Origin: Marinomonas arctica
Lineage (GTDB): Bacteria > Pseudomonadota > Gammaproteobacteria > Pseudomonadales > Marinomonadaceae
DNA: 64,000 nucleotides
Direction of reading: 5' to 3'
Assembly (NCBI RefSeq): GCF_003259225.1
Contig: NZ_QHJF01000005.1
Location: 1-64,000 of the forward strand
In this document: positions 1-64,000 of the stretch, one piece after another
Layout: each line of letters starts with the position of its first letter
Numbering within the stretch: the first letter of the stretch is position 1
Program-made: the position numbers and the translations under genes
Notes under the pieces: model-generated
What the model was told of the DNA's origin: nothing
The model's database searches: none
Seen by the model: the letters and a program-made list of their open reading frames with translations, nothing else

Positions 1-66
1 GATGATCTTCTGAAGCCTCCAGCGAGCGCCCACACAAATTATCTGATTATCTATTTTAAAGAGCGT
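1..66 (-). other. rRNA operon leader with boxA (16S gene lies off the left edge)
   Basis: Read on the minus strand, this stretch has a GCTCTTTAAAA boxA-type antitermination element (plus positions 54-64). It is followed by the AATTTGTGTGGGCGCTC-like segment that precedes 16S rRNA genes in gammaproteobacteria. No mature rRNA sequence is reached before the edge. The assignment rests on the match to the known E. coli-type rrn leader and on the promoter just upstream. A 16S-23S spacer also carries boxA, but it would not normally have a strong promoter at this distance. Confidence 0.72.
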
Positions 67-69
67 CAC

Positions 70-86
70 CGCACACATTGTGCGGC
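70..86 (-). other. Hairpin in the rRNA leader
   Basis: CCGCAC and GTGCGG arms enclose a 5-nt loop between the rrn promoter and boxA. Leader hairpins upstream of boxA (boxB-like) are usual in rrn operons. The role here is inferred from position only. Confidence 0.5.
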
Positions 87-94
87 TGAGGTCG

Positions 95-130
95 TGTATA
101 ATACAGACTATTTATATCTATGCAACCACT
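95..130 (-). promoter_or_regulatory. Likely rrn promoter
   Basis: On the minus strand, TTGCAT and TATTAT are separated by about 16-17 nt, and transcription would run directly into the boxA leader. T-rich sequence lies upstream, as in the UP-element region of rRNA promoters. No start site can be measured from sequence. Confidence 0.55.
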
Positions 131-156
131 TTGCAAACAAAAAAACACTACGAAAA

Positions 157-195
157 CAAAAAAGTCACTGCGCCGATCAACGCAGTGACTTTTTT
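157..195 (-). terminator. Terminator after the fumarase gene
   Basis: A perfect 12-bp stem (161-172 with 181-192) with an 8-nt loop is flanked by A and T runs on both sides. It therefore works for the fumarase transcript and separates it from the rrn promoter immediately downstream. Confidence 0.85.
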
Positions 196-227
196 AAAAC
201 TTTTAATATAGCCTTTTTTAAAATCGA

Positions 228-1745
228 CTATTTTATTTCGAGCGCTTGCGCTTCAATTTTCGCTTTCCATTCAGCAGGCCCAGTAATATGCACAGACGTC
301 CCCATGGTATCTACCGCCACAGTGACTGGCATATCGACAACATCAAATTCGTAGATAGCCTCCATCCCTAATTCCGGAAAGGCCACCACGTCTGCTTTTT
401 TGATCGCCTTAGATACCAAATAAGCCGCGCCACCAACAGCCATAAGGTAGACAGCGCCAAACTCTTTAATCGCCTCAATGGCTACAGGACCACGCTCAGA
501 CTTACCAATCATGCCAAGCAAGCCCGTTTTATCCAAAATGGTGCGAGTAAACTTATCCATGCGAGTCGCCGTCGTTGGACCAGCAGGACCTACCGCCTCA
601 TCCCTTACTGGATCAACAGGACCTACGTAGTAGATGAAACGCCCTTTAAGATCAACAGGAAGCTCTTCGCCGTTGGCCATCATCTCAACCATTTTCTTAT
701 GCGCGGCATCACGACCCGTCAGCATTTTGCCATTTAACAAAATCGTTTCGCCAGGCTGCCATTCCTTAACCTGCTCCGGTGTAATGGTATTCAAATCTAC
801 TCGACGAACACTCTCACCGACCTCCCAAGTAATTTCTGGCCAATCATCCAATGACGGTGGAACTAAATCTGCAGGACCAGAACCATCAAGCACAAAATGC
901 GCATGACGAGTAGCGGCACAGTTTGGAATCATAGCAACAGGTAAAGAAGCGGCATGCGTTGGATAATCCATGATTTTCACATCAAGAACCGTTGTCAAAC
1001 CACCGAGGCCTTGCGCACCGATACCTAAATTATTCACTGCATCAAAAATAGCCAGACGAAGCTCTTCAACACGAGTTTGAGGGCCACGAGCTTTCAATTC
1101 GTGGATATCGATTGGCTCCATCAAAGATTCTTTCGCCATCACCATGGCTTTCTCTGCTGTACCACCAATACCTATGCCAAGCATACCTGGAGGACACCAA
1201 CCCGCCCCCATAGTAGGAACTGTTTTCTTAACCCATTCAACGATATCATCAGAAGGGTTCAACATGGCCAGTTTGGATTTATTCTCAGAACCACCACCTT
1301 TAGCAGCGACGTGAACTTCAACCGTATCACCAGGCACGACCTCCATGTGAATCACAGCAGGCGTATTATCTTTGGTGTTTTTACGAGCGCCAGCAGGATC
1401 AGCGAGAATAGAAGCACGTAAGACGTTATCTGGATGAAGATAAGCACGGCGCACACCCTCATTAATCATATCAGTGACGCTTCTTGTGCTCTCCCATTGC
1501 ACATTCATTCCTATCTTAACAAATACAGTAACAATACCGGTATCCTGACAGATTGGACGCTTACCTTCTGCACACATACGAGAGTTAATAAGAATTTGTG
1601 CCATCGAATCCTTCGCAGCCTTACTTTCTTCTCGCTCGTAAGCTTCATGTACTGCTTTTACAAAATCCAAAGGGTGATAGTAAGAGATAAACTGCAACGC
1701 GTCTGCAACGCTATCAATCAGATCATCTTCTTTAATAATGCTCAT
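228..1745 (-). CDS. fumA: Fumarate hydratase, class I (4Fe-4S)
   Basis: Catalyses the reversible hydration of fumarate to malate in the TCA cycle, in the cytoplasm. The 505-residue length is that of the two-domain class I (FumA/FumB) iron-sulfur fumarases, not the class II FumC type. The N-terminal domain has the PICQDTG motif near residue 65. Further conserved cysteines lie in GWCPPG near 183 and MIPNCAA near 275; these three regions supply the ligands of the labile 4Fe-4S cluster. The C-terminal beta domain (about 320-500) carries GPTTATRMD. The gene stands alone and ends at a strong terminator just before the rrn promoter. Being Fe-S dependent it should be oxygen-sensitive. fumA and fumB cannot be told apart by sequence alone. 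Confidence 0.93.
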   Translation of the reverse strand: MSIIKEDDLIDSVADALQFISYYHPLDFVKAVHEAYEREESKAAKDSMAQILINSRMCAEGKRPICQDTGIVTVFVKIGMNVQWESTRSVTDMINEGVRRAYLHPDNVLRASILADPAGARKNTKDNTPAVIHMEVVPGDTVEVHVAAKGGGSENKSKLAMLNPSDDIVEWVKKTVPTMGAGWCPPGMLGIGIGGTAEKAMVMAKESLMEPIDIHELKARGPQTRVEELRLAIFDAVNNLGIGAQGLGGLTTVLDVKIMDYPTHAASLPVAMIPNCAATRHAHFVLDGSGPADLVPPSLDDWPEITWEVGESVRRVDLNTITPEQVKEWQPGETILLNGKMLTGRDAAHKKMVEMMANGEELPVDLKGRFIYYVGPVDPVRDEAVGPAGPTTATRMDKFTRTILDKTGLLGMIGKSERGPVAIEAIKEFGAVYLMAVGGAAYLVSKAIKKADVVAFPELGMEAIYEFDVVDMPVTVAVDTMGTSVHITGPAEWKAKIEAQALEIK

Positions 1746-1832
1746 GCTTCTCTCCTGCCGAGTCTCACGATTAAATCGAAAACGAAATGGTAAAAGATGC
1801 AGCCCTGCAAGGAAAGCATTAAGGTGGGTTTT

Positions 1833-1876
1833 AAAAAAATATACCCCTCATCAATCAAATGAATGAGGGGTATATA
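1833..1876 (-). terminator. Terminator of the DUF2786-repeat gene
   Basis: A 13-bp stem (1839-1851 with 1863-1875) with an 11-nt loop is followed on the minus strand by a run of seven T. It sits 34 bp past the stop codon at 1910. Confidence 0.85.
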
Positions 1877-1909
1877 GAGGAAAAATTTGGCGCACTACAC
1901 CTAAGATCA

Positions 1910-3532
1910 TTAACGGTTAGCTTTTTGCTCTCTATCCGACTTCGGTTTTTGTACCGAATGCTGAATGTACTCTTCTAAAATTTGAGCGGTAAACTTCTCA
2001 CGCTCCGGCAGGGAAGAAATTCTCTCAGCCTCCCAATTGATCAACCGAATAAAAACCGAATATTTTTTAATGAAGCCGTAACCGATATCCCTAACACCTA
2101 TGCCGTTAACCTCCATCAAGTAAGTCACTTGCTCTAGATTTTTCTGGGCTTCAAACTGCCCTCCTTCACTCGCAGCGATAAGCAAACGCTGAATATGCTG
2201 TATCGGGTTTTCAGATGTTCGCGACTCTTTTTTTGTCTGGCTAGACGTTAGGAATTTATCCAACATTTCTTCCGTATGCGCTTCCCTTGCATGCACATCC
2301 GCAATACTGGCTGATTCGCGCTCCAGCAATCGAATAAACAAACTCTTATTTTTGATATCTGAAAATTCTAAATCCTTAAGAGACAAGCCATTATTTGACA
2401 TAATATCAATGACTTTCTCGTATGATGCCGTTGCTTCTGCACCAACAGAGACAGCCAACACAAGATGCCGACGCAGCTCGTGCATAATTTTCGCCGCTCT
2501 ATAGTCCTCTTTACGCTGCAAATGCTGCCTAAAGGACTCTTTGTTTTTGGCTAAAGCATGACTAATAGCATCATACCCTTGAACAGCCTCTTGCTCTTCT
2601 TTCAAACGTTCCATACGAACTTTGGTGCAACTACTCTCCCAAGCCTCGTAAGATTTAGCTCTAGCTTGAAAAGCACGTTCAATAGCCTCTTCAAAACTCT
2701 GCTCAATACGAGCTCGCTCCGAGCGCTCCTGAACTTCATTTTGCTCATGCTCATAGCGTTTCTTTTTCTTGAGCTGCAAATTCTCTTGAGCCAGAAGAAG
2801 CTGCTGATTTAACGCCTCTATGTCCGCTTGAACCTTGATCTCATCAAAATCAACAAGCTTTTCATACACTTTAGACCAATAGCCATCCTCAACAAATGGC
2901 ACATTTGGGTTGCTGGTTGCATATTGCGTTTTAAGCGTTTCAGTAAACTCATACCCGTCGGGACGAAAAGCCTTTGCCGCGTTAATAACATTGTCACTGG
3001 ACGTATAAGTAGTTGAGCTATCTTGTCCCCCATCGTTCACAACAGACTGAGCTGCCATTTCCACACCTTCCAATATATTTTCCGGCACTACACCATCGAC
3101 ACTAAAACATTCGCTCTCAATTTCAACATCGTCAACGTCATCAGCATTAAATGAATCGCGAAGCATCTCTTCAGGCTCTTGGTAACCTGACAAGTCTATA
3201 TCGTCCAAAATAGTGCGAGCCGATTCATACGCCCTGCTAGCATCACTATTTTTTTCACTAAAACGCCGCTGATAAACCGAACCCTCAGAAGGCGACTTAA
3301 CCGTACTCTCTTTTTGATGGCGTGGCGCAGCCCCACCCCAACTCACACGATAAAGCATGGAACGGTCACACAACTGCAGAATAGGCAACTCTCTTTGAGC
3401 AACCTGATACTGCCTAATTAGCGACTCCGCATGACGCAAAGCCATAACAGATTCACTTGAATTAGTTGAAGTGGCTAAATTTAATAATTTAACCACTTTC
3501 TGTATGGCCTTCTTCCTTTTACTGATGCTCAT
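1910..3532 (-). CDS. Large DUF2786-repeat coiled-coil protein of unknown function
   Basis: Not a characterised gene. The N-terminus (about 8-50: KAIQKVVKLLNLA then ALRHAESLIRQYQ) matches the DUF2786 pattern, a small helical domain seen in phage and plasmid-associated proteins. An acidic, low-complexity stretch follows (about 70-220), then a long Glu/Lys/Gln-rich region (about 225-345) that should form a coiled coil. The C-terminal third holds two consecutive copies of one unit of about 75 residues (about 350-425 and 443-520). These share LL.A, a loop with a Gly, NGL/NGI, D.., and the identical FIRL block, and both resemble the N-terminal unit. No signal peptide or membrane segment is visible. 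The gene has its own terminator and is monocistronic. Function is open; binding to nucleic acid or a structural role are guesses. Confidence 0.75.
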   Translation of the reverse strand: MSISKRKKAIQKVVKLLNLATSTNSSESVMALRHAESLIRQYQVAQRELPILQLCDRSMLYRVSWGGAAPRHQKESTVKSPSEGSVYQRRFSEKNSDASRAYESARTILDDIDLSGYQEPEEMLRDSFNADDVDDVEIESECFSVDGVVPENILEGVEMAAQSVVNDGGQDSSTTYTSSDNVINAAKAFRPDGYEFTETLKTQYATSNPNVPFVEDGYWSKVYEKLVDFDEIKVQADIEALNQQLLLAQENLQLKKKKRYEHEQNEVQERSERARIEQSFEEAIERAFQARAKSYEAWESSCTKVRMERLKEEQEAVQGYDAISHALAKNKESFRQHLQRKEDYRAAKIMHELRRHLVLAVSVGAEATASYEKVIDIMSNNGLSLKDLEFSDIKNKSLFIRLLERESASIADVHAREAHTEEMLDKFLTSSQTKKESRTSENPIQHIQRLLIAASEGGQFEAQKNLEQVTYLMEVNGIGVRDIGYGFIKKYSVFIRLINWEAERISSLPEREKFTAQILEEYIQHSVQKPKSDREQKANR

Positions 3533-3594
3533 AAAACATGCTTTCCAAGTTGGCTAATTTTCACTCAGTATAGATTATAAGTTAAGATATTTAT

Positions 3595-4038
3595 TCAGTA
3601 ATAGCGTTCTGCATCGTTGCTCGGCAACGTCAAATCATCACTCAACAACGAATAAACCTTTTGCAATATTTCAGCCAAGTCTTCCTTTCCATATGGAACA
3701 GCCGGCAATTTTCCCCAAACTGGTCCTGGCCAGCATGGATCTGCTTTATAACGTACAATATGATGCACATGCAGCTGTGGCACTTGGTTACCAATAGCGG
3801 CAATATTAAGCTTAGTGGCGGAAAAAGCATCGTGAAGCGTTTCCGCCAAAAGGCAACTTTCTGCCATCAATTGTTGACGATCTTCCTCTACCAGTTGATA
3901 TATTTCAGTAATATCATTTCTTTGAGGTACCAAAATAAACCAAGGAAACTGAGCATCATTAATGAGACGAAGCTGACACAGCGAAAAGTGCCCAACAAGA
4001 ATGGAATCACGACTCAATACTGGATCTAACTCAAACAT
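3595..4038 (-). CDS. HIT-domain protein
   Basis: Small histidine-triad hydrolase/transferase, probably acting on nucleotides such as dinucleoside polyphosphates or AMP conjugates; the substrate is not predictable. The signature is QLHVHHIVRY near residue 90, preceded by the typical SxxELTxxE-like helix. The Pro-rich segment after the triad (DPCWPGPVW) is characteristic of a gammaproteobacterial HIT subgroup of about 145 residues, so the protein looks full length. The start ATG has a GGAAG Shine-Dalgarno 9-10 nt upstream. It is divergent from the SMP-30 family gene, with about 85 bp between them. Confidence 0.85.
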   Translation of the reverse strand: MFELDPVLSRDSILVGHFSLCQLRLINDAQFPWFILVPQRNDITEIYQLVEEDRQQLMAESCLLAETLHDAFSATKLNIAAIGNQVPQLHVHHIVRYKADPCWPGPVWGKLPAVPYGKEDLAEILQKVYSLLSDDLTLPSNDAERYY

Positions 4039-4123
4039 CTTTACATCTTCCTATTTACAAAAAAGGCTTTAATAAGCACTATAGCATCCTATTTTCTAAA
4101 ACTCTCAGAGACTTGGAGCCCGC

Positions 4124-4993
4124 ATGACTGATATGCAGTGCGCTGTAAATGCACAAGCAAAATTAGCCGAATGTCCTCGTTGGGACGAACGTACTCAAAC
4201 GCTCTATTTTGTCGATATAGATTCTTTCATACTATACGCCTATGACACAAAATCCAAAAGCCTAGCACATCGTAAATTTGATGAAGAAATAGGCTGTTTT
4301 TCTCTAGACGAGCACGAAGGCTTTGTCGCTGCGTTTCGTTCTGGCGTTTACACATTTGAACATTTTAATGCCGACTTGAAACCCTACTGGCTCGCTTCTT
4401 ATGATCAAAAAACCACACGCTTTAACGATGGTCGATGTGATGCAAAAGGACGCTTCCTAGCGGGCACAATGTACTCACCGAAAGATGCTTTCAATGGCGC
4501 CTTGCATCAGTTTAGTCAAGGCAAAGAAACGCTTATAGATCAAGCTGCATGGACATCTAATGGCTTAGCCTTCTCTCCTGACAACACGATCATGTACTAC
4601 TCTGACACGCCGAACCATGTGGTTTATCAATTTGATTATGACTTAGAAAGCGGTGTCGCAACAAATAAACGCATCTTCATTGAATTTCCTCGTGGTAACG
4701 GCCGACCAGATGGTGCCGCTGTTGATAGTGAAGGAAACTACTGGTCAGCGCTTTACCAAGGCCAACGCGTTGTTAAAATTAGCCCTCAAGGGAAGATTTT
4801 AGAAGAATATCCCGTTCCTGCCACCTACCCAACTATGGTTGCGTTTGGCGGCACAGATATGCAGACGTTATTTGTGAGTACTTGTCGTGGCGCACAAACT
4901 GAAGAGGAACTAAAGCAGTTCCCAGAAGCGGGCGGGATTTTTGCTATTGAAACCAATGTAAAAGGCCAAATTGAGCCTCGCTTTGCAGGCTAG
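4124..4993 (+). CDS. SMP-30/gluconolactonase family protein
   Basis: Six-bladed beta-propeller lactonase family (SMP-30/regucalcin/gluconolactonase), a metal-dependent hydrolase of sugar lactones. Family marks visible are the N-terminal LAECPRWDERTQTLYFVD, the metal-ligand region RFNDGRCDAKGRFLAGTM near 105, SNGLAFSPDN near 145, and GRPDGAAVDSEGNYW near 195. The 289-residue length is normal. GGAG lies about 8 nt before the ATG. No sugar catabolic neighbours are present, so the physiological lactone cannot be named. It lies upstream of proS, but without obvious operon logic. Confidence 0.88.
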   Translation: MTDMQCAVNAQAKLAECPRWDERTQTLYFVDIDSFILYAYDTKSKSLAHRKFDEEIGCFSLDEHEGFVAAFRSGVYTFEHFNADLKPYWLASYDQKTTRFNDGRCDAKGRFLAGTMYSPKDAFNGALHQFSQGKETLIDQAAWTSNGLAFSPDNTIMYYSDTPNHVVYQFDYDLESGVATNKRIFIEFPRGNGRPDGAAVDSEGNYWSALYQGQRVVKISPQGKILEEYPVPATYPTMVAFGGTDMQTLFVSTCRGAQTEEELKQFPEAGGIFAIETNVKGQIEPRFAG

Positions 4994-5068
4994 AACGCTT
5001 AGTTTTATGATTACACTTTAATCTGCAACTTAACATTAATCACCTAACCTTAAAGTACAAACATTATT

Positions 5069-6793
5069 ATGCGCGCAAGCAATTATTTATTTTCCACACT
5101 ACGTGATGCCCCAACGGATGCGGTTGTTACCAGCCACCAACTGATGATTCGCGCAGGCATGATTCGTCAAGTCTCTAAAGGCTTATATACATGGTTGCCG
5201 ACTGGTCTAAAAGTTTTCCGCAAAGTTGAAAACATTGTTCGTGACGAAATGGAGAAAGCCGGCTCACTTGAAGTGATCATGCCTGGCGTTCAACCTGCAG
5301 AGTTATGGCAGGAAACTGGACGCTGGCAAAAATACGGTCCAGAACTTCTTCGCCTACAAGACCGCCACGGCCGCGACTATTGCCTTGGCCCAACCCATGA
5401 AGAAGTTATTACCGAACTGGCACGCAATGAATTGACTAGCTATAAACAGCTACCCATGAATTTCTTTCAAATACAGACCAAATTCCGCGATGAGGTTCGT
5501 CCTCGATTTGGCGTAATGCGTTCTCGCGAGTTTTGCATGAAAGACGCATACTCTTTTCACGTCGGCGCTGAATCACTACAAGAAACGTATGATGTCATGC
5601 ACCAAGCGTACTGCAACGTTTTTGATCGCATTGGTTTAGACTATCGCCCTGTTCGCGCTGATACAGGCAGCATTGGTGGTGCATACTCACATGAGTTTCA
5701 TGTACTAGCAGACTCTGGCGAAGACGACATTGCTTTTAGCGATTCCTCAGATTTTGCCGCCAATATTGAACTTGCCGAAGCGATTTGCTTAAAACAAAAA
5801 GCCGACGCTCCAACTCAAGAAATAAAAGAAGTATTTACGCCCGACTGCAAAACCATCCAAAAAGTGGCTGAATTCTTACAACTCGACGTTACTAGCACAG
5901 TTAAAACCATGCTAGTAAAAGCTATTGACGAAGACAATCAACCAACAATTGTTGCTCTTGTGTTACGTGGCGACCACAATATCAACGAAATCAAAGTAGA
6001 AAAACTAAACGGCATCCTCTCTCCTTTTGAATTTGCCGATGAAGCCGACATTATAGCGAAAATAGGCTGCGCTCCTGGCTCCATTGGACCAAAAGGCCTA
6101 GCAGAAAAAGGCATCCGCGTTATTGCAGATCGCTCGGCTGCTGTCATGTCCGATTTTTGTGCTGGCGCAAACAAAGACGACTACCACTTCACTGGCTTAA
6201 ACTGGGAACGCGATTGTGCGGCATTTGACATTGCTGATATCCGTAACGTTGTAGAAGGTGACCCATCGCCAGATGGTCAAGGCACCATTGTCATCAAACG
6301 CGGCATTGAAGTGGGTCATATTTTCCAACTAGGCCAACAATATGCTGAAGCACTTAAAGCCACGGTTTTAGATGAAAATGGCAAAGCGCAAGTCATGCAC
6401 ATGGGCTGTTATGGCATTGGCGTTTCTCGTATCGTGGCGGCAGCAATCGAACAAAATTTCGATGAAAAAGGTATTTTATGGCCTGAAAGCATTGCGCCAT
6501 TTGATATTGTCATCGTGGCAATGAATTACGACAAATCCGAAGCAGTACGAACAGAATGTGATCGCTTATACGCTGAACTTAAAGCAAAAGGCTTAGACGT
6601 ATTACTAGACGACCGCAAAGAACGCCCAGGCGTTAAGTTCGCTGATTGCGAACTTCTAGGCATTCCGCATCGCTTAGTTGTTGGCGATAAAGGCCTAGAA
6701 AAAGGCACGCTAGAATACAAATACCGCAAAGCAGGTGAGAACGAAGACATCGCAATTGCCGATGCTGTCGATTTTATTTTAAGCAAAAAATAA
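5069..6793 (+). CDS. proS: Prolyl-tRNA synthetase
   Basis: Charges tRNA-Pro with proline. This is the bacterial-type class II enzyme of 574 residues, with the editing (YbaK-like INS) domain inserted between motifs 2 and 3. Visible elements are motif 1 around residues 60-80, GPTHEEVIT near 110, the motif 2 segment [26 protein letters not shown] near 140, the insertion at about 225-385, and motif 3 with [15 protein letters not shown] near 445. The anticodon-binding domain ends at EDIAIADAV. The start [11 protein letters not shown] is the family norm. It is followed by a rho-independent terminator. Confidence 0.97.
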
Positions 6794-6802
6794 AATCGAC
6801 AG

Positions 6803-6842
6803 GCCTGACAGAGGCATCCGCTTCTGTCAGGCTTATTTATTC
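6803..6842 (+). terminator. Terminator after proS
   Basis: A 10-bp stem (6803-6812 with 6823-6832) is followed by a T-rich TTATTTATT tail. Confidence 0.75.
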
Positions 6843-6862
6843 CCGCCACAAAGGAGCCCCGC

Positions 6863-7207
6863 ATGACGACTATTTACCACAATCCTCGCTGTTCTAAATC
6901 TCGACAAACCCTACAACTGCTCGAAGAAAATAATATTCAGCCTACTATCCGCCTGTATTTGCAAGACACACCCAACCTAGAAGAAATCAAAACACTTGTG
7001 ACCCAGCTCGAGATAGCACCGCTGGCACTCATGCGCACAAAAGAAGCCATATTCAAAGAACTTGGTCTAAGCGCACACTCAACAGACGAAGAATGCCTTC
7101 AAGCCATGCATTCCCATCCAATTTTAATAGAACGCCCTATCGTCATACACAACAATAAAGCAAAAATTGGCAGACCACCTGAAGATGTTTTGACTTTATT
7201 TAATTAA
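6863..7207 (+). CDS. arsC: ArsC-family (glutaredoxin-type) arsenate reductase-like protein
   Basis: Thioredoxin-fold ArsC/Spx family member of 114 residues. The N-terminal NPRCSKSR holds the single catalytic cysteine (Cys10) used by glutathione/glutaredoxin-coupled arsenate reductases. RTKEAIFKELGL near 53 and LIERPIVIHN near 90 supply the conserved arginines. There is no arsB/acr3 or arsenic regulator nearby, so this may be a YfgD-like housekeeping relative and not part of an ars resistance operon. A strong AAAGGAG precedes the start. wrbA follows after only 14 nt, so the two are probably co-transcribed. Confidence 0.85.
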   Translation: MTTIYHNPRCSKSRQTLQLLEENNIQPTIRLYLQDTPNLEEIKTLVTQLEIAPLALMRTKEAIFKELGLSAHSTDEECLQAMHSHPILIERPIVIHNNKAKIGRPPEDVLTLFN

Positions 7208-7221
7208 CAAGGAAGTACGGA

Positions 7222-7824
7222 ATGACCCAGTCACCTTACGTATTAGTTTTATTTTACAGTCGTCACGGCTCAGTCGCCGAAATGGCAAAACATATCGCTC
7301 GTGGTATTAACAAAATTAATGGCATCGAGGCAAAGGTACGCCAAGTTCCAGAGGTTTCCGACACGACAAAAATCGCATCACCTGCCCTGCCCGATGCAGG
7401 CGCCCCTTATTGCACCTTGGAAGAACTCGCAGACTGTGCTGGGCTTGCTATCGGCTCACCTTCCTACTTTGGTAGCATGGCCGCCCCACTAAAACATTTT
7501 ATCGATCAAACTTCGACATTATGGCTAACGGGAAGATTGATAGACAAACCCGCTTGCGGCTTTACCAGTGCGAGCACCATGCACGGCGGACAAGAACAGT
7601 GTATTCACAGCATGATGACACCATTACTGCATCATGGCATGGTTTGGCTTGGCCTTCCGTATAAAAACAAAGAACTGATTAACACAACGGCTGGCGGAAC
7701 CCCTTATGGCGCCAGTCACCTAGCAAATAGCACCAACGAAACCGCTTTGACAGATGATGAAAAAGCACTCTGCGAAGCGCAAGGAAAGCGCATTGCTGAA
7801 ATGGCAATAACATTGCAAAAATAA
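7222..7824 (+). CDS. wrbA: WrbA-type NAD(P)H:quinone oxidoreductase
   Basis: Flavodoxin-fold FMN protein that reduces quinones by two electrons, protecting against redox cycling. The phosphate-binding loop SRHGSVAEMA lies at residues 13-22, GSPSYFGSMAAPLKHFID near 86 matches the WrbA FMN-isoalloxazine region, and TMHGGQE near 131 is the conserved WrbA motif. The 200-residue length is normal. The Shine-Dalgarno is AAGGAAG. It is the second gene of an arsC-wrbA pair and ends at a bidirectional terminator shared with cysB. Confidence 0.92.
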   Translation: MTQSPYVLVLFYSRHGSVAEMAKHIARGINKINGIEAKVRQVPEVSDTTKIASPALPDAGAPYCTLEELADCAGLAIGSPSYFGSMAAPLKHFIDQTSTLWLTGRLIDKPACGFTSASTMHGGQEQCIHSMMTPLLHHGMVWLGLPYKNKELINTTAGGTPYGASHLANSTNETALTDDEKALCEAQGKRIAEMAITLQK

Positions 7825-7847
7825 TCTTTTTGATCCATCCGAAACCA

Positions 7848-7890
7848 ATAAAAAAGCCGTCGCACAAGACATTCTGCGGCGGCTTTTTTA
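7848..7890. terminator. Bidirectional terminator between wrbA and cysB
   Basis: The stem AAAAAGCCGTCGCA pairs with TGCGGCGGCTTTTT (7851-7864 with 7875-7888, one G-T pair) around a 10-nt loop. A and T runs flank it for the converging wrbA and cysB genes. Confidence 0.85.
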
Positions 7891-7921
7891 ACACCCTACA
7901 CGCCTAAAAAGGCGCTTAACG

Positions 7922-8938
<1,017 letters not shown>

Positions 8939-8991
8939 TTACTTTATAGAATAGTAAAAAACCTCTAGTGTTGCCAGCTTAAATAACCTTA

Positions 8992-9765
8992 ATGTGGCTT
9001 TCTATGGATTTTATTTGGTATGTTTTTGCTGGCGCGGCTGTTGGATTAGCAGTCGGTATCACGGGAGTGGGCGGTGGCTCACTAATGACGCCACTTTTGT
9101 TAATGTTCGGCTTCCCACCCCATATTGCCATTGGCACAGACCTTATGTATGCAGGGCTGGCTAAAAGCACTGGCGTTGTCATGCACGCTAAACGCGGCAA
9201 TGTAAATTGGAAAATTGTTTTCGCTATGGCTGCAGGCAGCATTCCCGCATCTTTCATTACAGTATGGGCATTATCAAGGTTTGAGAAACCTGATCATTAC
9301 CAAGAAATACTCACCAGCACATTAGGTGCGATGTTAGTTTTAACCGCCATCGTTATACTATTTAGAGCCAAGCTGACCAAAACATTCAACTTCAATATGG
9401 CAGAAAGCAAAAGCACAAAAATTGTCTTCATCTGCGGCTTTATTTTAGGCGTCCTTGTTACACTCACTTCTGTGGGCGCTGGAGCCTTAGGCACGGCTAT
9501 TATGATGATGCTTTTTCCCGCCATGAGAGCAAAAAACATTGTTGGGACAGATCTGGCTCATGCCGTACCCCTTACTCTTGTTGCAGGCACAGGACACATT
9601 TTCTTGGGTAATGTTGATTACACCTTGCTGGGTGCCCTTTTAATCGGCTCCATCCCGACCATTTATATCGGAACCCGCATCGCAAGCCATGTTCCAAATC
9701 ATGTATTACAGCCTTTATTAGCCTCCGCCTTACTCTCTTTTGGCGTGAAATATCTTTTCTTCTAA
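8992..9765 (+). CDS. TauE/SafE-family sulfite/organosulfonate exporter
   Basis: Integral inner-membrane protein of the TSUP family with about eight hydrophobic segments. It has two halves, each with a Gly-rich motif: GITGVGGGSLMTPLL near residue 25 and GVLVTLTSVGAGALGTA near 150. It probably exports sulfite or sulfonates. The placement divergent to cysB supports a link to sulfur metabolism. No good Shine-Dalgarno stands before either the ATG at 8992 or the alternative at 9004 (MDFIWYVF), so the start is uncertain. The substrate is inferred from family and neighbour only. Confidence 0.85.
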   Translation: MWLSMDFIWYVFAGAAVGLAVGITGVGGGSLMTPLLLMFGFPPHIAIGTDLMYAGLAKSTGVVMHAKRGNVNWKIVFAMAAGSIPASFITVWALSRFEKPDHYQEILTSTLGAMLVLTAIVILFRAKLTKTFNFNMAESKSTKIVFICGFILGVLVTLTSVGAGALGTAIMMMLFPAMRAKNIVGTDLAHAVPLTLVAGTGHIFLGNVDYTLLGALLIGSIPTIYIGTRIASHVPNHVLQPLLASALLSFGVKYLFF

Positions 9766-9862
9766 AAAGTCAAAAAATCGCAGCTAAGCGGTTCATTCAA
9801 AGAGAAAAACACGATATTGTAAGCAGCTATAACTAAAAGCAAAAAAAGCAGGAAACCCCGCA

Positions 9863-10939
9863 ATGAGTAACAAACGTCTTGAAGACTTGAATATTGCCTC
9901 CTTTACCCCTCTGGTAACACCGAGTCAATTAAAGAAAGAGCTGCCCGTAAGCGAAAGTGTTAGCAGCCATGTAGCGCAATCACGTGACATCATCAAAAAC
10001 ATTATGGATGGAAAAGATCATCGCTTGGCGATCGTTATTGGACCATGCTCCATTCATGACCCAAAAGCGGCTCTAGATTATGCAACACGCCTAAAAGCCC
10101 TCGCGGAAAAACTGGATGATACGCTTTACATCATTATGCGCGCTTATTTTGAAAAACCACGCACTACTGTAGGCTGGAAAGGTTTAATCAACGATCCAAA
10201 TCTAGATGGAACATTTGATATCAATAAAGGCATTCGTATTGGCCGTAAGTTACTTATTGATTTAGCCGAACTTGGTCTTCCTCTTGCTACTGAAGCACTA
10301 GATCCAATTTCACCTCAGTATATCCAAGACCTCATTAGCTGGTCTGCCATTGGAGCCCGGACCACAGAATCGCAAACCCACCGCGAAATGGCATCAGGGT
10401 TATCTGGCCCAGTTGGCTTCAAAAATGGCACGGATGGCGGACTCACTGTTGCGATTAATGCCATGCAATCAGTGTCTCACTCGCATTCTTTCTTGGGCAT
10501 CAACGAAGAAGGCCAAGTCACTGTTGTAAACACAAAAGGCAACGATTACGGACATATTGTACTTCGCGGCGGTGGCGGCAAGCCAAACTACGAAACAAAA
10601 TTTGTTGCAGAAGCAGAGCAAGAGCTGGCAAAAGCCAATCTTAAAGTCAATATCATGGTAGATACCTCTCATGAGAACTCTAGCAAAAAACCTGAGCGCC
10701 AAGTCACCGTCGCAGAGGACGCTACGCAGCAAATTATTAATGGCAATCAATCCATTATGGGGTTAATGATAGAAAGCAACATTGGCTGGGGCAATCAAAA
10801 GGTACCCGCCAACCTCGAGGATTTACAATATGGCGTCTCTATTACTGACGCCTGCATTGACTGGGAAACAACGGAAAAAGCATTGACAGAAATGTCGAAT
10901 GCCTTGCGTGACGTATTACCAAAACGCCAACGCGGATAA
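9863..10939 (+). CDS. aroG: 3-deoxy-7-phosphoheptulonate synthase (class I DAHP synthase)
   Basis: First step of the shikimate pathway: phosphoenolpyruvate plus erythrose 4-phosphate to DAHP. At 358 residues it is an AroF/G/H-type class I-alpha enzyme. The core shows IGPCSIHDPKAALDYA near 61, GWKGLINDPNLDGTFDI near 108, GARTTESQTHREMASGL near 162, GFKNGTDGG near 186, and the metal ligands in VDTSHENSSKKPERQ near 267. The feedback-inhibition type (Tyr, Phe or Trp) cannot be decided with confidence, so the symbol is a family label. AGGAAACC precedes the ATG. aroA is in the same window but 43 kb away. Confidence 0.92.
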   Translation: MSNKRLEDLNIASFTPLVTPSQLKKELPVSESVSSHVAQSRDIIKNIMDGKDHRLAIVIGPCSIHDPKAALDYATRLKALAEKLDDTLYIIMRAYFEKPRTTVGWKGLINDPNLDGTFDINKGIRIGRKLLIDLAELGLPLATEALDPISPQYIQDLISWSAIGARTTESQTHREMASGLSGPVGFKNGTDGGLTVAINAMQSVSHSHSFLGINEEGQVTVVNTKGNDYGHIVLRGGGGKPNYETKFVAEAEQELAKANLKVNIMVDTSHENSSKKPERQVTVAEDATQQIINGNQSIMGLMIESNIGWGNQKVPANLEDLQYGVSITDACIDWETTEKALTEMSNALRDVLPKRQRG

Positions 10940-10957
10940 GCATTAAAAAGCACACAA

Positions 10958-10996
10958 CAAAAAAGGGGCACTTCAATCAAGAGGTGCCCCTTTTGT
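10958..10996. terminator. Terminator between the DAHP synthase gene and nfuA
   Basis: The stem AAAAGGGGCAC pairs with GTGCCCCTTTT (10961-10971 with 10984-10994) around a 12-nt loop. It lies in the convergent gap. A second perfect hairpin follows immediately at 10996-11020. Confidence 0.8.
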
Positions 10997-11020
10997 ATTT
11001 ACCGAATTCTTCGGTAAATA
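10996..11020 (-). terminator. Hairpin at the 3' end of nfuA
   Basis: A perfect 11-bp inverted repeat (TATTTACCGAA with TTCGGTAAATA) and a 3-nt loop begin 3 nt after the nfuA stop. It lacks a clean T run on the minus strand, so it may act as an RNA-stabilising hairpin or a weak terminator. Confidence 0.5.
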
Positions 11021-11023
11021 CAT

Positions 11024-11605
11024 TTACATAAATGCGTTATCAGTAACAGTATGATCCGTTGAATCTTTCACAGCCGTGAGTCCTGGAACTTTCTCCATTA
11101 AGGTCTTTTCAACACCTTCTTTAAGAGTAAGGTCAACCGCACTACAACCTTGACAACCACCACCAAATTTCAGCACAGCAATCTGACCATCAATGACCTC
11201 AAGCAGGCTCACTTCACCGCCATGGGCAGCCAAACCTGGATTAATATCAGAATACAATACGTAATTGATTTGATCTTCAATTGGACTGTCAGAGGTTACT
11301 TTCGGCATCTTTGCATTAGGCGCCTTAATGGTTAACTGACCACCCATTTTTTCTGTCGCATAGTCTACATAGGCCTCATCTAAAAAGTTCACAGAATTTT
11401 TTTCGATGTACACTTTCAATTTAGGCAGATTCAATATCTCATCCGACTCATTCACTTCATCCGGACGACAATAAGCAAGACAGGTTTCAGCGTAAGGTGT
11501 ACCTGGTTGCTGGATAAAAATTCGCACAGCAATACCTTCTACACCTTGTTTTTCTAGCAAAGAAGAAAGATATTCTTGGGCACCATCGGTAATTGTAATA
11601 TTCAT
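11024..11605 (-). CDS. nfuA: Fe-S biogenesis protein NfuA
   Basis: Fe-S cluster carrier that delivers 4Fe-4S clusters to client enzymes. The N-terminal A-type-like domain ([20 protein letters not shown] to about residue 95) is degenerate. The C-terminal Nfu domain has the cluster-binding CQGC motif ([17 protein letters not shown] near 150). The start was chosen at 11605 (193 residues) because it gives the canonical NfuA N-terminus and has an AAAGGG Shine-Dalgarno; a longer frame to 11674 adds 23 unrelated residues. Likely clients in this window are the class I fumarase, ThiC, ThiH and sulfite reductase. Confidence 0.94.
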
Positions 11606-11741
11606 AATAACCCTTTCAAAATCTACATAACGATCAATAAGGGCTATATTACAGGAGATGAAGAGCAAAGCCAAAGACCAAGTAAAAAAGTAGGGTATTT
11701 TTCCTCTTTCTCTCTAGAGGTTTTTCTCATAACAAGATTCT

Positions 11742-11756
11742 TAATAAGCCTTATTA
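11742..11756. promoter_or_regulatory. Palindrome in the nfuA-cysI divergent region (candidate operator)
   Basis: TAATAAG and CTTATTA arms surround one central base, about midway between the divergent nfuA and cysI starts. The flanks are AT-rich. A CysB- or IscR-type control site is expected in this region, but this palindrome does not clearly fit either consensus. Confidence 0.3.
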
Positions 11757-11855
11757 GGAAAACCCCTAAAGATATAGATAAATATTCATTTTTAGAATAA
11801 AGGATATTTGCTACCATGAGTCAACTAACACTTATTAACCACGGTTCATTTCACT

Positions 11856-13517
11856 ATGTATCAGTACGACGCCATTGACCAACAGCTTGTTGAAGAGCGT
11901 GTAGCACAATTCCGCGACCAGACACGCCGCTATTTAAATAAAGAATTGAGCGATCAAGAATTCTTACCATTAAGACTACAAAATGGTCTTTATGTACAAC
12001 GCTACGCCCCTATGCTTCGCATTGCGATTCCATATGGAATGCTCTCCAGTACGCAATTGAGAAAGCTGGCTGATATTAGCTGTCGTTATGACAGATCATA
12101 TGGCCATTTTAGTACGCGCCAAAACTTGCAACTGAATTGGCCAAAAATAGAAGACGTGCCAGACATTTTAGCTGAACTAGCAGAAGTGCAGATGCACGCG
12201 GTTCAAACCAGTGGCAACTGCATCCGTAACACAACAACAGACCAGTACGCTGGCGTCATCTCTGATGAAATTGTTGACCCACGCCCCTATTGCGAGCTAA
12301 TTCGTCAATGGTCTACTTTCCATCCTGAATTTGCCTTTTTACCTCGTAAATTCAAGATCGCGGTCAACGCAACTGAATCCGCAGATCGCGCAGCGACGCA
12401 AGTGCATGATATTGGCCTACACATCAAGAAAAACGAAGCTGGAGAAATTGGCTTTAAAGTTATCGTTGGCGGTGGTTTAGGCCGCACCCCGATGGTTGGC
12501 GTTACTATCAGCGAATTCATTCCACGCATGGATCTATTGACTTACTTAGACGCGATTATTCGTGTTTACAATCAACAAGGTCGTCGTGATAACAAATACA
12601 AAGCGCGAATCAAAATATTAGTCAAAGCGTTAGGTATCGAAGAGTTCAGAAGCCGCGTTGAGGCTGAATGGCAACATTTACGCGGTAAAGAAAGCACCGT
12701 TCCAATGAGTGAATTCGAACGTCTGCAAAGCTTTTTCAGCGAGCCAAATTACGCCGTGTTGGAAAACAACCCAGCAAGCCTAACTAATAAGCTAGCTGAT
12801 AGTGCGGGATTTGCTCGCTGGTTTGAACGCAATACATTCGAACACAAAAAAGCAGGCTACCGCATCGTTACGCTGACACTAAAGAAAGCAGGCCAAGCAC
12901 CAGGCGATGCCACTGCAGAGCAAATGCATAAGGCCGCGGATCTTGCAGATCAGTTTAGTTTCGGCGAGTTGCGTGTCAGTCATGAGCAAAACCTTGTTTT
13001 AGCCGATGTACGCCAAGACCAACTAGTAGAACTTTGGGACGCCGCTAAAGAGGCGGGATTTGCGACACCTACTCTTGGCCTACTCACAGACATGATTTGC
13101 TGCCCTGGTGGCGATTTCTGTGCGCTAGCTAATGCGAAATCTATCCCCATTGCGGCTCAAATCCAAGAAACATTCAATGACCTAGACTATCTCTACGATC
13201 TAGGCAATATTGACTTAAACATTTCTGGCTGCATGAACGCATGTGGGCACCACCATGTCGGCAACATAGGCATTCTTGGTGTGGACAAAAAAGGCGAAGA
13301 GTTCTACCAGATTTCAATTGGTGGCGCTTCTGGACACGATGCAAGCATAGGTAAAATTTTGGGCCCTTCTTTCGCCCAAGAAGAAATCAGCAGTGTTATC
13401 CAAAAGCTCATGAACGTTTATGTAGAAAACCGCTATGAAGATGAACGCTTCATTGATACTTACCGCCGCGTTGGCATCACACCATTTAAAGAGGCCGCTT
13501 ATGCCAAAGCTAATTAA
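11856..13517 (+). CDS. cysI: Sulfite reductase hemoprotein (siroheme, 4Fe-4S)
   Basis: Reduces sulfite to sulfide in assimilatory sulfur metabolism. The protein has two nitrite/sulfite reductase half-domain repeats. The siroheme/4Fe-4S cysteines are visible in MICCPGGDFCALANAKS near 415 and SGCMNACGHHHVG near 455. Sirohaem-contacting arginines lie in the N-terminal FSTRQNLQLNW segment. The 553-residue length and sequence resemble the Pseudomonas-type CysI, which is followed by a DUF934 gene and lacks an adjacent cysJ; the electron donor is therefore probably ferredoxin or another reductase. The ATG at 11856 fits the family N-terminus (MYQYDAIDQQ) but has no Shine-Dalgarno, and a short upstream frame overlaps it. 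Divergent from nfuA. Confidence 0.93.
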   Translation: MYQYDAIDQQLVEERVAQFRDQTRRYLNKELSDQEFLPLRLQNGLYVQRYAPMLRIAIPYGMLSSTQLRKLADISCRYDRSYGHFSTRQNLQLNWPKIEDVPDILAELAEVQMHAVQTSGNCIRNTTTDQYAGVISDEIVDPRPYCELIRQWSTFHPEFAFLPRKFKIAVNATESADRAATQVHDIGLHIKKNEAGEIGFKVIVGGGLGRTPMVGVTISEFIPRMDLLTYLDAIIRVYNQQGRRDNKYKARIKILVKALGIEEFRSRVEAEWQHLRGKESTVPMSEFERLQSFFSEPNYAVLENNPASLTNKLADSAGFARWFERNTFEHKKAGYRIVTLTLKKAGQAPGDATAEQMHKAADLADQFSFGELRVSHEQNLVLADVRQDQLVELWDAAKEAGFATPTLGLLTDMICCPGGDFCALANAKSIPIAAQIQETFNDLDYLYDLGNIDLNISGCMNACGHHHVGNIGILGVDKKGEEFYQISIGGASGHDASIGKILGPSFAQEEISSVIQKLMNVYVENRYEDERFIDTYRRVGITPFKEAAYAKAN

Positions 13518-13977
13518 AAACGGTGACATCATCGACAATCCATACAACTGGCTACAAGATGCTGGGCAAGAAGTAACAGCAAACAGCATTGTAGCAGCAC
13601 AAAAATGGCTGACTGAAAAAGACACCATTGGCAACATCGCAGGCATTTGGCTCGAAGCTGGCGATGGCGTCGAGTTTCTACAAGGCGTTGATTTGAATCA
13701 ATTCGATGTTATTGGTGTACATTTTCCTGCTTTTACCGATGGAAGAGGCTTTAGTTACGCTCGTCTACTAAGAGAGAGACTCAACTATCAAGGCGAAATA
13801 AGAGCCCTTGGCAATTTCATCCCGGATCAGTTGGGCTATCTTTTACGAGTCGGATTTAATGGCTTTCAATTTAACGAAAACGTTGACTTAGAAAAAGCCC
13901 TTCTCTTGTATAAATCCTTCTCAGTCGCTTATCAAGGTGATGTTTCGGAGCCAAGACCTCTGTTTCTTCGTCGTTAA
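13501..13977 (+). CDS. DUF934 protein, sulfite reductase partner
   Basis: Small (158-residue) DUF934 family protein, regularly encoded directly after this type of cysI. It is suspected to assist sulfite reductase, but its biochemistry is unsettled. The start MPKLIKNGDIIDNPY at 13501 is the family norm and overlaps the cysI 3' end by 17 nt, implying translational coupling; a frame extended to 13435 is only an overlap artefact. A conserved GVHFPAFTDGRGFSYARLLRER block lies near 75-97, followed by GEIRALGNFIPDQL. A strong terminator closes the operon. Confidence 0.88.
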   Translation: MPKLIKNGDIIDNPYNWLQDAGQEVTANSIVAAQKWLTEKDTIGNIAGIWLEAGDGVEFLQGVDLNQFDVIGVHFPAFTDGRGFSYARLLRERLNYQGEIRALGNFIPDQLGYLLRVGFNGFQFNENVDLEKALLLYKSFSVAYQGDVSEPRPLFLRR

Positions 13978-13999
13978 AGATACTTTTTACAATTAAAAC

Positions 14000-14033
14000 C
14001 ACAGAAAAGGCCATTACGATGGCCTTTTCTATT
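14000..14033 (+). terminator. Terminator of the cysI-DUF934 operon
   Basis: A perfect 12-bp stem (AGAAAAGGCCAT at 14003-14014 with 14019-14030) and a 4-nt loop, beginning about 25 nt after the stop codon. Confidence 0.85.
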
Positions 14034-14100
14034 GCGTAATGATCACCTCATGATTATCGTACTAAAAAGATAAAGTGATTGATTGTTAAAGGAACTTAAC

Positions 14101-14769
14101 GTGTCTAAAAAACGTATTACAGGCCTAATTGTTGGCCTACTACTTTCTGCCACTGCGCATTCCGCGACAGTGTATGTTTCAGACATCCAGTTTGTCGCTA
14201 TTAGAGAAGGACTGGACAACAACACTAGAGCCGTAGAAAGAGGTTTAAAAAGTGGTACACCTTTGGAAGTACTAGAGCAAAGCGAAGGTTATACTAAGGT
14301 TCGCACACCTAGCGGCAACGAAGGTTGGGTGGCAGACTATTTCCTCAGTGAAAATATCGTCACCCGAGATCAACTTGACGTAATGCAAGCCAATCTTGAC
14401 AAAAGCGTCGCAAGCCGAGAAGAAGTCGTCAAATCCCTTAATGCAAGCCAAGCAAAATTTCAAGAACTCAGCAATACAAATACTGCCCTAAAAGAAGAAA
14501 ATGAGTCGCTAAAGCAACAATTACAAGAAGCGGTTAACCTAACGAAAAAAGCACAAGTTATTGTCTCTCAAAATGATGATGCAAGCTATCAATTAGAGAG
14601 CCTTAAACAACAAGCAGATGCTGCCATTGCCCAATCAGAAAAACTGCAAGATACCACAGAGCAGCAATGGTTTGTTATCGGTGCTGCCACGCTATTTGGC
14701 GGTTTATTATTGGGCTCCTTGCTACCCATGTTAAGACGCAAAAAGAGCAGCTCAGGCTCTTGGGGTTAA
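14101..14769 (+). CDS. SH3-domain membrane protein (TIGR04211-like)
   Basis: Envelope protein of unknown role. It has a signal peptide (about 1-23, ending TAHSA), a bacterial SH3-type domain (about 25-90, with GTPLEVLEQSEGYTKVRTP and EGWVADYFL), a coiled coil (about 95-185) and a C-terminal membrane helix (about 192-212) followed by basic residues. This is the arrangement of the TIGR04211 SH3 family (E. coli YgiM-like). A GTG start at 14101 was chosen: AAAGGA lies 7 nt upstream, whereas the longer frame begins with a TTG at 14083 inside the Shine-Dalgarno region. It is monocistronic between two terminators. Confidence 0.82.
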   Translation: MSKKRITGLIVGLLLSATAHSATVYVSDIQFVAIREGLDNNTRAVERGLKSGTPLEVLEQSEGYTKVRTPSGNEGWVADYFLSENIVTRDQLDVMQANLDKSVASREEVVKSLNASQAKFQELSNTNTALKEENESLKQQLQEAVNLTKKAQVIVSQNDDASYQLESLKQQADAAIAQSEKLQDTTEQQWFVIGAATLFGGLLLGSLLPMLRRKKSSSGSWG

Positions 14770-15156
14770 TTTAGAAATACAGCATGGGGGTCGTGTCGGC
14801 TTGCTCTTTGTTATCATATTGACAAGATTAGCCACCCCCATTGCTTGACCTAAAACGTGAAAACATTGGCATTGGTATTTTTCTCCCCCTATCGACCATA
14901 TAAAACAACACTCAAGCCGCCGAAAGAAACACCAACGTCTTTAAATGAACCTCACTAGATACGCAGAGATGCGTACTTTTAGAAACATTTTCCTAACAAT
15001 TCCAACATCTTTAATATTCATTTTTAAAATGCCTTTATCTTGCCCTTCCTTTAAACACATAAAATATAATAGAATAGCGCGAAATACCTGACTACAAAGC
15101 AAAAAGTCTTGTATACTAACGCGCAAATTTCGTCCTCACTTATTTAGAGTAATGTA
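14770..15156. other. Intergenic region before the second EF-G gene
   Basis: About 390 bp without a supportable gene. The only feature I can point to is a candidate promoter near the right end. A 61-codon frame on the minus strand has no recognisable content. Confidence 0.5.
15088..15117 (+). promoter_or_regulatory. Candidate promoter for the EF-G gene
   Basis: TATACT (15112-15117) is preceded at about 18 nt by CTGACT (15088-15093). The site lies 40 bp before the start codon. The -35 match is moderate. Confidence 0.4.
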
Positions 15157-17247
15157 ATGGCTGACTTATCAAAATACAGAAACATCGGTATTTTTGCTCA
15201 CGTTGACGCGGGCAAAACCACCACCACAGAACGTATTCTTAAACTAACCGGTATGATCCACAAAATCGGTGAAGTTCACGAGGGTGAATCTACTACTGAC
15301 TTCATGGAACAAGAAGCGGAGCGCGGTATTACCATCCAGTCTGCGGCTGTTAGTTGTTTTTGGAAAGATCACCGCTTTAACGTTATCGACACACCTGGAC
15401 ACGTTGACTTCACAGTAGAAGTATACCGTTCACTTAAAGTTCTTGACGGTGGTATCGGTGTATTCTGTGGATCTGGTGGTGTTGAGCCACAATCAGAAAC
15501 TAACTGGCGCTATGCGAACGACTCAGAAGTATCACGTCTGATTTTCGTTAACAAACTAGACCGTCTTGGCGCTAACTTCTTCCGTGTTACTGAACAAGTT
15601 AAAAAAGTACTAGGCGCGACTCCACTAATCATGGTTCTACCTATTGGTACTGAAGACCAGTTTTCTGGTGTAGTTGATCTGCTAACTCGCAAAGCGTACA
15701 TCTGGGATGATTCTGGTCAACCAGAAAACTACAGCATTGAAGACATTCCAGCTGACATGGAAGAGATTGTTGAAGAATACCGTGAAAAGCTAATCGAAAC
15801 CGCGGTTGAGCAAGACGATGACGTAATGATGGCTTACATGGACGGCGAAGAGCCTTCTATTGAAGACTTGAAACGTTGCATCCGTATCGGTACTCGCGAC
15901 CTAGCATTCTTCCCAACATACTGTGGTTCTGCTTTCAAAAACAAGGGCATGCAGCTTCTTCTAGATGCGGTTGTTGACTACCTACCAAGCCCAACTGAAG
16001 TAGAGCCTCAAGATCTTACTGATGAAGAAGGCAACCCAACTGGCGCGAAAGCGATCGTTGATGCTAAAGAGCCTCTTAAAGCCCTTGCATTCAAAATCAT
16101 GGACGACCGTTTCGGTGCTCTTACTTTCGTACGTATCTACTCAGGCGTATTGAACAAAGGCGACACTATCCTTAACAGCTTCACGGGCAAAACTGAACGT
16201 GTAGGCCGCATGGTAGAAATGCAAGCAAACGACCGTAACGAGATCAGCACTGCACAAGCAGGCGATATCATTGCTATCGTGGGCATGAAAAACGTTCAAA
16301 CTGGTCACACTCTTTGTGATCCAAAACACCCTTGCACACTTGAAGCGATGGTTTTCCCTGAGCCAGTAATCTCTATCTCTGTTACACCAAAAGATAAAGG
16401 TGGTAACGAGAAAATGGGTATCGCTATCGGTAAAATGGTTGCAGAAGATCCAACTTTCCGCGTTGAAACGGATCAAGATTCTGGTGAAACCATTCTTAAA
16501 GGTATGGGTGAACTTCACCTAGACATCAAAGTAGATATCTTAAAACGTACTTACGGTGTAGATCTAATCGTTGGTCAACCACAGGTTGCTTACCGTGAGA
16601 CAATCACTAAATCGATTGAAGATACTTACACGCACAAGAAACAATCTGGTGGTTCTGGTCAGTTCGGTAAAATCGACTACCGTATCAAACCAGGTGAAGT
16701 GGGTTCTGGCTTCAAGTTCACTTCTACGGTTGTTGGTGGTAACGTTCCAAAAGAATTCTTCCCTGCGGTAGAAAAAGGCTTCAAGTCTATGATGAACCAA
16801 GGCGTTCTAGCAGGCTTCCCTGTACTAGACGTTGAAGTTGAATTATTCGACGGTGGCTTCCACGCGGTTGACTCTTCTGCGATTGCCTTCGAAATCGCAG
16901 CGAAAGGTGCATTCCGTCAATCTGTGCCAAAAGCTGGTCCACAGTTGATCGAACCAATCATGAAAGTTGACGTGTTCACTCCAGATGATCACGTTGGTGA
17001 CGTAATCGGTGACCTTAACCGTCGTCGTGGCATGATCAAAGACCAAGAGAAAGGTTTGACTGGTGTTCGCATCAAAGCTGAAGTTCCTCTTTCTGAAATG
17101 TTTGGTTACATCAGTACTCTACGTACAATGACATCTGGTCGTGGTCAGTTCTCTATGGAGTTCTCTCACTACCTACCATGTCCTTCTAACGTAGCTGAAA
17201 CTGTTATTGCTGCCGTTAAAGAAAAGAAAGAAAGAGAAAAGAACTAA
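15157..17247 (+). CDS. fusA: Elongation factor G, stand-alone second copy (FusB type)
   Basis: Translational GTPase for translocation and/or ribosome recycling. The G1 motif [12 protein letters not shown] is at residue 15, the G2/switch region RGITIQSAA near 60, DTPGHVDF near 80 (G3) and NKLD near 137 (G4); domains II-V follow to 696 residues. It is not in the usual rpsL-rpsG-fusA-tuf operon. The sequence ([15 protein letters not shown] instead of the FD-type EF-G1 motif) recalls the Pseudomonas FusB/fusA2 paralogue, so a canonical fusA probably exists elsewhere. Codon choice looks more optimised than in its neighbours, suggesting high expression. It has its own promoter candidate and terminator. 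Confidence 0.93.
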
Positions 17248-17264
17248 TTACTCGCTTCTAATCT

Positions 17265-17302
17265 TCAAAAACCCGAAACACGATTGTGTTTCGGGTTTTT
17301 TA
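17265..17302 (+). terminator. Terminator after the EF-G gene
   Basis: The stem AAAACCCGAAACAC pairs with GTGTTTCGGGTTTT (17267-17281 with 17286-17299) around a GATT loop, followed by a T run. Confidence 0.9.
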
Positions 17303-17359
17303 TTGCCTAAATAAACAGCTACGCACCACCCTATTTACGTCGCTCTTTTTAAACAAACA

Positions 17360-17384
17360 AAAAAAGCGCCGAAGCGCTTTTTTA
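17360..17384 (-). terminator. Terminator after the Tas-type aldo/keto reductase
   Basis: An AAAAAAGCGC/GCGCTTTTTT stem with a CGAA tetraloop lies 33 bp beyond the reductase stop. It is symmetrical and could act in both directions. Confidence 0.8.
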
Positions 17385-17416
17385 CATCACGTGATTTAAG
17401 AGCCATTAAAAGCCGT

Positions 17417-18469
17417 TTAGAAAGGCACTGGATACTCTTTAAACACCGACATAACGTCTTTTAACGCCTCTTCAGATAGCGTCATATCAAACGCAGACAT
17501 GTCTTCTTTCAATTGCTCTAAAGACGTCGCACCGATAATCGTTGAACTGACACCATCCACCTGATCACACCACGCCAAGGCCAGCTGAGCGGCAGTGAAG
17601 CCATGCTTTTTCGCCACTTCAATGTATGCGGTTACCGCTTTATCAACCAAAGGAGTATCACGGAAAATACCGTTACGCTGAGAATAAGTCCAACGACTTC
17701 CTGCAGGACGTGCACCACCAAGATACTTCCCAGTGAGGGCACCAGCCGCTAGAGGCGACCATGGTAGATAGGCAACCTCTTCGTGCACACAATTTTCAAT
17801 CAAATAAGGCCAATCTTTGGTATGCAATAAACTAAATTCATTTTGAATAGACGCAACACGAGGCAAACCATGCTTATCACTTAAACGGATAAACTCATTA
17901 ATCCCCCATGTCGTATCATCCGACAAACCAAAATGACGGATCTTGCCCGCTTTAATACAAGTCTCTAAGCCTTGCAAAATATCCAACATTTGAGCGGACT
18001 GCTCATCACGGTCGACATCGGTAAAACTGATAACGCCAGGAAAGTGCTTAGCAAAATGAGGAGTAGAGCGATTAGGCCAATGAAGCTGATAAAGGTCAAT
18101 ATAATCCGTTTGCAAACGCTTTAGCGAAGCATCAACCGCCTCAATCACCGCCTTGCCAGAAATATTGCTGCCATTACGCACGTACTTCATACCAGGGCCA
18201 GCAATCTTGGTGGCAAGCACAAACTCTTTACGGCGAGATGGATTGCGAGAAAGCCAATTCCCTATGATGGTTTCTGTTTTACCATAAGACTCTGGCGTTG
18301 GCGGAACAGAATACATCTCAGCCGTATCAATAAAGTTCACACCATTTGCTAACGCGTATTCAATCTGAACATCAGCATCTGCTTGATTATTTTGAGTCCC
18401 CCAAGTCATGGTACCCAAACAAACACGAGAAACATCTAAGCCAGTTCGGCCGAGTGGAACGTATTTCAT
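17417..18469 (-). CDS. tas: NADP(H)-dependent aldo/keto reductase, Tas type
   Basis: Soluble (alpha/beta)8-barrel oxidoreductase. Catalytic tetrad regions are visible: DTAEMYS (Asp/Tyr) near 48, ATKI with the conserved Lys near 86, and LYQLHWPNR (His) near 126. The insert MYSVPPTPESYGKTE and the 350-residue length are typical of E. coli Tas and related long AKRs. The physiological substrate is unknown; Tas was named for suppressing tyrosine auxotrophy in E. coli. Start MKYVPLGRTGLDVS has GAGAG upstream. It is a single-gene unit with its own terminator. Confidence 0.88.
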   Translation of the reverse strand: MKYVPLGRTGLDVSRVCLGTMTWGTQNNQADADVQIEYALANGVNFIDTAEMYSVPPTPESYGKTETIIGNWLSRNPSRRKEFVLATKIAGPGMKYVRNGSNISGKAVIEAVDASLKRLQTDYIDLYQLHWPNRSTPHFAKHFPGVISFTDVDRDEQSAQMLDILQGLETCIKAGKIRHFGLSDDTTWGINEFIRLSDKHGLPRVASIQNEFSLLHTKDWPYLIENCVHEEVAYLPWSPLAAGALTGKYLGGARPAGSRWTYSQRNGIFRDTPLVDKAVTAYIEVAKKHGFTAAQLALAWCDQVDGVSSTIIGATSLEQLKEDMSAFDMTLSEEALKDVMSVFKEYPVPF

Positions 18470-18625
18470 TCTCTCAATCCTTCAAATTCAAGTGACATAT
18501 ATAAGATGCGGAATTTACACCAAAGAGACAATGTAATAAAAAACGCACTCACTCGCCAGTTTTATCAATGAAAACAATAAGGACTTGACCGAAATCGCCA
18601 ATCAAAAAACAAATAGAAAACAGCG

Positions 18626-19807
18626 CTATTTCTCAAGCAAGGGCTCATACCGCTGATCTGTTAATGTTTTCAGAAAGGCCACAATGGCATCCACACGCTG
18701 ATCTGGCAAAGCAGGACCTTTCTCTAGATTCACTAAATCGATATTTTCCGCTACTTCAGGTTCTGCCCAAGGCTCACCTGTTTCAGGATTCAACTTACGC
18801 ATAGGGTTATTATATTTATCGTAAAAAAGCACAACGGTACGCAGATCTTTAAACACACCGTTATGCATATAAGGCCCTGTCACAGCGACATTACGCAGAG
18901 AAGGCACTTTGAATTTACCAGCCTGCTTAGGGTCATCAATCACTGGATTGTCTAAAAGGCCGAGGTCTTTTTTATTGCCATTGAACGCCATCAAGGCCGG
19001 ATTTGCTGGCACGCCTATATTACGATACTCATAATTCGTGAACGTTTCTTGGGCATTGAGTGGTGACGTACTCAGTTGATGACATGCGTTACAATTAGTA
19101 AATTGCTGAGAGAAAAACAAGGTTTTTCCCAGCTCCTCTTGAGGCGTCAGTTTAGCTTCACCTCGTAATGCTCGATCATATTTTGAATCAAACGGCATAA
19201 ACAACGCCGTTTTTTCAAACGTTGCAATCGCATTCGTAATGGCTGCATAGCCGGTTTGCGCGTCTTCTAAAATGTCTTGACCATAAAGCGTATTGAACAA
19301 ATCAATATAACGTGGATTTTCTTTGACCCGTTCAACAACGGAAGCACCGTCCGGTAAGGCCATTTCCAAAGGGTTCAAAAAAGGCCCTTCAGCTTGTTGC
19401 GCCAATCCTGAGGCCCGACCATCCAAAAATTGACCACCACGATATTCGCCATTCGACATACGATAAAAAGCAGGAGAAAAAGCCGCATAGCCTGCTGTTG
19501 GTGTATTGCGTCCGCCCATTGAATGGCCATCACTTCCCAATGAGACCGCCCCCGACAATGCATCTTGTCTTTTATCAACAAACGCATTAGCAATATCATG
19601 ACACGTACCACAAGACTGATTACGCTGTTTCGATAAATTTGTATCAAAGAACAACTGTGAACCAAGTATCGCCTTCGGATCTGATAGCGGAATAGGAAGT
19701 TCAGAAGACGAGTTAACGACCCGAGGAGAATCGATCACCTGTTTGGGGTCACTACAAGCAGAAAGGAACACTACAACGGCCACTATACCAAAATAAGAAC
19801 GCAGCAT
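18626..19807 (-). CDS. Di-heme cytochrome c peroxidase-like lipoprotein
   Basis: Periplasmic di-heme c-type protein of the CcpA/MauG superfamily that reduces H2O2 or performs MauG-like oxidations. Two CxxCH haem sites are present: CGTCH near 98 and CNACH near 245. The start at 19807 gives MLRSYFGIVAVVVFLSAC, a signal peptide with lipobox LSAC, so it should be lipid-anchored; a longer frame to 19885 adds an unrelated hydrophobic N-terminus. Downstream family features are GPYMHNGVFKDLRTVVLFYDKYN near 335 and DQRVDAIVAFLKTLT at the C-terminus. It is monocistronic, about 100 bp downstream of the minCDE 3' end. Confidence 0.87.
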   Translation of the reverse strand: MLRSYFGIVAVVVFLSACSDPKQVIDSPRVVNSSSELPIPLSDPKAILGSQLFFDTNLSKQRNQSCGTCHDIANAFVDKRQDALSGAVSLGSDGHSMGGRNTPTAGYAAFSPAFYRMSNGEYRGGQFLDGRASGLAQQAEGPFLNPLEMALPDGASVVERVKENPRYIDLFNTLYGQDILEDAQTGYAAITNAIATFEKTALFMPFDSKYDRALRGEAKLTPQEELGKTLFFSQQFTNCNACHQLSTSPLNAQETFTNYEYRNIGVPANPALMAFNGNKKDLGLLDNPVIDDPKQAGKFKVPSLRNVAVTGPYMHNGVFKDLRTVVLFYDKYNNPMRKLNPETGEPWAEPEVAENIDLVNLEKGPALPDQRVDAIVAFLKTLTDQRYEPLLEK

Positions 19808-19887
19808 TAAATTTTGCTCAAACTGAAAAATGAATAAGCTAGATAATACACCGACACAAAAAATCAGTAAAACAATGACAATCATTC

Positions 19888-19909
19888 TTAATTAATTAAT
19901 TAATTAATT
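19888..19909. repeat. TTAA tetranucleotide repeat
   Basis: Five and a half uninterrupted TTAA units lie about 80 bp upstream of the chosen start of the di-heme peroxidase gene, between it and the minE terminator. Slippage here would change promoter geometry, but no promoter can be placed with confidence. Confidence 0.9.
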
Positions 19910-19915
19910 TTGCAA

Positions 19916-19963
19916 AAAAAACACCTAACACGATCTATATCAAGAAGGTGTTAGGTGTTTTCT
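19916..19963 (-). terminator. Terminator of the minCDE operon
   Basis: A 14-bp stem (AAAACACCTAACAC at 19918-19931 with 19948-19961) with a 16-nt loop and flanking A/T runs, starting 23 bp past the minE stop. Confidence 0.88.
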
Positions 19964-19985
19964 AATGGTAACCCGTAAAATAAGA

Positions 19986-20243
19986 CTAATTTTGCTCAGG
20001 CAAGGTGACATTCAGCTCCAACACGGAGCAATCATCGGTATTGTCGAGCTGTATCTGCACATCTTCATTACCGATATTCACATACTTACGAATCACATCA
20101 ATGATTTCTTGTTGCATTTGTGGCAAATAATCAGGTTGATGGCGCTTACTGCGCTCATGAGCCACAATAATCTGCAGTCTGTCTTTAGCAACAGACGCGG
20201 AGCTAGGCACGCTTTTGCTTTTAAAATAGTCAAAAATTCCCAC
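19986..20243 (-). CDS. minE: Cell division topological specificity factor MinE
   Basis: Drives MinD ATP hydrolysis and pole-to-pole oscillation so that the division septum forms at mid-cell. The 85-residue protein has the membrane-targeting N-terminus MGIFDYF, the MinD-contact helix ([14 protein letters not shown], residues 19-32) and the C-terminal topological specificity domain (about 38-80). Last gene of minC-minD-minE, one base after the minD stop codon, which implies coupled translation. Confidence 0.97.
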
Positions 20244-20244
20244 T

Positions 20245-21054
20245 CTAACCCCCTAATAATCGTTTGATGAAGCCTTTTTTCTGGACCTCTAAGAATCGCA
20301 ACGGACGCTCTTCGCCCATCAAACGGTCAACCGCATCCATATAGGCAAGACCCGCCTCAGATTCAGTATCCAAAATAACTGGCGTACCTTGGTTTGACGC
20401 TTTTAAAACCGCTTCAGACTCAGGAATGACACCGAGCAATGGAATTGCCAAAATATCTTCCACATCAGACACACTTAACATTTCCCCTAGCGCAACACGC
20501 CCAGGATGATAACGAGTTAAAAGTAGATGCTCTTCGATAGGCTCTCTACCTTCTTCTGCTCGTCTTGACTTACTTTGCAGAATACCCAAAATTCGATCCG
20601 AATCTCGCACAGAAGACACTTCTGGGTTGGTCACAACTATGGCGGCATCTGCGAAATACAAGGCCATTTGAGCACCCTTCTCAATCCCGGCCGGAGAATC
20701 ACAAATAATGTATTCGAATTCTTTCGCTAACTCTTCCAGAACGGCTTGAACCCCTTCCACGGTCAAAGCATCTTTGTCTCGAGTTTGAGACGCAGGCAAA
20801 ATAAACAAGTCTTTTGTGCGTTTGTCTTTAATTAAAGCCTGCGATAAGGTCGCTTCCTTATTGATAACATTAACAAAGTCATAAACAACTCGACGCTCGC
20901 AGCCCATAATCAAATCTAAATTACGCAAGCCTACATCAAAATCAATGATAACCGTTTTATGCCCTTTTAACGCAATACCAGTCCCAATAGCAGCACTGGA
21001 TGTCGTCTTGCCGACGCCACCCTTGCCTGAGGTGACTACTATAATTTTTGCCAA
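20245..21054 (-). CDS. minD: Septum site-determining ATPase MinD
   Basis: Membrane-associated ParA/MinD-family ATPase that recruits MinC and MinE. The deviant Walker [13 protein letters not shown] starts at about residue 10, [14 protein letters not shown] near 39 is the switch region, and ICDSPAGIE near 118 is Walker B-like. The C-terminal amphipathic membrane-targeting helix is visible as [11 protein letters not shown]. The start is most likely TTG at 21054: it gives the canonical (M)[13 protein letters not shown]-terminus (269 residues) and has GGGGGA 6 nt upstream. An in-frame TTG at 21078 lacks a good ribosome site. A non-ATG start may limit MinD level relative to MinE. Confidence 0.95.
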
Positions 21055-21115
21055 TGCCTTATCCCCCGATAAACCCAAAAGAGGCTTATCTAACTAATTA
21101 AATGAATAGTAAATC

Positions 21116-21841
21116 TTAAAGCGGTACGATTTCTAAGCTATCGTCAACTAATAACACTTGCGCGCTGTCTTTCCAAACGATATTTCGCAGCGCATCGCTC
21201 AACATAAAATTACCCGCAATAGAAACCAACTCCGCTTCCATGCTTCTACAAAAAATTCTTGCCTCAACGTCACCTTTTACGCCAGCCAAAGCTCGGCCTC
21301 GCAATGCGCCATAAACATGAATATTACCATCGGCTAACACTTCTGCGCCCGCACTCACTTGATTCAGAATAATCAAGTCCCCTTCGGCATAGACTTGCTG
21401 TCCAGAACGAATCGGCTTAGTAATCACCTTAGTTGTTTGAGGCACTAGACGCTCTTCAACAACGGTTTTCACCACCACATCTGGACTAGCCTCTTCTTTT
21501 TCCGCTGTGGATGTCGTGATTGCTCTTGCTTTACTTGCGGGCAAAAGCGGAATTTTGACCAGCGCCTTCCATACAGGCAACGCCTCTGGATCACAACGCC
21601 AACCAATCACACCAAGGCCGAGCGCACTGACCGACTGAATAAGTACATCAAACTCATCAATCGTAATGCCACGCTTCATTTTTGAAATATCAATAATGAT
21701 CGGCGCTTGATTAAAAAAATGTGGAACCTGATCAATCTTTTCTTTTAAATGAAAGACGATGTCATCTAATGAAAAAGTCTGAATCTCCAGCAAAATCGTC
21801 GTAACGACACTTCCTTTAAGTCGGAAGCCTGAGTCTGTCAT
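21116..21841 (-). CDS. minC: Septum formation inhibitor MinC
   Basis: FtsZ antagonist carried by MinD. The N-terminal FtsZ-interacting domain (about 8-105) is followed by a linker (about 110-140) and the C-terminal right-handed beta-helix domain with the RSGQQVYAEGDLIILNQVSAGAEVLADGNIHVYG pattern near 145-180 that binds MinD. At 241 residues the length is normal. AAGGAC precedes the ATG. First gene of minCDE; the promoter should lie in the 21842-22156 gap. Confidence 0.95.
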   Translation of the reverse strand: MTDSGFRLKGSVVTTILLEIQTFSLDDIVFHLKEKIDQVPHFFNQAPIIIDISKMKRGITIDEFDVLIQSVSALGLGVIGWRCDPEALPVWKALVKIPLLPASKARAITTSTAEKEEASPDVVVKTVVEERLVPQTTKVITKPIRSGQQVYAEGDLIILNQVSAGAEVLADGNIHVYGALRGRALAGVKGDVEARIFCRSMEAELVSIAGNFMLSDALRNIVWKDSAQVLLVDDSLEIVPL

Positions 21842-22156
21842 GCAAACTGTCCTTTATTAATACCTTAAATGGCCCCAAATACTGCCAAGCCGCGCTGAAT
21901 TTTCACTATCAGCATTGAAAATCTATTCTATCAAGCTGCATGATTAAAGAAAGCCATCAAGACACACTATTTACATTCTCGGTACATATTATTTGCTCTC
22001 TTAAAGGGCTAAGAATAACGTAAAATGCACAATAATGAACGAAAGATTAAGCGTTTGATTTAATTAATATTTTACAACTTACTTACATACTTGTTCCCAT
22101 TAATCTGGGGAAAACTTTTGCACCATGAACGTCCAACACATCAACCCACTCTCACC
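21842..22156. other. Intergenic region between minC and sbcC
   Basis: About 315 bp, AT-rich. It should contain the minCDE promoter on the minus strand and the 3' end of the sbcDC transcript. I see no gene, convincing terminator or repeat in it. Confidence 0.4.
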
Positions 22157-25100
22157 TCACTCTTCTGGCGAATGAACCGCAAATTCAGGCGCAAGGCGGC
22201 TGACACCTAGACCACTTTGCTTGGTTAACTTAATCTGTACCGGAATACGTTCTTTTAGGGCATTGATATGACTGATAATACCAATGGTTTTGCCACTGGA
22301 ATGCAAATTATCCAAAGCATCCAGAGCTGACTCTAACGTCTCGCTATCCAAAGTACCAAAACCCTCGTCCAAAAATAAAGAATCAATACTGGTTTTATGC
22401 GACACCAAATCAGACAAGGCCAACGCCAAGGCAAGACTTACCAAGAAAGATTCACCACCAGACAAGGTTTTCGTGTCACGTGCCGCATTGGCTTGCCACG
22501 TATCGACCACCAACAAAGACAATGCCTCTGCGTTTCGCATTAATTGATAACGACGATGCAAGATAGCCAAATGCTGATTGGCCAAATACACTAAATGATC
22601 CAAGGTGAGACTTTGTGCAAAACGACGGAATTTCGCCCCGTCTGCCGAGCCAATCAAATGATTCAAGCGCTCAAGGTGCACAAACGCTTCACGACGAACC
22701 TCGAGGGCCGCCTTAGCGCTGCTTACCTGCTCTCTACGCTGTGCTTCTTCTTGGATTTGCTGTGTCACCACGCCCCACTGACGGTGCAGTGTTTGACGTT
22801 CAGCATCAAGCTGAGCATGTTTATTCACCAGGCTATCGAGTGGTAACACCAGTAATTCGGCTACGTCAGGCACACTGTTATTATGCTTTAGCAAAGACTC
22901 AGCAGATTGATTCAGTAAGGTCTGTGATCGAGAAGCGGCTTCCTGTAATGACGTCAACTTTGCTTGACGATGACTGACCTCTTCTGTGGATAACATCGCC
23001 TGTAACCAAACACTCTCGTCCTCAAAGCCTTTCTCAGCCAAACGCGTTTGCCATTCAGACAGAGCCAGACCATATTCTTTTTCTAACGTGAGATGCGTTT
23101 TCGTCAGCGTCGCCAATGTCGCTTTACTCGACGCTAATGCCTGAGCCATCTGCTGCCGCTCCGCTTCAACTTTATCGAGCGCTTGTTGAGCATGATCCAC
23201 CTGAGATTGATGGTCGTGACGACGCTCACCAATACTCTTGCCACCCAAAAGTGCATTCAACTGCTCAGCCATTGCCTGTAAGCTCGCCTCAAATCCTGCG
23301 ACCTTCTCACGCGCCTCGCCATGTAACTGCTGACTGTCTTTTAACACGTTTTCGAGATTCTTTACCTCGTAAGCAAGCTGATCTTTTTGTTGCATCAAGA
23401 CCTCATAACCCGCTTTACTGTTTCGCCACTGAGTTATGGCATCTTGTAAGAGCACCAATGCCTCGGACAAAGACACATCAAAATAGCTGTCAGGAACACC
23501 CGCTTGCAGCATATCTTCTTTCAAACGCGCAGTGGTTTGCGCCTGCTCGTCTTTCCTACTGACTAGATTTTGTTGAAGCGTCTCTAGGGGTTGCCAGAGC
23601 AACTGACATTGCGATTCATTTTTCGCCGCCTGCTGTTGTGTGGCTTGCTGCTGAATGTGCAAGTTTTGCAACTCAGTCTCTAACGCTAAACGAGACTGCT
23701 GAAGTGCCTCAAGCTTAGGGGCGATGTCTTGCACGGCTTGCCAATCTTGATCCACGTGCTGCACCAGAGCCAACACCTGCTCTTTATCAGAAAGATTAAC
23801 ACTGGTACCTTGACCGTTCTTGCCGTGATTTAACGATGCGAGCCACTCCTTCAACTCCAGCTCTGTTTTCAGTAAAACATCCACTAATGGCTGACGACGA
23901 GTTTGAATAGACGTAAATTCTCTCTGCATGGATTCTAAGTCTGCGGCCAACTGCATTCCTTGGCCTTTCAAACGATCAAGTTCTTTGCCCAAGCGAATAA
24001 ATTCTTCTTGGCGACCGGAGTCCACTTGATACAAAGCATTGGCAAGCTGATGCTCAGCTGAACCACACAGAGGACAAGCGTCATGCTCGCCCAGTTCATC
24101 CCGTAATTGGGTGAGCGCCACGATATGACGCTCTGCCTCTGCCAGTTTTTCGATGGATTTCTGCAGGCGAAGTTTATCTTTGTAAGCCTGTCGCTGCTGC
24201 TCCAGCTGAGTTTGTCGCTGCTGAATCTGCTGCGTCATTGCCTTCAAGTTCGCGTCTAACTCGGTTAATTGTACTTGCTGTTCTTGGTACTGATGAAACT
24301 GCTTCCAAAGGGATTGCGCATGATACTGAGCGCGTTCAGCCTGATGATAGCCTTTCTGCCAATCTGTGTAGTCACGTTGCGAGGACAAGACCATAAAAGC
24401 GTCAACATCCCTCTGCAAGGCTTGCTGACGATCAAACATGTGAGCTTGATCTCGTTCAAGCTTAGTCTGATTTTCCGAATACAAAGCGCGAGCCGCCTCA
24501 TAGTCCTTTGTATTCGACGCAATCTGCGTCTCAAGCTCAACAATCGCTTGGGTATTCGACGTCATGCCTTGCGCTTGATGCTGCCAACTGGCCAATTGGT
24601 TTTCAATCTTCTCCGGCGAGCGCCAGCGACTCAAAATCGCCTGGCTTTCCTCACACGCCTTATCAATGTCGGTCAGCTTTTCGTTGACGACGGCTAATTG
24701 CGCCTGTTGGTTTTCGACTTTTTCAGCGGCTTGCATGAATCGAGCTGACGCATCTTGGTGCTGCGCCTTCACACTTTCTTGGCGTGTCAGGACAGGCTGA
24801 ATTTCATCATTGATCTTATTATTCAACGCTACTAATTCAGCATACGCCTTGGTTAACTGCTGTTTTGCCTGCTCAACCGATTCGGCTAAAACCTGGCTTT
24901 GCTTGAGCTGCGCGTCTTGCATTTCAGTGTATTGACTAACGTCAGCCTGATTCTGATCTAAACGCGATTTTAAACCTTGTTGCTTTTCATAATCCGGTTG
25001 CAAAACTTGCGCAGTCAGCGCCTGCTCAAGTTGTTGCTGTTGTGGAGCAAAATCCGCAAGAGCCTGGGTTGCTTCGTCGAATTGCTGCTGATATTGCGCC

Positions 25101-25870
25101 ACCTGCTCTTGCAGTGTCTGCTCAGACCGTCGCCATTCAAGAACGGCTTGATGGGCTTTTAGCGCTCGAGCATTGGCTTTTTCATTGGCATCAAAACTCG
25201 ACTCGGTGAGTTTTAGCTCTGCAAAAGCCTCGTCCGTTAGCAATTGAGTATGCTCATTGACACTTTCCAAGGCGGCGATGGCCTGCTTTTCTTGCTTGTG
25301 TTTATCAAACACCCACTTAGACACATCACCGTAAATTTCCGTGCCGGTTAGCTCTTCTAATAGCTCGGCCCTATCATTGGGCGACGCATTTAAAAAGGCC
25401 GAAAACCCACCTTGAGCCAACAACATAGACTTGGTAAAACGCGAAAAATCCAAGCCAGTGATCTCAGCAATTTTATCAATCTTTTCGTTTATCTTAGTGG
25501 TGATAATGGTGCCATCACGTTCGCATAACTCACAGGTCATGGGTTGTAACTTGCCATCGCTTTGACCGCGGGCGCGTCGTTGCCCCCAGAAAGCGCGATA
25601 ACCTTTCCCCTTAATTTCAAACTCCACTTCCGCCAAACATTCAGACGTATGACGCGTCATCACATCATTCTGACTCGGCGAGACTTTCAAACGCGGCGTT
25701 TCATGGTACAAAGCCAGACAGATGGCATCTAATAAAGTCGACTTACCCGCGCCCGTTGGCCCAACAATAGCAAATACGCCCGCATCGTCAAACGGCGCTT
25801 TGGTAAAGTCAATTTCCCACTCGCCTTTGAGGGAATTCAGATTTTTTAGGCGCAGTTTGCAAATTTTCAT
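22157..25870 (-). CDS. sbcC: Exonuclease subunit SbcC
   Basis: SMC/Rad50-like ATPase that with SbcD cleaves DNA hairpins and processes double-strand ends. Residues 1-180 hold Walker A ([13 protein letters not shown] near 37). Long coiled-coil arms follow, interrupted by a zinc-hook CPLCG near 600. The C-terminal ABC half has [20 protein letters not shown] near 1130 and Walker [13 protein letters not shown] near 1157. At 1237 residues it is longer than E. coli SbcC (1048), the extra length being in the coiled coils. The start overlaps the sbcD stop as ATGA, the usual sbcDC arrangement. Confidence 0.95.
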
Positions 25871-27144
25871 GATTGCTTCTCCTCGCCGTTTTGCTGATGC
25901 GCTTCCAACTCCGTCAAACAGGCATTAAAAAGCTCCGTCAGGGTTTTAGACTCTTCTTCATCCAACTCTAAATTCGATTTAAGACTCTGCTGAAACACAT
26001 CACCGACCGTCAATTCTGACAAGGTTTTACGCGCCTCAAAACCGTCGTTCTTTTTCTCTATGGCACTTCTTCGCATGACTCGCAGCAACTCGATTGGCTT
26101 TCCCTCAATCACCTCTAGCAAACGCTTATGCACATCGCTCAAATACTCATCCGCAATCACAGTGACTTCCAACCACAACGTTTTATCTTCGTCTAATGGC
26201 AAGGCAGAAATCTGCTTAATAACGTCTTTCAGATTGCCTTTTACACTCGCCATGGGCTGAAAATTAGGAATCGTTACCAACTGAACAGGGTCAACCGGCT
26301 CGGCAAACAAGTCTTCAACAAAGGTGTCTTCACCTAACAAGTCGGTATTCACTATCACCAGCGTCTTGTCTCGTCCCAGTTCATCAAAACTCAACGGAAT
26401 GGGCGACCCGCTGTAACGGAATCGACCGCTTTTATTGATTGGCTGAGCACGATGAATGTGCCCAAGCGCAAGGTAATCAAACGCCGGAAACACAGACGTC
26501 GGCAAGGCTTCTATTGTGCCCACATAAAGATCACGAACCGACTCACTCACTTGCCCGCCCACTGCGGTCAAATGCCCAGTACCAATAATCGGCACTGGCG
26601 TTTTCAGCGCTTTATTTTTCTCACACGCTGCTTCATACACCTGCTGGTAAAATTCGCCAATCGACTGCAACAAACTCAACTTCTTGTCTTGCTCAGATTG
26701 CCCAGCAACGCTTTGCATCACGTCTTTTGGGCGCAAATACGGCACAGCACAAACCCAAGCAGCCACCTCGCCGGTCTTGTCTTTCAGCGCAACAACATGA
26801 GAGTCAATATCTTCGAGAGTGGCTTGACTAGACACTTGCGTATCAAGATACATCAGCAAACTCTTAGATTCATTTAACATACTGACCGAATCGTGATTAC
26901 CTGCAACAATCACCAACTGACAGTGACGAGCCTTCATATCCAACACCAACTGATGGTACATTTCACGGGCATAACTTGGCGGAGAACCAGTATCGAACAC
27001 ATCGCCCGCGATAATCACCGCATCGATTGACTCTCGATCCACCAGCGCCAACAACCAATCAATAAAGGCCTTATGCTCATCTCGGCGGGATTTCCCCATA
27101 AAGTGCTGACCAAGATGCCAGTCAGAGGTGTGTAGAATTTTCAT
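25867..27144 (-). CDS. sbcD: Exonuclease subunit SbcD
   Basis: Mre11-type metallophosphoesterase nuclease of the SbcCD complex. All phosphodiesterase motifs are visible: HTSDWHLGQ at 4, [11 protein letters not shown] near 46, [11 protein letters not shown] near 79, [10 protein letters not shown] near 187 and LGHIHRAQP near 227. The C-terminal capping and SbcC-interaction region runs from about 290 to 425. First gene of sbcDC, with a 4-nt overlap into sbcC. An AT-rich leader of about 60 bp separates it from the 2Fe-2S gene upstream, which may be co-transcribed. Confidence 0.95.
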
Positions 27145-27206
27145 TAATAGAATCCGTGAATAAAATTAAAAAGCATAAAAATATGCATAAAAATAAAAAG
27201 GCCAAG

Positions 27207-28088
27207 CTACCGAACAAAATGCAGCTGATTCGGATGAATCCGCAAAGGACGTAACAACCTACCCCAATCCTTCGCAGACACGTTTTGACCATGGTAAATA
27301 AGCTGTAAAGAGGCATCGCCAGCATCCACCAGCGCCGCTTGAAGAAACGCCAACAGCGCAGCATCCGCCAAACTTAGCTTGAGATCACTCTTCGCAGGCA
27401 AAACAAAATGCCCGAGAAAACTTGGCGTATAATCCAGCAAAGCCTCACGCCAATAAGATTCAAAAATAGCGTTATCCGGAGAAGAAATCACCACCACAGG
27501 CGCATCGGAAATGTCCATTTCAAACAACAAACGTCCTTTTCTAATCCCCGTGGATAATTGAACAGCAAGCTTATCATCAGACGAAAGCGCCAAGGCTCTC
27601 AACCAATCCTCAGCGGAAACATGCTCTTTCTGCAGAACCAATTTCAAAGGTGCACCAGCAGAGTTTAGCATCATGCATTCATAAAAATGAGCTCGCTCAG
27701 CAGACGAATATTCAGATACCTCACTCGATAGCCCTTCAGAGAGAAGAGACACAAAAACGCGGTCGCCAAAAGAATCGTCACTTGCTCCTAAAAGAGTCAG
27801 CTCAATCGATGCTTCATCAATAGTAATATTACTTAAAACAGTAAAAGAGGAAGACTCAGCCGGCGTTTGCCGAGTTAAAGACATCGCCGACACCACGGTC
27901 GTTTGACAGGAAAGAATCGACTCGCAATTACTCACATCATAAAGACGACAAGCCCCACACGCCCCAGCGCGACAACCATACCGAACATCCGCCCCTTGAG
28001 ACAGCAAGGAAGACAACAAGTTGTCACCCAACACCGCCTCAAACAGCTCATCATCCAATTTTATCGTCAGCGCCTGTGAATCCATCAT
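27207..28088 (-). CDS. 2Fe-2S ferredoxin-domain protein with an unrecognised C-terminal part
   Basis: The N-terminal 80 residues form a plant-type ferredoxin domain with CRAGACGAC plus a distal Cys (LSCQTTV), enough for a 2Fe-2S cluster. The remaining 210 residues occupy the place of the FAD/NAD reductase domains of phenol hydroxylase or CDP-6-deoxy-type electron-transfer proteins, but lack the RxYS FAD-binding motif and a Gly-rich nucleotide loop. DAPVVVISSPDNAIFESYWREALL near 205 looks like a degraded NAD-binding strand-helix. It could be a redox partner or sensor that has lost its flavin. It sits directly upstream of sbcDC on the same strand, 62 bp away. No specific function can be given. 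Confidence 0.75.
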   Translation of the reverse strand: MMDSQALTIKLDDELFEAVLGDNLLSSLLSQGADVRYGCRAGACGACRLYDVSNCESILSCQTTVVSAMSLTRQTPAESSSFTVLSNITIDEASIELTLLGASDDSFGDRVFVSLLSEGLSSEVSEYSSAERAHFYECMMLNSAGAPLKLVLQKEHVSAEDWLRALALSSDDKLAVQLSTGIRKGRLLFEMDISDAPVVVISSPDNAIFESYWREALLDYTPSFLGHFVLPAKSDLKLSLADAALLAFLQAALVDAGDASLQLIYHGQNVSAKDWGRLLRPLRIHPNQLHFVR

Positions 28089-28173
28089 CCAACCTCATCT
28101 TTTGATTTGGCTATTATGACATATTCTCACGCCTCACCCTCGCCCTTTCTTAAAACCCATTCCTAAAAAAGAA

Positions 28174-28202
28174 AAGGCAATGCTGATTGAACGCATTGCC
28201 TT
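28174..28202 (-). terminator. Terminator at the edge of the cassette island
   Basis: A perfect 10-bp stem (AAGGCAATGC at 28174-28183 with 28193-28202) and a 9-nt loop are followed on the minus strand by TTTTCTTTTTT. It would insulate the 2Fe-2S gene from transcription coming from the island. Confidence 0.7.
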
Positions 28203-28235
28203 GGGTTCTGTTTGCAATATCAGCTTATTTGGCAA

Positions 28236-28307
28236 CGACAAAGTGAAATGACATTCCTTCCTCGAAACTATCGCCTACTTCGTCGGAATGTCATTTCGTT
28301 TTGTTTA
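28236..28307. repeat. Long imperfect inverted repeat
   Basis: The perfect core arms are 13 bp (28245-28257 with 28285-28297). With mismatches the arms extend to about 19 bp, and smaller complementary segments (CGAA/TTCG) lie in the loop. It stands at the junction between backbone and cassette island. It could be a degenerate attC, a miniature element end or a large terminator; the core-site sequences do not settle it. Confidence 0.55.
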
Positions 28308-28380
28308 TTTTAGGCTTAATAAGCGAGAATTTAGGGTCAGATGAAAACGTGCTATAAAATGAAGGTTGAGGTTGTACGTT

Positions 28381-28464
28381 TTACAGCGACCACAGAATAT
28401 GTGCGTGTGGGCGAGACAATACCTTTTCGTAGTACTGACGCCAGATCTCAGTATTTTCATCCAT
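28381..28464 (-). pseudogene. Possible 5' fragment of a methyltransferase cassette gene
   Basis: 27 codons beginning MDENTEIWRQYYEKVLSRPH. This resembles the N-terminus of small SAM-dependent methyltransferases (MxENxxxWExYYxKALSRPH) that I associate with marine and integron genes. It then diverges and stops. The rest of such a gene is absent. The recognition is from memory of the motif and is tentative. Confidence 0.3.
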
Positions 28465-28491
28465 AAGTCGATGATTTCCTTGAAGGAGGCT

Positions 28492-28563
28492 TTATCCGAA
28501 ACTCAGCTTGTTGGGTAAAAATGAAGCAAAGCTTAACTCCGCAAATAAATCGCGATTTTTCAT
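28492..28563 (-). pseudogene. Possible 5' fragment of a HigA/XRE antitoxin gene
   Basis: 23 codons beginning MKNRDLFAELSFA, which resembles the start of XRE-type antitoxins (MKNRDLFAELxxxL) before it diverges and ends at a stop. No helix-turn-helix remains and no toxin gene is adjacent. Tentative. Confidence 0.28.
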
Positions 28564-28859
28564 AGTTCACCAAAATGACAAATGGTATTGATTGGAAAGC
28601 AATGAAAATCGCTTTAAATGATGTTCCGCTCTGTCCAGTGCCTCCGAAGCCGATAGCGAGACCGGCCATCAACTATTATGGCACTCAAAATAGCTACACC
28701 AACATGTATGAGAACAATCCATTCAACCCAGCGTTATATGGTATCCATCTTGCACTTGCTTAGCTCCGGGAGGACATTAGCCTATCCCCACCCCTAAAGC
28801 ATAACTTCCTGCTCTCCAAACAAATTCCCGCTGTCACCTTTTGTTATGAGAAACCATGT

Positions 28860-29120
28860 TCACCACTTTGAGTAATCATTGTGAATAAACGAAGGAGTAA
28901 AATCAGCCGACGCTTTATCAAGCTTTTCACCGCAATATGGACAGAATAGGACATTTATCGCCACATGCTCAATAGTTTGACCAACCTCTTCTAAGTAATG
29001 ATTCTCTTCTAAATCTTGTTCGGTTGCGACATTATTTATATTTAGTGACCACTCACCTTGATCATTTTCTATCCATGCTTCTATGGCTTCCATGCTTTTG
29101 CATTTATGAACTTTAACCAA
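28860..29120 (-). CDS. Small zinc-ribbon-like hypothetical protein
   Basis: 86-residue protein of unknown function. It ends with an FCPYCGEKLD rubredoxin-like knuckle near residue 60, and HKC near the N-terminus could complete a metal site. The start is TTG at 29120 with GGAG 7 nt upstream; the first ATG (29093) lacks a ribosome site. The GGTTAAAG at the start resembles the R' core that often abuts cassette gene starts. Soluble, acidic, no signal peptide. Its orientation and setting match the other cassette-like genes of the island. Confidence 0.6.
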   Translation of the reverse strand: MVKVHKCKSMEAIEAWIENDQGEWSLNINNVATEQDLEENHYLEEVGQTIEHVAINVLFCPYCGEKLDKASADFTPSFIHNDYSKW

Positions 29121-29398
29121 TGCGTGCTCCGTTATTGCTCATTATTTTAATAGTACGCATGCGCGTTTAGTCTTTTATCCACAGCACGTTATTCCTGTGC
29201 TGTAGATTCTTATTCATTGATTCTAAAAAACTTTCTGATTCTCTGCCAGTACAAACACGTTTAAACATGATTGTTTATCACACAAATCAGGCAATAATTG
29301 GCAATCATAAAAATAAACGCGATATCCGCACGACCTCTATCAATTTGTTATGGTATGTTTGAGGAATGAGGTGGATACAACCTAATGCTAGATTCGCT

Positions 29399-29457
29399 CT
29401 GACGCGTTGAGCTTGCGAAACAGGCGCAAGCGAAGCAAACACCAAAGTGAGATATAG
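29399..29457. repeat. Dispersed repeat, copy 1
   Basis: 59 bp starting CTGACGCGTTGAGC and ending GTGAGATATAG. It matches 31623-31680 with about four substitutions and one 1-bp indel. The two copies are direct repeats 2.2 kb apart and bracket the yefM, GFA and C39-like genes. Confidence 0.9.
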
Positions 29458-29522
29458 AGAATTTAGGGTCAGATAAAAAAGAGCTTTATTTAGAGAATTT
29501 AGGGGCAGATAAAAAAGAGCTT
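29455..29522. repeat. Tandem pair of 32-bp direct repeats
   Basis: Copies at 29455-29486 and 29491-29522 are identical except for one base (GGGTCAG against GGGGCAG), giving a 36-bp period. The 18-bp core GAGAATTTAGGGTCAGAT occurs again at 28325-28342. The GGGTCAG motif recalls short repeats near REP-associated (RAYT) elements, but no transposase is present. Confidence 0.9.
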
Positions 29523-29533
29523 AGTTTCACATT

Positions 29534-29576
29534 GTAAAAATGCCAAACGTTGGCTGTCCCTCTTGCAGCGTTTGTG
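29534..29576 (-). repeat. Truncated VCR-type attC site
   Basis: Read on the minus strand this runs ACAAACGCTGCAAGAGGGAC, then AGCCAACGTTTGGCATTTT. It matches position by position the first half of the Vibrio super-integron repeat (AACAAACGCCTCAAGAGGGA... CAACG..TGGC.TTT). It lies 25 bp past the dead yoeB gene, where an attC belongs. The second half (GTTATGCGTTGCC...) is missing, the sequence running into the tandem repeats instead. Confidence 0.75.
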
Positions 29577-29600
29577 AGCTGCCTGACGATGAAGCCTAAA

Positions 29601-29864
29601 TTAATAGTGGTAACGGCAAGAAATGATCGTGATAGCACTATCATCAACCACATAAACTAACCTATTCACATCATCTATTCGTCGCGACCAAAAACCGGAT
29701 AAATTTTCTTTTAATGGCTCAGGTTTACCTATGCCCTCGAAAGGAGAGCGCTTAACATCCGTGATGAGTTTATTTATGCGTTAAAGTGTTTTCTTATCTT
29801 GCGTCTGCTAATAAACATAACAATTCCAAGATTCATCAGTCCAAGATAATAAACGACTACTCAT
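29601..29864 (-). pseudogene. yoeB: yoeB toxin gene inactivated by two nonsense codons
   Basis: The full 87-codon frame of a YoeB/Txe-type endoribonuclease toxin is readable from MSSRLLSWTDESW to ISCRYHY, including SPFEGIGKPEPLK, LSGFWSRRI and RLVYVV. Codon 19 is TAG (29808-29810), where homologues have Trp, and codon 28 is TAA (29781-29783), where homologues have Lys. There is no frameshift. The catalytic Glu/Arg/His and terminal HY region are intact but cannot be reached by translation from the start. It overlaps the 3' end of yefM by 8 nt, the normal yefM-yoeB layout. A remnant reinitiating downstream would lack the first third. Confidence 0.88.
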
Positions 29865-30111
29865 CGATTAAATCCCTTTGGCTCACCTTACCCACTTTAA
29901 ATTGAGCAATTGAACGATGTAAGTGCTCAGCATTTGCCGGAGAACGAAGCAAATGAACCGTTTCCATTAAGCTATTGTAATAATCCAGTGACATAACAAC
30001 GGCATCTTCAGAATCACGACGCGTGATCACGGTTGTATCTGCGTCATTAACAACAGCATCCAAAACGCTCTTCAAGCTATTCCTAGCTTCAGTAAAAGAT
30101 ACAATTTTCAT
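29857..30111 (-). CDS. yefM: YefM-type antitoxin (Phd/YefM family)
   Basis: 84-residue antitoxin and autorepressor. The N-terminal DNA-binding part MKIVSFTEARNSLKSVLDAVVNDADTTVITRR and the DAVVMSLDYYNSLMETVHLL segment (about 37-57) are typical of YefM. The C-terminus (about 60-84) is the toxin-neutralising tail. The gene is intact with a GGAGG Shine-Dalgarno, although its partner yoeB carries two stop codons. It may persist as an orphan repressor able to neutralise YoeB encoded elsewhere. It is located in the cassette island, and type II toxin-antitoxin cassettes are common in integrons. Confidence 0.9.
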   Translation of the reverse strand: MKIVSFTEARNSLKSVLDAVVNDADTTVITRRDSEDAVVMSLDYYNSLMETVHLLRSPANAEHLHRSIAQFKVGKVSQRDLIDE

Positions 30112-30149
30112 AAAACCTCCACATGTATATTTAATTGGACAAGTGCAAT

Positions 30150-30206
30150 GCTTTGAAACTAACTTGTACAGCTAATGGAACATGCGAACTTGTATGCCGC
30201 TTGTTC
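30150..30206 (-). repeat. Possible degenerate attC between the GFA gene and yefM
   Basis: The spacer has a short palindrome (GCGAAC...GTTCGC, 30185-30207), a direct repeat of AACTTGTA and a GTTAG core-like element. An attC is expected here between two cassette genes, but the arms pair poorly, so this is weak. Confidence 0.25.
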
Positions 30207-30211
30207 GCTTC

Positions 30212-30625
30212 TTACCCTTCTGCTTCAAAATGAGCAAATACTTCGGCACCAGTCATATTGTGTGTTTCGTTCTTGAACTCATAGTATTCGGGCTTTTCAT
30301 CAATAAAGATTTGGTGGGTAAACGTAAAACTGTTATCAGTTTTCAGTAAGCCGATAGGTAGATGATACTGATTAGCAGGCTTAAGGTAGTAAAATAAATG
30401 TGTTCCACATTTTTTACAAAACCCCCTTTCCGCCCATTCTGATGATGAATATCTTATGACACTGGTTTCATCAGATATTTTTACAGAATCAGCGCAGTCG
30501 ATTGCTAGCATTGGACCGCCACCCCAATTGCGACACATACTACAGTGACATGCCGCTATCTCGCTGCTGGCATACTCGACTTCTAGAACTACCGAACCAC
30601 ATAAGCACTTACCATTACCCTTCAT
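30212..30625 (-). CDS. GFA-family (glutathione-dependent formaldehyde-activating-like) zinc protein
   Basis: 137-residue member of the GFA/CENP-V fold. It carries the family cysteines CLCGSV near 9, CHCSMCRNW near 26 and CKKCGTH near 69, which bind two zinc ions. Members are often misnamed as formaldehyde-activating; the real substrate is unknown. GFA proteins are frequent in integron cassettes. It is a single gene on the minus strand between attC-like sites, with its own AGG-type ribosome site. Confidence 0.85.
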   Translation of the reverse strand: MKGNGKCLCGSVVLEVEYASSEIAACHCSMCRNWGGGPMLAIDCADSVKISDETSVIRYSSSEWAERGFCKKCGTHLFYYLKPANQYHLPIGLLKTDNSFTFTHQIFIDEKPEYYEFKNETHNMTGAEVFAHFEAEG

Positions 30626-30665
30626 ATTGCCTCCAACACTTTTGTATGAGTGATACTTTTCTTCA

Positions 30666-30742
30666 GCTAATGCCCGCCATAAAAGGCGCGAGGAACGAGC
30701 GTCCGGCGACCGTAGGGAGCGAATTTAATGGCCTTGTTATAC
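30666..30742 (-). repeat. attC-like recombination site
   Basis: 77-bp imperfect palindrome. The outer elements are GTATAAC (minus strand, 30742-30736) and GCATTAGC at the other end. The arms AAGGCCATTAAA and TTTTATGGCGGG pair across a centre containing CGCTC/GAGCG. The TAA stop of the C39-like gene lies inside the GTATAAC core, which is typical of cassette genes. The core bases deviate from RYYYAAC/GTTRRRY at one or two positions. Confidence 0.65.
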
Positions 30743-31153
30743 ATTCTTGACCTTGATGAACCACTTGGGCTGCATTTCATTGAAGTCAGTTCGAATGTTA
30801 GATGGCAGATAACTTGCTGAATCCAGAACAAATTCCTCACCATCTATGCGCTTGAAAACGACCCAATGCCAGAAATTTTTGCCATTTTCCTGATGATACT
30901 TGATGGATAGCAATGCCAGATCGGGGAGTGCTCTCCATGATTCAAAAGGGATTTCATCGGAAGACGTCTCGACTCCAGCACGGGACAGCATTTTCCTTAC
31001 ATATTGGGTATCAGACCAAAGCGATTTATCTTCAGCATAGATACCCATAGCATTTGCTGTTGCTTTCATCTCCGAATAGGTCTTTCCAAGAATGTAGGCA
31101 ACAGACGCAATTCCGCACCCCGTGGTTTCTTCCTGTATTACGGGCTTAAGCAC
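30737..31153 (-). CDS. C39-like cysteine peptidase family protein (cassette gene)
   Basis: 138-residue protein resembling small papain-like C39-type domains. TTGCGIASVAYILGKTY places the putative nucleophile Cys13 at the start of a helix, WHWVVFKR supplies the His near 96, and EEFVLDSASYLP the Asp near 109. No signal peptide or ABC transporter is attached, so it is probably cytoplasmic; such stand-alone proteins are common in integron cassettes and are uncharacterised. AAAGGAG lies immediately after the preceding attC core, and the stop codon lies in the following attC core, making this a complete single-gene cassette. Confidence 0.72.
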   Translation of the reverse strand: MLKPVIQEETTGCGIASVAYILGKTYSEMKATANAMGIYAEDKSLWSDTQYVRKMLSRAGVETSSDEIPFESWRALPDLALLSIKYHQENGKNFWHWVVFKRIDGEEFVLDSASYLPSNIRTDFNEMQPKWFIKVKNV

Positions 31154-31162
31154 ATTTCACTC

Positions 31163-31238
31163 CTTTAACGCATAACAATTAAGAGCTATACGGCAGCGTG
31201 GCTGCGGCTATAACCCACTGTTGAACAGCTGCGTTGTC
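31163..31238 (-). repeat. attC-like recombination site
   Basis: 76-bp imperfect palindrome. The outer GACAACGC/GCGTTAAAG cores are complementary over AACGC. The inner stem pairs TATACGGCAGC with GCTGCGGCTATA, with one mismatch and one bulge around a GTG loop. The TGTTATGCGTT near the R' end is the same string seen in Vibrio repeats. It lies 10 bp upstream of the C39-like gene, where the attC of the previous cassette would be. Confidence 0.6.
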
Positions 31239-31290
31239 TATATAGGGGGTTGCTTTTTTCATGATAGGACTTCCCTGTTATATAACTCGC

Positions 31291-31437
31291 TCAATACCAA
31301 AATCTGTTTGGACGATGCCGCTTCAGATCGTCTTTGATCGCCACTATGTTGGTTCTTTGTTTGCCCTTTTTTAGCGCGATTTGACCCGCGAGGCAAGCAA
31401 TTCCCTCAGGTCTTATGAGCTGATCCGTTTTATACAT
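31291..31437 (-). CDS. Possible small basic ORF (48 codons)
   Basis: Begins MYKTDQLIRPEG and ends RHRPNRFWY, with a strongly basic C-terminal half (LKKGKQRTN, DDLKRHRP). A weak GGGA stands 7 nt before the ATG. It lies just before an attC-like palindrome on the same strand, where a cassette gene would be. No family recognised; it may be the remnant of a longer gene. Confidence 0.3.
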   Translation of the reverse strand: MYKTDQLIRPEGIACLAGQIALKKGKQRTNIVAIKDDLKRHRPNRFWY

Positions 31438-31601
31438 TAATATCCCAAGTTGGAATACAAATCGGTCGAATGAAAGCTAAATTTCGATTCGCCTATAGGT
31501 CAGACCTACAAAAGATTTTAGACAATCAAAAAAATTAAATCCCTTGACGCGCTAAAGAACGATCCACAAAAGCCAATATATACAGGTATTACATCAGCCA
31601 T

Positions 31602-31680
31602 TCACCTTGGTTTGATTTTGCGCTGACGCGTTGAGCCTGCGAAACAGGCGCAAGCAAAGCAATACCAAGGTGAGATATAG
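31602..31680. repeat. Dispersed repeat copy 2 within a larger palindrome
   Basis: 31623-31680 matches 29399-29457. In this copy the outer CACCTTGGT and ACCAAGGTG (31603-31611 and 31665-31673) pair perfectly. An inner GCCTG-CGAAA-CAGGC hairpin sits near the centre, giving a cruciform-capable element of about 75 bp. Confidence 0.85.
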
Positions 31681-32016
31681 TACGACGCCCTTTTGCCACG
31701 AAGAAGTCAGTTCGACGCGACGAAGTTGCGCGACGTTATGGCGTTTCAGGGTCAGTTAAAAATATCGTTTCTTTAGACTAAACAACCAATCTATGCCTTA
31801 CGATACAAGGAGCGTAGGTAAAAATGATGTACCTATGAAAGAAATCAGGCATTAAAGATCTTAAAGCGAATTTTTGCTTTTCTTTATAAGGTAAGTTTTG
31901 GGCGCTTGCAAAAAGTTATCCGCTCAGCATTCACTGAATTGAAGAGCGGAATAACCTTTAGGAATACAAAGCCAATAAGAGGATTCAGAAGAAAGAAAAG
32001 AACAACCCCATCTTCA

Positions 32017-32042
32017 GTCTTCCCCTTGAAGAAGGGGAAGCA
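32017..32042 (-). terminator. Hairpin after pepD
   Basis: A perfect 9-bp stem (CTTCCCCTT with AAGGGGAAG) and a GAAG-type tetraloop begin 5 bp past the pepD stop. The tail on the minus strand is U-rich only after a short gap, so termination strength is uncertain. Confidence 0.55.
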
Positions 32043-32044
32043 AC

Positions 32045-33517
32045 TTAGGCCTTCGGCGTGGACGCCAACAACGCGACAAGTAGTCGCCAAAAATCCCCAA
32101 CGGAGTCGATTTCCATGCGTTCGGTTGGCGAATGGGCACCACGGATGTTGGGGCCGAAGGAGACCATTTCCATACCAGGGTATTTCGCGCCGATGATGCC
32201 GCACTCTAGGCCCGCATGGATAACTTTTACATTGGCTTCGTGCCCCATGACGTTGGTGTGAACGGTTAAGAAGTGCTTGAGTAAGCCTGCCTTTGGATCT
32301 GGGCGCCAACCGGGGTAGCCATTTTCGAGTTTCACGTCAGCTTGAATTAATGAGAAGGCAGATTTTGCCACGTAAGCCAGGTGTTCTACGGCAGAATCCA
32401 CTAACGATCGTACTAACAAGCAGGCATCAAACGATTTTTTACCGTCAGCGGTGTTACGAAGATTCATCACACCAAAATTACAAGAGGTTTCGGTGACGCC
32501 TTCCAAGTCCGCACTCATGCGATGAACACCATGGGGCGCGCAGTACATGGCATTTAACAAAGCGTCTTTAGCGTTGCTTTCCAGTTCTGAATCCAGTGCC
32601 GCGGAGGCTAAGGTAACGCTTAAATTCGCTTCTGTCGCTGAAAACTCCGCTTGTGTGGCTTTCTCAAATGCTTCAATAAAGGCAAACAGTTTGGCTTGGT
32701 CTTTGTTGCTGACGTTGATGGTTGCTATGGCATCCCGTGAAATGGCATTGCGTAATGTACCACCGCTAAACGCGCTTAAACCGAAATCACAACGCTCTTT
32801 TAGCAAGTTTAACAAACGGACTATCAGCACGTTCGCACTGGCACGACCTTTATGGATATCCAATCCAGAATGTCCACCACGTAAACCAGAGACGGTAATT
32901 TTGAAGGCTTTTTTGTCGCTATCAGCCGCGATAGCGACGTAGTGTTTTTCAATATTGATGTCCATGCCGCCTGCACAGCCAATATACACATCGCCACGAT
33001 CTTCAGAGTCCAAGTTTAATAAGATCTTGCCCTTTAAAATGCCCTCTTCGAGTTGTAGAGCACCCCGTAGACTGGTTTCCTCTTCGATGGTAAACAAGGC
33101 TTCAATAGGCCCATGGACCAAGTCGGTCGCTTCTAATACAGCCATGGCGGCAGCAACACCAATGCCATTGTCAGCACCAAGGGTGGTTCCGGTTGCGTGA
33201 ACCCAACCATCGATCACTTGGGTGACAATCGGATCTTTGGTGAAGTCATGGTCGATGTCGGCATTTTTCTGCGCAACCATATCCAAGTGACCTTGTAAGA
33301 CGACAGTTTCTCTGTCTTCCATGCCTTTACTTGCGGCTTTGCGGATTAATAGGTTGCCGACAGGATCAACGTAAGTTTCAAGCCCTAGTTCGCTCGCCCA
33401 TTGAATCAAGTGTGCTCTTAAGGCGGCTTCGTGGTAAGACGGGCGCGGTGTGTTGCATAGTGTTTGAAAATGGCGCCAAATAGCAGCAGGTTGTAACGTC
33501 GTTAGTACTTCGTTCAT
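32045..33517 (-). CDS. pepD: Aminoacyl-histidine dipeptidase (cytosol nonspecific dipeptidase)
   Basis: M20-family zinc dipeptidase that hydrolyses Xaa-His and other dipeptides. The metal and catalytic residues are in VVLQGHLDMVAQKN near 70 (His/Asp), GTTLGADNGIGVAAAMAVLE near 112, FTIEEETSLRGALQ near 142 (Glu-Glu) and NLDSEDRGDVYIGCAGG near 172. The lid domain runs from about 195 to 390. At 490 residues it matches E. coli PepD (485). It marks the return to backbone sequence right of the cassette island and is transcribed toward it. Confidence 0.94.
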   Translation of the reverse strand: MNEVLTTLQPAAIWRHFQTLCNTPRPSYHEAALRAHLIQWASELGLETYVDPVGNLLIRKAASKGMEDRETVVLQGHLDMVAQKNADIDHDFTKDPIVTQVIDGWVHATGTTLGADNGIGVAAAMAVLEATDLVHGPIEALFTIEEETSLRGALQLEEGILKGKILLNLDSEDRGDVYIGCAGGMDINIEKHYVAIAADSDKKAFKITVSGLRGGHSGLDIHKGRASANVLIVRLLNLLKERCDFGLSAFSGGTLRNAISRDAIATINVSNKDQAKLFAFIEAFEKATQAEFSATEANLSVTLASAALDSELESNAKDALLNAMYCAPHGVHRMSADLEGVTETSCNFGVMNLRNTADGKKSFDACLLVRSLVDSAVEHLAYVAKSAFSLIQADVKLENGYPGWRPDPKAGLLKHFLTVHTNVMGHEANVKVIHAGLECGIIGAKYPGMEMVSFGPNIRGAHSPTERMEIDSVGDFWRLLVALLASTPKA

Positions 33518-33691
33518 TTTAGTCTCGTGTATTTTTTTAAGAACATGTTGCGAATGCTAGCCACACTAATGAAGTGCCGCCATTGAGGCAATCGAAATTA
33601 AGACTATGCTGATAGAGAAAACGTATGCGCTGTACAATTTGATCGTGAAGAAGAAGCCAAATTCTAGATTAAATGGACAAACATTAGATAT

Positions 33692-33736
33692 ACAAAAAAG
33701 ACGCCCTGATAATCCGTATCAAGGCGTCTTTTTTCA
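33692..33736 (-). terminator. Terminator after gor
   Basis: AAAAAAGACGCC pairs with GGCGTCTTTTTT, with an additional TGAT/ATCA pairing inside. It starts about 30 bp after the gor stop. Confidence 0.88.
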
Positions 33737-33764
33737 GTGCATTACTCGAGCGTCTTTGTCCGTC

Positions 33765-35138
33765 TTATTTTTTCTTTAAAGACGCAGCTGAAAAAGTCAC
33801 AAACTCTTCCGCGCTGGTTGGGTGAACCCCTACCGTGTCGTCGAAATCCGCTTTGGTTGCACCGGCTTTGATCGCAATCCCTAAGCCTTGGATAATCTCG
33901 CCAGCGTAATCGCCTACCATGTGCGCACCAATGACTTTATCGTCTGCATTGTTTACCAACAACTTCATCATAGAGCGTGACGTGCTGCCACTCAGTGTGT
34001 GTTTCATTGGGCGGAAGTCCGTTTGATACACTCGGAAGTCTATGCCTCTCGTCTCGGCTTCCTGCTCACTTAACCCTACGGTGCCTATTGCGGGTTGGCT
34101 GAAAACAGCGGTTGGAATATTGTCATAATCGAAGGTCACTTCTTTGCCTTCAAACCAATAAGCGATCAACGCCATGGCTTCTTTGATCGCAACCGGCGTT
34201 AACTGGATACGATCCGTCACATCGCCAAGAGCAAAGACACTTTTTGTAGAAGTAGTGAAGTTTTTATCAATGATCACTGCACCGTTTGCACCGGTTTTAA
34301 CGCCCGCTTTATCAAGCGCGAGGGAAGCCACGTTGGGCACACGACCAGTGGCATATAGAATCAAACCAAACTCTTCTACATGACCATCTTTAAAGTGCAC
34401 TGTTCGAGCGCCTTTTGGGGTCGCCGCATCCGCCAATTCAATGTATTCAACGTCGGTATTTAAACGAACATCAATGCCAGATTTTTTGTATTCTTCACTG
34501 GCAAAATCCCGAACATCTTGGTCGAAGCCACGCAGCAGCTGATCACCACGGTAGGCAAGACTGGTTTCCACGCCTAAGCCATTCAGAATACCAGCAAATT
34601 CCACAGCAATGTAACCACCACCAACAACCAGTGCTTTTTGAGGCAGTTCTTCTAGAAAAAACATCTCGTTAGAGCTGACGACGAGATCGCTGCCTTTGAA
34701 TTCAGGGATAAAAGGCTTAGCGCCAACAGCAATCAAGATGCGTTCTGCGGTATAGGTTTTACCATCTACCATCACGGTATGCGCATCGGCAAAACTCGCA
34801 AAACCGGCAATAACCTCAACACCAGCATTACCTAATAAATTGCCGTAGATGCCGTTGAGGCGTTGGATTTCTTTGGTTTTGTTATCACGTAAAACCGACC
34901 AGTTAAACTCAACCCCTTGGTGAGACCAACCATAACCTGCCGCTTCGTCAAAACCATGGCCAAATTCTGAACCATAGACAAAGAGTTTTTTAGGCACACA
35001 ACCGATGTTGACACAAGTGCCACCCAATGCGCCGCCTTCTGCAACGGCGACTTTATAACCTTTCGATGCTGCTACTCGGCTTGCTCTAACGCCACCAGAG
35101 CCTGCGCCAATAACAAATAAGTCGTACTGATAAGACAT
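33765..35138 (-). CDS. gor: Glutathione-disulfide reductase
   Basis: NADPH-dependent FAD flavoenzyme that regenerates reduced glutathione. FAD-binding GAGSGGVRASR at 11, the redox-active disulfide in GGTCVNIGCVPKK at 39-51, NADPH-binding GGGYIAVEFAGILNGLG near 174, and the C-terminal catalytic HPTSAEEFVTF near 440 are all present. The 457-residue length is normal. GGAG precedes the ATG. Monocistronic with its own terminator; the adjacent xthA is divergent. Confidence 0.95.
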   Translation of the reverse strand: MSYQYDLFVIGAGSGGVRASRVAASKGYKVAVAEGGALGGTCVNIGCVPKKLFVYGSEFGHGFDEAAGYGWSHQGVEFNWSVLRDNKTKEIQRLNGIYGNLLGNAGVEVIAGFASFADAHTVMVDGKTYTAERILIAVGAKPFIPEFKGSDLVVSSNEMFFLEELPQKALVVGGGYIAVEFAGILNGLGVETSLAYRGDQLLRGFDQDVRDFASEEYKKSGIDVRLNTDVEYIELADAATPKGARTVHFKDGHVEEFGLILYATGRVPNVASLALDKAGVKTGANGAVIIDKNFTTSTKSVFALGDVTDRIQLTPVAIKEAMALIAYWFEGKEVTFDYDNIPTAVFSQPAIGTVGLSEQEAETRGIDFRVYQTDFRPMKHTLSGSTSRSMMKLLVNNADDKVIGAHMVGDYAGEIIQGLGIAIKAGATKADFDDTVGVHPTSAEEFVTFSAASLKKK

Positions 35139-35317
35139 GTTGAGTCTCCAAAATTACTTTTTAAACCATTCGTACAGTGTAACAGGCCAGCCAAAAGAAG
35201 TTAAAAACAATCCCTTACACGTGCCATGAAAAAGCCATCAATTCATCTCATTTAACCGCTTTATGTAAACCCCACATCTCGGTATCATTGAGCAAATTCG
35301 TTTAACAAGGACCCCCC

Positions 35318-36133
35318 GTGAAATTTGTCTCTTTTAACATCAACGGCTTACGTGCTCGACCACATCAAATAACCGCGCTTGTCGAAAAACACGCACCGGA
35401 CGTCATTGGCCTGCAAGAAATCAAGGTGCACGATGATGCTTTTCCTCACGAGATTCCGCAGTCTGTTGGCTATCATGCTTATTATTACGGACAAAAATCC
35501 CATTACGGCGTGGCTATTTTTAGTAAGCAAGAAGCGACTAACGTGGAGTATGGCTTTCCAGATGATGAAGAAGACGCGCAGCGTCGAATGATTATTGCAA
35601 CGTTTGACACTCCCCAAGGAGCAGTAAAAGTGATAAACGGTTACTTCCCTCAAGGAGAAAGCCGCGACCACGAAACTAAGTTTCCTGCGAAGCGCAAATT
35701 TTATGCAGACTTAATGCAGTACCTTGCTTCTCATTCTCCTGATGAAAAAATCATTGTCATGGGTGACATTAATATCTCCCCTACAGATTTAGACATCGGC
35801 ATTGGAGAGGTCAACGCCAAACGCTGGTTAAAAACAGGTAAATGCAGTTTCTTGCCAGAAGAAAGAGAATGGTTCTCTACCTTGGCCAACTGGGGACTAA
35901 CAGACACTTATCGTCAACTTAACCCAACACGAAATGATCGTTTCAGCTGGTTTGACTATCGCTCTAAAGGCTTTGAAGACACGCCTAAACGAGGCTTACG
36001 AATCGACGTCATTATGGCTTCCAATGGACTGACACCTTATTTAGAAGATGCCGATGTAGATTACGATTTGCGTGCCCTAGAGAAGCCATCCGATCACGCC
36101 CCTATTTGGACAAGCTTTAATCTTAACAAATAA
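35318..36133 (+). CDS. xthA: Exodeoxyribonuclease III (AP endonuclease)
   Basis: Base-excision repair enzyme with AP endonuclease and 3' exonuclease activity. Catalytic elements of the EEP fold are visible: [10 protein letters not shown] at 6, LQEIKVHD near 34 (Glu), YFPQGES near 110, [14 protein letters not shown] near 147 (Asp/Asn) and the terminal SDHAPIW near 260. Start is GTG at 35318 with AAGGA upstream, giving the canonical [10 protein letters not shown]. 271 residues, full length. Divergent from gor. Confidence 0.95.
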
Positions 36134-36232
36134 AAAGCCATGACACGGTCATTGTGCAAATTTCATACAACACGACATAATGACCGCATTACCTGACAAC
36201 AACAGCCGTTGACAGCGACTACTACCGAGTTT

Positions 36233-36251
36233 ATCCACAGACAATGTGGAT
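36233..36251. promoter_or_regulatory. Palindrome upstream of the ArsR-type regulator (candidate operator)
   Basis: ATCCACA and TGTGGAT arms with a 5-nt spacer end about 58 bp before the regulator start. ArsR-family repressors often autoregulate at such inverted repeats. Also compatible with a DnaA-like TTATCCACA box by chance. Confidence 0.35.
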
Positions 36252-36309
36252 GGTTTTGTTTGCGGCAGAAAACACGATGCACCAACGGCTACTTTAGAAA
36301 GAGAAAAAA

Positions 36310-36624
36310 ATGGAAAACACAACGCCTACCATGAAAGATATGCTACAACAATCCTCACAAGCCGCCCTGTTTTTAAAAGCGCTCAGTAACGAGAATCGTC
36401 TGATGATTTTATGCCATTTGCTGGATAAAGAACTGTCCGTGACGGCTTTAAATGAAAAGCTGCCTTTGAGCCAATCCGCCCTTTCACAACACCTTGCGAT
36501 ATTGCGAAAAGACGGTTTAGTCAACACCCGTCGAGAGTCACAAACTATTTTCTATATGATAGGCGACAGCAGAGTAAAAGAGCTGATCCAGACACTTCAC
36601 AGACTTTTTTGCCCAACACTTTAA
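36310..36624 (+). CDS. ArsR-family repressor with persulfide-sensor cysteine spacing
   Basis: 104-residue winged-helix regulator. FLKALSNENRLMILCHLL (helices 1-2), ALNEKLPLSQSALSQHLAILRKDGLV (recognition HTH, about 54-79) and RRESQTIFYMI (wing) are typical of SmtB/ArsR proteins. It has no ArsR or SmtB metal-box cysteines but carries Cys35 and Cys101, 66 residues apart. That is the spacing of the sulfide/persulfide sensors BigR and SqrR (about Cys41/107). No target gene such as sqr or pdo is adjacent; it stands between xthA and an unrelated minus-strand operon. The sensory role is inferred. Confidence 0.85.
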   Translation: MENTTPTMKDMLQQSSQAALFLKALSNENRLMILCHLLDKELSVTALNEKLPLSQSALSQHLAILRKDGLVNTRRESQTIFYMIGDSRVKELIQTLHRLFCPTL

Positions 36625-36634
36625 TGCGAAGGCA

Positions 36635-37330
36635 TTAGCCTTTATAAAACGCTAGCATCCGCTGAGCCAGCCACGCTGGCTGCTCCAAAGGCACCATATG
36701 CCCACAATGATCGATCTTTTGCAGGGCGTAACGCTCGCAAGACTGCATTTTATCTAATACCTCGCCCGATAATAAAACATCGTCTGTACCAACAAGAAAA
36801 CACAACGCAAACCCTGCGTGTTCAAGCTCAGTTAATAACACTGGACGCTGCAAACTGCTTTTCAATTGCTGAATAAAAACCGCTTCGCCCAATGCTTCGT
36901 CCATAGCCAAAATGCAACCAATCAGCTCGCTATTACCTTGATTCACAGGACTCAACATAGCAAGGGCTTTTTTACGCGGTATGCCATGATAGCCTTGTTT
37001 CGCGACCCAATTAAGGGCAATTTCACGTTGCTGACGCTCTGACTCTAACAAGCCACTTGCGGTATTGGACAAGACCATTAGTCGGTTTACTCGCTCTGGG
37101 TATGCCAAGGCAAAGGCACAAGCAATGTACCCTCCCATAGAAAACCCCAACAGATTAATGGGCGTTGTCGGCAACACCTGCGCGAGGGCTGCGACCATTA
37201 ACTTAATCGAGTCTTCGCCGGGTATCGCCACATGGCGCAGTGCAATATGGGAACCCAGAGCCTGTTGAGTTGTATCCCAAAGGCGCTGATCACACATAGT
37301 ACCAGGCAAACAATAAACCTCTGTCAGCAC
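36635..37330 (-). CDS. Alpha/beta hydrolase
   Basis: Serine hydrolase of the alpha/beta fold, related to the BioH/MhpC-like carboxylesterases. The nucleophile elbow is GFSMGGYIA, the acid lies in LVGTDDVLLSGE and the catalytic His in DHCGHMVPLEQP. The start was set at GTG 37330 (231 residues, MLTEVYCLPGTMCDQ) because it has GAAGAGGTG upstream and the family begins here. A longer frame to 37417 would overlap the ligase gene by 68 bp. Probably co-transcribed with the upstream ligE gene (19-bp gap). Substrate unknown. Confidence 0.82.
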   Translation of the reverse strand: MLTEVYCLPGTMCDQRLWDTTQQALGSHIALRHVAIPGEDSIKLMVAALAQVLPTTPINLLGFSMGGYIACAFALAYPERVNRLMVLSNTASGLLESERQQREIALNWVAKQGYHGIPRKKALAMLSPVNQGNSELIGCILAMDEALGEAVFIQQLKSSLQRPVLLTELEHAGFALCFLVGTDDVLLSGEVLDKMQSCERYALQKIDHCGHMVPLEQPAWLAQRMLAFYKG

Positions 37331-37349
37331 GATCACCTCTTCAAAAACA

Positions 37350-38189
37350 TTAATAATCGATTTCTCGAAGCCGCAAAAAACTGGCAAATCTTGGAATGCC
37401 GCGCTCCGTAAAACCATGATATTTATAGGTTACATAATCACCTGGCTGAGGTGGATTACGTCGTTCATCATCGGAAAAACCACTGCCAATTTTAAACTGA
37501 ATACCAGATGGCATTTCAACCAGAATCGACCCCATCATACCATCGTATTTTCCAGCGCCATTTAAAATCGCAACCACTTTAGCCTCCGCATCCATATAAG
37601 GCTTTAGTTTTAACAGATTATCCGTACGACCATTTTCAAATGTGGCCAATTTACGATGCAACATCAAACCCTCTGCGCCGTTTTTCACATAGGTCTCTAA
37701 TAACAGAGACAAGGCTTGGTTGTTCTCTACAGAAAATTGTTCAACTGGACGCACATGAGAGACATTTAGACGATTAACAATGCGACTATACCGTTGATAA
37801 CGTTTTTCAAACGGCATTTCTTTTGCCTCGTCTGGAGCATCAAACACCATGTAATGGATCTTGCGCCATTCACGGTCAACTGGCACATTCTTTCGCACCG
37901 TAGACATAATAAAAGCAAAATCATTGTGTGTAGACCAAAGCTCACCATCAAGCCAAACATCCGGTAAGGGATCGGTAAACCAAGTGGGCGCATAGATAGG
38001 GTTACCTTGGCGGGTTATCAATTGCTTTCCCGTCCAAATCGCCCGAATACCATCGTATTTTTCGCTGACTAAATAGTCATCAACGTGAACGTCATCAGAA
38101 AACCTGGACGCCAGTTGCACGTCTTGTTGAGAAAGCGCAAATGCAGAAAAAAATAACAGGCAAGCGGCTAGGCATTGTCTTAAAAACAT
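37350..38189 (-). CDS. ligE: Periplasmic ATP-dependent DNA ligase, LigE type
   Basis: Minimal ATP-dependent DNA ligase made of a nucleotidyltransferase domain (about 30-195) and an OB-fold domain (about 200-279) with no extra domains. The adenylated Lys is in EKYDGIRA (motif I), LDGEL near 100 is motif III, EGLMLHR near 172 is motif IV and LLKLKPY near 193 is motif V. A cleavable signal peptide (LACLLFFSAFALS) places it in the periplasm, as described for Lig E of Haemophilus and Neisseria, where links to DNA uptake and extracellular DNA are proposed. 279 residues. It is followed closely by an alpha/beta hydrolase gene. Confidence 0.88.
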   Translation of the reverse strand: MFLRQCLAACLLFFSAFALSQQDVQLASRFSDDVHVDDYLVSEKYDGIRAIWTGKQLITRQGNPIYAPTWFTDPLPDVWLDGELWSTHNDFAFIMSTVRKNVPVDREWRKIHYMVFDAPDEAKEMPFEKRYQRYSRIVNRLNVSHVRPVEQFSVENNQALSLLLETYVKNGAEGLMLHRKLATFENGRTDNLLKLKPYMDAEAKVVAILNGAGKYDGMMGSILVEMPSGIQFKIGSGFSDDERRNPPQPGDYVTYKYHGFTERGIPRFASFLRLREIDY

Positions 38190-38289
38190 ATATCACTCCT
38201 TTGAATAATTAACACGTTGAATAGTTAACACACTGTCCTTAGTGCTTTATCAACCTAAAGAATTATCCAACAAAAAGCAAATCATCCGC

Positions 38290-38328
38290 CATAAAAAAAG
38301 CCTCTATTCCATTAAAATAGAGGCTTTA
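38290..38328 (-). terminator. Terminator after htpG
   Basis: An AAGCCTCTATT stem pairs with AATAGAGGCTT (38298-38308 with 38316-38326), followed by a T run on the minus strand. Confidence 0.85.
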
Positions 38329-38377
38329 TTGAGCTTAGCAAGACGGCGTAATGAAACCATTACACCGTTTTCAGGTA

Positions 38378-40306
38378 TTACTTACTTAGCTGAACAATCA
38401 ATTTGTTCATACGGCTAACAAACGTCGCTGGGTCTTCTAACTGACCGCCTTCAGACAAAGTCGCTTGTTCGAACAGCAACCACGCCATATCCGCAAAACG
38501 TTCTTCGTCTGTTTCAGCGTCCATCTTAGCGACAATGGGGTGATCTGGATTCACTTCCAATGTTGGCTTAGATTCAGGCAATTTCTGACCCGCTTGCTCA
38601 AGCAAACGACGCATCTGTAGACCCATATCGTATTCCCCAACCACCAAACACGCAGGAGAATTGGTTAAACGATCGGTACTGTTCACAGCGGTCACTTTCG
38701 ACTCAAGAACCGTTTTCATGCGATCCAGAAGCGGCTTGATTTGCTCAGCCTTTTCTTCTTTCTCTTTCTTCTCTTCTTCGTTTTCTTGGTCAGCTAAGTC
38801 TAGCTTGCCTTTGGTAACATCTTGGAAAGATTTACCTTCAAACTCTTGTAGAGAAGACATCATCCACTCATCAATGCGATCACTTAACAATAAGACTTCA
38901 AAGCCTTTCTTACGCAAAATCTCTAAATGTGGGCTGTTTTTCGCCGTATTATGACTCTCAGCGTAGATATAATAAATCTTATCTTGGCCTTCTTTCATGC
39001 GCTCGATGTAATCAGCCAACGAGACTGTTTGCGCAGCAGCGTCTGTGTGAGTCGAGCTAAAGCGCAACAAACCGGCGATTTTATCTTTGTTGCCCATATC
39101 ATCAGCTGGGCCTTCTTTGATCACGTTACCAAATTCATTCCAGAATTTTTGGTAATCCTCTGGCTCATTTTTCGCCATCTTGCTTAGCATATCGAGTACG
39201 CGTTTCGTCAATGCTGAGCGCATAGAATCAACGGCATGGTCGTTTTGCAAAATTTCACGAGACACGTTCAGAGACAAATCATTTGAATCTACCACGCCTT
39301 TTACGAAACGCATGTATGGCGGCAAGAAGGCTTCTGCTTCATCCATAATAAACACACGCTGAACATACAATTTCAGACCGCGTTGCATATCACGATTCCA
39401 AAGATCGTAAGGCGCCTTGGAAGGAATATACAACAAGCTGGTGTACTCTAACTTGCCTTCAACCTTATTGTGAGACCATTTCAAAGGCTCTTGATAATCG
39501 TGAGAAATATGCTTGTAAAACTCTTGATATTCTTCATCGGTGACATCGCTGCGTGAACGTGTCCATAAGGCTTTTGCCGAGTTAACCGCCTCAAATTCTG
39601 GTGCTTTATTCTCGTCAACAGGCTTAGGATTCCCCTCTTCGTCCATTTCTGGGTAAACGGGCTTTTCCATTTCCACTGGAATAGAAATATGGTCAGAATA
39701 TTTGGTCACTAGATGACGCAAACGGAAGTTGTCTGCAAATTCTTTTTCATCGCTTTTAAGATGTAAAGTAATGCGTGTACCACGCGTGGCTTTTTCAATA
39801 TTCTCAATGGTGAACTCACCAGAACCGTCCGATACCCAACGTACCGCTTGATCAGCTGTCACACCAGCGCGGCGAGTTTCAACGGTCACTTGATCCGCTA
39901 CGATAAAAGCGGAGTAAAAACCAACGCCAAATTGACCAATTAACTGGCTGTCTTTTTTCTGATCGCCACTCAATTGCTCAAGAAACGCCGATGTGCCGGA
40001 TTTAGCAATCGTACCTAGGTTGGTAATGGCCTCTTCACGGGACATACCCACGCCGTTATCATCAATAACGACCGTGTTGCTGTCCTTGTCAAATTCAATA
40101 CGGACACGAAGATTTGGATCTTCGGCGAGAAGGTCTGCGTTAGCGACAGACTCAAAGCGAAGCTTATCAACCGCATCAGACGCGTTCGAAATCAGCTCCC
40201 GTAGAAAGATCTCTTTGTTGGAGTACAAAGAGTGGATCATCAAATGAAGTAGTTGTTTTACTTCGGTTTGAAACCCTAACGTTTCTTTTTGAGTATCAGT
40301 TGCCAT
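38378..40306 (-). CDS. htpG: Molecular chaperone HtpG (Hsp90)
   Basis: ATP-dependent Hsp90 chaperone. GHKL ATPase motifs are visible in [15 protein letters not shown] near 38, [12 protein letters not shown] near 84 and [15 protein letters not shown] near 127. The middle domain (about 235-500) contains [18 protein letters not shown] with the catalytic Arg, and the C-terminal dimerisation domain runs from about 520 to 642. 642 residues, full length. Upstream there is a heat-shock-like promoter motif (40383-40410) overlapping an inverted repeat, in line with sigma-32 control of htpG in E. coli. Confidence 0.96.
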
Positions 40307-40382
40307 GTTATAGCTTGCTCCTATTTGAATGAACCCTCGGACCCAAGATCCAAAGGCGTATTTCTTTTCACTTGTGACTCAT

Positions 40383-40415
40383 AGATAAAGCCTCTTGATG
40401 CAATTTCAAGAGGCT
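40383..40415 (-). promoter_or_regulatory. Candidate heat-shock (sigma-32) promoter of htpG overlapping an inverted repeat
   Basis: On the minus strand CTTGAAA (40410-40404, a perfect -35) is followed after 13 nt by CTTTATCT (40390-40383, partial match to CCCCATNT), about 75 bp before the htpG start. The same place holds a perfect 10-bp inverted repeat, AGCCTCTTGA...TCAAGAGGCT (40389-40415, 7-nt loop), which could instead be an operator or a terminator of the upstream gene. Confidence 0.45.
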
Positions 40416-40492
40416 AATGCGATAAAAAGAGGCAAAAAGTCACAATAAACTTATAAGTAGAAAGGATTTAGAGGTGTTCAGATAGGAACAAA

Positions 40493-40536
40493 GCAAAATG
40501 CCTGATGATTTTTCCATCAAGGATCAGGCATTTTTT
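40493..40536 (-). terminator. Terminator overlapping the O-methyltransferase stop codon
   Basis: A 12-bp stem AAAATGCCTGAT pairs with ATCAGGCATTTT (40495-40506 with 40523-40534) around a 16-nt loop. The TGA stop of the methyltransferase lies inside the stem. Confidence 0.65.
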
Positions 40537-41228
40537 CGAACTAAGGTCAGCCCATCGCCTATGGGAATCAACGACAATTCAATATCCATATCCTGATGCA
40601 GCGTTTTGTTTAGCTCACGAACAATACTGGTGTCTTTATCGGTAAACGCTTCATCGGCCACATTGCCCCACCACAATGTGTTATCAATCAACAGACAACC
40701 ACCTGGACGCAATAATTGCTTTCCCAGTTGGTAATAAGCCAAAAGATTTTGCTTGTCCGCATCGATAAAAATGAAGTCGAAACTTTCCCGCTCAGCGGCT
40801 AAAAAAGACTGCATGACTGGCAAGGCTTTATCACAATAAGTAGTAACTCGATCCATCACCCCTGCTTGCTCTAAATAACGCGTCGCAATATCCAGCCACA
40901 TCTGCTTCTTTTCAATGGCGACTAATCTCGCATTTTTTGGCATGGCCATCGCCATCGATAAAGTACTGTACCCCGTAAACACGCCTATTTCGAGTAGCTT
41001 TTTAGGGGCTTGTAGTTTGACTAGTAGAGCCAACAACTGACCAACTTCTGGGGACAGTTGCATGCGAGCCATATGATATTGTGCTGTTTCACGTCGTAAC
41101 GCTTTCAAAAGATCATTTTCACGAACGGAAACATCAACCAAATACTGGTAAAGCCTGTCATCGACATTCACCGTACGATTAACAGGCTTGTCCTCTACTG
41201 GTAAGGGCTTGGGGAAATTAGGAAGCAT
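40524..41228 (-). CDS. Class I SAM-dependent O-methyltransferase
   Basis: Resembles the cation-dependent caffeoyl-CoA/catechol O-methyltransferase family (PF01596). LLEIGVFTGYSTLSMAMAM near 77 binds SAM, DFIFIDADKQNLLAYY near 152 carries the metal-binding Asp residues, and LLIDNTLWWGNVAD near 180 completes the site. 234 residues. Small-molecule substrate unknown. It overlaps the 3' end of the upstream DUF599 gene by 11 nt, so the two are probably co-transcribed. A terminator overlaps its stop codon. Confidence 0.87.
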   Translation of the reverse strand: MLPNFPKPLPVEDKPVNRTVNVDDRLYQYLVDVSVRENDLLKALRRETAQYHMARMQLSPEVGQLLALLVKLQAPKKLLEIGVFTGYSTLSMAMAMPKNARLVAIEKKQMWLDIATRYLEQAGVMDRVTTYCDKALPVMQSFLAAERESFDFIFIDADKQNLLAYYQLGKQLLRPGGCLLIDNTLWWGNVADEAFTDKDTSIVRELNKTLHQDMDIELSLIPIGDGLTLVRKNA

Positions 41229-41949
41229 GAGATTTCATAACGAGTCCTCGGCTCAATGTTTTGAATGTTTTAGAACGGAATTCACGACGATACAATACCG
41301 CCACTACCATGACACTGGCGGCCATACAAAAGTATGGACCAAGAAACCAACCACAAAACGCCATCGCAAAATAAAAAGCACGCAATCCGTAGTTGAATTG
41401 ATTCGCCGCTAAACTACAAATCTGCGCCATATGCATGGCGTACAATTCACGCTCACTGTCTTCGATACCACGCTCTGTTGCAAGTGGTGCACTACCAACC
41501 AATACAGAACAAAAGTTATACTGCCTAACAGACCAGGTGAAAGTGAAAAACGCATAAGAAAAGATCGCCACCAAAACAATAATTTTCAATTCCCATTCTT
41601 GCTGGCTCATGGGTGAGACAAGATAAAAATCGGATAAAATACCAATGGCTTTTTCGGAGTAATTAAAGGCAGTGAACAAACCTGCGATAATCAGCAAGCT
41701 ACTCGATGCAAAAAACAAGCTGCTGCGCTCCAAATTCGCCATCACCGAAGCATCGGCGATTCGATTGTCTCGTCTAAGTAAACGAGACATCCACGCTAAG
41801 CGAAATTGATGCAACACACTCACCAAACAAGAACGACGCTTAGAATTGTACTGAGCATAAAAAGCGTATCCCCACCAGCAAGCAAAAAAGACAAAAAGTG
41901 TAACAAGATCAAGAGGATTTAATAACATTAACACCGAATGACTTTCCAT
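41218..41949 (-). CDS. DUF599 inner-membrane protein
   Basis: About 243 residues with four hydrophobic segments (about 5-27, 75-100, 118-140, 198-222), matching the DUF599 family of unknown function. The N-terminal cytoplasmic block RRSCLVSVLHQFRLAWMSRLLRRDNRIADASVMANLERSS is the family signature. The start ATG at 41949 has GAGTGAG upstream and replaces a longer frame that opens with a TTG at 41973. First gene of a two-gene unit with the O-methyltransferase. Confidence 0.82.
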   Translation of the reverse strand: MESHSVLMLLNPLDLVTLFVFFACWWGYAFYAQYNSKRRSCLVSVLHQFRLAWMSRLLRRDNRIADASVMANLERSSLFFASSSLLIIAGLFTAFNYSEKAIGILSDFYLVSPMSQQEWELKIIVLVAIFSYAFFTFTWSVRQYNFCSVLVGSAPLATERGIEDSERELYAMHMAQICSLAANQFNYGLRAFYFAMAFCGWFLGPYFCMAASVMVVAVLYRREFRSKTFKTLSRGLVMKSHAS

Positions 41950-42083
41950 ATTCTCACTCTGCTGAAATAACAATTTAGGGTGCTATTATTAGACCATTTT
42001 TGATTTTATAAGTCCTGTTTCATCTTATAAAATTCCGTGATCCATTCTAAAAAAATAAATATAAATCCTTCCCCAAAAAACGC

Positions 42084-42111
42084 TTGCATCAGCAAAAAAT
42101 ATCGGTAAGAT
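42084..42111 (+). promoter_or_regulatory. tRNA-Leu promoter
   Basis: TTGCAT (42084-42089), a 16-nt spacer and TAAGAT (42106-42111) end 20 nt before the mature tRNA. A GC-containing discriminator (CTCGCAC) follows, as expected for a stringently controlled stable-RNA promoter. Confidence 0.65.
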
Positions 42112-42131
42112 CTCGCACATTAACACGGCAT

Positions 42132-42216
42132 GCGGATGTGGTGGAATTGGTAGACACGCTGGATTTAGGTTCCAGTGCTTCACGGCGTGAGAGTTCGAGT
42201 CTCTCCATCCGCACCA
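42132..42216 (+). tRNA. tRNA-Leu (anticodon UAG)
   Basis: 85-nt class II tRNA. The acceptor stem GCGGATG pairs with CATCCGC, the D-loop is GTGGAATTGGTAGACAC, the anticodon stem-loop is CTGGA-TTTAGGT-TCCAG with anticodon TAG at 42166-42168, a long variable arm (TGCTTCACGGCGTG) is present, the T-arm is GAGAGTTCGAGTCTCTC, and CCA is encoded at 42214-42216. Reads CUA and related leucine codons. Confidence 0.98.
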
Positions 42217-42313
42217 TCTTATTACCCCTCTAAGTTTCTTTCTCATCTTTAGTCAGTAGACGTTTATACCGCCAAGTGCTATCTAATGGTTTACGACATC
42301 AATCATAAAAATG

Positions 42314-42350
42314 ATGAAAAAAACCGAACACATTGCTGCATCCGGTTTCA
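42314..42350 (-). terminator. Terminator after pyrC
   Basis: AACCG-type arms (42322-42328 with 42341-42347) are followed by a T run on the minus strand, about 25 bp past the pyrC stop. The stem is short. Confidence 0.55.
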
Positions 42351-42371
42351 TTTAAACATAGACAGAGTGTC

Positions 42372-43403
42372 TTACTTCAATTTCCAAGCCACTTGCTTAC
42401 CAGCAAAAAACGGCACAATGGGCTCACCATTTGGCAGGGTGATATTACTAGGCACCTCCCAAGACTCGCGTACCAAGGTCACGGTTTCTGTATTGCGAGG
42501 CAACCCATAGAAGTCAGCACCATAAAAACTCGCAAACCCCTCTAACTTATCAAGCGCGCCTAGCTCATCAAACACTTGCGTGTACAACTCAAGTGCAGAC
42601 CAAGCACTGTAACAACCCGCGCACCCGCAGTCGGATTCTTTACGATGCTTGGCATGAGGAGCGGAGTCTGTTCCCAAGAAAAATCGTGGCGAGCCAGATT
42701 TCACCACCGCGCGTAGAGCTTGTTGATGAGTACTGCGCTTAAGAACAGGCAAGCAATAGTTGTGCGGGCGAATCCCACCATCCAACATATCATTACGATT
42801 CAACAGCAAATGTTGGGGCGTAATAGTTGCAGCAACCCCTTCACGAGCAGACAGCACAAAATCAGCAGCCTCTTTGGTCGTAATGTGTTCAAACACAACT
42901 TTTAGATGAGGTATACGTTCAACAATCTTCACCATGTGTTGATCAATAAATTCTTTTTCACGATCGAAAATATCAATGTGCTTCTGAGTCACTTCACCAT
43001 GGATCAACAACAACATGCCGTTGTCGGCCAACGCTTCAAAAACAGGGTATAAAGACTCTAAAGAATTGACCCCAGAATCAGAGTTGGTCGTTGCGCCAGC
43101 TGGATACATTTTCGCCGCCAATACGCCGGCTTTTTTTGCATCTTTAATGTCTTGCACACTGGTTTTGTCGGTTAAATAAATGGTCATTACTGGCATAAAT
43201 GTACTGCCAGCTGGACGGGCCGCTAAAATACGTTCCTTATAGCTTAATGCGAGCGCTGCCGTTGTTACTGGCGGTACCAAATTGGGCATCACCACAGCAC
43301 GCTCAAAACAGCGAGCTGTTGCTGGAACCGTCTCGAACAACATGTCTTGATCGCGAAAGTGTAAATGCCAATCATCTGGCTTAATAATAGTAATCTCGTT
43401 CAT
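42372..43403 (-). CDS. pyrC: Dihydroorotase
   Basis: Zinc amidohydrolase of pyrimidine biosynthesis that converts carbamoyl-aspartate to dihydroorotate. The DWHLHFRD motif at 11-18, the carbamylated Lys in AAKMYPAGATTNSDSGV near 98, LLIHGEV near 133, VFEHITTKEAADF near 170, and GTDSAPHAKHRKES near 245 with the catalytic Asp are all present. 343 residues, the class II (E. coli-type) length. The unusual Cys-rich GCAGCYSA follows, as in the E. coli enzyme. Single-gene unit. Confidence 0.96.
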   Translation of the reverse strand: MNEITIIKPDDWHLHFRDQDMLFETVPATARCFERAVVMPNLVPPVTTAALALSYKERILAARPAGSTFMPVMTIYLTDKTSVQDIKDAKKAGVLAAKMYPAGATTNSDSGVNSLESLYPVFEALADNGMLLLIHGEVTQKHIDIFDREKEFIDQHMVKIVERIPHLKVVFEHITTKEAADFVLSAREGVAATITPQHLLLNRNDMLDGGIRPHNYCLPVLKRSTHQQALRAVVKSGSPRFFLGTDSAPHAKHRKESDCGCAGCYSAWSALELYTQVFDELGALDKLEGFASFYGADFYGLPRNTETVTLVRESWEVPSNITLPNGEPIVPFFAGKQVAWKLK

Positions 43404-43498
43404 TAGCGGCCTTTTTGGATAACATATTAAATAGTAAGAGGAAATAACAAATAAATTTTAACAGAAGTGGCTAATTGACAATAGCCAGCTTTTTGATA

Positions 43499-43537
43499 TA
43501 AAAAAACCGAATCTAAGACTAGACTCGGTTTTTTTAA
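43499..43537 (-). terminator. Terminator after the DEAD-box helicase gene
   Basis: AAAAAACCGA..TCTA pairs with TAGA..TCGGTTTTTT around a short loop. The flanking A and T runs make it symmetrical. Confidence 0.85.
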
Positions 43538-43559
43538 AAGCTACAACACGTAAAACATA

Positions 43560-45488
43560 CTAAGCGTTTTTACGTGGCGCTCTTGGACGACGCTCAGCAC
43601 TGCGGTTTGCATCGCGGTCACGACCGCCACCCGCACCAGCGCTTGGACGACGACGTTCACCACCATTAGATGGACGACGTTCACCGCCACCAGCTGGGCG
43701 CTTACGAGTAGAAGGCGCGGCTGCACGCTTATTCAACTCATCAGCATTATCTAGCTTAGCAATATCAGTGCGTTGTCCACAGATGCGAGTCTTACCTAAC
43801 TTACCCAATGCATCGGCACTTAGGTTAGAAGGCAAATCGACAGTTGCAAAATCTTCATATATTTCAATATGACCAATATAACGGCTTTCAATATCCGCTT
43901 CATTCGCAATCGCACCAACAATGTTGCCAGGTTTAACACCATCGCTGTAGCCAACTTGAACAACATAACGAGTCATGGATGTATTTGGATCATCTTTTAA
44001 CGGCATTGCTTCTGCAGTAACAGGACGAACCTTACGTTCACGCGGCGTACGATCACCACGATCGCCTCTATCACTACGATCGCCTCTATCACCACGATCG
44101 CCGCGGTCAGAACGAGATCCATCGCGATCTTCACGACGCTCTCTGCGTTCTTGGCGAACTTCCATTTCAGACAATAGCAAAGGCGTTTTGCCTTGTGCCA
44201 TATGCGCTAAAGCAGCCGCCATTTTCAAAGGATCCACTTCATTTTCTTTCTGGTAGCTTTCAACAAGCTCCAAGAAGAAATCAAGGTTTTCATTGTCCAT
44301 CGCATCGGTGATGCGCTGCTTAAAACGATTAACGCGATGTGCGTTAATATCGGAAGCAGTCGGCAAAGTCATACTTTCAATTGGCTGACGAGTCGCACGC
44401 TCAATAGCTTGCAACATACGACGCTCGCGATGAGCAACGAACAAAATTGCTGTTCCTAGACGACCAGCACGACCGGTACGCCCGATACGGTGAACATAAG
44501 ATTCAGTATCATACGGAATGTCATAGTTGACCACGTGACTTACGCGCTCTACGTCTAGACCACGAGCAACAACGTCTGTGGCAACCAGAATGTCAATTTG
44601 ACCATTCTTAATGCGATCAACCGTACGCTCACGCAAGTTTTGACTAATGTCACCATTTAACGCTTCACAAGCGTGACCACGGGCAGTGAGTTTCTCAGCA
44701 AGCTCAATCGTTGCCGCTTTGGTACGAACAAAGATAATCATACCGTCATGTTCGTTCATCTCAAGAATACGAGTCAACGCGTCTAATTTATGCAGACCAC
44801 TCACTGACCAATATTTTTGAGTAATCGTCATTGCCGTAGAAGTTTTGGTAACAATTTTCACTTCTTTCGGATTATTAAGGTGACGATTAGCAACCTGACG
44901 AATCACAGGAGGCATAGTCGCAGAGAACAATGCGATTTGGCGTGTGGGCGGTGTTTGCTCTAGAATCCACTCGACATCATCGATGAATCCCATGCGTAAC
45001 ATTTCATCCGCTTCATCAAGAACTAGGGCTTTAAGACCGTCTAGCTTCAATGTTTTACGACGAATATGATCCATAACACGACCAGGCGTACCAACAACAA
45101 CTTGAACACCACGTTTTAGTTGGCGAAGTTGAGTGTCGTATGACATGCCGCCGTAAATTGGCAAAACATGAAAATCTGGAAGGTTACGAGCGTAACTTTG
45201 AAATGCTTCAGCAACCTGAATAGCAAGTTCACGGGTTGGAGCCAGTACAAGTAATTGTGTCGTTTTATCTGTAACGTCAATGCGAGACAGTAACGGGAGC
45301 GCGAACGCTGCTGTCTTACCGGTACCCGTCTGCGCTTGCCCCAAAAGGTCTCGACCTTCTAATAGATATGGAATACTTTGCGCTTGGATAGCAGATGGTT
45401 GCTCGTAACCTAGGTCAGCAACCGCTTTAAGAACAGGGGCGATTAGGCCCAACGAATCAAATGTAGGCTGAGTATCAGCGTCAGACAT
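43560..45488 (-). CDS. deaD: DEAD-box RNA helicase, DeaD/CsdA type
   Basis: ATP-dependent RNA helicase for ribosome assembly and mRNA unwinding, often cold-inducible. Q motif FDSLGLIAPVLKAVADLGYEQPSAIQ at 10-35, AQTGTGKTAAF near 53, PTRELA near 85, LDEADEML near 157, SATMPP near 190 and HRIGRTGRAGR near 330. A DbpA-type RNA-binding domain covers about 485-560 (RYVVQVGYSDGVKPGNIVGAI). Between them (about 445-475) lies an RGD/RSD dipeptide-repeat stretch, and the C-terminus is Arg/Gly-rich and disordered. 642 residues. The 5' leader on the minus strand (45489-45650) could hold a cold-shock UTR. Confidence 0.95.
   Translation of the reverse strand: MSDADTQPTFDSLGLIAPVLKAVADLGYEQPSAIQAQSIPYLLEGRDLLGQAQTGTGKTAAFALPLLSRIDVTDKTTQLLVLAPTRELAIQVAEAFQSYARNLPDFHVLPIYGGMSYDTQLRQLKRGVQVVVGTPGRVMDHIRRKTLKLDGLKALVLDEADEMLRMGFIDDVEWILEQTPPTRQIALFSATMPPVIRQVANRHLNNPKEVKIVTKTSTAMTITQKYWSVSGLHKLDALTRILEMNEHDGMIIFVRTKAATIELAEKLTARGHACEALNGDISQNLRERTVDRIKNGQIDILVATDVVARGLDVERVSHVVNYDIPYDTESYVHRIGRTGRAGRLGTAILFVAHRERRMLQAIERATRQPIESMTLPTASDINAHRVNRFKQRITDAMDNENLDFFLELVESYQKENEVDPLKMAAALAHMAQGKTPLLLSEMEVRQERRERREDRDGSRSDRGDRGDRGDRSDRGDRGDRTPRERKVRPVTAEAMPLKDDPNTSMTRYVVQVGYSDGVKPGNIVGAIANEADIESRYIGHIEIYEDFATVDLPSNLSADALGKLGKTRICGQRTDIAKLDNADELNKRAAAPSTRKRPAGGGERRPSNGGERRRPSAGAGGGRDRDANRSAERRPRAPRKNA
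44045..44112. repeat. Short tandem repeats inside deaD
   Basis: Reiterated 9- and 18-bp units (CGATCGCC, CTATCAC/CACCACG blocks) encode the RGDRGDRSDRGDRGDR stretch. They are in frame, so expansion or contraction would alter only linker length. Confidence 0.85.
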
Positions 45489-45657
45489 GTAAATTAGTAC
45501 CTTTTATTGGTGAGTATAAGGCCTGTAAGTATTTACATGCCTTAATAGATTTCTTCGGACGAAAATCCGATGGCGAAGTATACGTGAAAAAAGAAAATAA
45601 AGCCAGCAAGGTTCAAAATAAGATCCCGCCAGCTTACAGACCATGAGCTAAGCCGAA

Positions 45658-46692
45658 TTAACGTCTTGGATTACTTGAGTCCGAATCGATCATGACAGCC
45701 AACCATTGCATTTTTGGATGTGCCTCAAACGCTAACTTCATAATGATGGTCAAAGGAATCGAGAGTAACATGCCAACGGGACCAAAAACCCATCCCCACA
45801 AAAGCAAAGACAAAAACACAACTAAAGTAGACAGCCCCAACCCCTTACCCATATATCGAGGTTCAATAACATTGCCGATGATTAAATTGACGGCTAAAAA
45901 TCCCGCCGCTGTTAATCCTGCCGAAAGACTACCCAACTGAACAAATGCCAACAACACGGCCGGTACTGCCGCGATGATGGAGCCTATGTTAGGCACAAAA
46001 TTCAAAAGAAACGCACACACGCCCCATAAAATAGGAAAATCAACGCCAATCACCCAAAGCCAAAGCGTAATAAGCACCCCAGTTAAAATACTCACCAAGG
46101 TCTTAATGACAAGATAACGATTGACAGACTGAATGAAAGATTCAAATTTTTGCAACGATTGTGACGCGTCATTTAAAGCCACAGATAACTTTTTAGGTAA
46201 CTCAACGGCTTCAAATAAAATAAAAATCACAATCATGACAACCAAAATAAGGTTTGTCAGAGCGCTACCTAATCCACGTAGAGCATTAGCTACCATCTGC
46301 ATTAATGCTGAAGGATCAATATAGCCTTTTACTTGATCATAGGATATTTGTAAGCCCAAACTGTTCACCAGCTGAATCAAACTAGACGTTTCTTCAGCAA
46401 ATCGAGCTTTGTAACTTGGCAGCTGACTGGAAAAATTATCCAAGGAGGCACCAACCAAAACCGCTAAAGATCCAATGCCAACCAATATCAACATCACCAC
46501 CAAAATAATAGCCAACCAAGTCGGCACCTTACGCTGACGTAGACTTGACATCAACGGGGCGCAAATAATGGCAATGAACACAGATAGCATAAAAGGTATG
46601 ACTATTTGCGATGCGGCTTTTAGCCCTGCAATGATGATAATGAAAGCAGCAAAACCGACTAACCAACTCGTACCATTGTGTTGTTCGCTCAT
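45658..46692 (-). CDS. AI-2E family transporter (PerM/UPF0118)
   Basis: Multi-pass inner-membrane protein of 344 residues with 6-8 hydrophobic segments, matching the AI-2E exporter (PF01594) family. Members export diverse small molecules or act as Na+/H+ antiporters; autoinducer-2 export was shown only for TqsA. Family-typical blocks are VPNIGSIIAAVPAVLLAF near 235, GNVIEPRYMGKGLGLSTLVVFLSLLLWGWVFGPVGMLLSIPL near 270-312. It follows sbcB with a 9-bp gap and may be co-transcribed. Substrate unknown. Confidence 0.88.
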   Translation of the reverse strand: MSEQHNGTSWLVGFAAFIIIIAGLKAASQIVIPFMLSVFIAIICAPLMSSLRQRKVPTWLAIILVVMLILVGIGSLAVLVGASLDNFSSQLPSYKARFAEETSSLIQLVNSLGLQISYDQVKGYIDPSALMQMVANALRGLGSALTNLILVVMIVIFILFEAVELPKKLSVALNDASQSLQKFESFIQSVNRYLVIKTLVSILTGVLITLWLWVIGVDFPILWGVCAFLLNFVPNIGSIIAAVPAVLLAFVQLGSLSAGLTAAGFLAVNLIIGNVIEPRYMGKGLGLSTLVVFLSLLLWGWVFGPVGMLLSIPLTIIMKLAFEAHPKMQWLAVMIDSDSSNPRR

Positions 46693-46701
46693 TTTGATTC
46701 C

Positions 46702-48156
46702 TTATAGCGCAATAGGATAAATACTTTGTGCATAATCAGCCAAGTCTTGCAGCATGATTTGCTTTGCTGCCGCCAAATCGGGAGTTTGAGCAATCTGATT
46801 CAAACGCTCAAAATACTGCTCCATGCAAATAGAACCGCCACCGTCTTTTTCAAGCAAACGCACTTGGCGATATTCTTCCCACTCCACTCTTTGTTGCTCT
46901 GTCAGTTGATCTGGGTAATTACGCCCAATGTAGCGCATTAACATTTCTGGCAATCGTCGATCATCAAACGATATGGCCAGTTCAGACAATTGGCTTGCAG
47001 GCGTCGAACAAATCGTTTCCATTCTAGCTTTATCTTCTCGGGAGAAAAAACCGCCAGAATAAAGCATGACATCTGGATCTTTATGGATGGGTCGTTCTTC
47101 TTGCGCAAAAACATCGCTCAACTTAGCCGCAAGACCAGCATGCCCTTTTATGATGGCAAGATTATGACGGCAAACAGCACCATCCAAGCCTAAGCGCTGA
47201 ACAACTTGCGCATCTTTCAGAAAAGTCGCCGGAGCAACCGCTGGGGATTTATTGTAATGAATGACTTTTAGCGGCAACCTTTCCAACTCCCCCAAATCAT
47301 CCTGACGTGTAAATACACGATGGCGAATGTCCTCAACACTCAAATCTACTAAAGGTTGTGCATCTGCCATTAAGTCGTAAACAATCACACCATTTTTATT
47401 GCTTGGATGAGGCGCAATGGGAACAACAAACGCCGCATAGTGCCTCGCCTGACCAAACATTCCCGAGATATGCAGAAAAGGTTTTAGTCTCGGTATATCA
47501 ATGAACTGCTGTAGCTCATGCTTCTGGCGCATTTTGAAATAGTAAGCAAACAATTTAGGCTGCTTACTGCAAATCAATTTCGCTATTTCGATGGTGCCAT
47601 ACACATCAGACAATGCATCGTGTGCTTGCTCGTGGGCAATACCGTTGGCTTTTGTCAGTGCTTCGAGCTTCATTGAGACCTGACCATCGTCACCTTTTGG
47701 CCAAACAATCCCTTCGGGGCGCATAGCATAGGTCATTCGAACTAAATCAATAATGTCCCATCGAGAACAATTATTCTGCCACTCTCTAGCATAAGGATCG
47801 ATAAAGTTACGATAAAAACCGTAACGCACCACTTCGTCATCAAACCGAATCGAGTTGTAGCCAAGCGCACAAGTCCCTGGTAGAGACAGTTCAGCTTCTA
47901 CCGCCTGCATAAACTCCGCCTCACAAAGCCCTTCACGATTTGCGTCTTGAGGACTTATTCCCGTGAGTAGACAAGCTTCTGGTTGTGGGAGCACATCCTC
48001 TGCCAATCGACAGTAAAACATGACAGGCTCACCGATAGGATTAAAATCAAGATCCGTTCTAATTCCGGCAAATTGCATGGGACGATCACGCGCAGGGTCC
48101 GTTCCGGTTGTTTCAAAGTCAAACCAAAAAAATGATGTAGGGCCCGATGAGGTCAC
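46702..48156 (-). CDS. sbcB: Exodeoxyribonuclease I
   Basis: Processive 3'-5' single-strand DNA exonuclease used in mismatch repair and recombination. The DEDDh catalytic residues are in FFWFDFETTGTDP at 8-20, GYNSIRFDDEVVRYGFYRNF near 98-117 and AHDALSDVYGTIEIA near 178. The SH3-like and C-terminal ExoI domains (about 200-480) complete the 484-residue protein, close to E. coli ExoI (475). Upstream of the AI-2E-type gene on the minus strand. Confidence 0.95.
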   Translation of the reverse strand: MTSSGPTSFFWFDFETTGTDPARDRPMQFAGIRTDLDFNPIGEPVMFYCRLAEDVLPQPEACLLTGISPQDANREGLCEAEFMQAVEAELSLPGTCALGYNSIRFDDEVVRYGFYRNFIDPYAREWQNNCSRWDIIDLVRMTYAMRPEGIVWPKGDDGQVSMKLEALTKANGIAHEQAHDALSDVYGTIEIAKLICSKQPKLFAYYFKMRQKHELQQFIDIPRLKPFLHISGMFGQARHYAAFVVPIAPHPSNKNGVIVYDLMADAQPLVDLSVEDIRHRVFTRQDDLGELERLPLKVIHYNKSPAVAPATFLKDAQVVQRLGLDGAVCRHNLAIIKGHAGLAAKLSDVFAQEERPIHKDPDVMLYSGGFFSREDKARMETICSTPASQLSELAISFDDRRLPEMLMRYIGRNYPDQLTEQQRVEWEEYRQVRLLEKDGGGSICMEQYFERLNQIAQTPDLAAAKQIMLQDLADYAQSIYPIAL

Positions 48157-48248
48157 AAATAATTCCTGTTAGCCATTAAATAAAAAGGTATTATACGCAT
48201 CTTGAAGTACATTTGTGAAAGTGCATTTGGCGATGAGAGGAGTGAACT

Positions 48249-48758
48249 ATGCCAATTCCAGTAAATTGTCCTTGTGAAACAGGCAGCCCCTACGAAATGT
48301 GTTGTGGTATGTACCATAACAATCCGGGTACCGCCCCAACGGCAGAAACCCTAATGCGCTCACGCTATACTGCTTTCGCTTTGGGTAATTTTGATTACAT
48401 CGCGGCGACTCAAAAGCTGACAGATGAACCCAACCAGTCTGCCTCGGACATACAAGACAGCAATGAGAAGACAAAATGGATAAAGCTCGAAATCCATAGC
48501 ACTGAAGAAGGTTTAGAAAAAGACAAAAAAGGCCTTGTGGCCTTTTCTGCTCATTTTAAGGAGGGAAAGCACATTGGTCGCTTAAGTGAACGCTCCCTAT
48601 TCAAAAAAATAAAGGGACAATGGTTCTATACATCAGGCGAACATGATATTCAAAAAAATACGCCACTGATCAATTCTGAAGCAATGAAAGTAGGGAGAAA
48701 CGACCCTTGCCTATGTGGATCGGGCAAAAAGTTTAAAAAATGCTGCGCTGCTCATTAA
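48249..48758 (+). CDS. ychJ: YchJ-family SEC-C motif protein
   Basis: 169-residue protein with an N-terminal zinc-binding [14 protein letters not shown] (6-19) and a C-terminal SEC-C motif [18 protein letters not shown] (about 149-166) flanking an NTF2-like domain. [20 protein letters not shown] near 33 is the YchJ (UPF0225) signature. Biochemical role unknown; SEC-C motifs bind zinc and contact SecB or ribosomes in other proteins. GAGGAG precedes the ATG. Its 3' end overlaps by 4 bp the convergent HD-GYP gene. Confidence 0.88.
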
Positions 48759-49807
48759 TCAACAGCGTCCCATTTGGCCTTAACCCCACGAATCTCGCTT
48801 TCAATCGACAAAAAGCAATCAACCAACTCTGGATCAAAATGGGAATGAGCCGCTTTTTTAATATGTTCGAGAGCCTCTTCAACGGTCCAAGACGGCTTAT
48901 AAGATCGTGTCATGGTAAGCGCATCAAACACATCAGCTAAAGCAACAATCCGAGCGGACTGCGGAATCTCTTGCCCAGTAAGACCAAAAGGATAACCTGT
49001 GCCATCCCATCTTTCATGATGCCCAAGCGCCACTTCAGCCGCTAATTTAAACAGTGGTGCATCGCTTTTAATTAAAATTTGGTGCCCTATTACCGTATGC
49101 TGGCGCATTATCTCCCACTCTTCGTCGCTCAGCTTATTCGGTGACTTCAAGATAGAGTGCGGAATACCAACCTTCCCCGTATCATGAAGGGGAGCAGCTA
49201 ATTTAAGCAGCTCAACTTGCTCTTCTTGCCAACCAATCGCTCTTGCTAAAATGGCACAATAATCGGCCATGCGCCACATATGGACACCAGTATCCGTATC
49301 GTTAAGCTGCCCTACCTCTCCGAGCATTTCTATAGCAGACTGTAAAGCATTATCTAATTGCTTTGTTCTATCCACTATAGTTTGTTTATTACGCTTATTA
49401 TTCTCAGCCAGCTTCAGATGCGTAGCAACTCTAGATAAGGTCGTTAACGGCGTAATCGGCTTCGTAATAAAATCAACGCAGCCGACATTGAAACCCTCTT
49501 GCTCATGGTGTGCATCCGTTATTGCCGTTAAGAAAATCACTGGAATATCCGCTGTTTTAGCCTCCGCTTTGAGCACTTTACAGACGTCAAAACCGTTCAT
49601 GCCCGGCATCATAATATCCAACAATACGATATCAGGCATACACCGATTGATAATATCCAACGCGGCCTGACCGCTTTTTGCAACCTGAACTTGATAATGT
49701 TCAGCTAAAATGCTTTTGAGCAAATCAATATTACTCGGCACATCATCGACAATAAGCACTCGCTTATCTTTCATATCCATCGAAAATTCTAGTTTCATTT
49801 TATTCAT
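48755..49807 (-). CDS. Response regulator with HD-GYP c-di-GMP phosphodiesterase domain
   Basis: An N-terminal receiver domain (about 12-130) has the phosphorylatable Asp in [12 protein letters not shown], with VDD at the acidic pocket, a Thr in IFLTA and the Lys in ITKPI. The C-terminal HD-GYP domain (about 160-345) shows HDTGKVGIP, the HTVIGHQIL helix and [11 protein letters not shown], consistent with hydrolysis of cyclic di-GMP. It is the third gene of a minus-strand operon after the hybrid kinase, 18 bp downstream, and is therefore its probable phosphorylation partner. Confidence 0.92.
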
Positions 49808-49825
49808 TTATCTTTCCCTCAGAAA

Positions 49826-52234
49826 CTACAGTAAAAGTTGCCTTTTAAACGTTCTAACCTTTATCAACGCATCTTGATAGTCATAAGACGCAATATCCTT
49901 TGCCGCCGAAACAAGCACGGCTAAGTCATCACATTGTGCACATTTCTTCACTAGACTATCTATTATCATCTCAGAATCAGAACTACCTGATAAAAGCAAG
50001 TTTTCAAGCACCTCTATTTTAGAGAGGACATGCTTTAAATCCTCATAACTGACAGATGAACAGCTGGTATTCTCGGTGCTTTGCAAAGCATTCACACCAT
50101 ACTTCATCATCCAGAACTCAATTTTCTCGATCAAAAGATATGGATTGAGTGGCTTAAACAATACATCGTCGATACCAGATCTCACCGTATTATCTTGTGG
50201 CGCTATAAATGTGTCCGCTGTTAACACAATAATCGGAGGTTTACTGTCCGATAAATTTTGACAGATTTTTTCACTTGCTTCATAGCCATCCATTAATGGC
50301 ATTCTAATGTCCATGATAATTAAGTCATATTGCTGAGAAAGGGAACGTTCTACGGCGTCTTTACCGTTCTCCACCCATTCCACTTTCGCTCCAACTTTCT
50401 CAATAATCGCTTTAACAATATTCGCGTTAACTTTATTATCTTCTGCTAACAAAATAACTTTATCTTTAAAAAAATCATTTTTATCAGATAAATCAGATGG
50501 AGAAGGTTCTGTCTCTTGATTTGAATTTTGCAACTCTAATAACAAAGTTTGCTCTATAATATTCGAAGGTGTAATTAATCCTGTTATATGATACTCATCC
50601 ATTTGATCTAGGCTTCCACCTAAGAAAAGCACCCTTTTCATTAAAAATTTTTCTAGTTGAGTAGACAATACATACTCTGATTTAAGCCAATGACGACTGG
50701 CAATAACAGGAAGGTGACAATTAAGTAAATCGGATGTACGCCATTCAGTCAAAGAGTTGATCTTAAGGTCTGTTAATAAAGCGTTCGTTTGCACATCCTC
50801 TTTTATGAAAGCGATATTGCTCAACACAAACGGCTCTACGTTTTGATCGGGGCAATAAGGTATGGCAATTCTAAACAAACACCCTTCACCGAGAACACAA
50901 GTATAAGAAATATCACCACCTAATAAGGCCACAAGCTTTTGCGTGATACTAAGCCCTAGCCCTGTTCCACCATACAATCGAGTGGTACTGCTGTCCGCCT
51001 GTTTGAAAACATCGAAAACATCAACCCCCTCTTTAATACCCACTCCAGTGTCTTCAACCTCAATCACCAACATCTCATTCGATGATAAGGATAGATTGAG
51101 ATGCACAAACCCAGAGTGAGTAAACTTAATTGCATTACCCACAACGTTGATTAAAATTTGCTGTAAGCGGGTTTTGTCTCCAATCAAATTATCACAAATA
51201 GAAAAGTCACGACGAATAATAAAATCTATTTTTTTGGAACCAGCAGCCGTTTCATTACTTTGATATACATAATCTAAAACATCATCCAGACTAAAAGCGC
51301 TGACTTCTAACTCCATTTTCCCAGATTCAATTTTTGAATAATCTAAGATACTGTTTATTATTGCTAACAAACCATCGGCAGACTTTTGGATTTTAACCAC
51401 TTTCTCCCGCTGATTTTTCTCTAAACTGTCGTCGAGTAGTAGATAACTGAATCCAATAATGGCGTTCATTGGCGTCCGTATCTCATGACTCATGGTTGCC
51501 AAAAACTCTGACTTTATTTTTAATGCCTGCTCAGCTGAATATACGGCTTTTTCTAAGTCATCGGCTAATTTTTGTGTTTTTTCATACGATTCACGAGCGA
51601 CTTTTAGCTGTCTAAAAAGCATAACGATAATAAACATCATGGTAATGGTTAATAAAGCGATCAACGATCCTAGATAAAGAAACAGACCTAAAGAGTCGTT
51701 TCTCTGTACAACCTTCTCTTTTGATCGAAAAGCGACTGTCTCAACCACAGTAATCTCTATATTTTTCAACAATTCATTACTTTCATTTAACAAAAAATCA
51801 ACATCTATGGCGTCTTTATTGGAGAATAAAACACGGTCTATTTCAGACATTTTTGTTTGAAGAAAAATCAAAATTTGATCAGAATTTTTCAACCGATCAA
51901 AAAGCACTCTTAGCTGTCCTTTTTCTAATATATTCACTCGACTGTACAATATATCGAAACGATTCTTGGCATCTTTAAGACGTTCATCAGTAAAGTCATC
52001 ATGCAACAAGCTAAGTGCATTACTAAATTTCAATGCCTCTCTATCTAATTGATAAGCCGCCCATACCGCATCCTCTTCTACCGCAGACATAATCATCTTT
52101 TGCCGTTCAACCAGTTCGGTAAACATTAGTACAGCAGCACTCATAAAAACAAATGCCAAAAAAACCAAAATAATAAAGGGCGATGACTGCTTATCGGTAA
52201 CTCTGTTAAGTCCAGGTAGAAAGAGAAAGCGCAT
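49826..52234 (-). CDS. Hybrid sensor histidine kinase/response regulator
   Basis: Membrane sensor kinase. TM1 at about 20-40, a periplasmic helical region of about 135 residues rich in Leu heptads, TM2 at about 178-205, then DHp with [19 protein letters not shown] (phospho-His near 246). The HATPase follows with [22 protein letters not shown] and [16 protein letters not shown]-terminal receiver (about 600-720) has LAEDNKVNA, the Asp in [13 protein letters not shown] and a Lys in LFKPLNP. An inactive-looking middle segment (about 480-590) separates kinase and receiver. Start set at ATG 52234 (802 residues); a TTG 13 codons earlier overlaps the upstream gene. Second gene of a three-gene operon. 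Confidence 0.9.
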
Positions 52235-52242
52235 ATTATAGT

Positions 52243-52743
52243 CTACTCTACATTGATCAATTTTATCTGCCAAACAGATCGATTATATATCACTTCATTA
52301 TTCAGACTTGGAACATCGCTAAATGGATAAAGTAGAAAGATAGGCCCTTTGTCTCTTACAGACATCGGTTTCCCATTTATATCCATAGCAAGCATGACAT
52401 TATAATTTTTTCCATCCTGCACAGGCACTAAGGCACTAAAATCGTTTAATGCGGTCACAGCCAAAGTACCAGAATCTACGCCAACGGCGGCCATCAAGGA
52501 TCTCAATAACGGCCCTTTGTAAGAATCGACCCCCTCACTCCACGGCGTCATTGTTTTTTGCTCAACGACACCCAAATTCATCAGCATTTCACGATCAAAT
52601 TCTGCTGTTTTTCTTTCGGTATTAGTAATATTTATATTTCCAGTCACGGTTAAAATAACAGGGCCTGTTGGCTTTGTTAGCGTATGCGCATATAAATCAA
52701 TGCTAGCCAACGCCATTAACGCCATAACCACGTACTTTTTCAT
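52243..52743 (-). CDS. Periplasmic SUOX-fold (oxidoreductase molybdopterin-binding-like) protein without cysteine
   Basis: 166 residues with a signal peptide (about 1-19, ending LYAH). [56 protein letters not shown] and [11 protein letters not shown] match the sulfite-oxidase-type molybdopterin-binding fold as seen in small periplasmic proteins annotated as molybdopterin-dependent oxidoreductases. The protein has no cysteine at all, so the Cys that ligates molybdenum in real sulfite oxidases is missing, and it is unlikely to be a Mo enzyme. Its place as first gene before a membrane hybrid kinase suggests a periplasmic ligand-binding partner. GGAGG precedes the ATG. Confidence 0.75.
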
Positions 52744-52939
52744 TTGATAAACCTCCTCTTAGATAACTACGTTGCTGCCAGTATAGGGAATAAAAGTGCA
52801 CTTTCCATCACATGGTTACGAAACAACACGCTTTCTACACCAAGCAAAACAAAGACAGGACTCTAGATACAAAAAAAGCCGCATATAGCGGCTTAATATC
52901 CTGTTTAGAGCTTACAATGACGGTTAACGATTCCAAGTT

Positions 52940-53839
52940 TTAGGGAACAGGCTGACCTTTAGATGCAACCCAAATACGAAACCAATCATCATCACTCAGC
53001 GGAATGGACAATGCGTCAACAGCCATGGCCAAACGTTCAACCTTTCCTGATCCCATAACAGGACAAATACCAGACGGGTGTCGCAATAACCACGCAACAA
53101 CAATTTGATCGACTGTACAATTGTTTTGCTGTGCTAACTCACCCAATACCATTTGAACGCGTTTTGCTTTTTCATTGGAGCCTGAGAACAATTCACCACC
53201 AGCAAAAGGCGACCACGCCATGGGGGTTACAGCATGTTGTTGTAAATGGTCTAAGGTGCCATCTTCAAAATGTTGCAACGCCAATGGTGATAATTCCACC
53301 TGATTCACAATCAAAGGCGCATCAAGACGAGACTGCAACAAATCAAATTGATGAGTTGTAAAATTTGACACACCAAAGTGCTTAACCTTACCAAGTGTAA
53401 ATAACAAATCAAACGCCTGTGCGATCTCATCTGCATCCATCAACGGGCTTGGGCGATGCAAGAGTAACGTATCAATATACTCACACTGTAAATTAGCAAG
53501 AGAACGATCAACACTGGCTAAAATATGCTCAGCACGATAATCATAACGATGAACCCGTATTTCAGGACGACTCTCTGATGGCAGCAATATCCCGCATTTT
53601 GTAACAATCTCCATTTTGTCCCGCAGAGCGGGCTTATGTTTTAACGCCTCTCCAAATAATGCTTCGCATTGATAACCGCCATAAATATCTGCGTGGTCCA
53701 ATGTCGTTACCCCTAAATCCAGACAAGCCTCAATAAAGCCAAGCGTTTCTGAAGACGTCATGTTCCATTCTTGCAGGCGCCAAAAACCTTGGGCAATACG
53801 TGATCCGTCAAAACCAAGAGGATGATATTGGTGTCTCAT
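52940..53839 (-). CDS. Aldo/keto reductase (YdhF-like)
   Basis: NAD(P)H-dependent (alpha/beta)8-barrel reductase of about 299 residues. DHADIYGGYQCEALFGEAL near 50 has catalytic Asp/Tyr, IVTKCGI the Lys near 80, and LLLHRPSPLMD the His near 125; GVSNFTTHQFDLLQ near 157 is a family block. The start at 53839 (MRHQYHPLG) has AGGAAACAG upstream and matches E. coli YdhF-type enzymes; the longer frame to 53911 is unlikely. Substrate unknown. A single gene between the signalling operon and aroA. Confidence 0.88.
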   Translation of the reverse strand: MRHQYHPLGFDGSRIAQGFWRLQEWNMTSSETLGFIEACLDLGVTTLDHADIYGGYQCEALFGEALKHKPALRDKMEIVTKCGILLPSESRPEIRVHRYDYRAEHILASVDRSLANLQCEYIDTLLLHRPSPLMDADEIAQAFDLLFTLGKVKHFGVSNFTTHQFDLLQSRLDAPLIVNQVELSPLALQHFEDGTLDHLQQHAVTPMAWSPFAGGELFSGSNEKAKRVQMVLGELAQQNNCTVDQIVVAWLLRHPSGICPVMGSGKVERLAMAVDALSIPLSDDDWFRIWVASKGQPVP

Positions 53840-54115
53840 AAACTGTTTCCTATACGTCATTATTTTATTAACCAACATTCTAAAGAGACTTTGTGGTAAA
53901 AAACAGCGCACTGAGTGAATTAGCAGAACTGACAGGAAACGTCATCAAAGGTATACTATCTCACATTCAAGACTGACCTCTTAATCACAGAGCGACGCGA
54001 CCACCTACAAATGGACATTTTTTAAACAATATTGAGAACGAATCATTTACTCGCGGCAACACGCTACTAACACAAGACCAATACAATAAACACAACCACT
54101 GTGATGGACTTAATA

Positions 54116-55393
54116 ATGAATTCAATAACACTAGGCCCGCTTTCCAACGCCAATGGAGAGATCCAAATCCCAGGTTCTAAAAGCCTTTCAAACCGTATTT
54201 TATTACTAGCCACACTGGCAAAAGGCACGACAAAAATCACCAACTTACTAGACAGCGACGACATTCGCCGCATGCTAGAAAGTCTAACCAAATTAGGCGT
54301 TAAGTACTCTCTAGCAGACAATGGCACAACGTGCATTCTTGACGGTCTGGCAGGCCCGATTCAAGCCGATTTCGGTGACTTGTTTCTAGGGAATGCTGGT
54401 ACCGCAATGCGCCCTCTCACCGCCGCGCTTTGTTTAGGAAAAGGCGAATTCCACCTTCATGGTGAGCCACGTATGCACGAACGTCCTATTGGCGATCTAG
54501 TCGATGCGCTACAAGCATTAGGGGTTGATATTGCTTACGAGGGCGAGAAAAACTATCCGCCTTTACGCATTAAAGCAAATGGCTTATCTGGCGGCGAAGT
54601 GTCTATTAAAGGCAATATCTCAAGCCAGTTCCTGACGGCTATTTTGATGAGTGCGCCCATGGCAAACAGCGATTTGACCATCAAAGTCGATGGCGAATTG
54701 GTGTCTAAACCTTATATCGATATTACACTACATGCCATGAAACAATTCGGTGTGGAAGTAGAAAATCAGAACTACCAAGCATTTGTAGTGAAAGGTCAGC
54801 AAACGTACCAAAGTCCTGGTGAAATCATGGTAGAAGGGGATGCTTCTTCCGCCTCCTACTTTTTGGCTGCCGCGGCCATTGCCGGCGGAAAAATCAAAGT
54901 CCACGGTGTGGGAACAGACAGCGTACAAGGTGACGTGAAATTCGCCGATGTATTAGCGCAAATGGGTGCGAAAATCACTTATGGCCCGACTTGGATAGAA
55001 GCGGAACGGAACGAACTGAACGGCATAGATATGGACATGAACCACATTCCTGATGCGGCTATGACCATAGCTACCACCGCTCTATTCGCCAAAGGCCCAA
55101 CCACCATTCGCAACATCTACAACTGGCGAGTCAAAGAAACCGACCGTTTATACGCCATGGCAACCGAGTTGAAAAAACTCGGTGCTGACGTGATTGAAGG
55201 TGAAGACTTTATTACCATCACTCCCGTTGAGACACTTCAACATGCGGCCATCGATACCTACAATGATCACCGCATTGCCATGTGTTTCTCTCTGGTGGCT
55301 TTTTCTGATACACCAGTGACCATAAACGACCCTGGCTGTACTTCAAAAACCTTCCCAACGTATTTTGAACTGTTTGATTCTATAGCGAGCTAA
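54116..55393 (+). CDS. aroA: 3-phosphoshikimate 1-carboxyvinyltransferase (EPSP synthase)
   Basis: Sixth step of the shikimate pathway: transfer of enolpyruvate from PEP to shikimate 3-phosphate. [18 protein letters not shown] near 22, [17 protein letters not shown] near 90, [17 protein letters not shown] near 118, [15 protein letters not shown] near 170, [17 protein letters not shown] near 240, [10 protein letters not shown] near 340 and DHRIAMCF near 380 are all canonical, and the N-AGTAMR form is class I. The 425-residue start at 54116 ([14 protein letters not shown]) matches E. coli AroA; in-frame starts at 54104 and 54101 cannot be excluded. Confidence 0.96.
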
Positions 55394-55414
55394 AAGCGCG
55401 CTTTAAGCAATACC

Positions 55415-55456
55415 ACAAAGGCCAAATTCTGCAAAAAGAAATTTGGCCTTTTTTAT
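55415..55456 (+). terminator. Terminator after aroA
   Basis: AAAGGCCAAATT pairs with AATTTGGCCTTT (55417-55428 with 55440-55451), followed by T residues, 24 bp past the stop. Confidence 0.88.
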
Positions 55457-55469
55457 AACGTCAATAACA

Positions 55470-55500
55470 AAAAAAGCCCCAGCTGTTTAGAACTGGGGCA
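55470..55500 (-). terminator. Terminator after the Spy/CpxP-like gene
   Basis: A GCCCCAG/CTGGGGC stem (55476-55482 with 55493-55499) is followed on the minus strand by a run of seven T. It lies 38 bp past the stop at 55538. Confidence 0.85.
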
Positions 55501-55537
55501 AGGCTCTCAATACAAAGGGAAATGTATCAATGAAAAA

Positions 55538-56020
55538 TTACGATTGCGGCTGAACTGGGGTTTCCAGTTTTTCGATCTGCTCTGGTGTAAGCAACTCGTA
55601 CAAGCCCACTCGATTTTTTGCATAGGCCACGGTGAGATCTTCGGTTAACTCGCCCGTTTTTTCGGCAAGATCATCGACCTTATCTAGGTAGTCTTTTGAG
55701 CTTGGTGACAAGCTACTTAATTCCATTTGAGTCGTTTGTAACTGCTCTTGAATTTTACGAATGGCCTTACCATCTTTTTCAAACAGATCAGACACTTTCG
55801 TTTGTGTTTTTTCATCTAAACCAAGTTGCTGCGCTATACGGCTTGCCAATTGATCATGGGTTGGTACGGCGTTCATTGGCGCTTCCTGAGTGGCTTGGCC
55901 TTTAACAACATCACCTTGAGGTGATTTTGTTTCTGCATAAGCACTCACTGCTACACCGGTTATAATCGCGGCACTCAAACCAATAACGCCCATCATTCCT
56001 GCTTTTTTACGATCCAACAT
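55538..56020 (-). CDS. Periplasmic Spy/CpxP-like protein
   Basis: 160 residues: an N-terminal signal peptide (about 1-29, cut near AYAE), a Gln/Ala-rich linker, then an all-helical domain with the LTPEQIEKL (LTxxQ) motif near 145 that characterises Spy/CpxP. A preceding helix pair (LDEKTQTKVSDLFEKDGKAIRKIQEQL) fits the cradle fold. Probably an envelope-stress ATP-independent chaperone or adaptor. Stands alone with AAGGAG before the ATG and a strong terminator; no cpxRA genes are nearby. Assignment is by motif and architecture. Confidence 0.75.
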   Translation of the reverse strand: MLDRKKAGMMGVIGLSAAIITGVAVSAYAETKSPQGDVVKGQATQEAPMNAVPTHDQLASRIAQQLGLDEKTQTKVSDLFEKDGKAIRKIQEQLQTTQMELSSLSPSSKDYLDKVDDLAEKTGELTEDLTVAYAKNRVGLYELLTPEQIEKLETPVQPQS

Positions 56021-56215
56021 AGTAAGCTCCTTAAGCTGTTTCCTGTTTTGTTGGAATCTATTATGTCTATTTCTGCGTCAAACAGTGCCAAAGAGAAAGA
56101 ATCCACGTGCAAAACTTGTCATTAGTTTGTAAAGGTAAATCGACATTTGTTTGTTTCCACTTGCAACCAAGCAAATACCATCACATTCTTGAAGATCAGC
56201 GTAAACCTTGACCTC

Positions 56216-57391
56216 CTATTGAGCCCCCGAAAGTGCCGGATCCCAATCTTTCCAAACGACGTCGCGCCCCTGCTCTCGAATCATCGCCATAATCTCAGCC
56301 ACAGGGCGCTCATCACTGATCTCAAATTGCTCAAGCGCTTCTTGTGAATCTTCTGCGTAGCCGCCCGGTTGGGTTTTCGATTCGGCACTCATTGTTGTAA
56401 ACCCCATACGCACTGCATGATGACGAAACGCTGGAGATTCCCGCGTTGATAAGCTCATTTCCAAGTCACGATCAAACAAACGCCAAGCCGCGATAAGCTG
56501 GACGAGCTGTCGGTCGGTAATAACAGACTTGGGTACGATACCACCTTCGCAAGGACGAATACGCGGAAACGCCACGCTAAAGCGGCTGCGCCAGTAACAC
56601 TTTTGCAAATGCCGTAAATGATGCGCCATCATCACGGAATCCGTACGCCAGTCTTCCAGCCCAAGTAACACGCCTAAACCAATTTTATGAATGCCAGCCT
56701 GCCCAATACGATCAGGCGCGTCTAGACGATAATTGAAGTTAGACTTATTGCCCCGTAAGTGATGCTCAAGGTAAGTTGTGCGGCGATAGGTTTCTTGATA
56801 CACCAACACACCATCTAAGCCGATACCTTGCAACCGTTTGTACTCTTCCATCTCTAATGGCTGGACTTCCATGGAGAGCTGACTAAAGTGCGGCTTGATA
56901 AGAGGAATCATGCGTTCAAAGTATGGCATGGAGACTTTGTTGGTTTCCCCTGTCACCAAGAGAATATGGTCAAAGCCTTTGCTTTTAATGGCTGCCACTT
57001 CTTTGACTATCTGCGACTCATTCAGCGTGAGGCGCTTGATCGCATTACTCATAGAAAAGCCACAGTAGGTACATTCGTTTGCGCAGGTGTTGGATAAATA
57101 CAAGGGCGCAAACAAACTCAAGGTATTTCCAAAGCGCTGCAGCGTCAGTTGCTCGCTTTTGGTCACCATTTCCAGCAAATACGGCTCTGCCGCAGGGGAA
57201 ATCAAGGCCGCAAAATCGTCTACGTCGAGTTTGCTTTTAGTCAAAGCACGCAACACATCTTGCTCGGTTTTTGCCTGATGCGTTTGCGTCACAATTTGCC
57301 AATCTGTGCTTTCAACAAACTGGCTAAACTGACCATCTATCGCTGGACTTTGCTCTAACATGCGAATTGTCTGGCTGACTCCATCTGTCAT
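56216..57391 (-). CDS. thiH: 2-iminoacetate synthase ThiH (tyrosine lyase)
   Basis: Radical-SAM enzyme that cleaves tyrosine to dehydroglycine (and p-cresol) for the thiazole moiety of thiamine. The cluster-binding [10 protein letters not shown] (CxxxCxxC) is near residue 105. LVTGE near 143, [15 protein letters not shown] near 175 and [11 protein letters not shown] near 196 are ThiH blocks. 391 residues. Its presence in place of thiO marks the tyrosine-dependent, oxygen-sensitive route. Last gene of the operon, overlapping thiG by 4 nt. Confidence 0.95.
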
Positions 57392-58164
57392 GACAAGGCT
57401 CCAAGGAAATCCGTCAATGGACTAGTCGCTTGCGCTTGTATTCGCTTTGCTCCCAAACCAGACTCATAGGCCATTCGACCCGCTTCCACAGCAAGACGAA
57501 AAGCCTTGCCCATTTGCGCAGGGCGTTTGGCAACGGCCATGGCCGTGTTTACCAACACCGCATCCGCGCCAAGCTCCATGGCCAATGACGCATCCGAAGG
57601 CGCACCAATGCCGGCGTCAATAATGACAGGCACTCGACTCTGCTCAATGATGATTTCTAAGAATGGACGACTCGCCAAGCCCATGTTTGAACCAATAGGC
57701 GAACCCAGTGGCATGACACACTGACAACCGACTTCTTCTAATCGTTTACAAAGCACAGGATCGGCGTGAACATAAGGCATGACCACAAAACCTTTTTTGA
57801 TCAACTCTTCGGCCGCCAGCAGGGTTTCCATGCCGTCTGGCATCAAGTAACGCGGATCAGGGTGTATTTCCAACTTCACCCAATGGGTCTCCAATGCTTC
57901 ACGAGCCAACTCTGCCGCAAAAACGGCTTCTTTGGCGGTACGCGCGCCGGAGGTATTGGGTAACAACTTTATGCCCTGCTGCTGCAAAGGCTGAAGAATA
58001 TTATCCGTGTGATTTTTTAAATCCATGCGACGCAAAGATAAGGTTACCAGTTCGCTTTCGCTGGCCGTTAGCGAATCCATCATGGCATCAGCACTGGCGT
58101 ATTTCCCAGTACCCGTAAAAAGTCGAGAGTGAAATTCGTGTCCTGCAATCAATAAAGACGACAT
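57388..58164 (-). CDS. thiG: Thiazole synthase ThiG
   Basis: Forms the thiazole phosphate ring from deoxyxylulose 5-phosphate, dehydroglycine and ThiS-thiocarboxylate. [12 protein letters not shown] near 12, the Schiff-base Lys region [15 protein letters not shown] near 103, [12 protein letters not shown] near 150 and [30 protein letters not shown] near 175-205 are typical. Start at 58164 (258 residues) follows GGAGG; a longer frame to 58212 overlaps thiS. It begins one base after the thiS stop. Confidence 0.95.
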
Positions 58165-58165
58165 G

Positions 58166-58363
58166 TTAACCTCCAGCAATGGATTCAAAAATAAACACCT
58201 GACTCTGCTCATTCAACTCAGTAGCGCACCACAAACTTTTTGGCACGACCTGTTGATTGATCGCAATGGCAATACCTTGCTGACTTTTCCCCAACTCATT
58301 CAGTAGGTCTTCGAGAGTGTTTCCAGTAAATTCATAAGGTACGTCGTTTAGCACAATCTTCAT
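58166..58363 (-). CDS. thiS: Sulfur carrier protein ThiS
   Basis: 65-residue ubiquitin-like sulfur carrier ending in the required Gly-Gly (SIAGG), whose C-terminus is adenylated and thiocarboxylated for thiazole synthesis. LEDLLNELG and [15 protein letters not shown] are family blocks. It overlaps thiDE by 4 nt upstream and abuts thiG downstream. The adenylating enzyme ThiF is not encoded in this operon or anywhere in the window. Confidence 0.93.
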
Positions 58364-59874
58364 CGCTTATCTCCTACACTGGCCTCAAAGGTCATCATCA
58401 AAGATCGTGTCGCGGCCTCGGGTTCTGTTGCTTTGGTGATGGCCGTCACTAAAGCAATACAATCCACGCCCGTTTTCACCACGGCTGGTAACCGCTCTGC
58501 ATCGATGCCACCAATCGCCACCGTAGGAAACGTGCCTTTCAATAAAGTGGCGTAATGGGCCAGTCGAGTTAAACCCTGTGGCTGAGAAGGCATTTCTTTG
58601 GTTTGTGTAGGGAAAATATGACCTAACGCGATGTAGCTTGGCTGAATAGACTGAGCGCGAGCGATTTCATAGTAACCATGGGTGCTGATGCCGAGACGCA
58701 GTCCGGCGGCTTGAATTTGCGTCAAGTCCGCCACATCCAAATCCTCCTGACCAAGATGAACGCCATACGCACCAAACGTCATAGCGTGCTGCCAATAGTC
58801 ATTAATAAAGACTTGAGCGTCATATTCTTTTCCTAGGGCAATCGCCTGTTGAATTTTATGCTTTAAATCAACATCGTTAGGGTCTTTGATGCGCAGCTGG
58901 GCCATTTTCACCCCTTGCTTAAGCACTAACTCAAGCCAAGCAACGGAATCCACCACAGGGTACAAACCCATTTTACCAAGATCCATCTTGGCAAACGGCT
59001 GATTCATGGACATTACTGGTGAGAATGGTGAGACAATCGTTGGCATATTTTCAATCTGAAGCGGCCAACCAGGTCGCCCCAATGGCCCAGCACCAACACC
59101 AATCTGCACGCCTCTTTTTAACGCCCCAGTGATATAGGCCTTAGCCATGGTCATGGCATCTAGAAGATCGTAGCCATGGGCAATAAAGCTCGCCAACGCT
59201 GTCGATAAGGTGCAACCTGTACCACGGGTATTGTGCACAGTGAGTTTTTCATAAGAGAAACCGATGACAGAATCGTGGCCCACCAGCCAATCCGTTGCTT
59301 GTTCAGAGTCTGAATGCCCAGCTTTCAGTAACCACGCGCATTTTGACGACGCTAAATACGCGGCCAATTGACTCTGTATGTCCACCACTGGCTGCTGGCC
59401 GGACAAGCCTGTCAGCCGCTCAAATTCCAGCAAGTTGGGCGTAATCACATCCACATGTGGAAGCAAAGACTCCAATAAAGAAGCCCCAACAGAATCTTGT
59501 TGCAGGCGATTACCCGATTCACTACTCGCCGCCATAACAGGATCAAAAATAACCAGCACATTCGGAAAGTCGGTTTTGACGCGTTGCACCCAAACCGAGC
59601 AAGCTTTCACAATGTCGATGGAAGGCAGCAAGCTAACCTTAATGGCCGCTGGTGGCACATCATCGAGTAAGGCTTGCCACTGTTCATTGAACACAATCAG
59701 CGAAACAGGCTCCACAGACCGCACTTCTTTAGAATTTTGTGCGGTGATGCACGTCACTATCGTTTGCACATGGCAACCTAAGTCTTGCCCTGTACGCAAA
59801 TCCGCTTGGAGTCCAGCGTGGGCGGACGAATCCGATCCGCCCACGCACCAGACAACAGGAGGTTTTATCGACAT
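58360..59874 (-). CDS. thiDE: Bifunctional HMP(-P) kinase / thiamine-phosphate synthase (ThiD-ThiE fusion)
   Basis: 504-residue fusion. The N-terminal ThiD ribokinase-fold domain (about 1-265) has [18 protein letters not shown] near 12, [14 protein letters not shown] near 138 and [15 protein letters not shown] near 213 with the catalytic Cys. The C-terminal ThiE TIM barrel (about 300-500) has [46 protein letters not shown] and AIGGI. Together they phosphorylate HMP-P and couple HMP-PP to thiazole-P. Both domains look complete and catalytically competent. Between thiC (15-bp gap) and thiS (4-nt overlap). Confidence 0.94.
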
Positions 59875-59889
59875 AAATCCTCCTTTCGC

Positions 59890-61959
<2,070 letters not shown>

Positions 61960-62102
61960 TCACAACGATTAACGCACTACAGGCGTTGATTGCAAAACAT
62001 GAACCCTGAATTTTAGTAGAAAGGACGCTTTCAATGATATGACCGCATCGGTTCCATAAAACTCAGGAGTTCATTCGATGCAGAAAAGAAAAATGGAGAC
62101 TT

Positions 62103-62197
62103 TCTTGTTTCCTACGCGGGTATTAGCCCGATCAGGTTCTGCGGATCCCGCATTTAATGATGCGATCTCAGCCAAATGGCACTCCGACAAGTAGAGT
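62103..62197 (-). ncRNA. TPP riboswitch (THI element)
   Basis: On the minus strand the aptamer has CGGAGTGCC, GGCTGAGATCGC (pyrimidine-sensor helix), the variable P3 arm, GCAGAACCTGATCGGGCTAATACCCGCG (pyrophosphate-sensor region) and TAGGAAACAAG, all canonical for thiamine-pyrophosphate riboswitches. It lies about 195 nt before thiC and would lower expression of the whole thiC-thiDE-thiS-thiG-thiH operon when TPP is abundant. Confidence 0.96.
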
Positions 62198-62199
62198 GG

Positions 62200-62227
62200 A
62201 GTATACTCAGTCTTATCGGAATGTAAA
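62200..62227 (-). promoter_or_regulatory. Likely promoter of the thi operon
   Basis: TTTACA (62227-62222), a 16-nt spacer and TATACT (62205-62200) on the minus strand lie just upstream of the riboswitch. Confidence 0.6.
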
Positions 62228-62270
62228 CACCCATGCTTTTTGTGAGTGTTTACCAGAAAAAATCCAAAAA

Positions 62271-63131
62271 CTATTCGCTTTGCATTTCCAGCGCCATTTT
62301 GTAGAGATAATTTTTCTTTTCACCGGTTAATTTGGCTGCCATAGCGGCCGCTTGCTTAACCGGTAAATCTTCCAACAAAATAGTAAGAATACGCTTCGCT
62401 TCTAACTCGGCTTCGTTACCACTTTCTTGCGTAAAACTTAACATCACTACGAACTCGCCACGCATTTGGTTGGCATCGGCATCGAACTTAGCAAGAATCT
62501 CAGACGCTGTCCCCGACAAAAACGTCTCAAAGGTTTTCGTTACTTCACGAGCTAATACTAATTGTGCGTCATCGCCATAGACTTTTTGTACATCCGTTAT
62601 GGAGTCATAAACACGATGCGTAGATTCATAAAATACAACCGTGCCAACCTGCTTCTTCCAAGATTCAAACAAGTCGCAACGACCTTTTGACTTAGCCGGC
62701 ACAAAGCCCGCAAAAAAGAATTGGTCCGTTGGTAACCCAGAAGCGCATAGAGCCGCAACCAAGGCACACGCTCCAGGAATAGGCACAACTTTATGGCCTT
62801 TTTCACGTAATGCATGTACGACATGATAACCAGGATCAGAGATCAATGGTGTGCCAGCATCAGAAACCAAAGCCACGTTTTTACCGTCATCTAACAAACT
62901 GGCAACATAATCGGCTTTGTCTTTTTCATTGTGATCATGAATGGAAAATAATTTCGCCTCAATGGCGAAATGGTTCAATAAACGGCGGGTGTGTCGCGTA
63001 TCTTCCGCCGCAATATAGTCTACATCACGTAAAATTTGCTCTGCTCTTTTGCTAAAATCATCTAGATTACCAATTGGGGTTGCAACTATGTATAACGACC
63101 CTCTCGCATCATCAGAACTATGTGGTAACAT
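62271..63131 (-). CDS. rsmI: 16S rRNA (cytidine1402-2'-O)-methyltransferase RsmI
   Basis: SAM-dependent tetrapyrrole-methylase-fold enzyme that 2'-O-methylates C1402 of 16S rRNA. GSLYIVATPIGNLDDFSKRAEQIL near 11, AAEDTRHTRRLLNHF near 42, ALVSDAGTPLISDPGYHVV near 88 and FFAGFVPAKSKGR near 138 are family blocks. Start chosen at ATG 63131 (286 residues, the E. coli length), preceded by AGAGG; the in-frame ATG at 63152 has no ribosome site. Divergent from lpoA by 32 bp, as in many gammaproteobacteria. Confidence 0.95.
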   Translation of the reverse strand: MLPHSSDDARGSLYIVATPIGNLDDFSKRAEQILRDVDYIAAEDTRHTRRLLNHFAIEAKLFSIHDHNEKDKADYVASLLDDGKNVALVSDAGTPLISDPGYHVVHALREKGHKVVPIPGACALVAALCASGLPTDQFFFAGFVPAKSKGRCDLFESWKKQVGTVVFYESTHRVYDSITDVQKVYGDDAQLVLAREVTKTFETFLSGTASEILAKFDADANQMRGEFVVMLSFTQESGNEAELEAKRILTILLEDLPVKQAAAMAAKLTGEKKNYLYKMALEMQSE

Positions 63132-63163
63132 GTTGCCTCTTTTATTTGTCATTTTGTAAGCTT

Positions 63164-64000
63164 ATGAGCCTCATTAATTATCGCATCATACCATTAACTC
63201 TATGTTCTTTTCTTCTGAGCGCCTGTAATTCCATGAATTTAAACACGGAATCACAGCAAAACGGCGCTCAATACACTGAAAACGGAGCTATGCAAGATAG
63301 AACGTTACCGCCAAGCATTTACCATCCCTTTAAAGGGTCGGGGGTGTCAGGTGCATTAGCGGACGCTTATAACTCAGCCAAAACGGACTATGAACAAGGT
63401 GATTTTCTAAACGCCATTGACACCTTAGAAAACAAAGTTCTGTCAGTGAATTCACCTATCCAGTTTGACGCCTATCTATTAGCCGCCTTGGCATCGTCTA
63501 ATTTGGACGATTCTATAGAAGCCTTAAATTATTTGGCGCAAGCAAACCAGTTGGCTCTTGCCAATCACCCTGATAACCAAAACAAACTGAAACAAACCAA
63601 AGCCTCGATTTTAGAATATTTCGGCAACTGGTTTGACGTCGTTATGTTGCGCATGGACTTAACCTACAACTTGCCACTTAACGAAGTCGAAGAGAACCAA
63701 ACTCGACTTTGGATGGCCATACAGAATCTCACTCAAAATGAGATAGATGAGCTCTATAAAAGACAACAGCCCCTACTTAATGGCTGGCTTACCATCAGCA
63801 GTATTTTAAGAGACCAATCTTTGTCTATAGAACAACAAATCGACATGTTCAAAAATTGGCAGTCTGAAAACCCAAGCCACCCTGCTGCCATTTCGCCACC
63901 ACAAGATTTTACAATCATGTCATCCATTCAAAAGATGGCACCCAAGAAAATTGTGTTAATGCTACCCATGAGTGGCAACCTAGAGCGCGCTTCACAAGCG
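63164..64000 (+). CDS. lpoA: Penicillin-binding protein activator LpoA (5' part, runs off the window)
   Basis: 279 codons are open to the right edge. The N-terminus MSLINYRIIPLTLCSFLLSAC is a lipoprotein signal with lipobox LSAC (Cys21). A TPR-like helical region follows (about 45-215, e.g. YEQGDFLNAIDTLE, ALASSNLDDSIEALNYLAQANQ). At the edge MAPKKIVLMLPMSGNLERASQA starts the periplasmic-binding-like domain typical of LppC/LpoA, the outer-membrane activator of PBP1A. Divergent from rsmI, the classical gene neighbourhood (rsmI-lpoA). The C-terminal half is not in the window. Confidence 0.93.
   Translation, partial: MSLINYRIIPLTLCSFLLSACNSMNLNTESQQNGAQYTENGAMQDRTLPPSIYHPFKGSGVSGALADAYNSAKTDYEQGDFLNAIDTLENKVLSVNSPIQFDAYLLAALASSNLDDSIEALNYLAQANQLALANHPDNQNKLKQTKASILEYFGNWFDVVMLRMDLTYNLPLNEVEENQTRLWMAIQNLTQNEIDELYKRQQPLLNGWLTISSILRDQSLSIEQQIDMFKNWQSENPSHPAAISPPQDFTIMSSIQKMAPKKIVLMLPMSGNLERASQA

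Follow-up and report, generated by a model that had tools for sequence, protein, structure and literature searches.

DUF2786 (PF10979) is a domain for which our literature search found no described function and for which a search by sequence found no solved protein structure. It occurs in many phages and in scattered bacteria, and many of the DUF2786 proteins that we have examined are phage or prophage-like. The three phage regions that were looked at have their DUF2786 genes among DNA genes; in Mu-like phages these are near mor, gemA (PF06252), PF11363 and transposition genes, and in phage DLP4 the gene lies between genes for a Cas4-like nuclease, a DNA-binding protein and a DNA polymerase. 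A prophage-like region from another genus of the order (L059, positions 63-3013), whose arrangement resembles that of phages of the B3/B23 type, has a DUF2786-DUF7168 gene beside frames that we take to be GemA-like and DUF3164-like. DUF7168 (PF23771) was present in five of the six ordinary DUF2786 proteins scanned, and it usually accompanies the single unit of the phage proteins of PHROG 421, which are about 230 aa long. A second close system is a set of DUF2786-DUF7168 proteins from another gammaproteobacterial family (f228; loci L079-L085).

The stretch of DNA analyzed here, hereafter the window, comprises 64,000 nucleotides from Marinomonas arctica, and it encodes a genus-restricted core protein in which the known DUF2786 domain is found in a new arrangement. 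The open reading frame that the earlier note had placed at 1910-3532 exists and its strand is corrected to minus, being read from an ATG at 3532 down to 1910 and yielding 540 aa. The features are as follows, with the basis of each assignment in brackets.

1910..3532, minus strand: gene for the 540-aa three-unit protein (open reading frame, relatives, dN/dS)
3383..3532, minus strand: N-terminal DUF2786 unit, residues 1-50, basic and the most conserved part (Pfam, phrog_421, pI, conservation)
2945..3328, minus strand: acidic, low-confidence (predicted disordered) spacer, residues 69-196 (pI, identity, pLDDT)
3251..3268, minus strand: conserved short motif RRFSEK in the spacer, residues 89-94 (family alignment)
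3200..3214, minus strand: conserved short motif TILDD in the spacer, residues 107-111 (family alignment)
2876..2995, minus strand: conserved stretch DNVI..AFRP...QY..S.P..PF..YW, residues 180-219 (family alignment)
2516..2842, minus strand: long charged helices, residues 231-280 and the start of 286-359 (AlphaFold2, heptad test)
2237..2515, minus strand: C1, first unit of the C-terminal pair, residues 340-432, a DUF2786-like hairpin followed by two helices (profile tests, predicted structure)
1937..2227, minus strand: C2, second unit of the C-terminal pair, residues 436-532, a DUF2786-like hairpin followed by two helices (profile tests, PHROG 421, predicted structure)
3595..4038, minus strand: HIT-domain protein, upstream neighbor (Pfam, synteny)
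228..1745, minus strand: class I fumarase, downstream neighbor (Pfam, synteny)

The likeness to the phage proteins of PF10979 and PHROG 421 lies in the N-terminal unit, which is a member by the Pfam cut-off, and in the C-terminal units, which share the hairpin region in register. The differences from PHROG 421 are these: the Marinomonas protein has three units in 540 aa and no DUF7168 was found in it, it adds long helices, an acidic spacer and two extra helices in each C-terminal unit, and it is the product of a core chromosomal gene rather than of a phage gene. With the proteins of L079-L085 it shares the recurrence of a DUF2786 gene across one genus, but these have a single unit and no tandem C-terminal pair, and DUF7168 follows DUF2786 in the one that was scanned.

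Pfam reports DUF2786 at residues 8-44 and nowhere else in the protein, with 28.4 bits against a gathering cut-off of 23.9, and phrog_421 matches the N-terminal unit with E 3.6e-10. The first 50 residues are almost unchanged between relatives in the dN/dS comparison. This end of the protein is strongly basic (pI 10.4 for residues 1-68), and the pI of the unit stays at 9.8-10.9 across the family whereas the C-terminal units are near neutral or acidic, which suggests that the copies are probably divided in role.

The tandem repeat that had been claimed for the C-terminal third is real, as shown by two comparisons of C1 with C2: hhalign, based on 36 aligned Marinomonas sequences, returns E 3.7e-15 with 33% identity over 67 columns, and the Smith-Waterman score of 114 (shuffle mean 25, z 19.6) is reached in none of 2000 shuffles. 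Among pooled C1 and C2 sequences 13 columns are identical throughout, and on these alignments the two units are homologous to each other. The earlier note had compared a C-terminal unit of about 75 residues with DUF2786; a shared hairpin is indeed present, but the common part is limited to the first ~50 residues of the ~75-95 in each unit. The remainder is made up of two extra helices after the hairpin (SLFIRLLERE..., REAHTEEMLDKFL...), for which no outside relative was found. Pfam gives no match of DUF7168 (PF23771) in the three-unit protein, and a DUF7168 hidden within the C-terminal units was considered and set aside, the profile alignment not extending confidently past the hairpin; as far as profile comparison goes, the two extra helices are not DUF7168.

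A relationship of the C-terminal units to DUF2786 is not evident from direct comparison. The N-terminal unit against C2 gives E 0.014, and by Smith-Waterman is no better than shuffles, so that this alignment was discarded as proof of homology and DUF2786 proteins from outside were needed. With a profile built from 20 DUF2786 proteins that come from genera other than Marinomonas we obtain E values of 9e-12 for the N-terminal unit, 1.4e-7 for C2, 3e-5 for C1 and 1.4e-8 for C1 and C2 merged, and nothing for the long helices and the linker or spacer; none of 200 column shuffles of the merged profile reaches the real score (maximum 17 against 45). PHROG 421 matches the C-terminal segment with E 2.9e-4, its best stretch being segment residues 106-156, and two stretches pass the search threshold; against single units its best value is 7e-5, with five of 16 members listed. 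The reverse test is in agreement: with an HMM made from the C-terminal units only, 20 of 21 DUF2786 ORFs give a match on or near the hairpin of the domain. This HMM lists all of the 20 outside proteins at the hairpin and in register; the top score is 26.7 bits, and 18 of the proteins exceed 6.2 bits, the highest value from 100 shuffled profiles. Finally, when the C-unit alignment was scanned against six frames of 398 whole genomes of the phylum, the matches outside Marinomonas came down to four places in three genomes, all of them DUF2786 genes.

One could argue that C1 and C2 are unrelated helical repeats whose likeness to DUF2786 reflects convergence of amphipathic helices, since the units stay below the Pfam DUF2786 gathering score (one of 16 unit sequences listed, best E 0.12) and the direct N-to-C comparison is not significant. 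The controlled profile tests in both directions and the exclusive recovery of DUF2786 genes in the genome scan favor homology, and we regard convergence as very improbable. No significant match of the C-terminal units to unrelated families was obtained. Judged by these profiles, then, the C-terminal units are diverged, extended and remote relatives of DUF2786 and not plain DUF2786 domains. The reading of the protein as carrying three DUF2786-like units, one N-terminal and the other two forming a C-terminal tandem, thus holds, and the resemblance of the first unit to both others, not established directly, does hold through the outside DUF2786 proteins.

The acidic spacer expected between the units is borne out by a pI of 4.1 and by low model confidence, pLDDT being below 50 at residues 48-109 and 111-202 in AlphaFold2, which was run on 12 sequences. 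Mean pairwise identity within the spacer is 35% (residues 69-180), and RRFSEK, TILDD and DNVI..YW are kept while the rest varies. Between spacer and C-terminal units lies a predicted long-helix region of about 110-130 residues, with helices 231-280 and 286-359 mostly at pLDDT 87-96 and lower around 271-290. These had been described as a long coiled coil; long helices are indeed predicted, but a canonical coiled coil is unproven, as the heptad periodicity (period 3.5) is not significant in the whole helices (p about 0.36 and 0.63) and has p about 0.07 in residues 286-340, for which a periodicity of 3.6 has p about 0.008. A helical hairpin is predicted in all three units: helices 3-20 and 25-42 in the N-terminal unit, the end of 286-359 followed by 365-380 in C1, and 443-456 and 459-476 in C2, with the further helices at 396-408 and 413-436 and at 491-502 and 508-526. 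Modeled alone, the C-terminal segment has a mean pLDDT of 81 and a pTM of 0.45. With the C-terminal and full models Foldseek gave no match that reached E 0.001, and weak, non-significant resemblances are mostly to generic helical-repeat proteins; the best VIA-align hit, to Scc2 with Z 7.2, was dismissed as background, Z≤7.2 being usual for helical models. Searches of NCBIfam and, by sequence, of the PDB gave nothing significant for the three-unit protein, and neither a signal peptide nor a membrane helix was seen by eye.

The gene was found in all 48 Marinomonas genomes searched and is absent from the other 141 of the 142 genera sampled in the order. Across 369 genomes of the class the C-terminal profile gave no convincing relative, a weak match in G438 being a repetitive 2070-aa frame judged to be chance, and nothing related to the whole protein turned up in phage and plasmid collections. 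Another long DUF2786 frame, at L090, looks similar but has a different architecture and was judged a frame overrun. Every named relative from a genome contig belongs to Marinomonas. Regarding selection, whole-gene dN/dS against five relatives is ~0.03-0.06, which indicates strong purifying selection; in the spacer it is ~0.14-0.20 where measurable, selection being stronger in the three units. Pairwise dS hinted at a special codon conservation near the 5' end, which a comparison of 12 species did not bear out. A second frame, 236-241 aa long and DUF2786-like at its N-terminus, is present in some Marinomonas genomes (G012:C20:614172-614327, G064:C21:14278-14442 and G067:C1:3079752-3079916), perhaps in prophages. 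In HIT regions from five outgroup genera, HIT adjoins proS in three and a DUF2786-like gene is absent, which agrees with the gene having been inserted in the ancestor of Marinomonas; the idea that it replaced an older gene behind HIT was considered and rejected, as the outgroups hold unrelated genes there and no similar protein. We infer that a DUF2786 protein, probably from a phage, gave rise to the gene in this ancestor and would have been recruited to a fixed chromosomal function; a module of phage type seems here to have become a core gene that defines the genus.

What has been computed is the homology of the units, the distribution, the selection and the predicted disorder. As to function, our main reading, to which we give a probability of roughly 30%, is that the protein could be a genus-specific tether or adaptor, in which nucleic-acid binding falls to the basic N-terminal unit, and self-binding or partner binding to the diverged tandem pair on its stalk. 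It is proposed because the N-terminal unit alone is strongly basic, because the three motifs are kept within an acidic spacer of low pLDDT, because a core gene is under purifying selection that is stronger in the units than in the spacer, and because phage DUF2786 genes sit among DNA genes. On the basis of charge and phage context the N-terminal unit would contact nucleic acid, the spacer motifs might serve as docking sites for a partner protein, and the stalk of helices that bears the tandem pair would either self-assemble or grip a second partner; a nucleic-acid target would thereby be kept at a set distance from a protein partner. Fold searches and the housekeeping neighbors lend this reading no support. 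We would then be dealing, tentatively, with a genus-wide and possibly essential Marinomonas protein in which a phage-type module has been triplicated into a two-ended tether. If true, the hairpin with its two added helices would count as a new, extended domain of DUF2786 type, and a family carried by phages would gain a new cellular role. A core copy with basic and neutral versions of the unit, in a culturable marine genus, also offers a route to finding the binding target of the module.

A rival reading is that the protein is purely a structural scaffold for protein-protein contacts, such as an organizer of the cell pole, of the envelope or of division, in which DUF2786 hairpins bind protein and the N-terminal unit contacts an acidic partner, the protein's own spacer or a membrane surface instead of nucleic acid. 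The predicted long helices with helical repeat units at both ends, the acidic spacer of pI 4.1 adjoining the basic unit and the generic helical-repeat character of the weak fold resemblances speak for this reading, which we consider about as likely as the tether, although those fold matches are not significant, no signal or membrane segment was seen by eye, and the phage DUF2786 genes examined lie in DNA-replication and transposition regions. The phage connection could instead mean that the protein is a domesticated phage regulator keeping its ancestral role, perhaps host takeover or its control, and acting against or alongside Mu-like phages in a defence-like or superinfection-control function; the many phage or prophage-like DUF2786 proteins and the second Marinomonas frame with the domain would fit. 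This we consider unlikely, given a gene present in every Marinomonas genome searched, at one fixed place where compared (proS, fumarase, and rRNA where checked) and not in a variable island, with no significant PADLOC match and an overall dN/dS that is very low, unlike that of many defence genes.

The synteny comparison across Marinomonas loci gives no functional hint, the neighbors being housekeeping genes: the class I fumarase is outside the system and the HIT-domain gene is not part of it. Beyond HIT lie a gene for an SMP-30-like protein and then one that we take from its sequence to be proS, and the order proS, SMP-30-like, HIT, three-unit gene, fumarase is kept in most of the loci compared. 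In Marinomonas sargassi and in genome G028 the HIT gene is absent at its place (L040 5614-6001 and L096 10734-11080) and the three-unit gene is retained. Most relatives have a TauE/SafE-like gene between the CysB-like regulator and DAHP synthase genes; it was not found in L036, L038 and L039. Several draft contigs, that of the window included, stop ~2 kb downstream of the three-unit gene (window 1-200; L094 2601-9888; L095 7943-14810), probably because rRNA genes come next after fumarase, as they do in both finished genomes checked.

Follow-up and report, generated by a model that had tools for sequence, protein, structure and literature searches.

The attC boxes of integron cassettes follow the consensus RYYYAAC for R'' and GTTRRRY for R' (PMC12901181), and two attC sites are the threshold for a CALIN (PMC9892861). 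In Shewanella, genomes with and without intI carry SALINs and CALINs (PMC9229058). An attI that heads an array without an intI of its own has been described in the M16-3 case (PMC9892861), and attI duplicated away from intI is known from the delta-attI cassettes of class 1 and class 2 integrons, in which a piece of attI replaces the attC downstream of a gene, inside the mobile integron (PMC12901181).

In the window (the whole stretch of DNA that was analysed, 64,000 nucleotides), a palindrome lies between a C39-like peptidase gene and a GFA-family gene. With a probability of roughly 0.8, we read it as the attC of a mobile C39-like cassette that was most likely inserted in trans, at a locus carrying an attI copy without intI, in an array that would now be frozen. 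One strong attC and a weaker upstream attC were found at the locus, without an integrase, and counting the weaker site would place it at the CALIN threshold; the arrangement of a complete integron, with intI beside attI and cassettes, was absent.

The attC site and its cassettes

The features of the locus are as follows.

28860..29120, minus strand: short ORF, weakly matching a zinc ribbon (PF13248, E 0.0076, below cut-off)
29143..29330, minus strand: predicted orphan attI-region copy, in cassette-reading orientation (from the repeat, the intI loci of relatives and model R3)
29857..30111, minus strand: YefM-like antitoxin ORF (PF02604, E 3e-23)
30204..30670, minus strand: GFA cassette, to the limit of homology with genome G037, starting with TTAGCTG at the crossover
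30212..30625, minus strand: GFA-family ORF, 137 aa
30664..30742, minus strand: predicted attC of the C39-like cassette (R'' 30742-30736, GTATAAC; R' 30671-30665, ATTAGCT)
30671..31175, minus strand: C39-like gene cassette, crossover to crossover, edges by comparison with genomes G054 and G037
30737..31153, minus strand: C39-like peptidase ORF, 138 aa
31170..31226, minus strand: predicted upstream attC (GTTCAAC ... GTTATGC), somewhat decayed, by comparison with G054

The initial annotation had claimed a palindrome at 30666-30742 between two unrelated genes on one strand, with the TAA of the upstream gene inside GTATAAC, and all of this was borne out. The full site measures 79 bases (30664-30742), is read on the minus strand and separates the C39-like ORF (Peptidase_C39, PF03412, E 0.0021, below the Pfam cut-off) from the GFA-family ORF (PF04828, E 9.3e-16) on the same strand; the ORF coordinates (30737-31153) place the stop codon (30739-30737) within the R'' box. 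Measured against the consensus, GTATAAC keeps AAC and is off at one Y position, and ATTAGCT keeps TTA, is off at one R position and has A in place of the crossover G. This A is the exception among 24 aligned attC sites, 23 of which have G, in a C-G pair, at the crossover. A spacer is present between the R and L boxes. Neither the A at the crossover nor the attI-region copy 1.3 kb away had been remarked on in the initial annotation.

Both edges of the C39-like cassette were located by comparison with relatives. In genome G037, of the same genus, the GFA gene stands at the corresponding place in the chromosome (95.3% alike). Homology with the window sets in exactly with TTAGCTG, whose first base (30670) directly follows the crossover, and ahead of that point G037 has another attC-like sequence, which ends in G. 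On the opposite side, G054 is 86% alike over 31170-31498, a segment that spans the upstream attC (91% over 57 nt), whose boxes read GTTCAAC ... GTTAGGC in G054, with GTTATGC as the second box in the window, and whose inner arms, GGGTTATA and TATAACCC, are perfect in G054. Past this attC the homology with G054 stops at GTTA and a different gene or cassette follows. The break points with G037 and G054 therefore put both ends of the C39 cassette (31175 and 30671) at integron crossovers. The upstream attC was visible only by comparison with G054 and was missed by both attC models, R1, which includes the window sequence and scores there by construction, and R2, built from R1 matches outside the window; the two models found one attC in the window, and switching off the filters around the site added no other. 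No convincing attC was seen at the 3' end of the GFA gene, in the window or in G037. A YoeB-like toxin frame after the YefM-like antitoxin ORF (29600-29860, minus strand) seems interrupted, as read by eye.

Outside this genome, a BLAST search with the site returned a match on an E. coli chromosome (94.4% over 72 nt, E 1e-22), near a relaxase gene, and one on a Salinivibrio plasmid (91.7% over 72 nt, E 2e-20), between two other genes, both ending at the edges of the attC boxes. An exact 25-mer of the attC core was present in 30 stretches from 29 other genomes. Aligned on this core, the loci were similar from the R'' to the R' box and unrelated outside, except that L018, L024 and L027 lost the pattern before R' and L041 departed there. 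An IntI above the TIGR02249 cut-off was encoded by 16 of these 29 genomes, compared with none of 14 controls. At L033, L042 and L043 the site lay on the upstream (attI) side of intI, and at three same-genus loci (L126, L127, L128) an attC of the same kind lay on the attI side of intI and pointed away from it. A phage search with the window attC gave no match. In a Salinivibrio locus (L012), a DUF1801 gene and a hypothetical gene flank the matching attC, and a site-specific integrase paired with a transposase lies 2.5 kb away.

The covariation alignment (A1) comprised 23 of the 30 25-mer loci and the window site; L018, L024, L027 and L034 (no R' end found), L033 (contig end), L041 (wrong cut) and L046 (organism and site of L043) were left out. 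Across the 24 sites the lower stem covaried (GCCAT/ATGGC, CACAT/ATGTG, GCAAT/ATTGC), with 10 compensatory double-change cells, where shuffling gave a mean of 1.4 and none of 500 shuffles reached 10, and 95.8% of the stem cells were paired, compared with 26-48% when slid. Folding of the bottom strand, which the initial annotation had proposed as a check, does not carry the attC identification: the energy was ordinary (z 0.22; 113 of 200 shuffles folded as well) and the bulged base is ambiguous. The stem is supported by covariation. The top strand gave a z of 0.95 (166 of 200 shuffles folded as well), and on either strand the palindrome did not fold beyond shuffled sequence (200 shuffles each). 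In the attC family, one A is bulged from the bottom strand between two parts of the helix; in the window site a substitution permits a symmetric mismatch in its place, and this extrahelical base could be drawn either way. The fold with the 1x1 mismatch reached -5.0 and the bulged drawing -0.9, values that are not strictly comparable, since the bulged one forces the R pairs. Because the crossover G has become A and the extrahelical base is ambiguous, the window attC is probably inactive or weak.

The unremarkable fold energy would equally suit a terminator, a REP element or another gene-end palindrome, and REP-like repeats do lie close by (29391-29457 and 31601-31681). We nevertheless regard such an identity as refuted and extremely improbable, since conservation stops right at the R'' and R' boxes and the flanks are unrelated, the cassette edges fall at the crossover and intI-linked copies exist. 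In an Rfam search of the window, only a TPP riboswitch and a tRNA were found, with no match at the palindrome. Judged by its sequence, the palindrome is a genuine integron attC, apparently slightly decayed, because the same element stands between unrelated genes in many genomes, its stem covaries, an integron integrase is encoded in this genome as in the 25-mer genomes counted above, and both cassette edges lie at the crossover in the same-genus comparison. The attC identity and gene-end overlap put forward in the initial annotation, the layout expected of a cassette, thus find support in distribution, covariation, crossover edges and IntI.

The C39-like protein has a 71% match on a P. aeruginosa plasmid, and its relatives occur on plasmids in 15 records. 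In three of these plasmid records that were inspected, no integron was annotated adjacent, and a search of the three loci with R2 found no attC.

attI-region copies in the window and the genus

The repeat at 29157-29326 recurs within the genome, and the same sequence stands immediately upstream of intI in the intI loci of four relatives. Its interpretation as an insertion-sequence end was dropped, since a sequence that adjoins intI in relatives is the attI region. Thirteen aligned attI copies end in GCATGCGCACTATTAAAATG^TTA and each differs beyond that point. As read from these alignments, the segment 29143-29330 is a copy of the intI-adjacent attI region with a part deleted: about 105 bp are absent between two GCGCATGC repeats, and its crossover is degraded (AAAATA^ATG at 29143/29142). 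The copy lies, without intI, between pepD and a ferredoxin-like gene, and the first gene past it is the zinc-ribbon-like ORF at 28860..29120. At the same pepD spot, G035, G037 and G047 also carry an attI, with first cassettes that differ by eye. The pepD intervals of the other relatives in the comparison gave no attI match, several of these stretches stopping short of the ferredoxin-like gene, and tblastn of the 11-kb pepD intervals of ten relatives detected no IntI.

With a cut-off of E 1e-5, a model of 98 positions of the attI region (R3), built from 13 copies, six of them from this genome, gave 229 matches. They were spread over 43 of the 48 same-genus genomes, with up to 12 per genome and 12 in this one. 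Many copies were also found in genomes without an IntI above the cut-off (G053, 12; G059, 8; G096, 8; G038, 6). A set of 49 matches, mostly the best of each genome and so not drawn at random from the 229, yielded 45 distinct copies, and 38 of these retained the crossover motif. The 38 were similar up to G^TTA and dissimilar beyond: mean pairwise identity ranged between 0.81 and 1.0 over the crossover base and the positions up to +3, and between 0.24 and 0.37 over positions +4 to +40, and although the positions of the crossover motif had been used to select the copies, the drop from +4 is independent of that selection. Downstream sequences shared little beyond pieces of about 70-100 bp, the exceptions being three copies with one common insert and two overlapping stretches of contig C106. 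A G-to-A trend at the crossover was considered and dropped, as A occurred in 1 of the 38 motif-bearing copies, under a filter that admitted G or A only.

In 30 attI loci, all 23 attC matches (E 0.05 or better) lay on the cassette side of attI and on its strand, 7 in loci with an intact intI and 16 in others; the attC sites of this genome on contigs C106, C29, C46, C39 and C85 were likewise on the cassette side and strand. These placements bear on the reading in which IntI put the cassettes into ordinary secondary, attG-like sites and the attI-like repeat is unrelated. Cassette insertion by integron integrases at attG sites has been published (PMC12901181), as have scattered single attC sites in Shewanella (PMC9229058). 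Against this, the repeat is the region that adjoins intI in relatives, and attC sites placed consistently on one side and strand of it, in the 30 loci and in this genome's own contigs, make insertion at attG-like sites unlikely here and difficult to sustain for the genus.

Toward intI, the similarity of most orphan copies ends near ATATACAG, at a point about 45 bases short of the intI start. L146, L149 and L155 differ at this limit, and L157 keeps the entire upstream region with no recognisable IntI. The C39-GFA segment of the window is found on the intI side of its orphan attI, whereas other attI loci have their cassettes on the cassette side. As the locus is now arranged, the orphan attI therefore was not the point at which these cassettes entered, and one has to suppose a second attI or a rearrangement. 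Contig C106 carries two attI copies 1.1 kb apart, so attI tandems do occur.

The crossover-core pattern was found at 7 sites in this genome and at 1 in 368 other genomes of the class, a draw from which Shewanella may have been absent. With the attI region, a plasmid search gave no match, and a phage BLAST search returned only the phage of the published case (PMC9892861), in two records. Seven IMG/VR contigs contained the crossover-core pattern, with no IntI in the flank examined. These contigs, predicted as prophage (L161-L167), carry a Shewanella-type attI, and the sequence that follows its crossover differs from contig to contig. Phages may use orphan attI as a loading point.

REP-like repeats flank several attI copies. 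The REP-like repeats of the window (29391-29457 and 31601-31681) and other short repeats at 31695-31879 recur near attI copies and contig ends, and a paper on REP elements in Marinomonas may describe repeats of this kind (PMC8266576).

Integrase genes and the mode of insertion

The only IntI above the TIGR02249 cut-off in this genome is encoded on contig C59, where it starts 103 bases from the contig end; the window lies on contig C63, with no integrase nearby. Contig C39 begins with an attI region, and the ends of C39 (1-150) and C59 (1-102) have a common terminal sequence flanking the 8-base repeat TATATTTG, which is single in relatives. From these shared contig ends and the repeat, we infer that an unassembled insertion sequence separates attI from intI. 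The split point falls within what looks like a LexA box; the insertion sequence is probably in the intI promoter and may change SOS control of intI.

Across the genus, 20 IntI matches above the cut-off were found in 18 of 48 genomes, at most two per genome. For 17 of the 20, an R3 match lay 128-138 bp from the intI start (129 in G047), which together with the sharp drop in identity after the crossover marks the family as attI; the remaining three belong to this genome (split contigs) and to G044 and G050 (no R3 match). An insert common to G034, G085 and G095 (L139, L140 and L142 1810-2661), 91-99% alike over 1385 bp, starts precisely at the crossover of attI and codes for a tyrosine recombinase that is about 25% like IntI; L153 (G046) has the same beginning. 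This insert accounts for at least some partial TIGR02249 matches in the genus. The ORF after the recombinase in L142 may be an IS91-type transposase.

In the mechanism that we favour, an integron integrase would have folded the bottom strand of attC in a cassette circle and joined the circle at the crossover, giving the order C39 cassette, attC, GFA cassette in one orientation. Insertion was most likely catalysed in trans, because no integrase lies at the locus and the single IntI of the genome is on contig C59. The attI copy would have been brought to the pepD spot by some other process, and similar copies elsewhere in the genome and genus head different cassettes; REP-like repeats might conceivably have moved them. 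We think that this part of the array is now frozen, as the attC crossover base has become A and the orphan attI is partly deleted.

Action in trans would be needless if the interval from pepD to the ferredoxin-like gene had formerly held a complete integron, which lost intI early in the history of the genus and has since been decaying by descent. A long-lost intI at this spot would explain the same facts, the decay is visible (mutated crossover bases, a part-deleted attI, an interrupted toxin frame), and several attI-rich genomes lack intI, as listed above. Yet relatives have different first cassettes at the crossover of the same spot, no piece of intI was found in the ten intervals, and genomes with up to 12 attI copies have at most two intI. 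Independent loss everywhere, in most cases with an end close to one common point ahead of intI, is also the less simple account, and we hold such a remnant to be possible but somewhat doubtful.

Beyond insertion in trans at this one locus, a wider proposal is made tentatively: one chromosomal integrase might serve many scattered attI docks in trans, the integron then being a distributed system and not a single array. Under the same tentative proposal, up to a dozen attI places per genome could each receive and drive their own cassettes, and the pepD dock would be one in decay. If orphan attI copies are used in trans, cassette capture and expression would not be bound to a single intI-adjacent array, and orphan cassettes, usually taken for remains, could mark sites that are still active in insertion and have a promoter region of their own. 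Tools that search for attC and intI without an attI model for the genus would then miss the link among scattered cassettes. The genus provides natural replicates, with the same spot holding different cassettes.

Comparison with known systems

The site resembles those of cassettes in the chromosomal integrons of Gammaproteobacteria in having R'' and R' boxes, with the departures from consensus given above, its imperfect palindrome and the gene end that overlaps R''. The G^TT crossover at the cassette edges and the presence of the same site in intI-linked first cassettes are further likenesses; the A at the crossover of the window attC and the locus without intI are differences. The attI core is almost the same as the published Shewanella-type attI (PMC9892861) and resembles, at its end, the core of the class 2 attI, AATAAAATGTTRRRY (PMC12901181).

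As in CALINs and SALINs, the cassettes are scattered far from the integrase. Unlike in the Shewanella account, whose available text mentions no attI (PMC9229058), attI-region copies head many of the loci here. Beyond the M16-3 case and the delta-attI cassettes, attI copies scattered through a genus were found described nowhere in the open-licence papers searched, which is weak evidence of absence. The likeness to M16-3 is that an attI heads an array lacking an intI of its own; that case, as described in the available text, concerns one such array in one prophage (PMC9892861), whereas up to 12 attI-model matches per chromosome were found here, genus-wide. With the delta-attI cassettes the common point is an attI duplicated away from intI, and contig C106, with its two attI copies, may resemble that type. 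In contrast to the delta-attI pieces, the copies here are nearly complete attI regions that lie upstream of cassettes across the chromosome. The attC by itself is ordinary; the many stray attI docks in the genus are less so.
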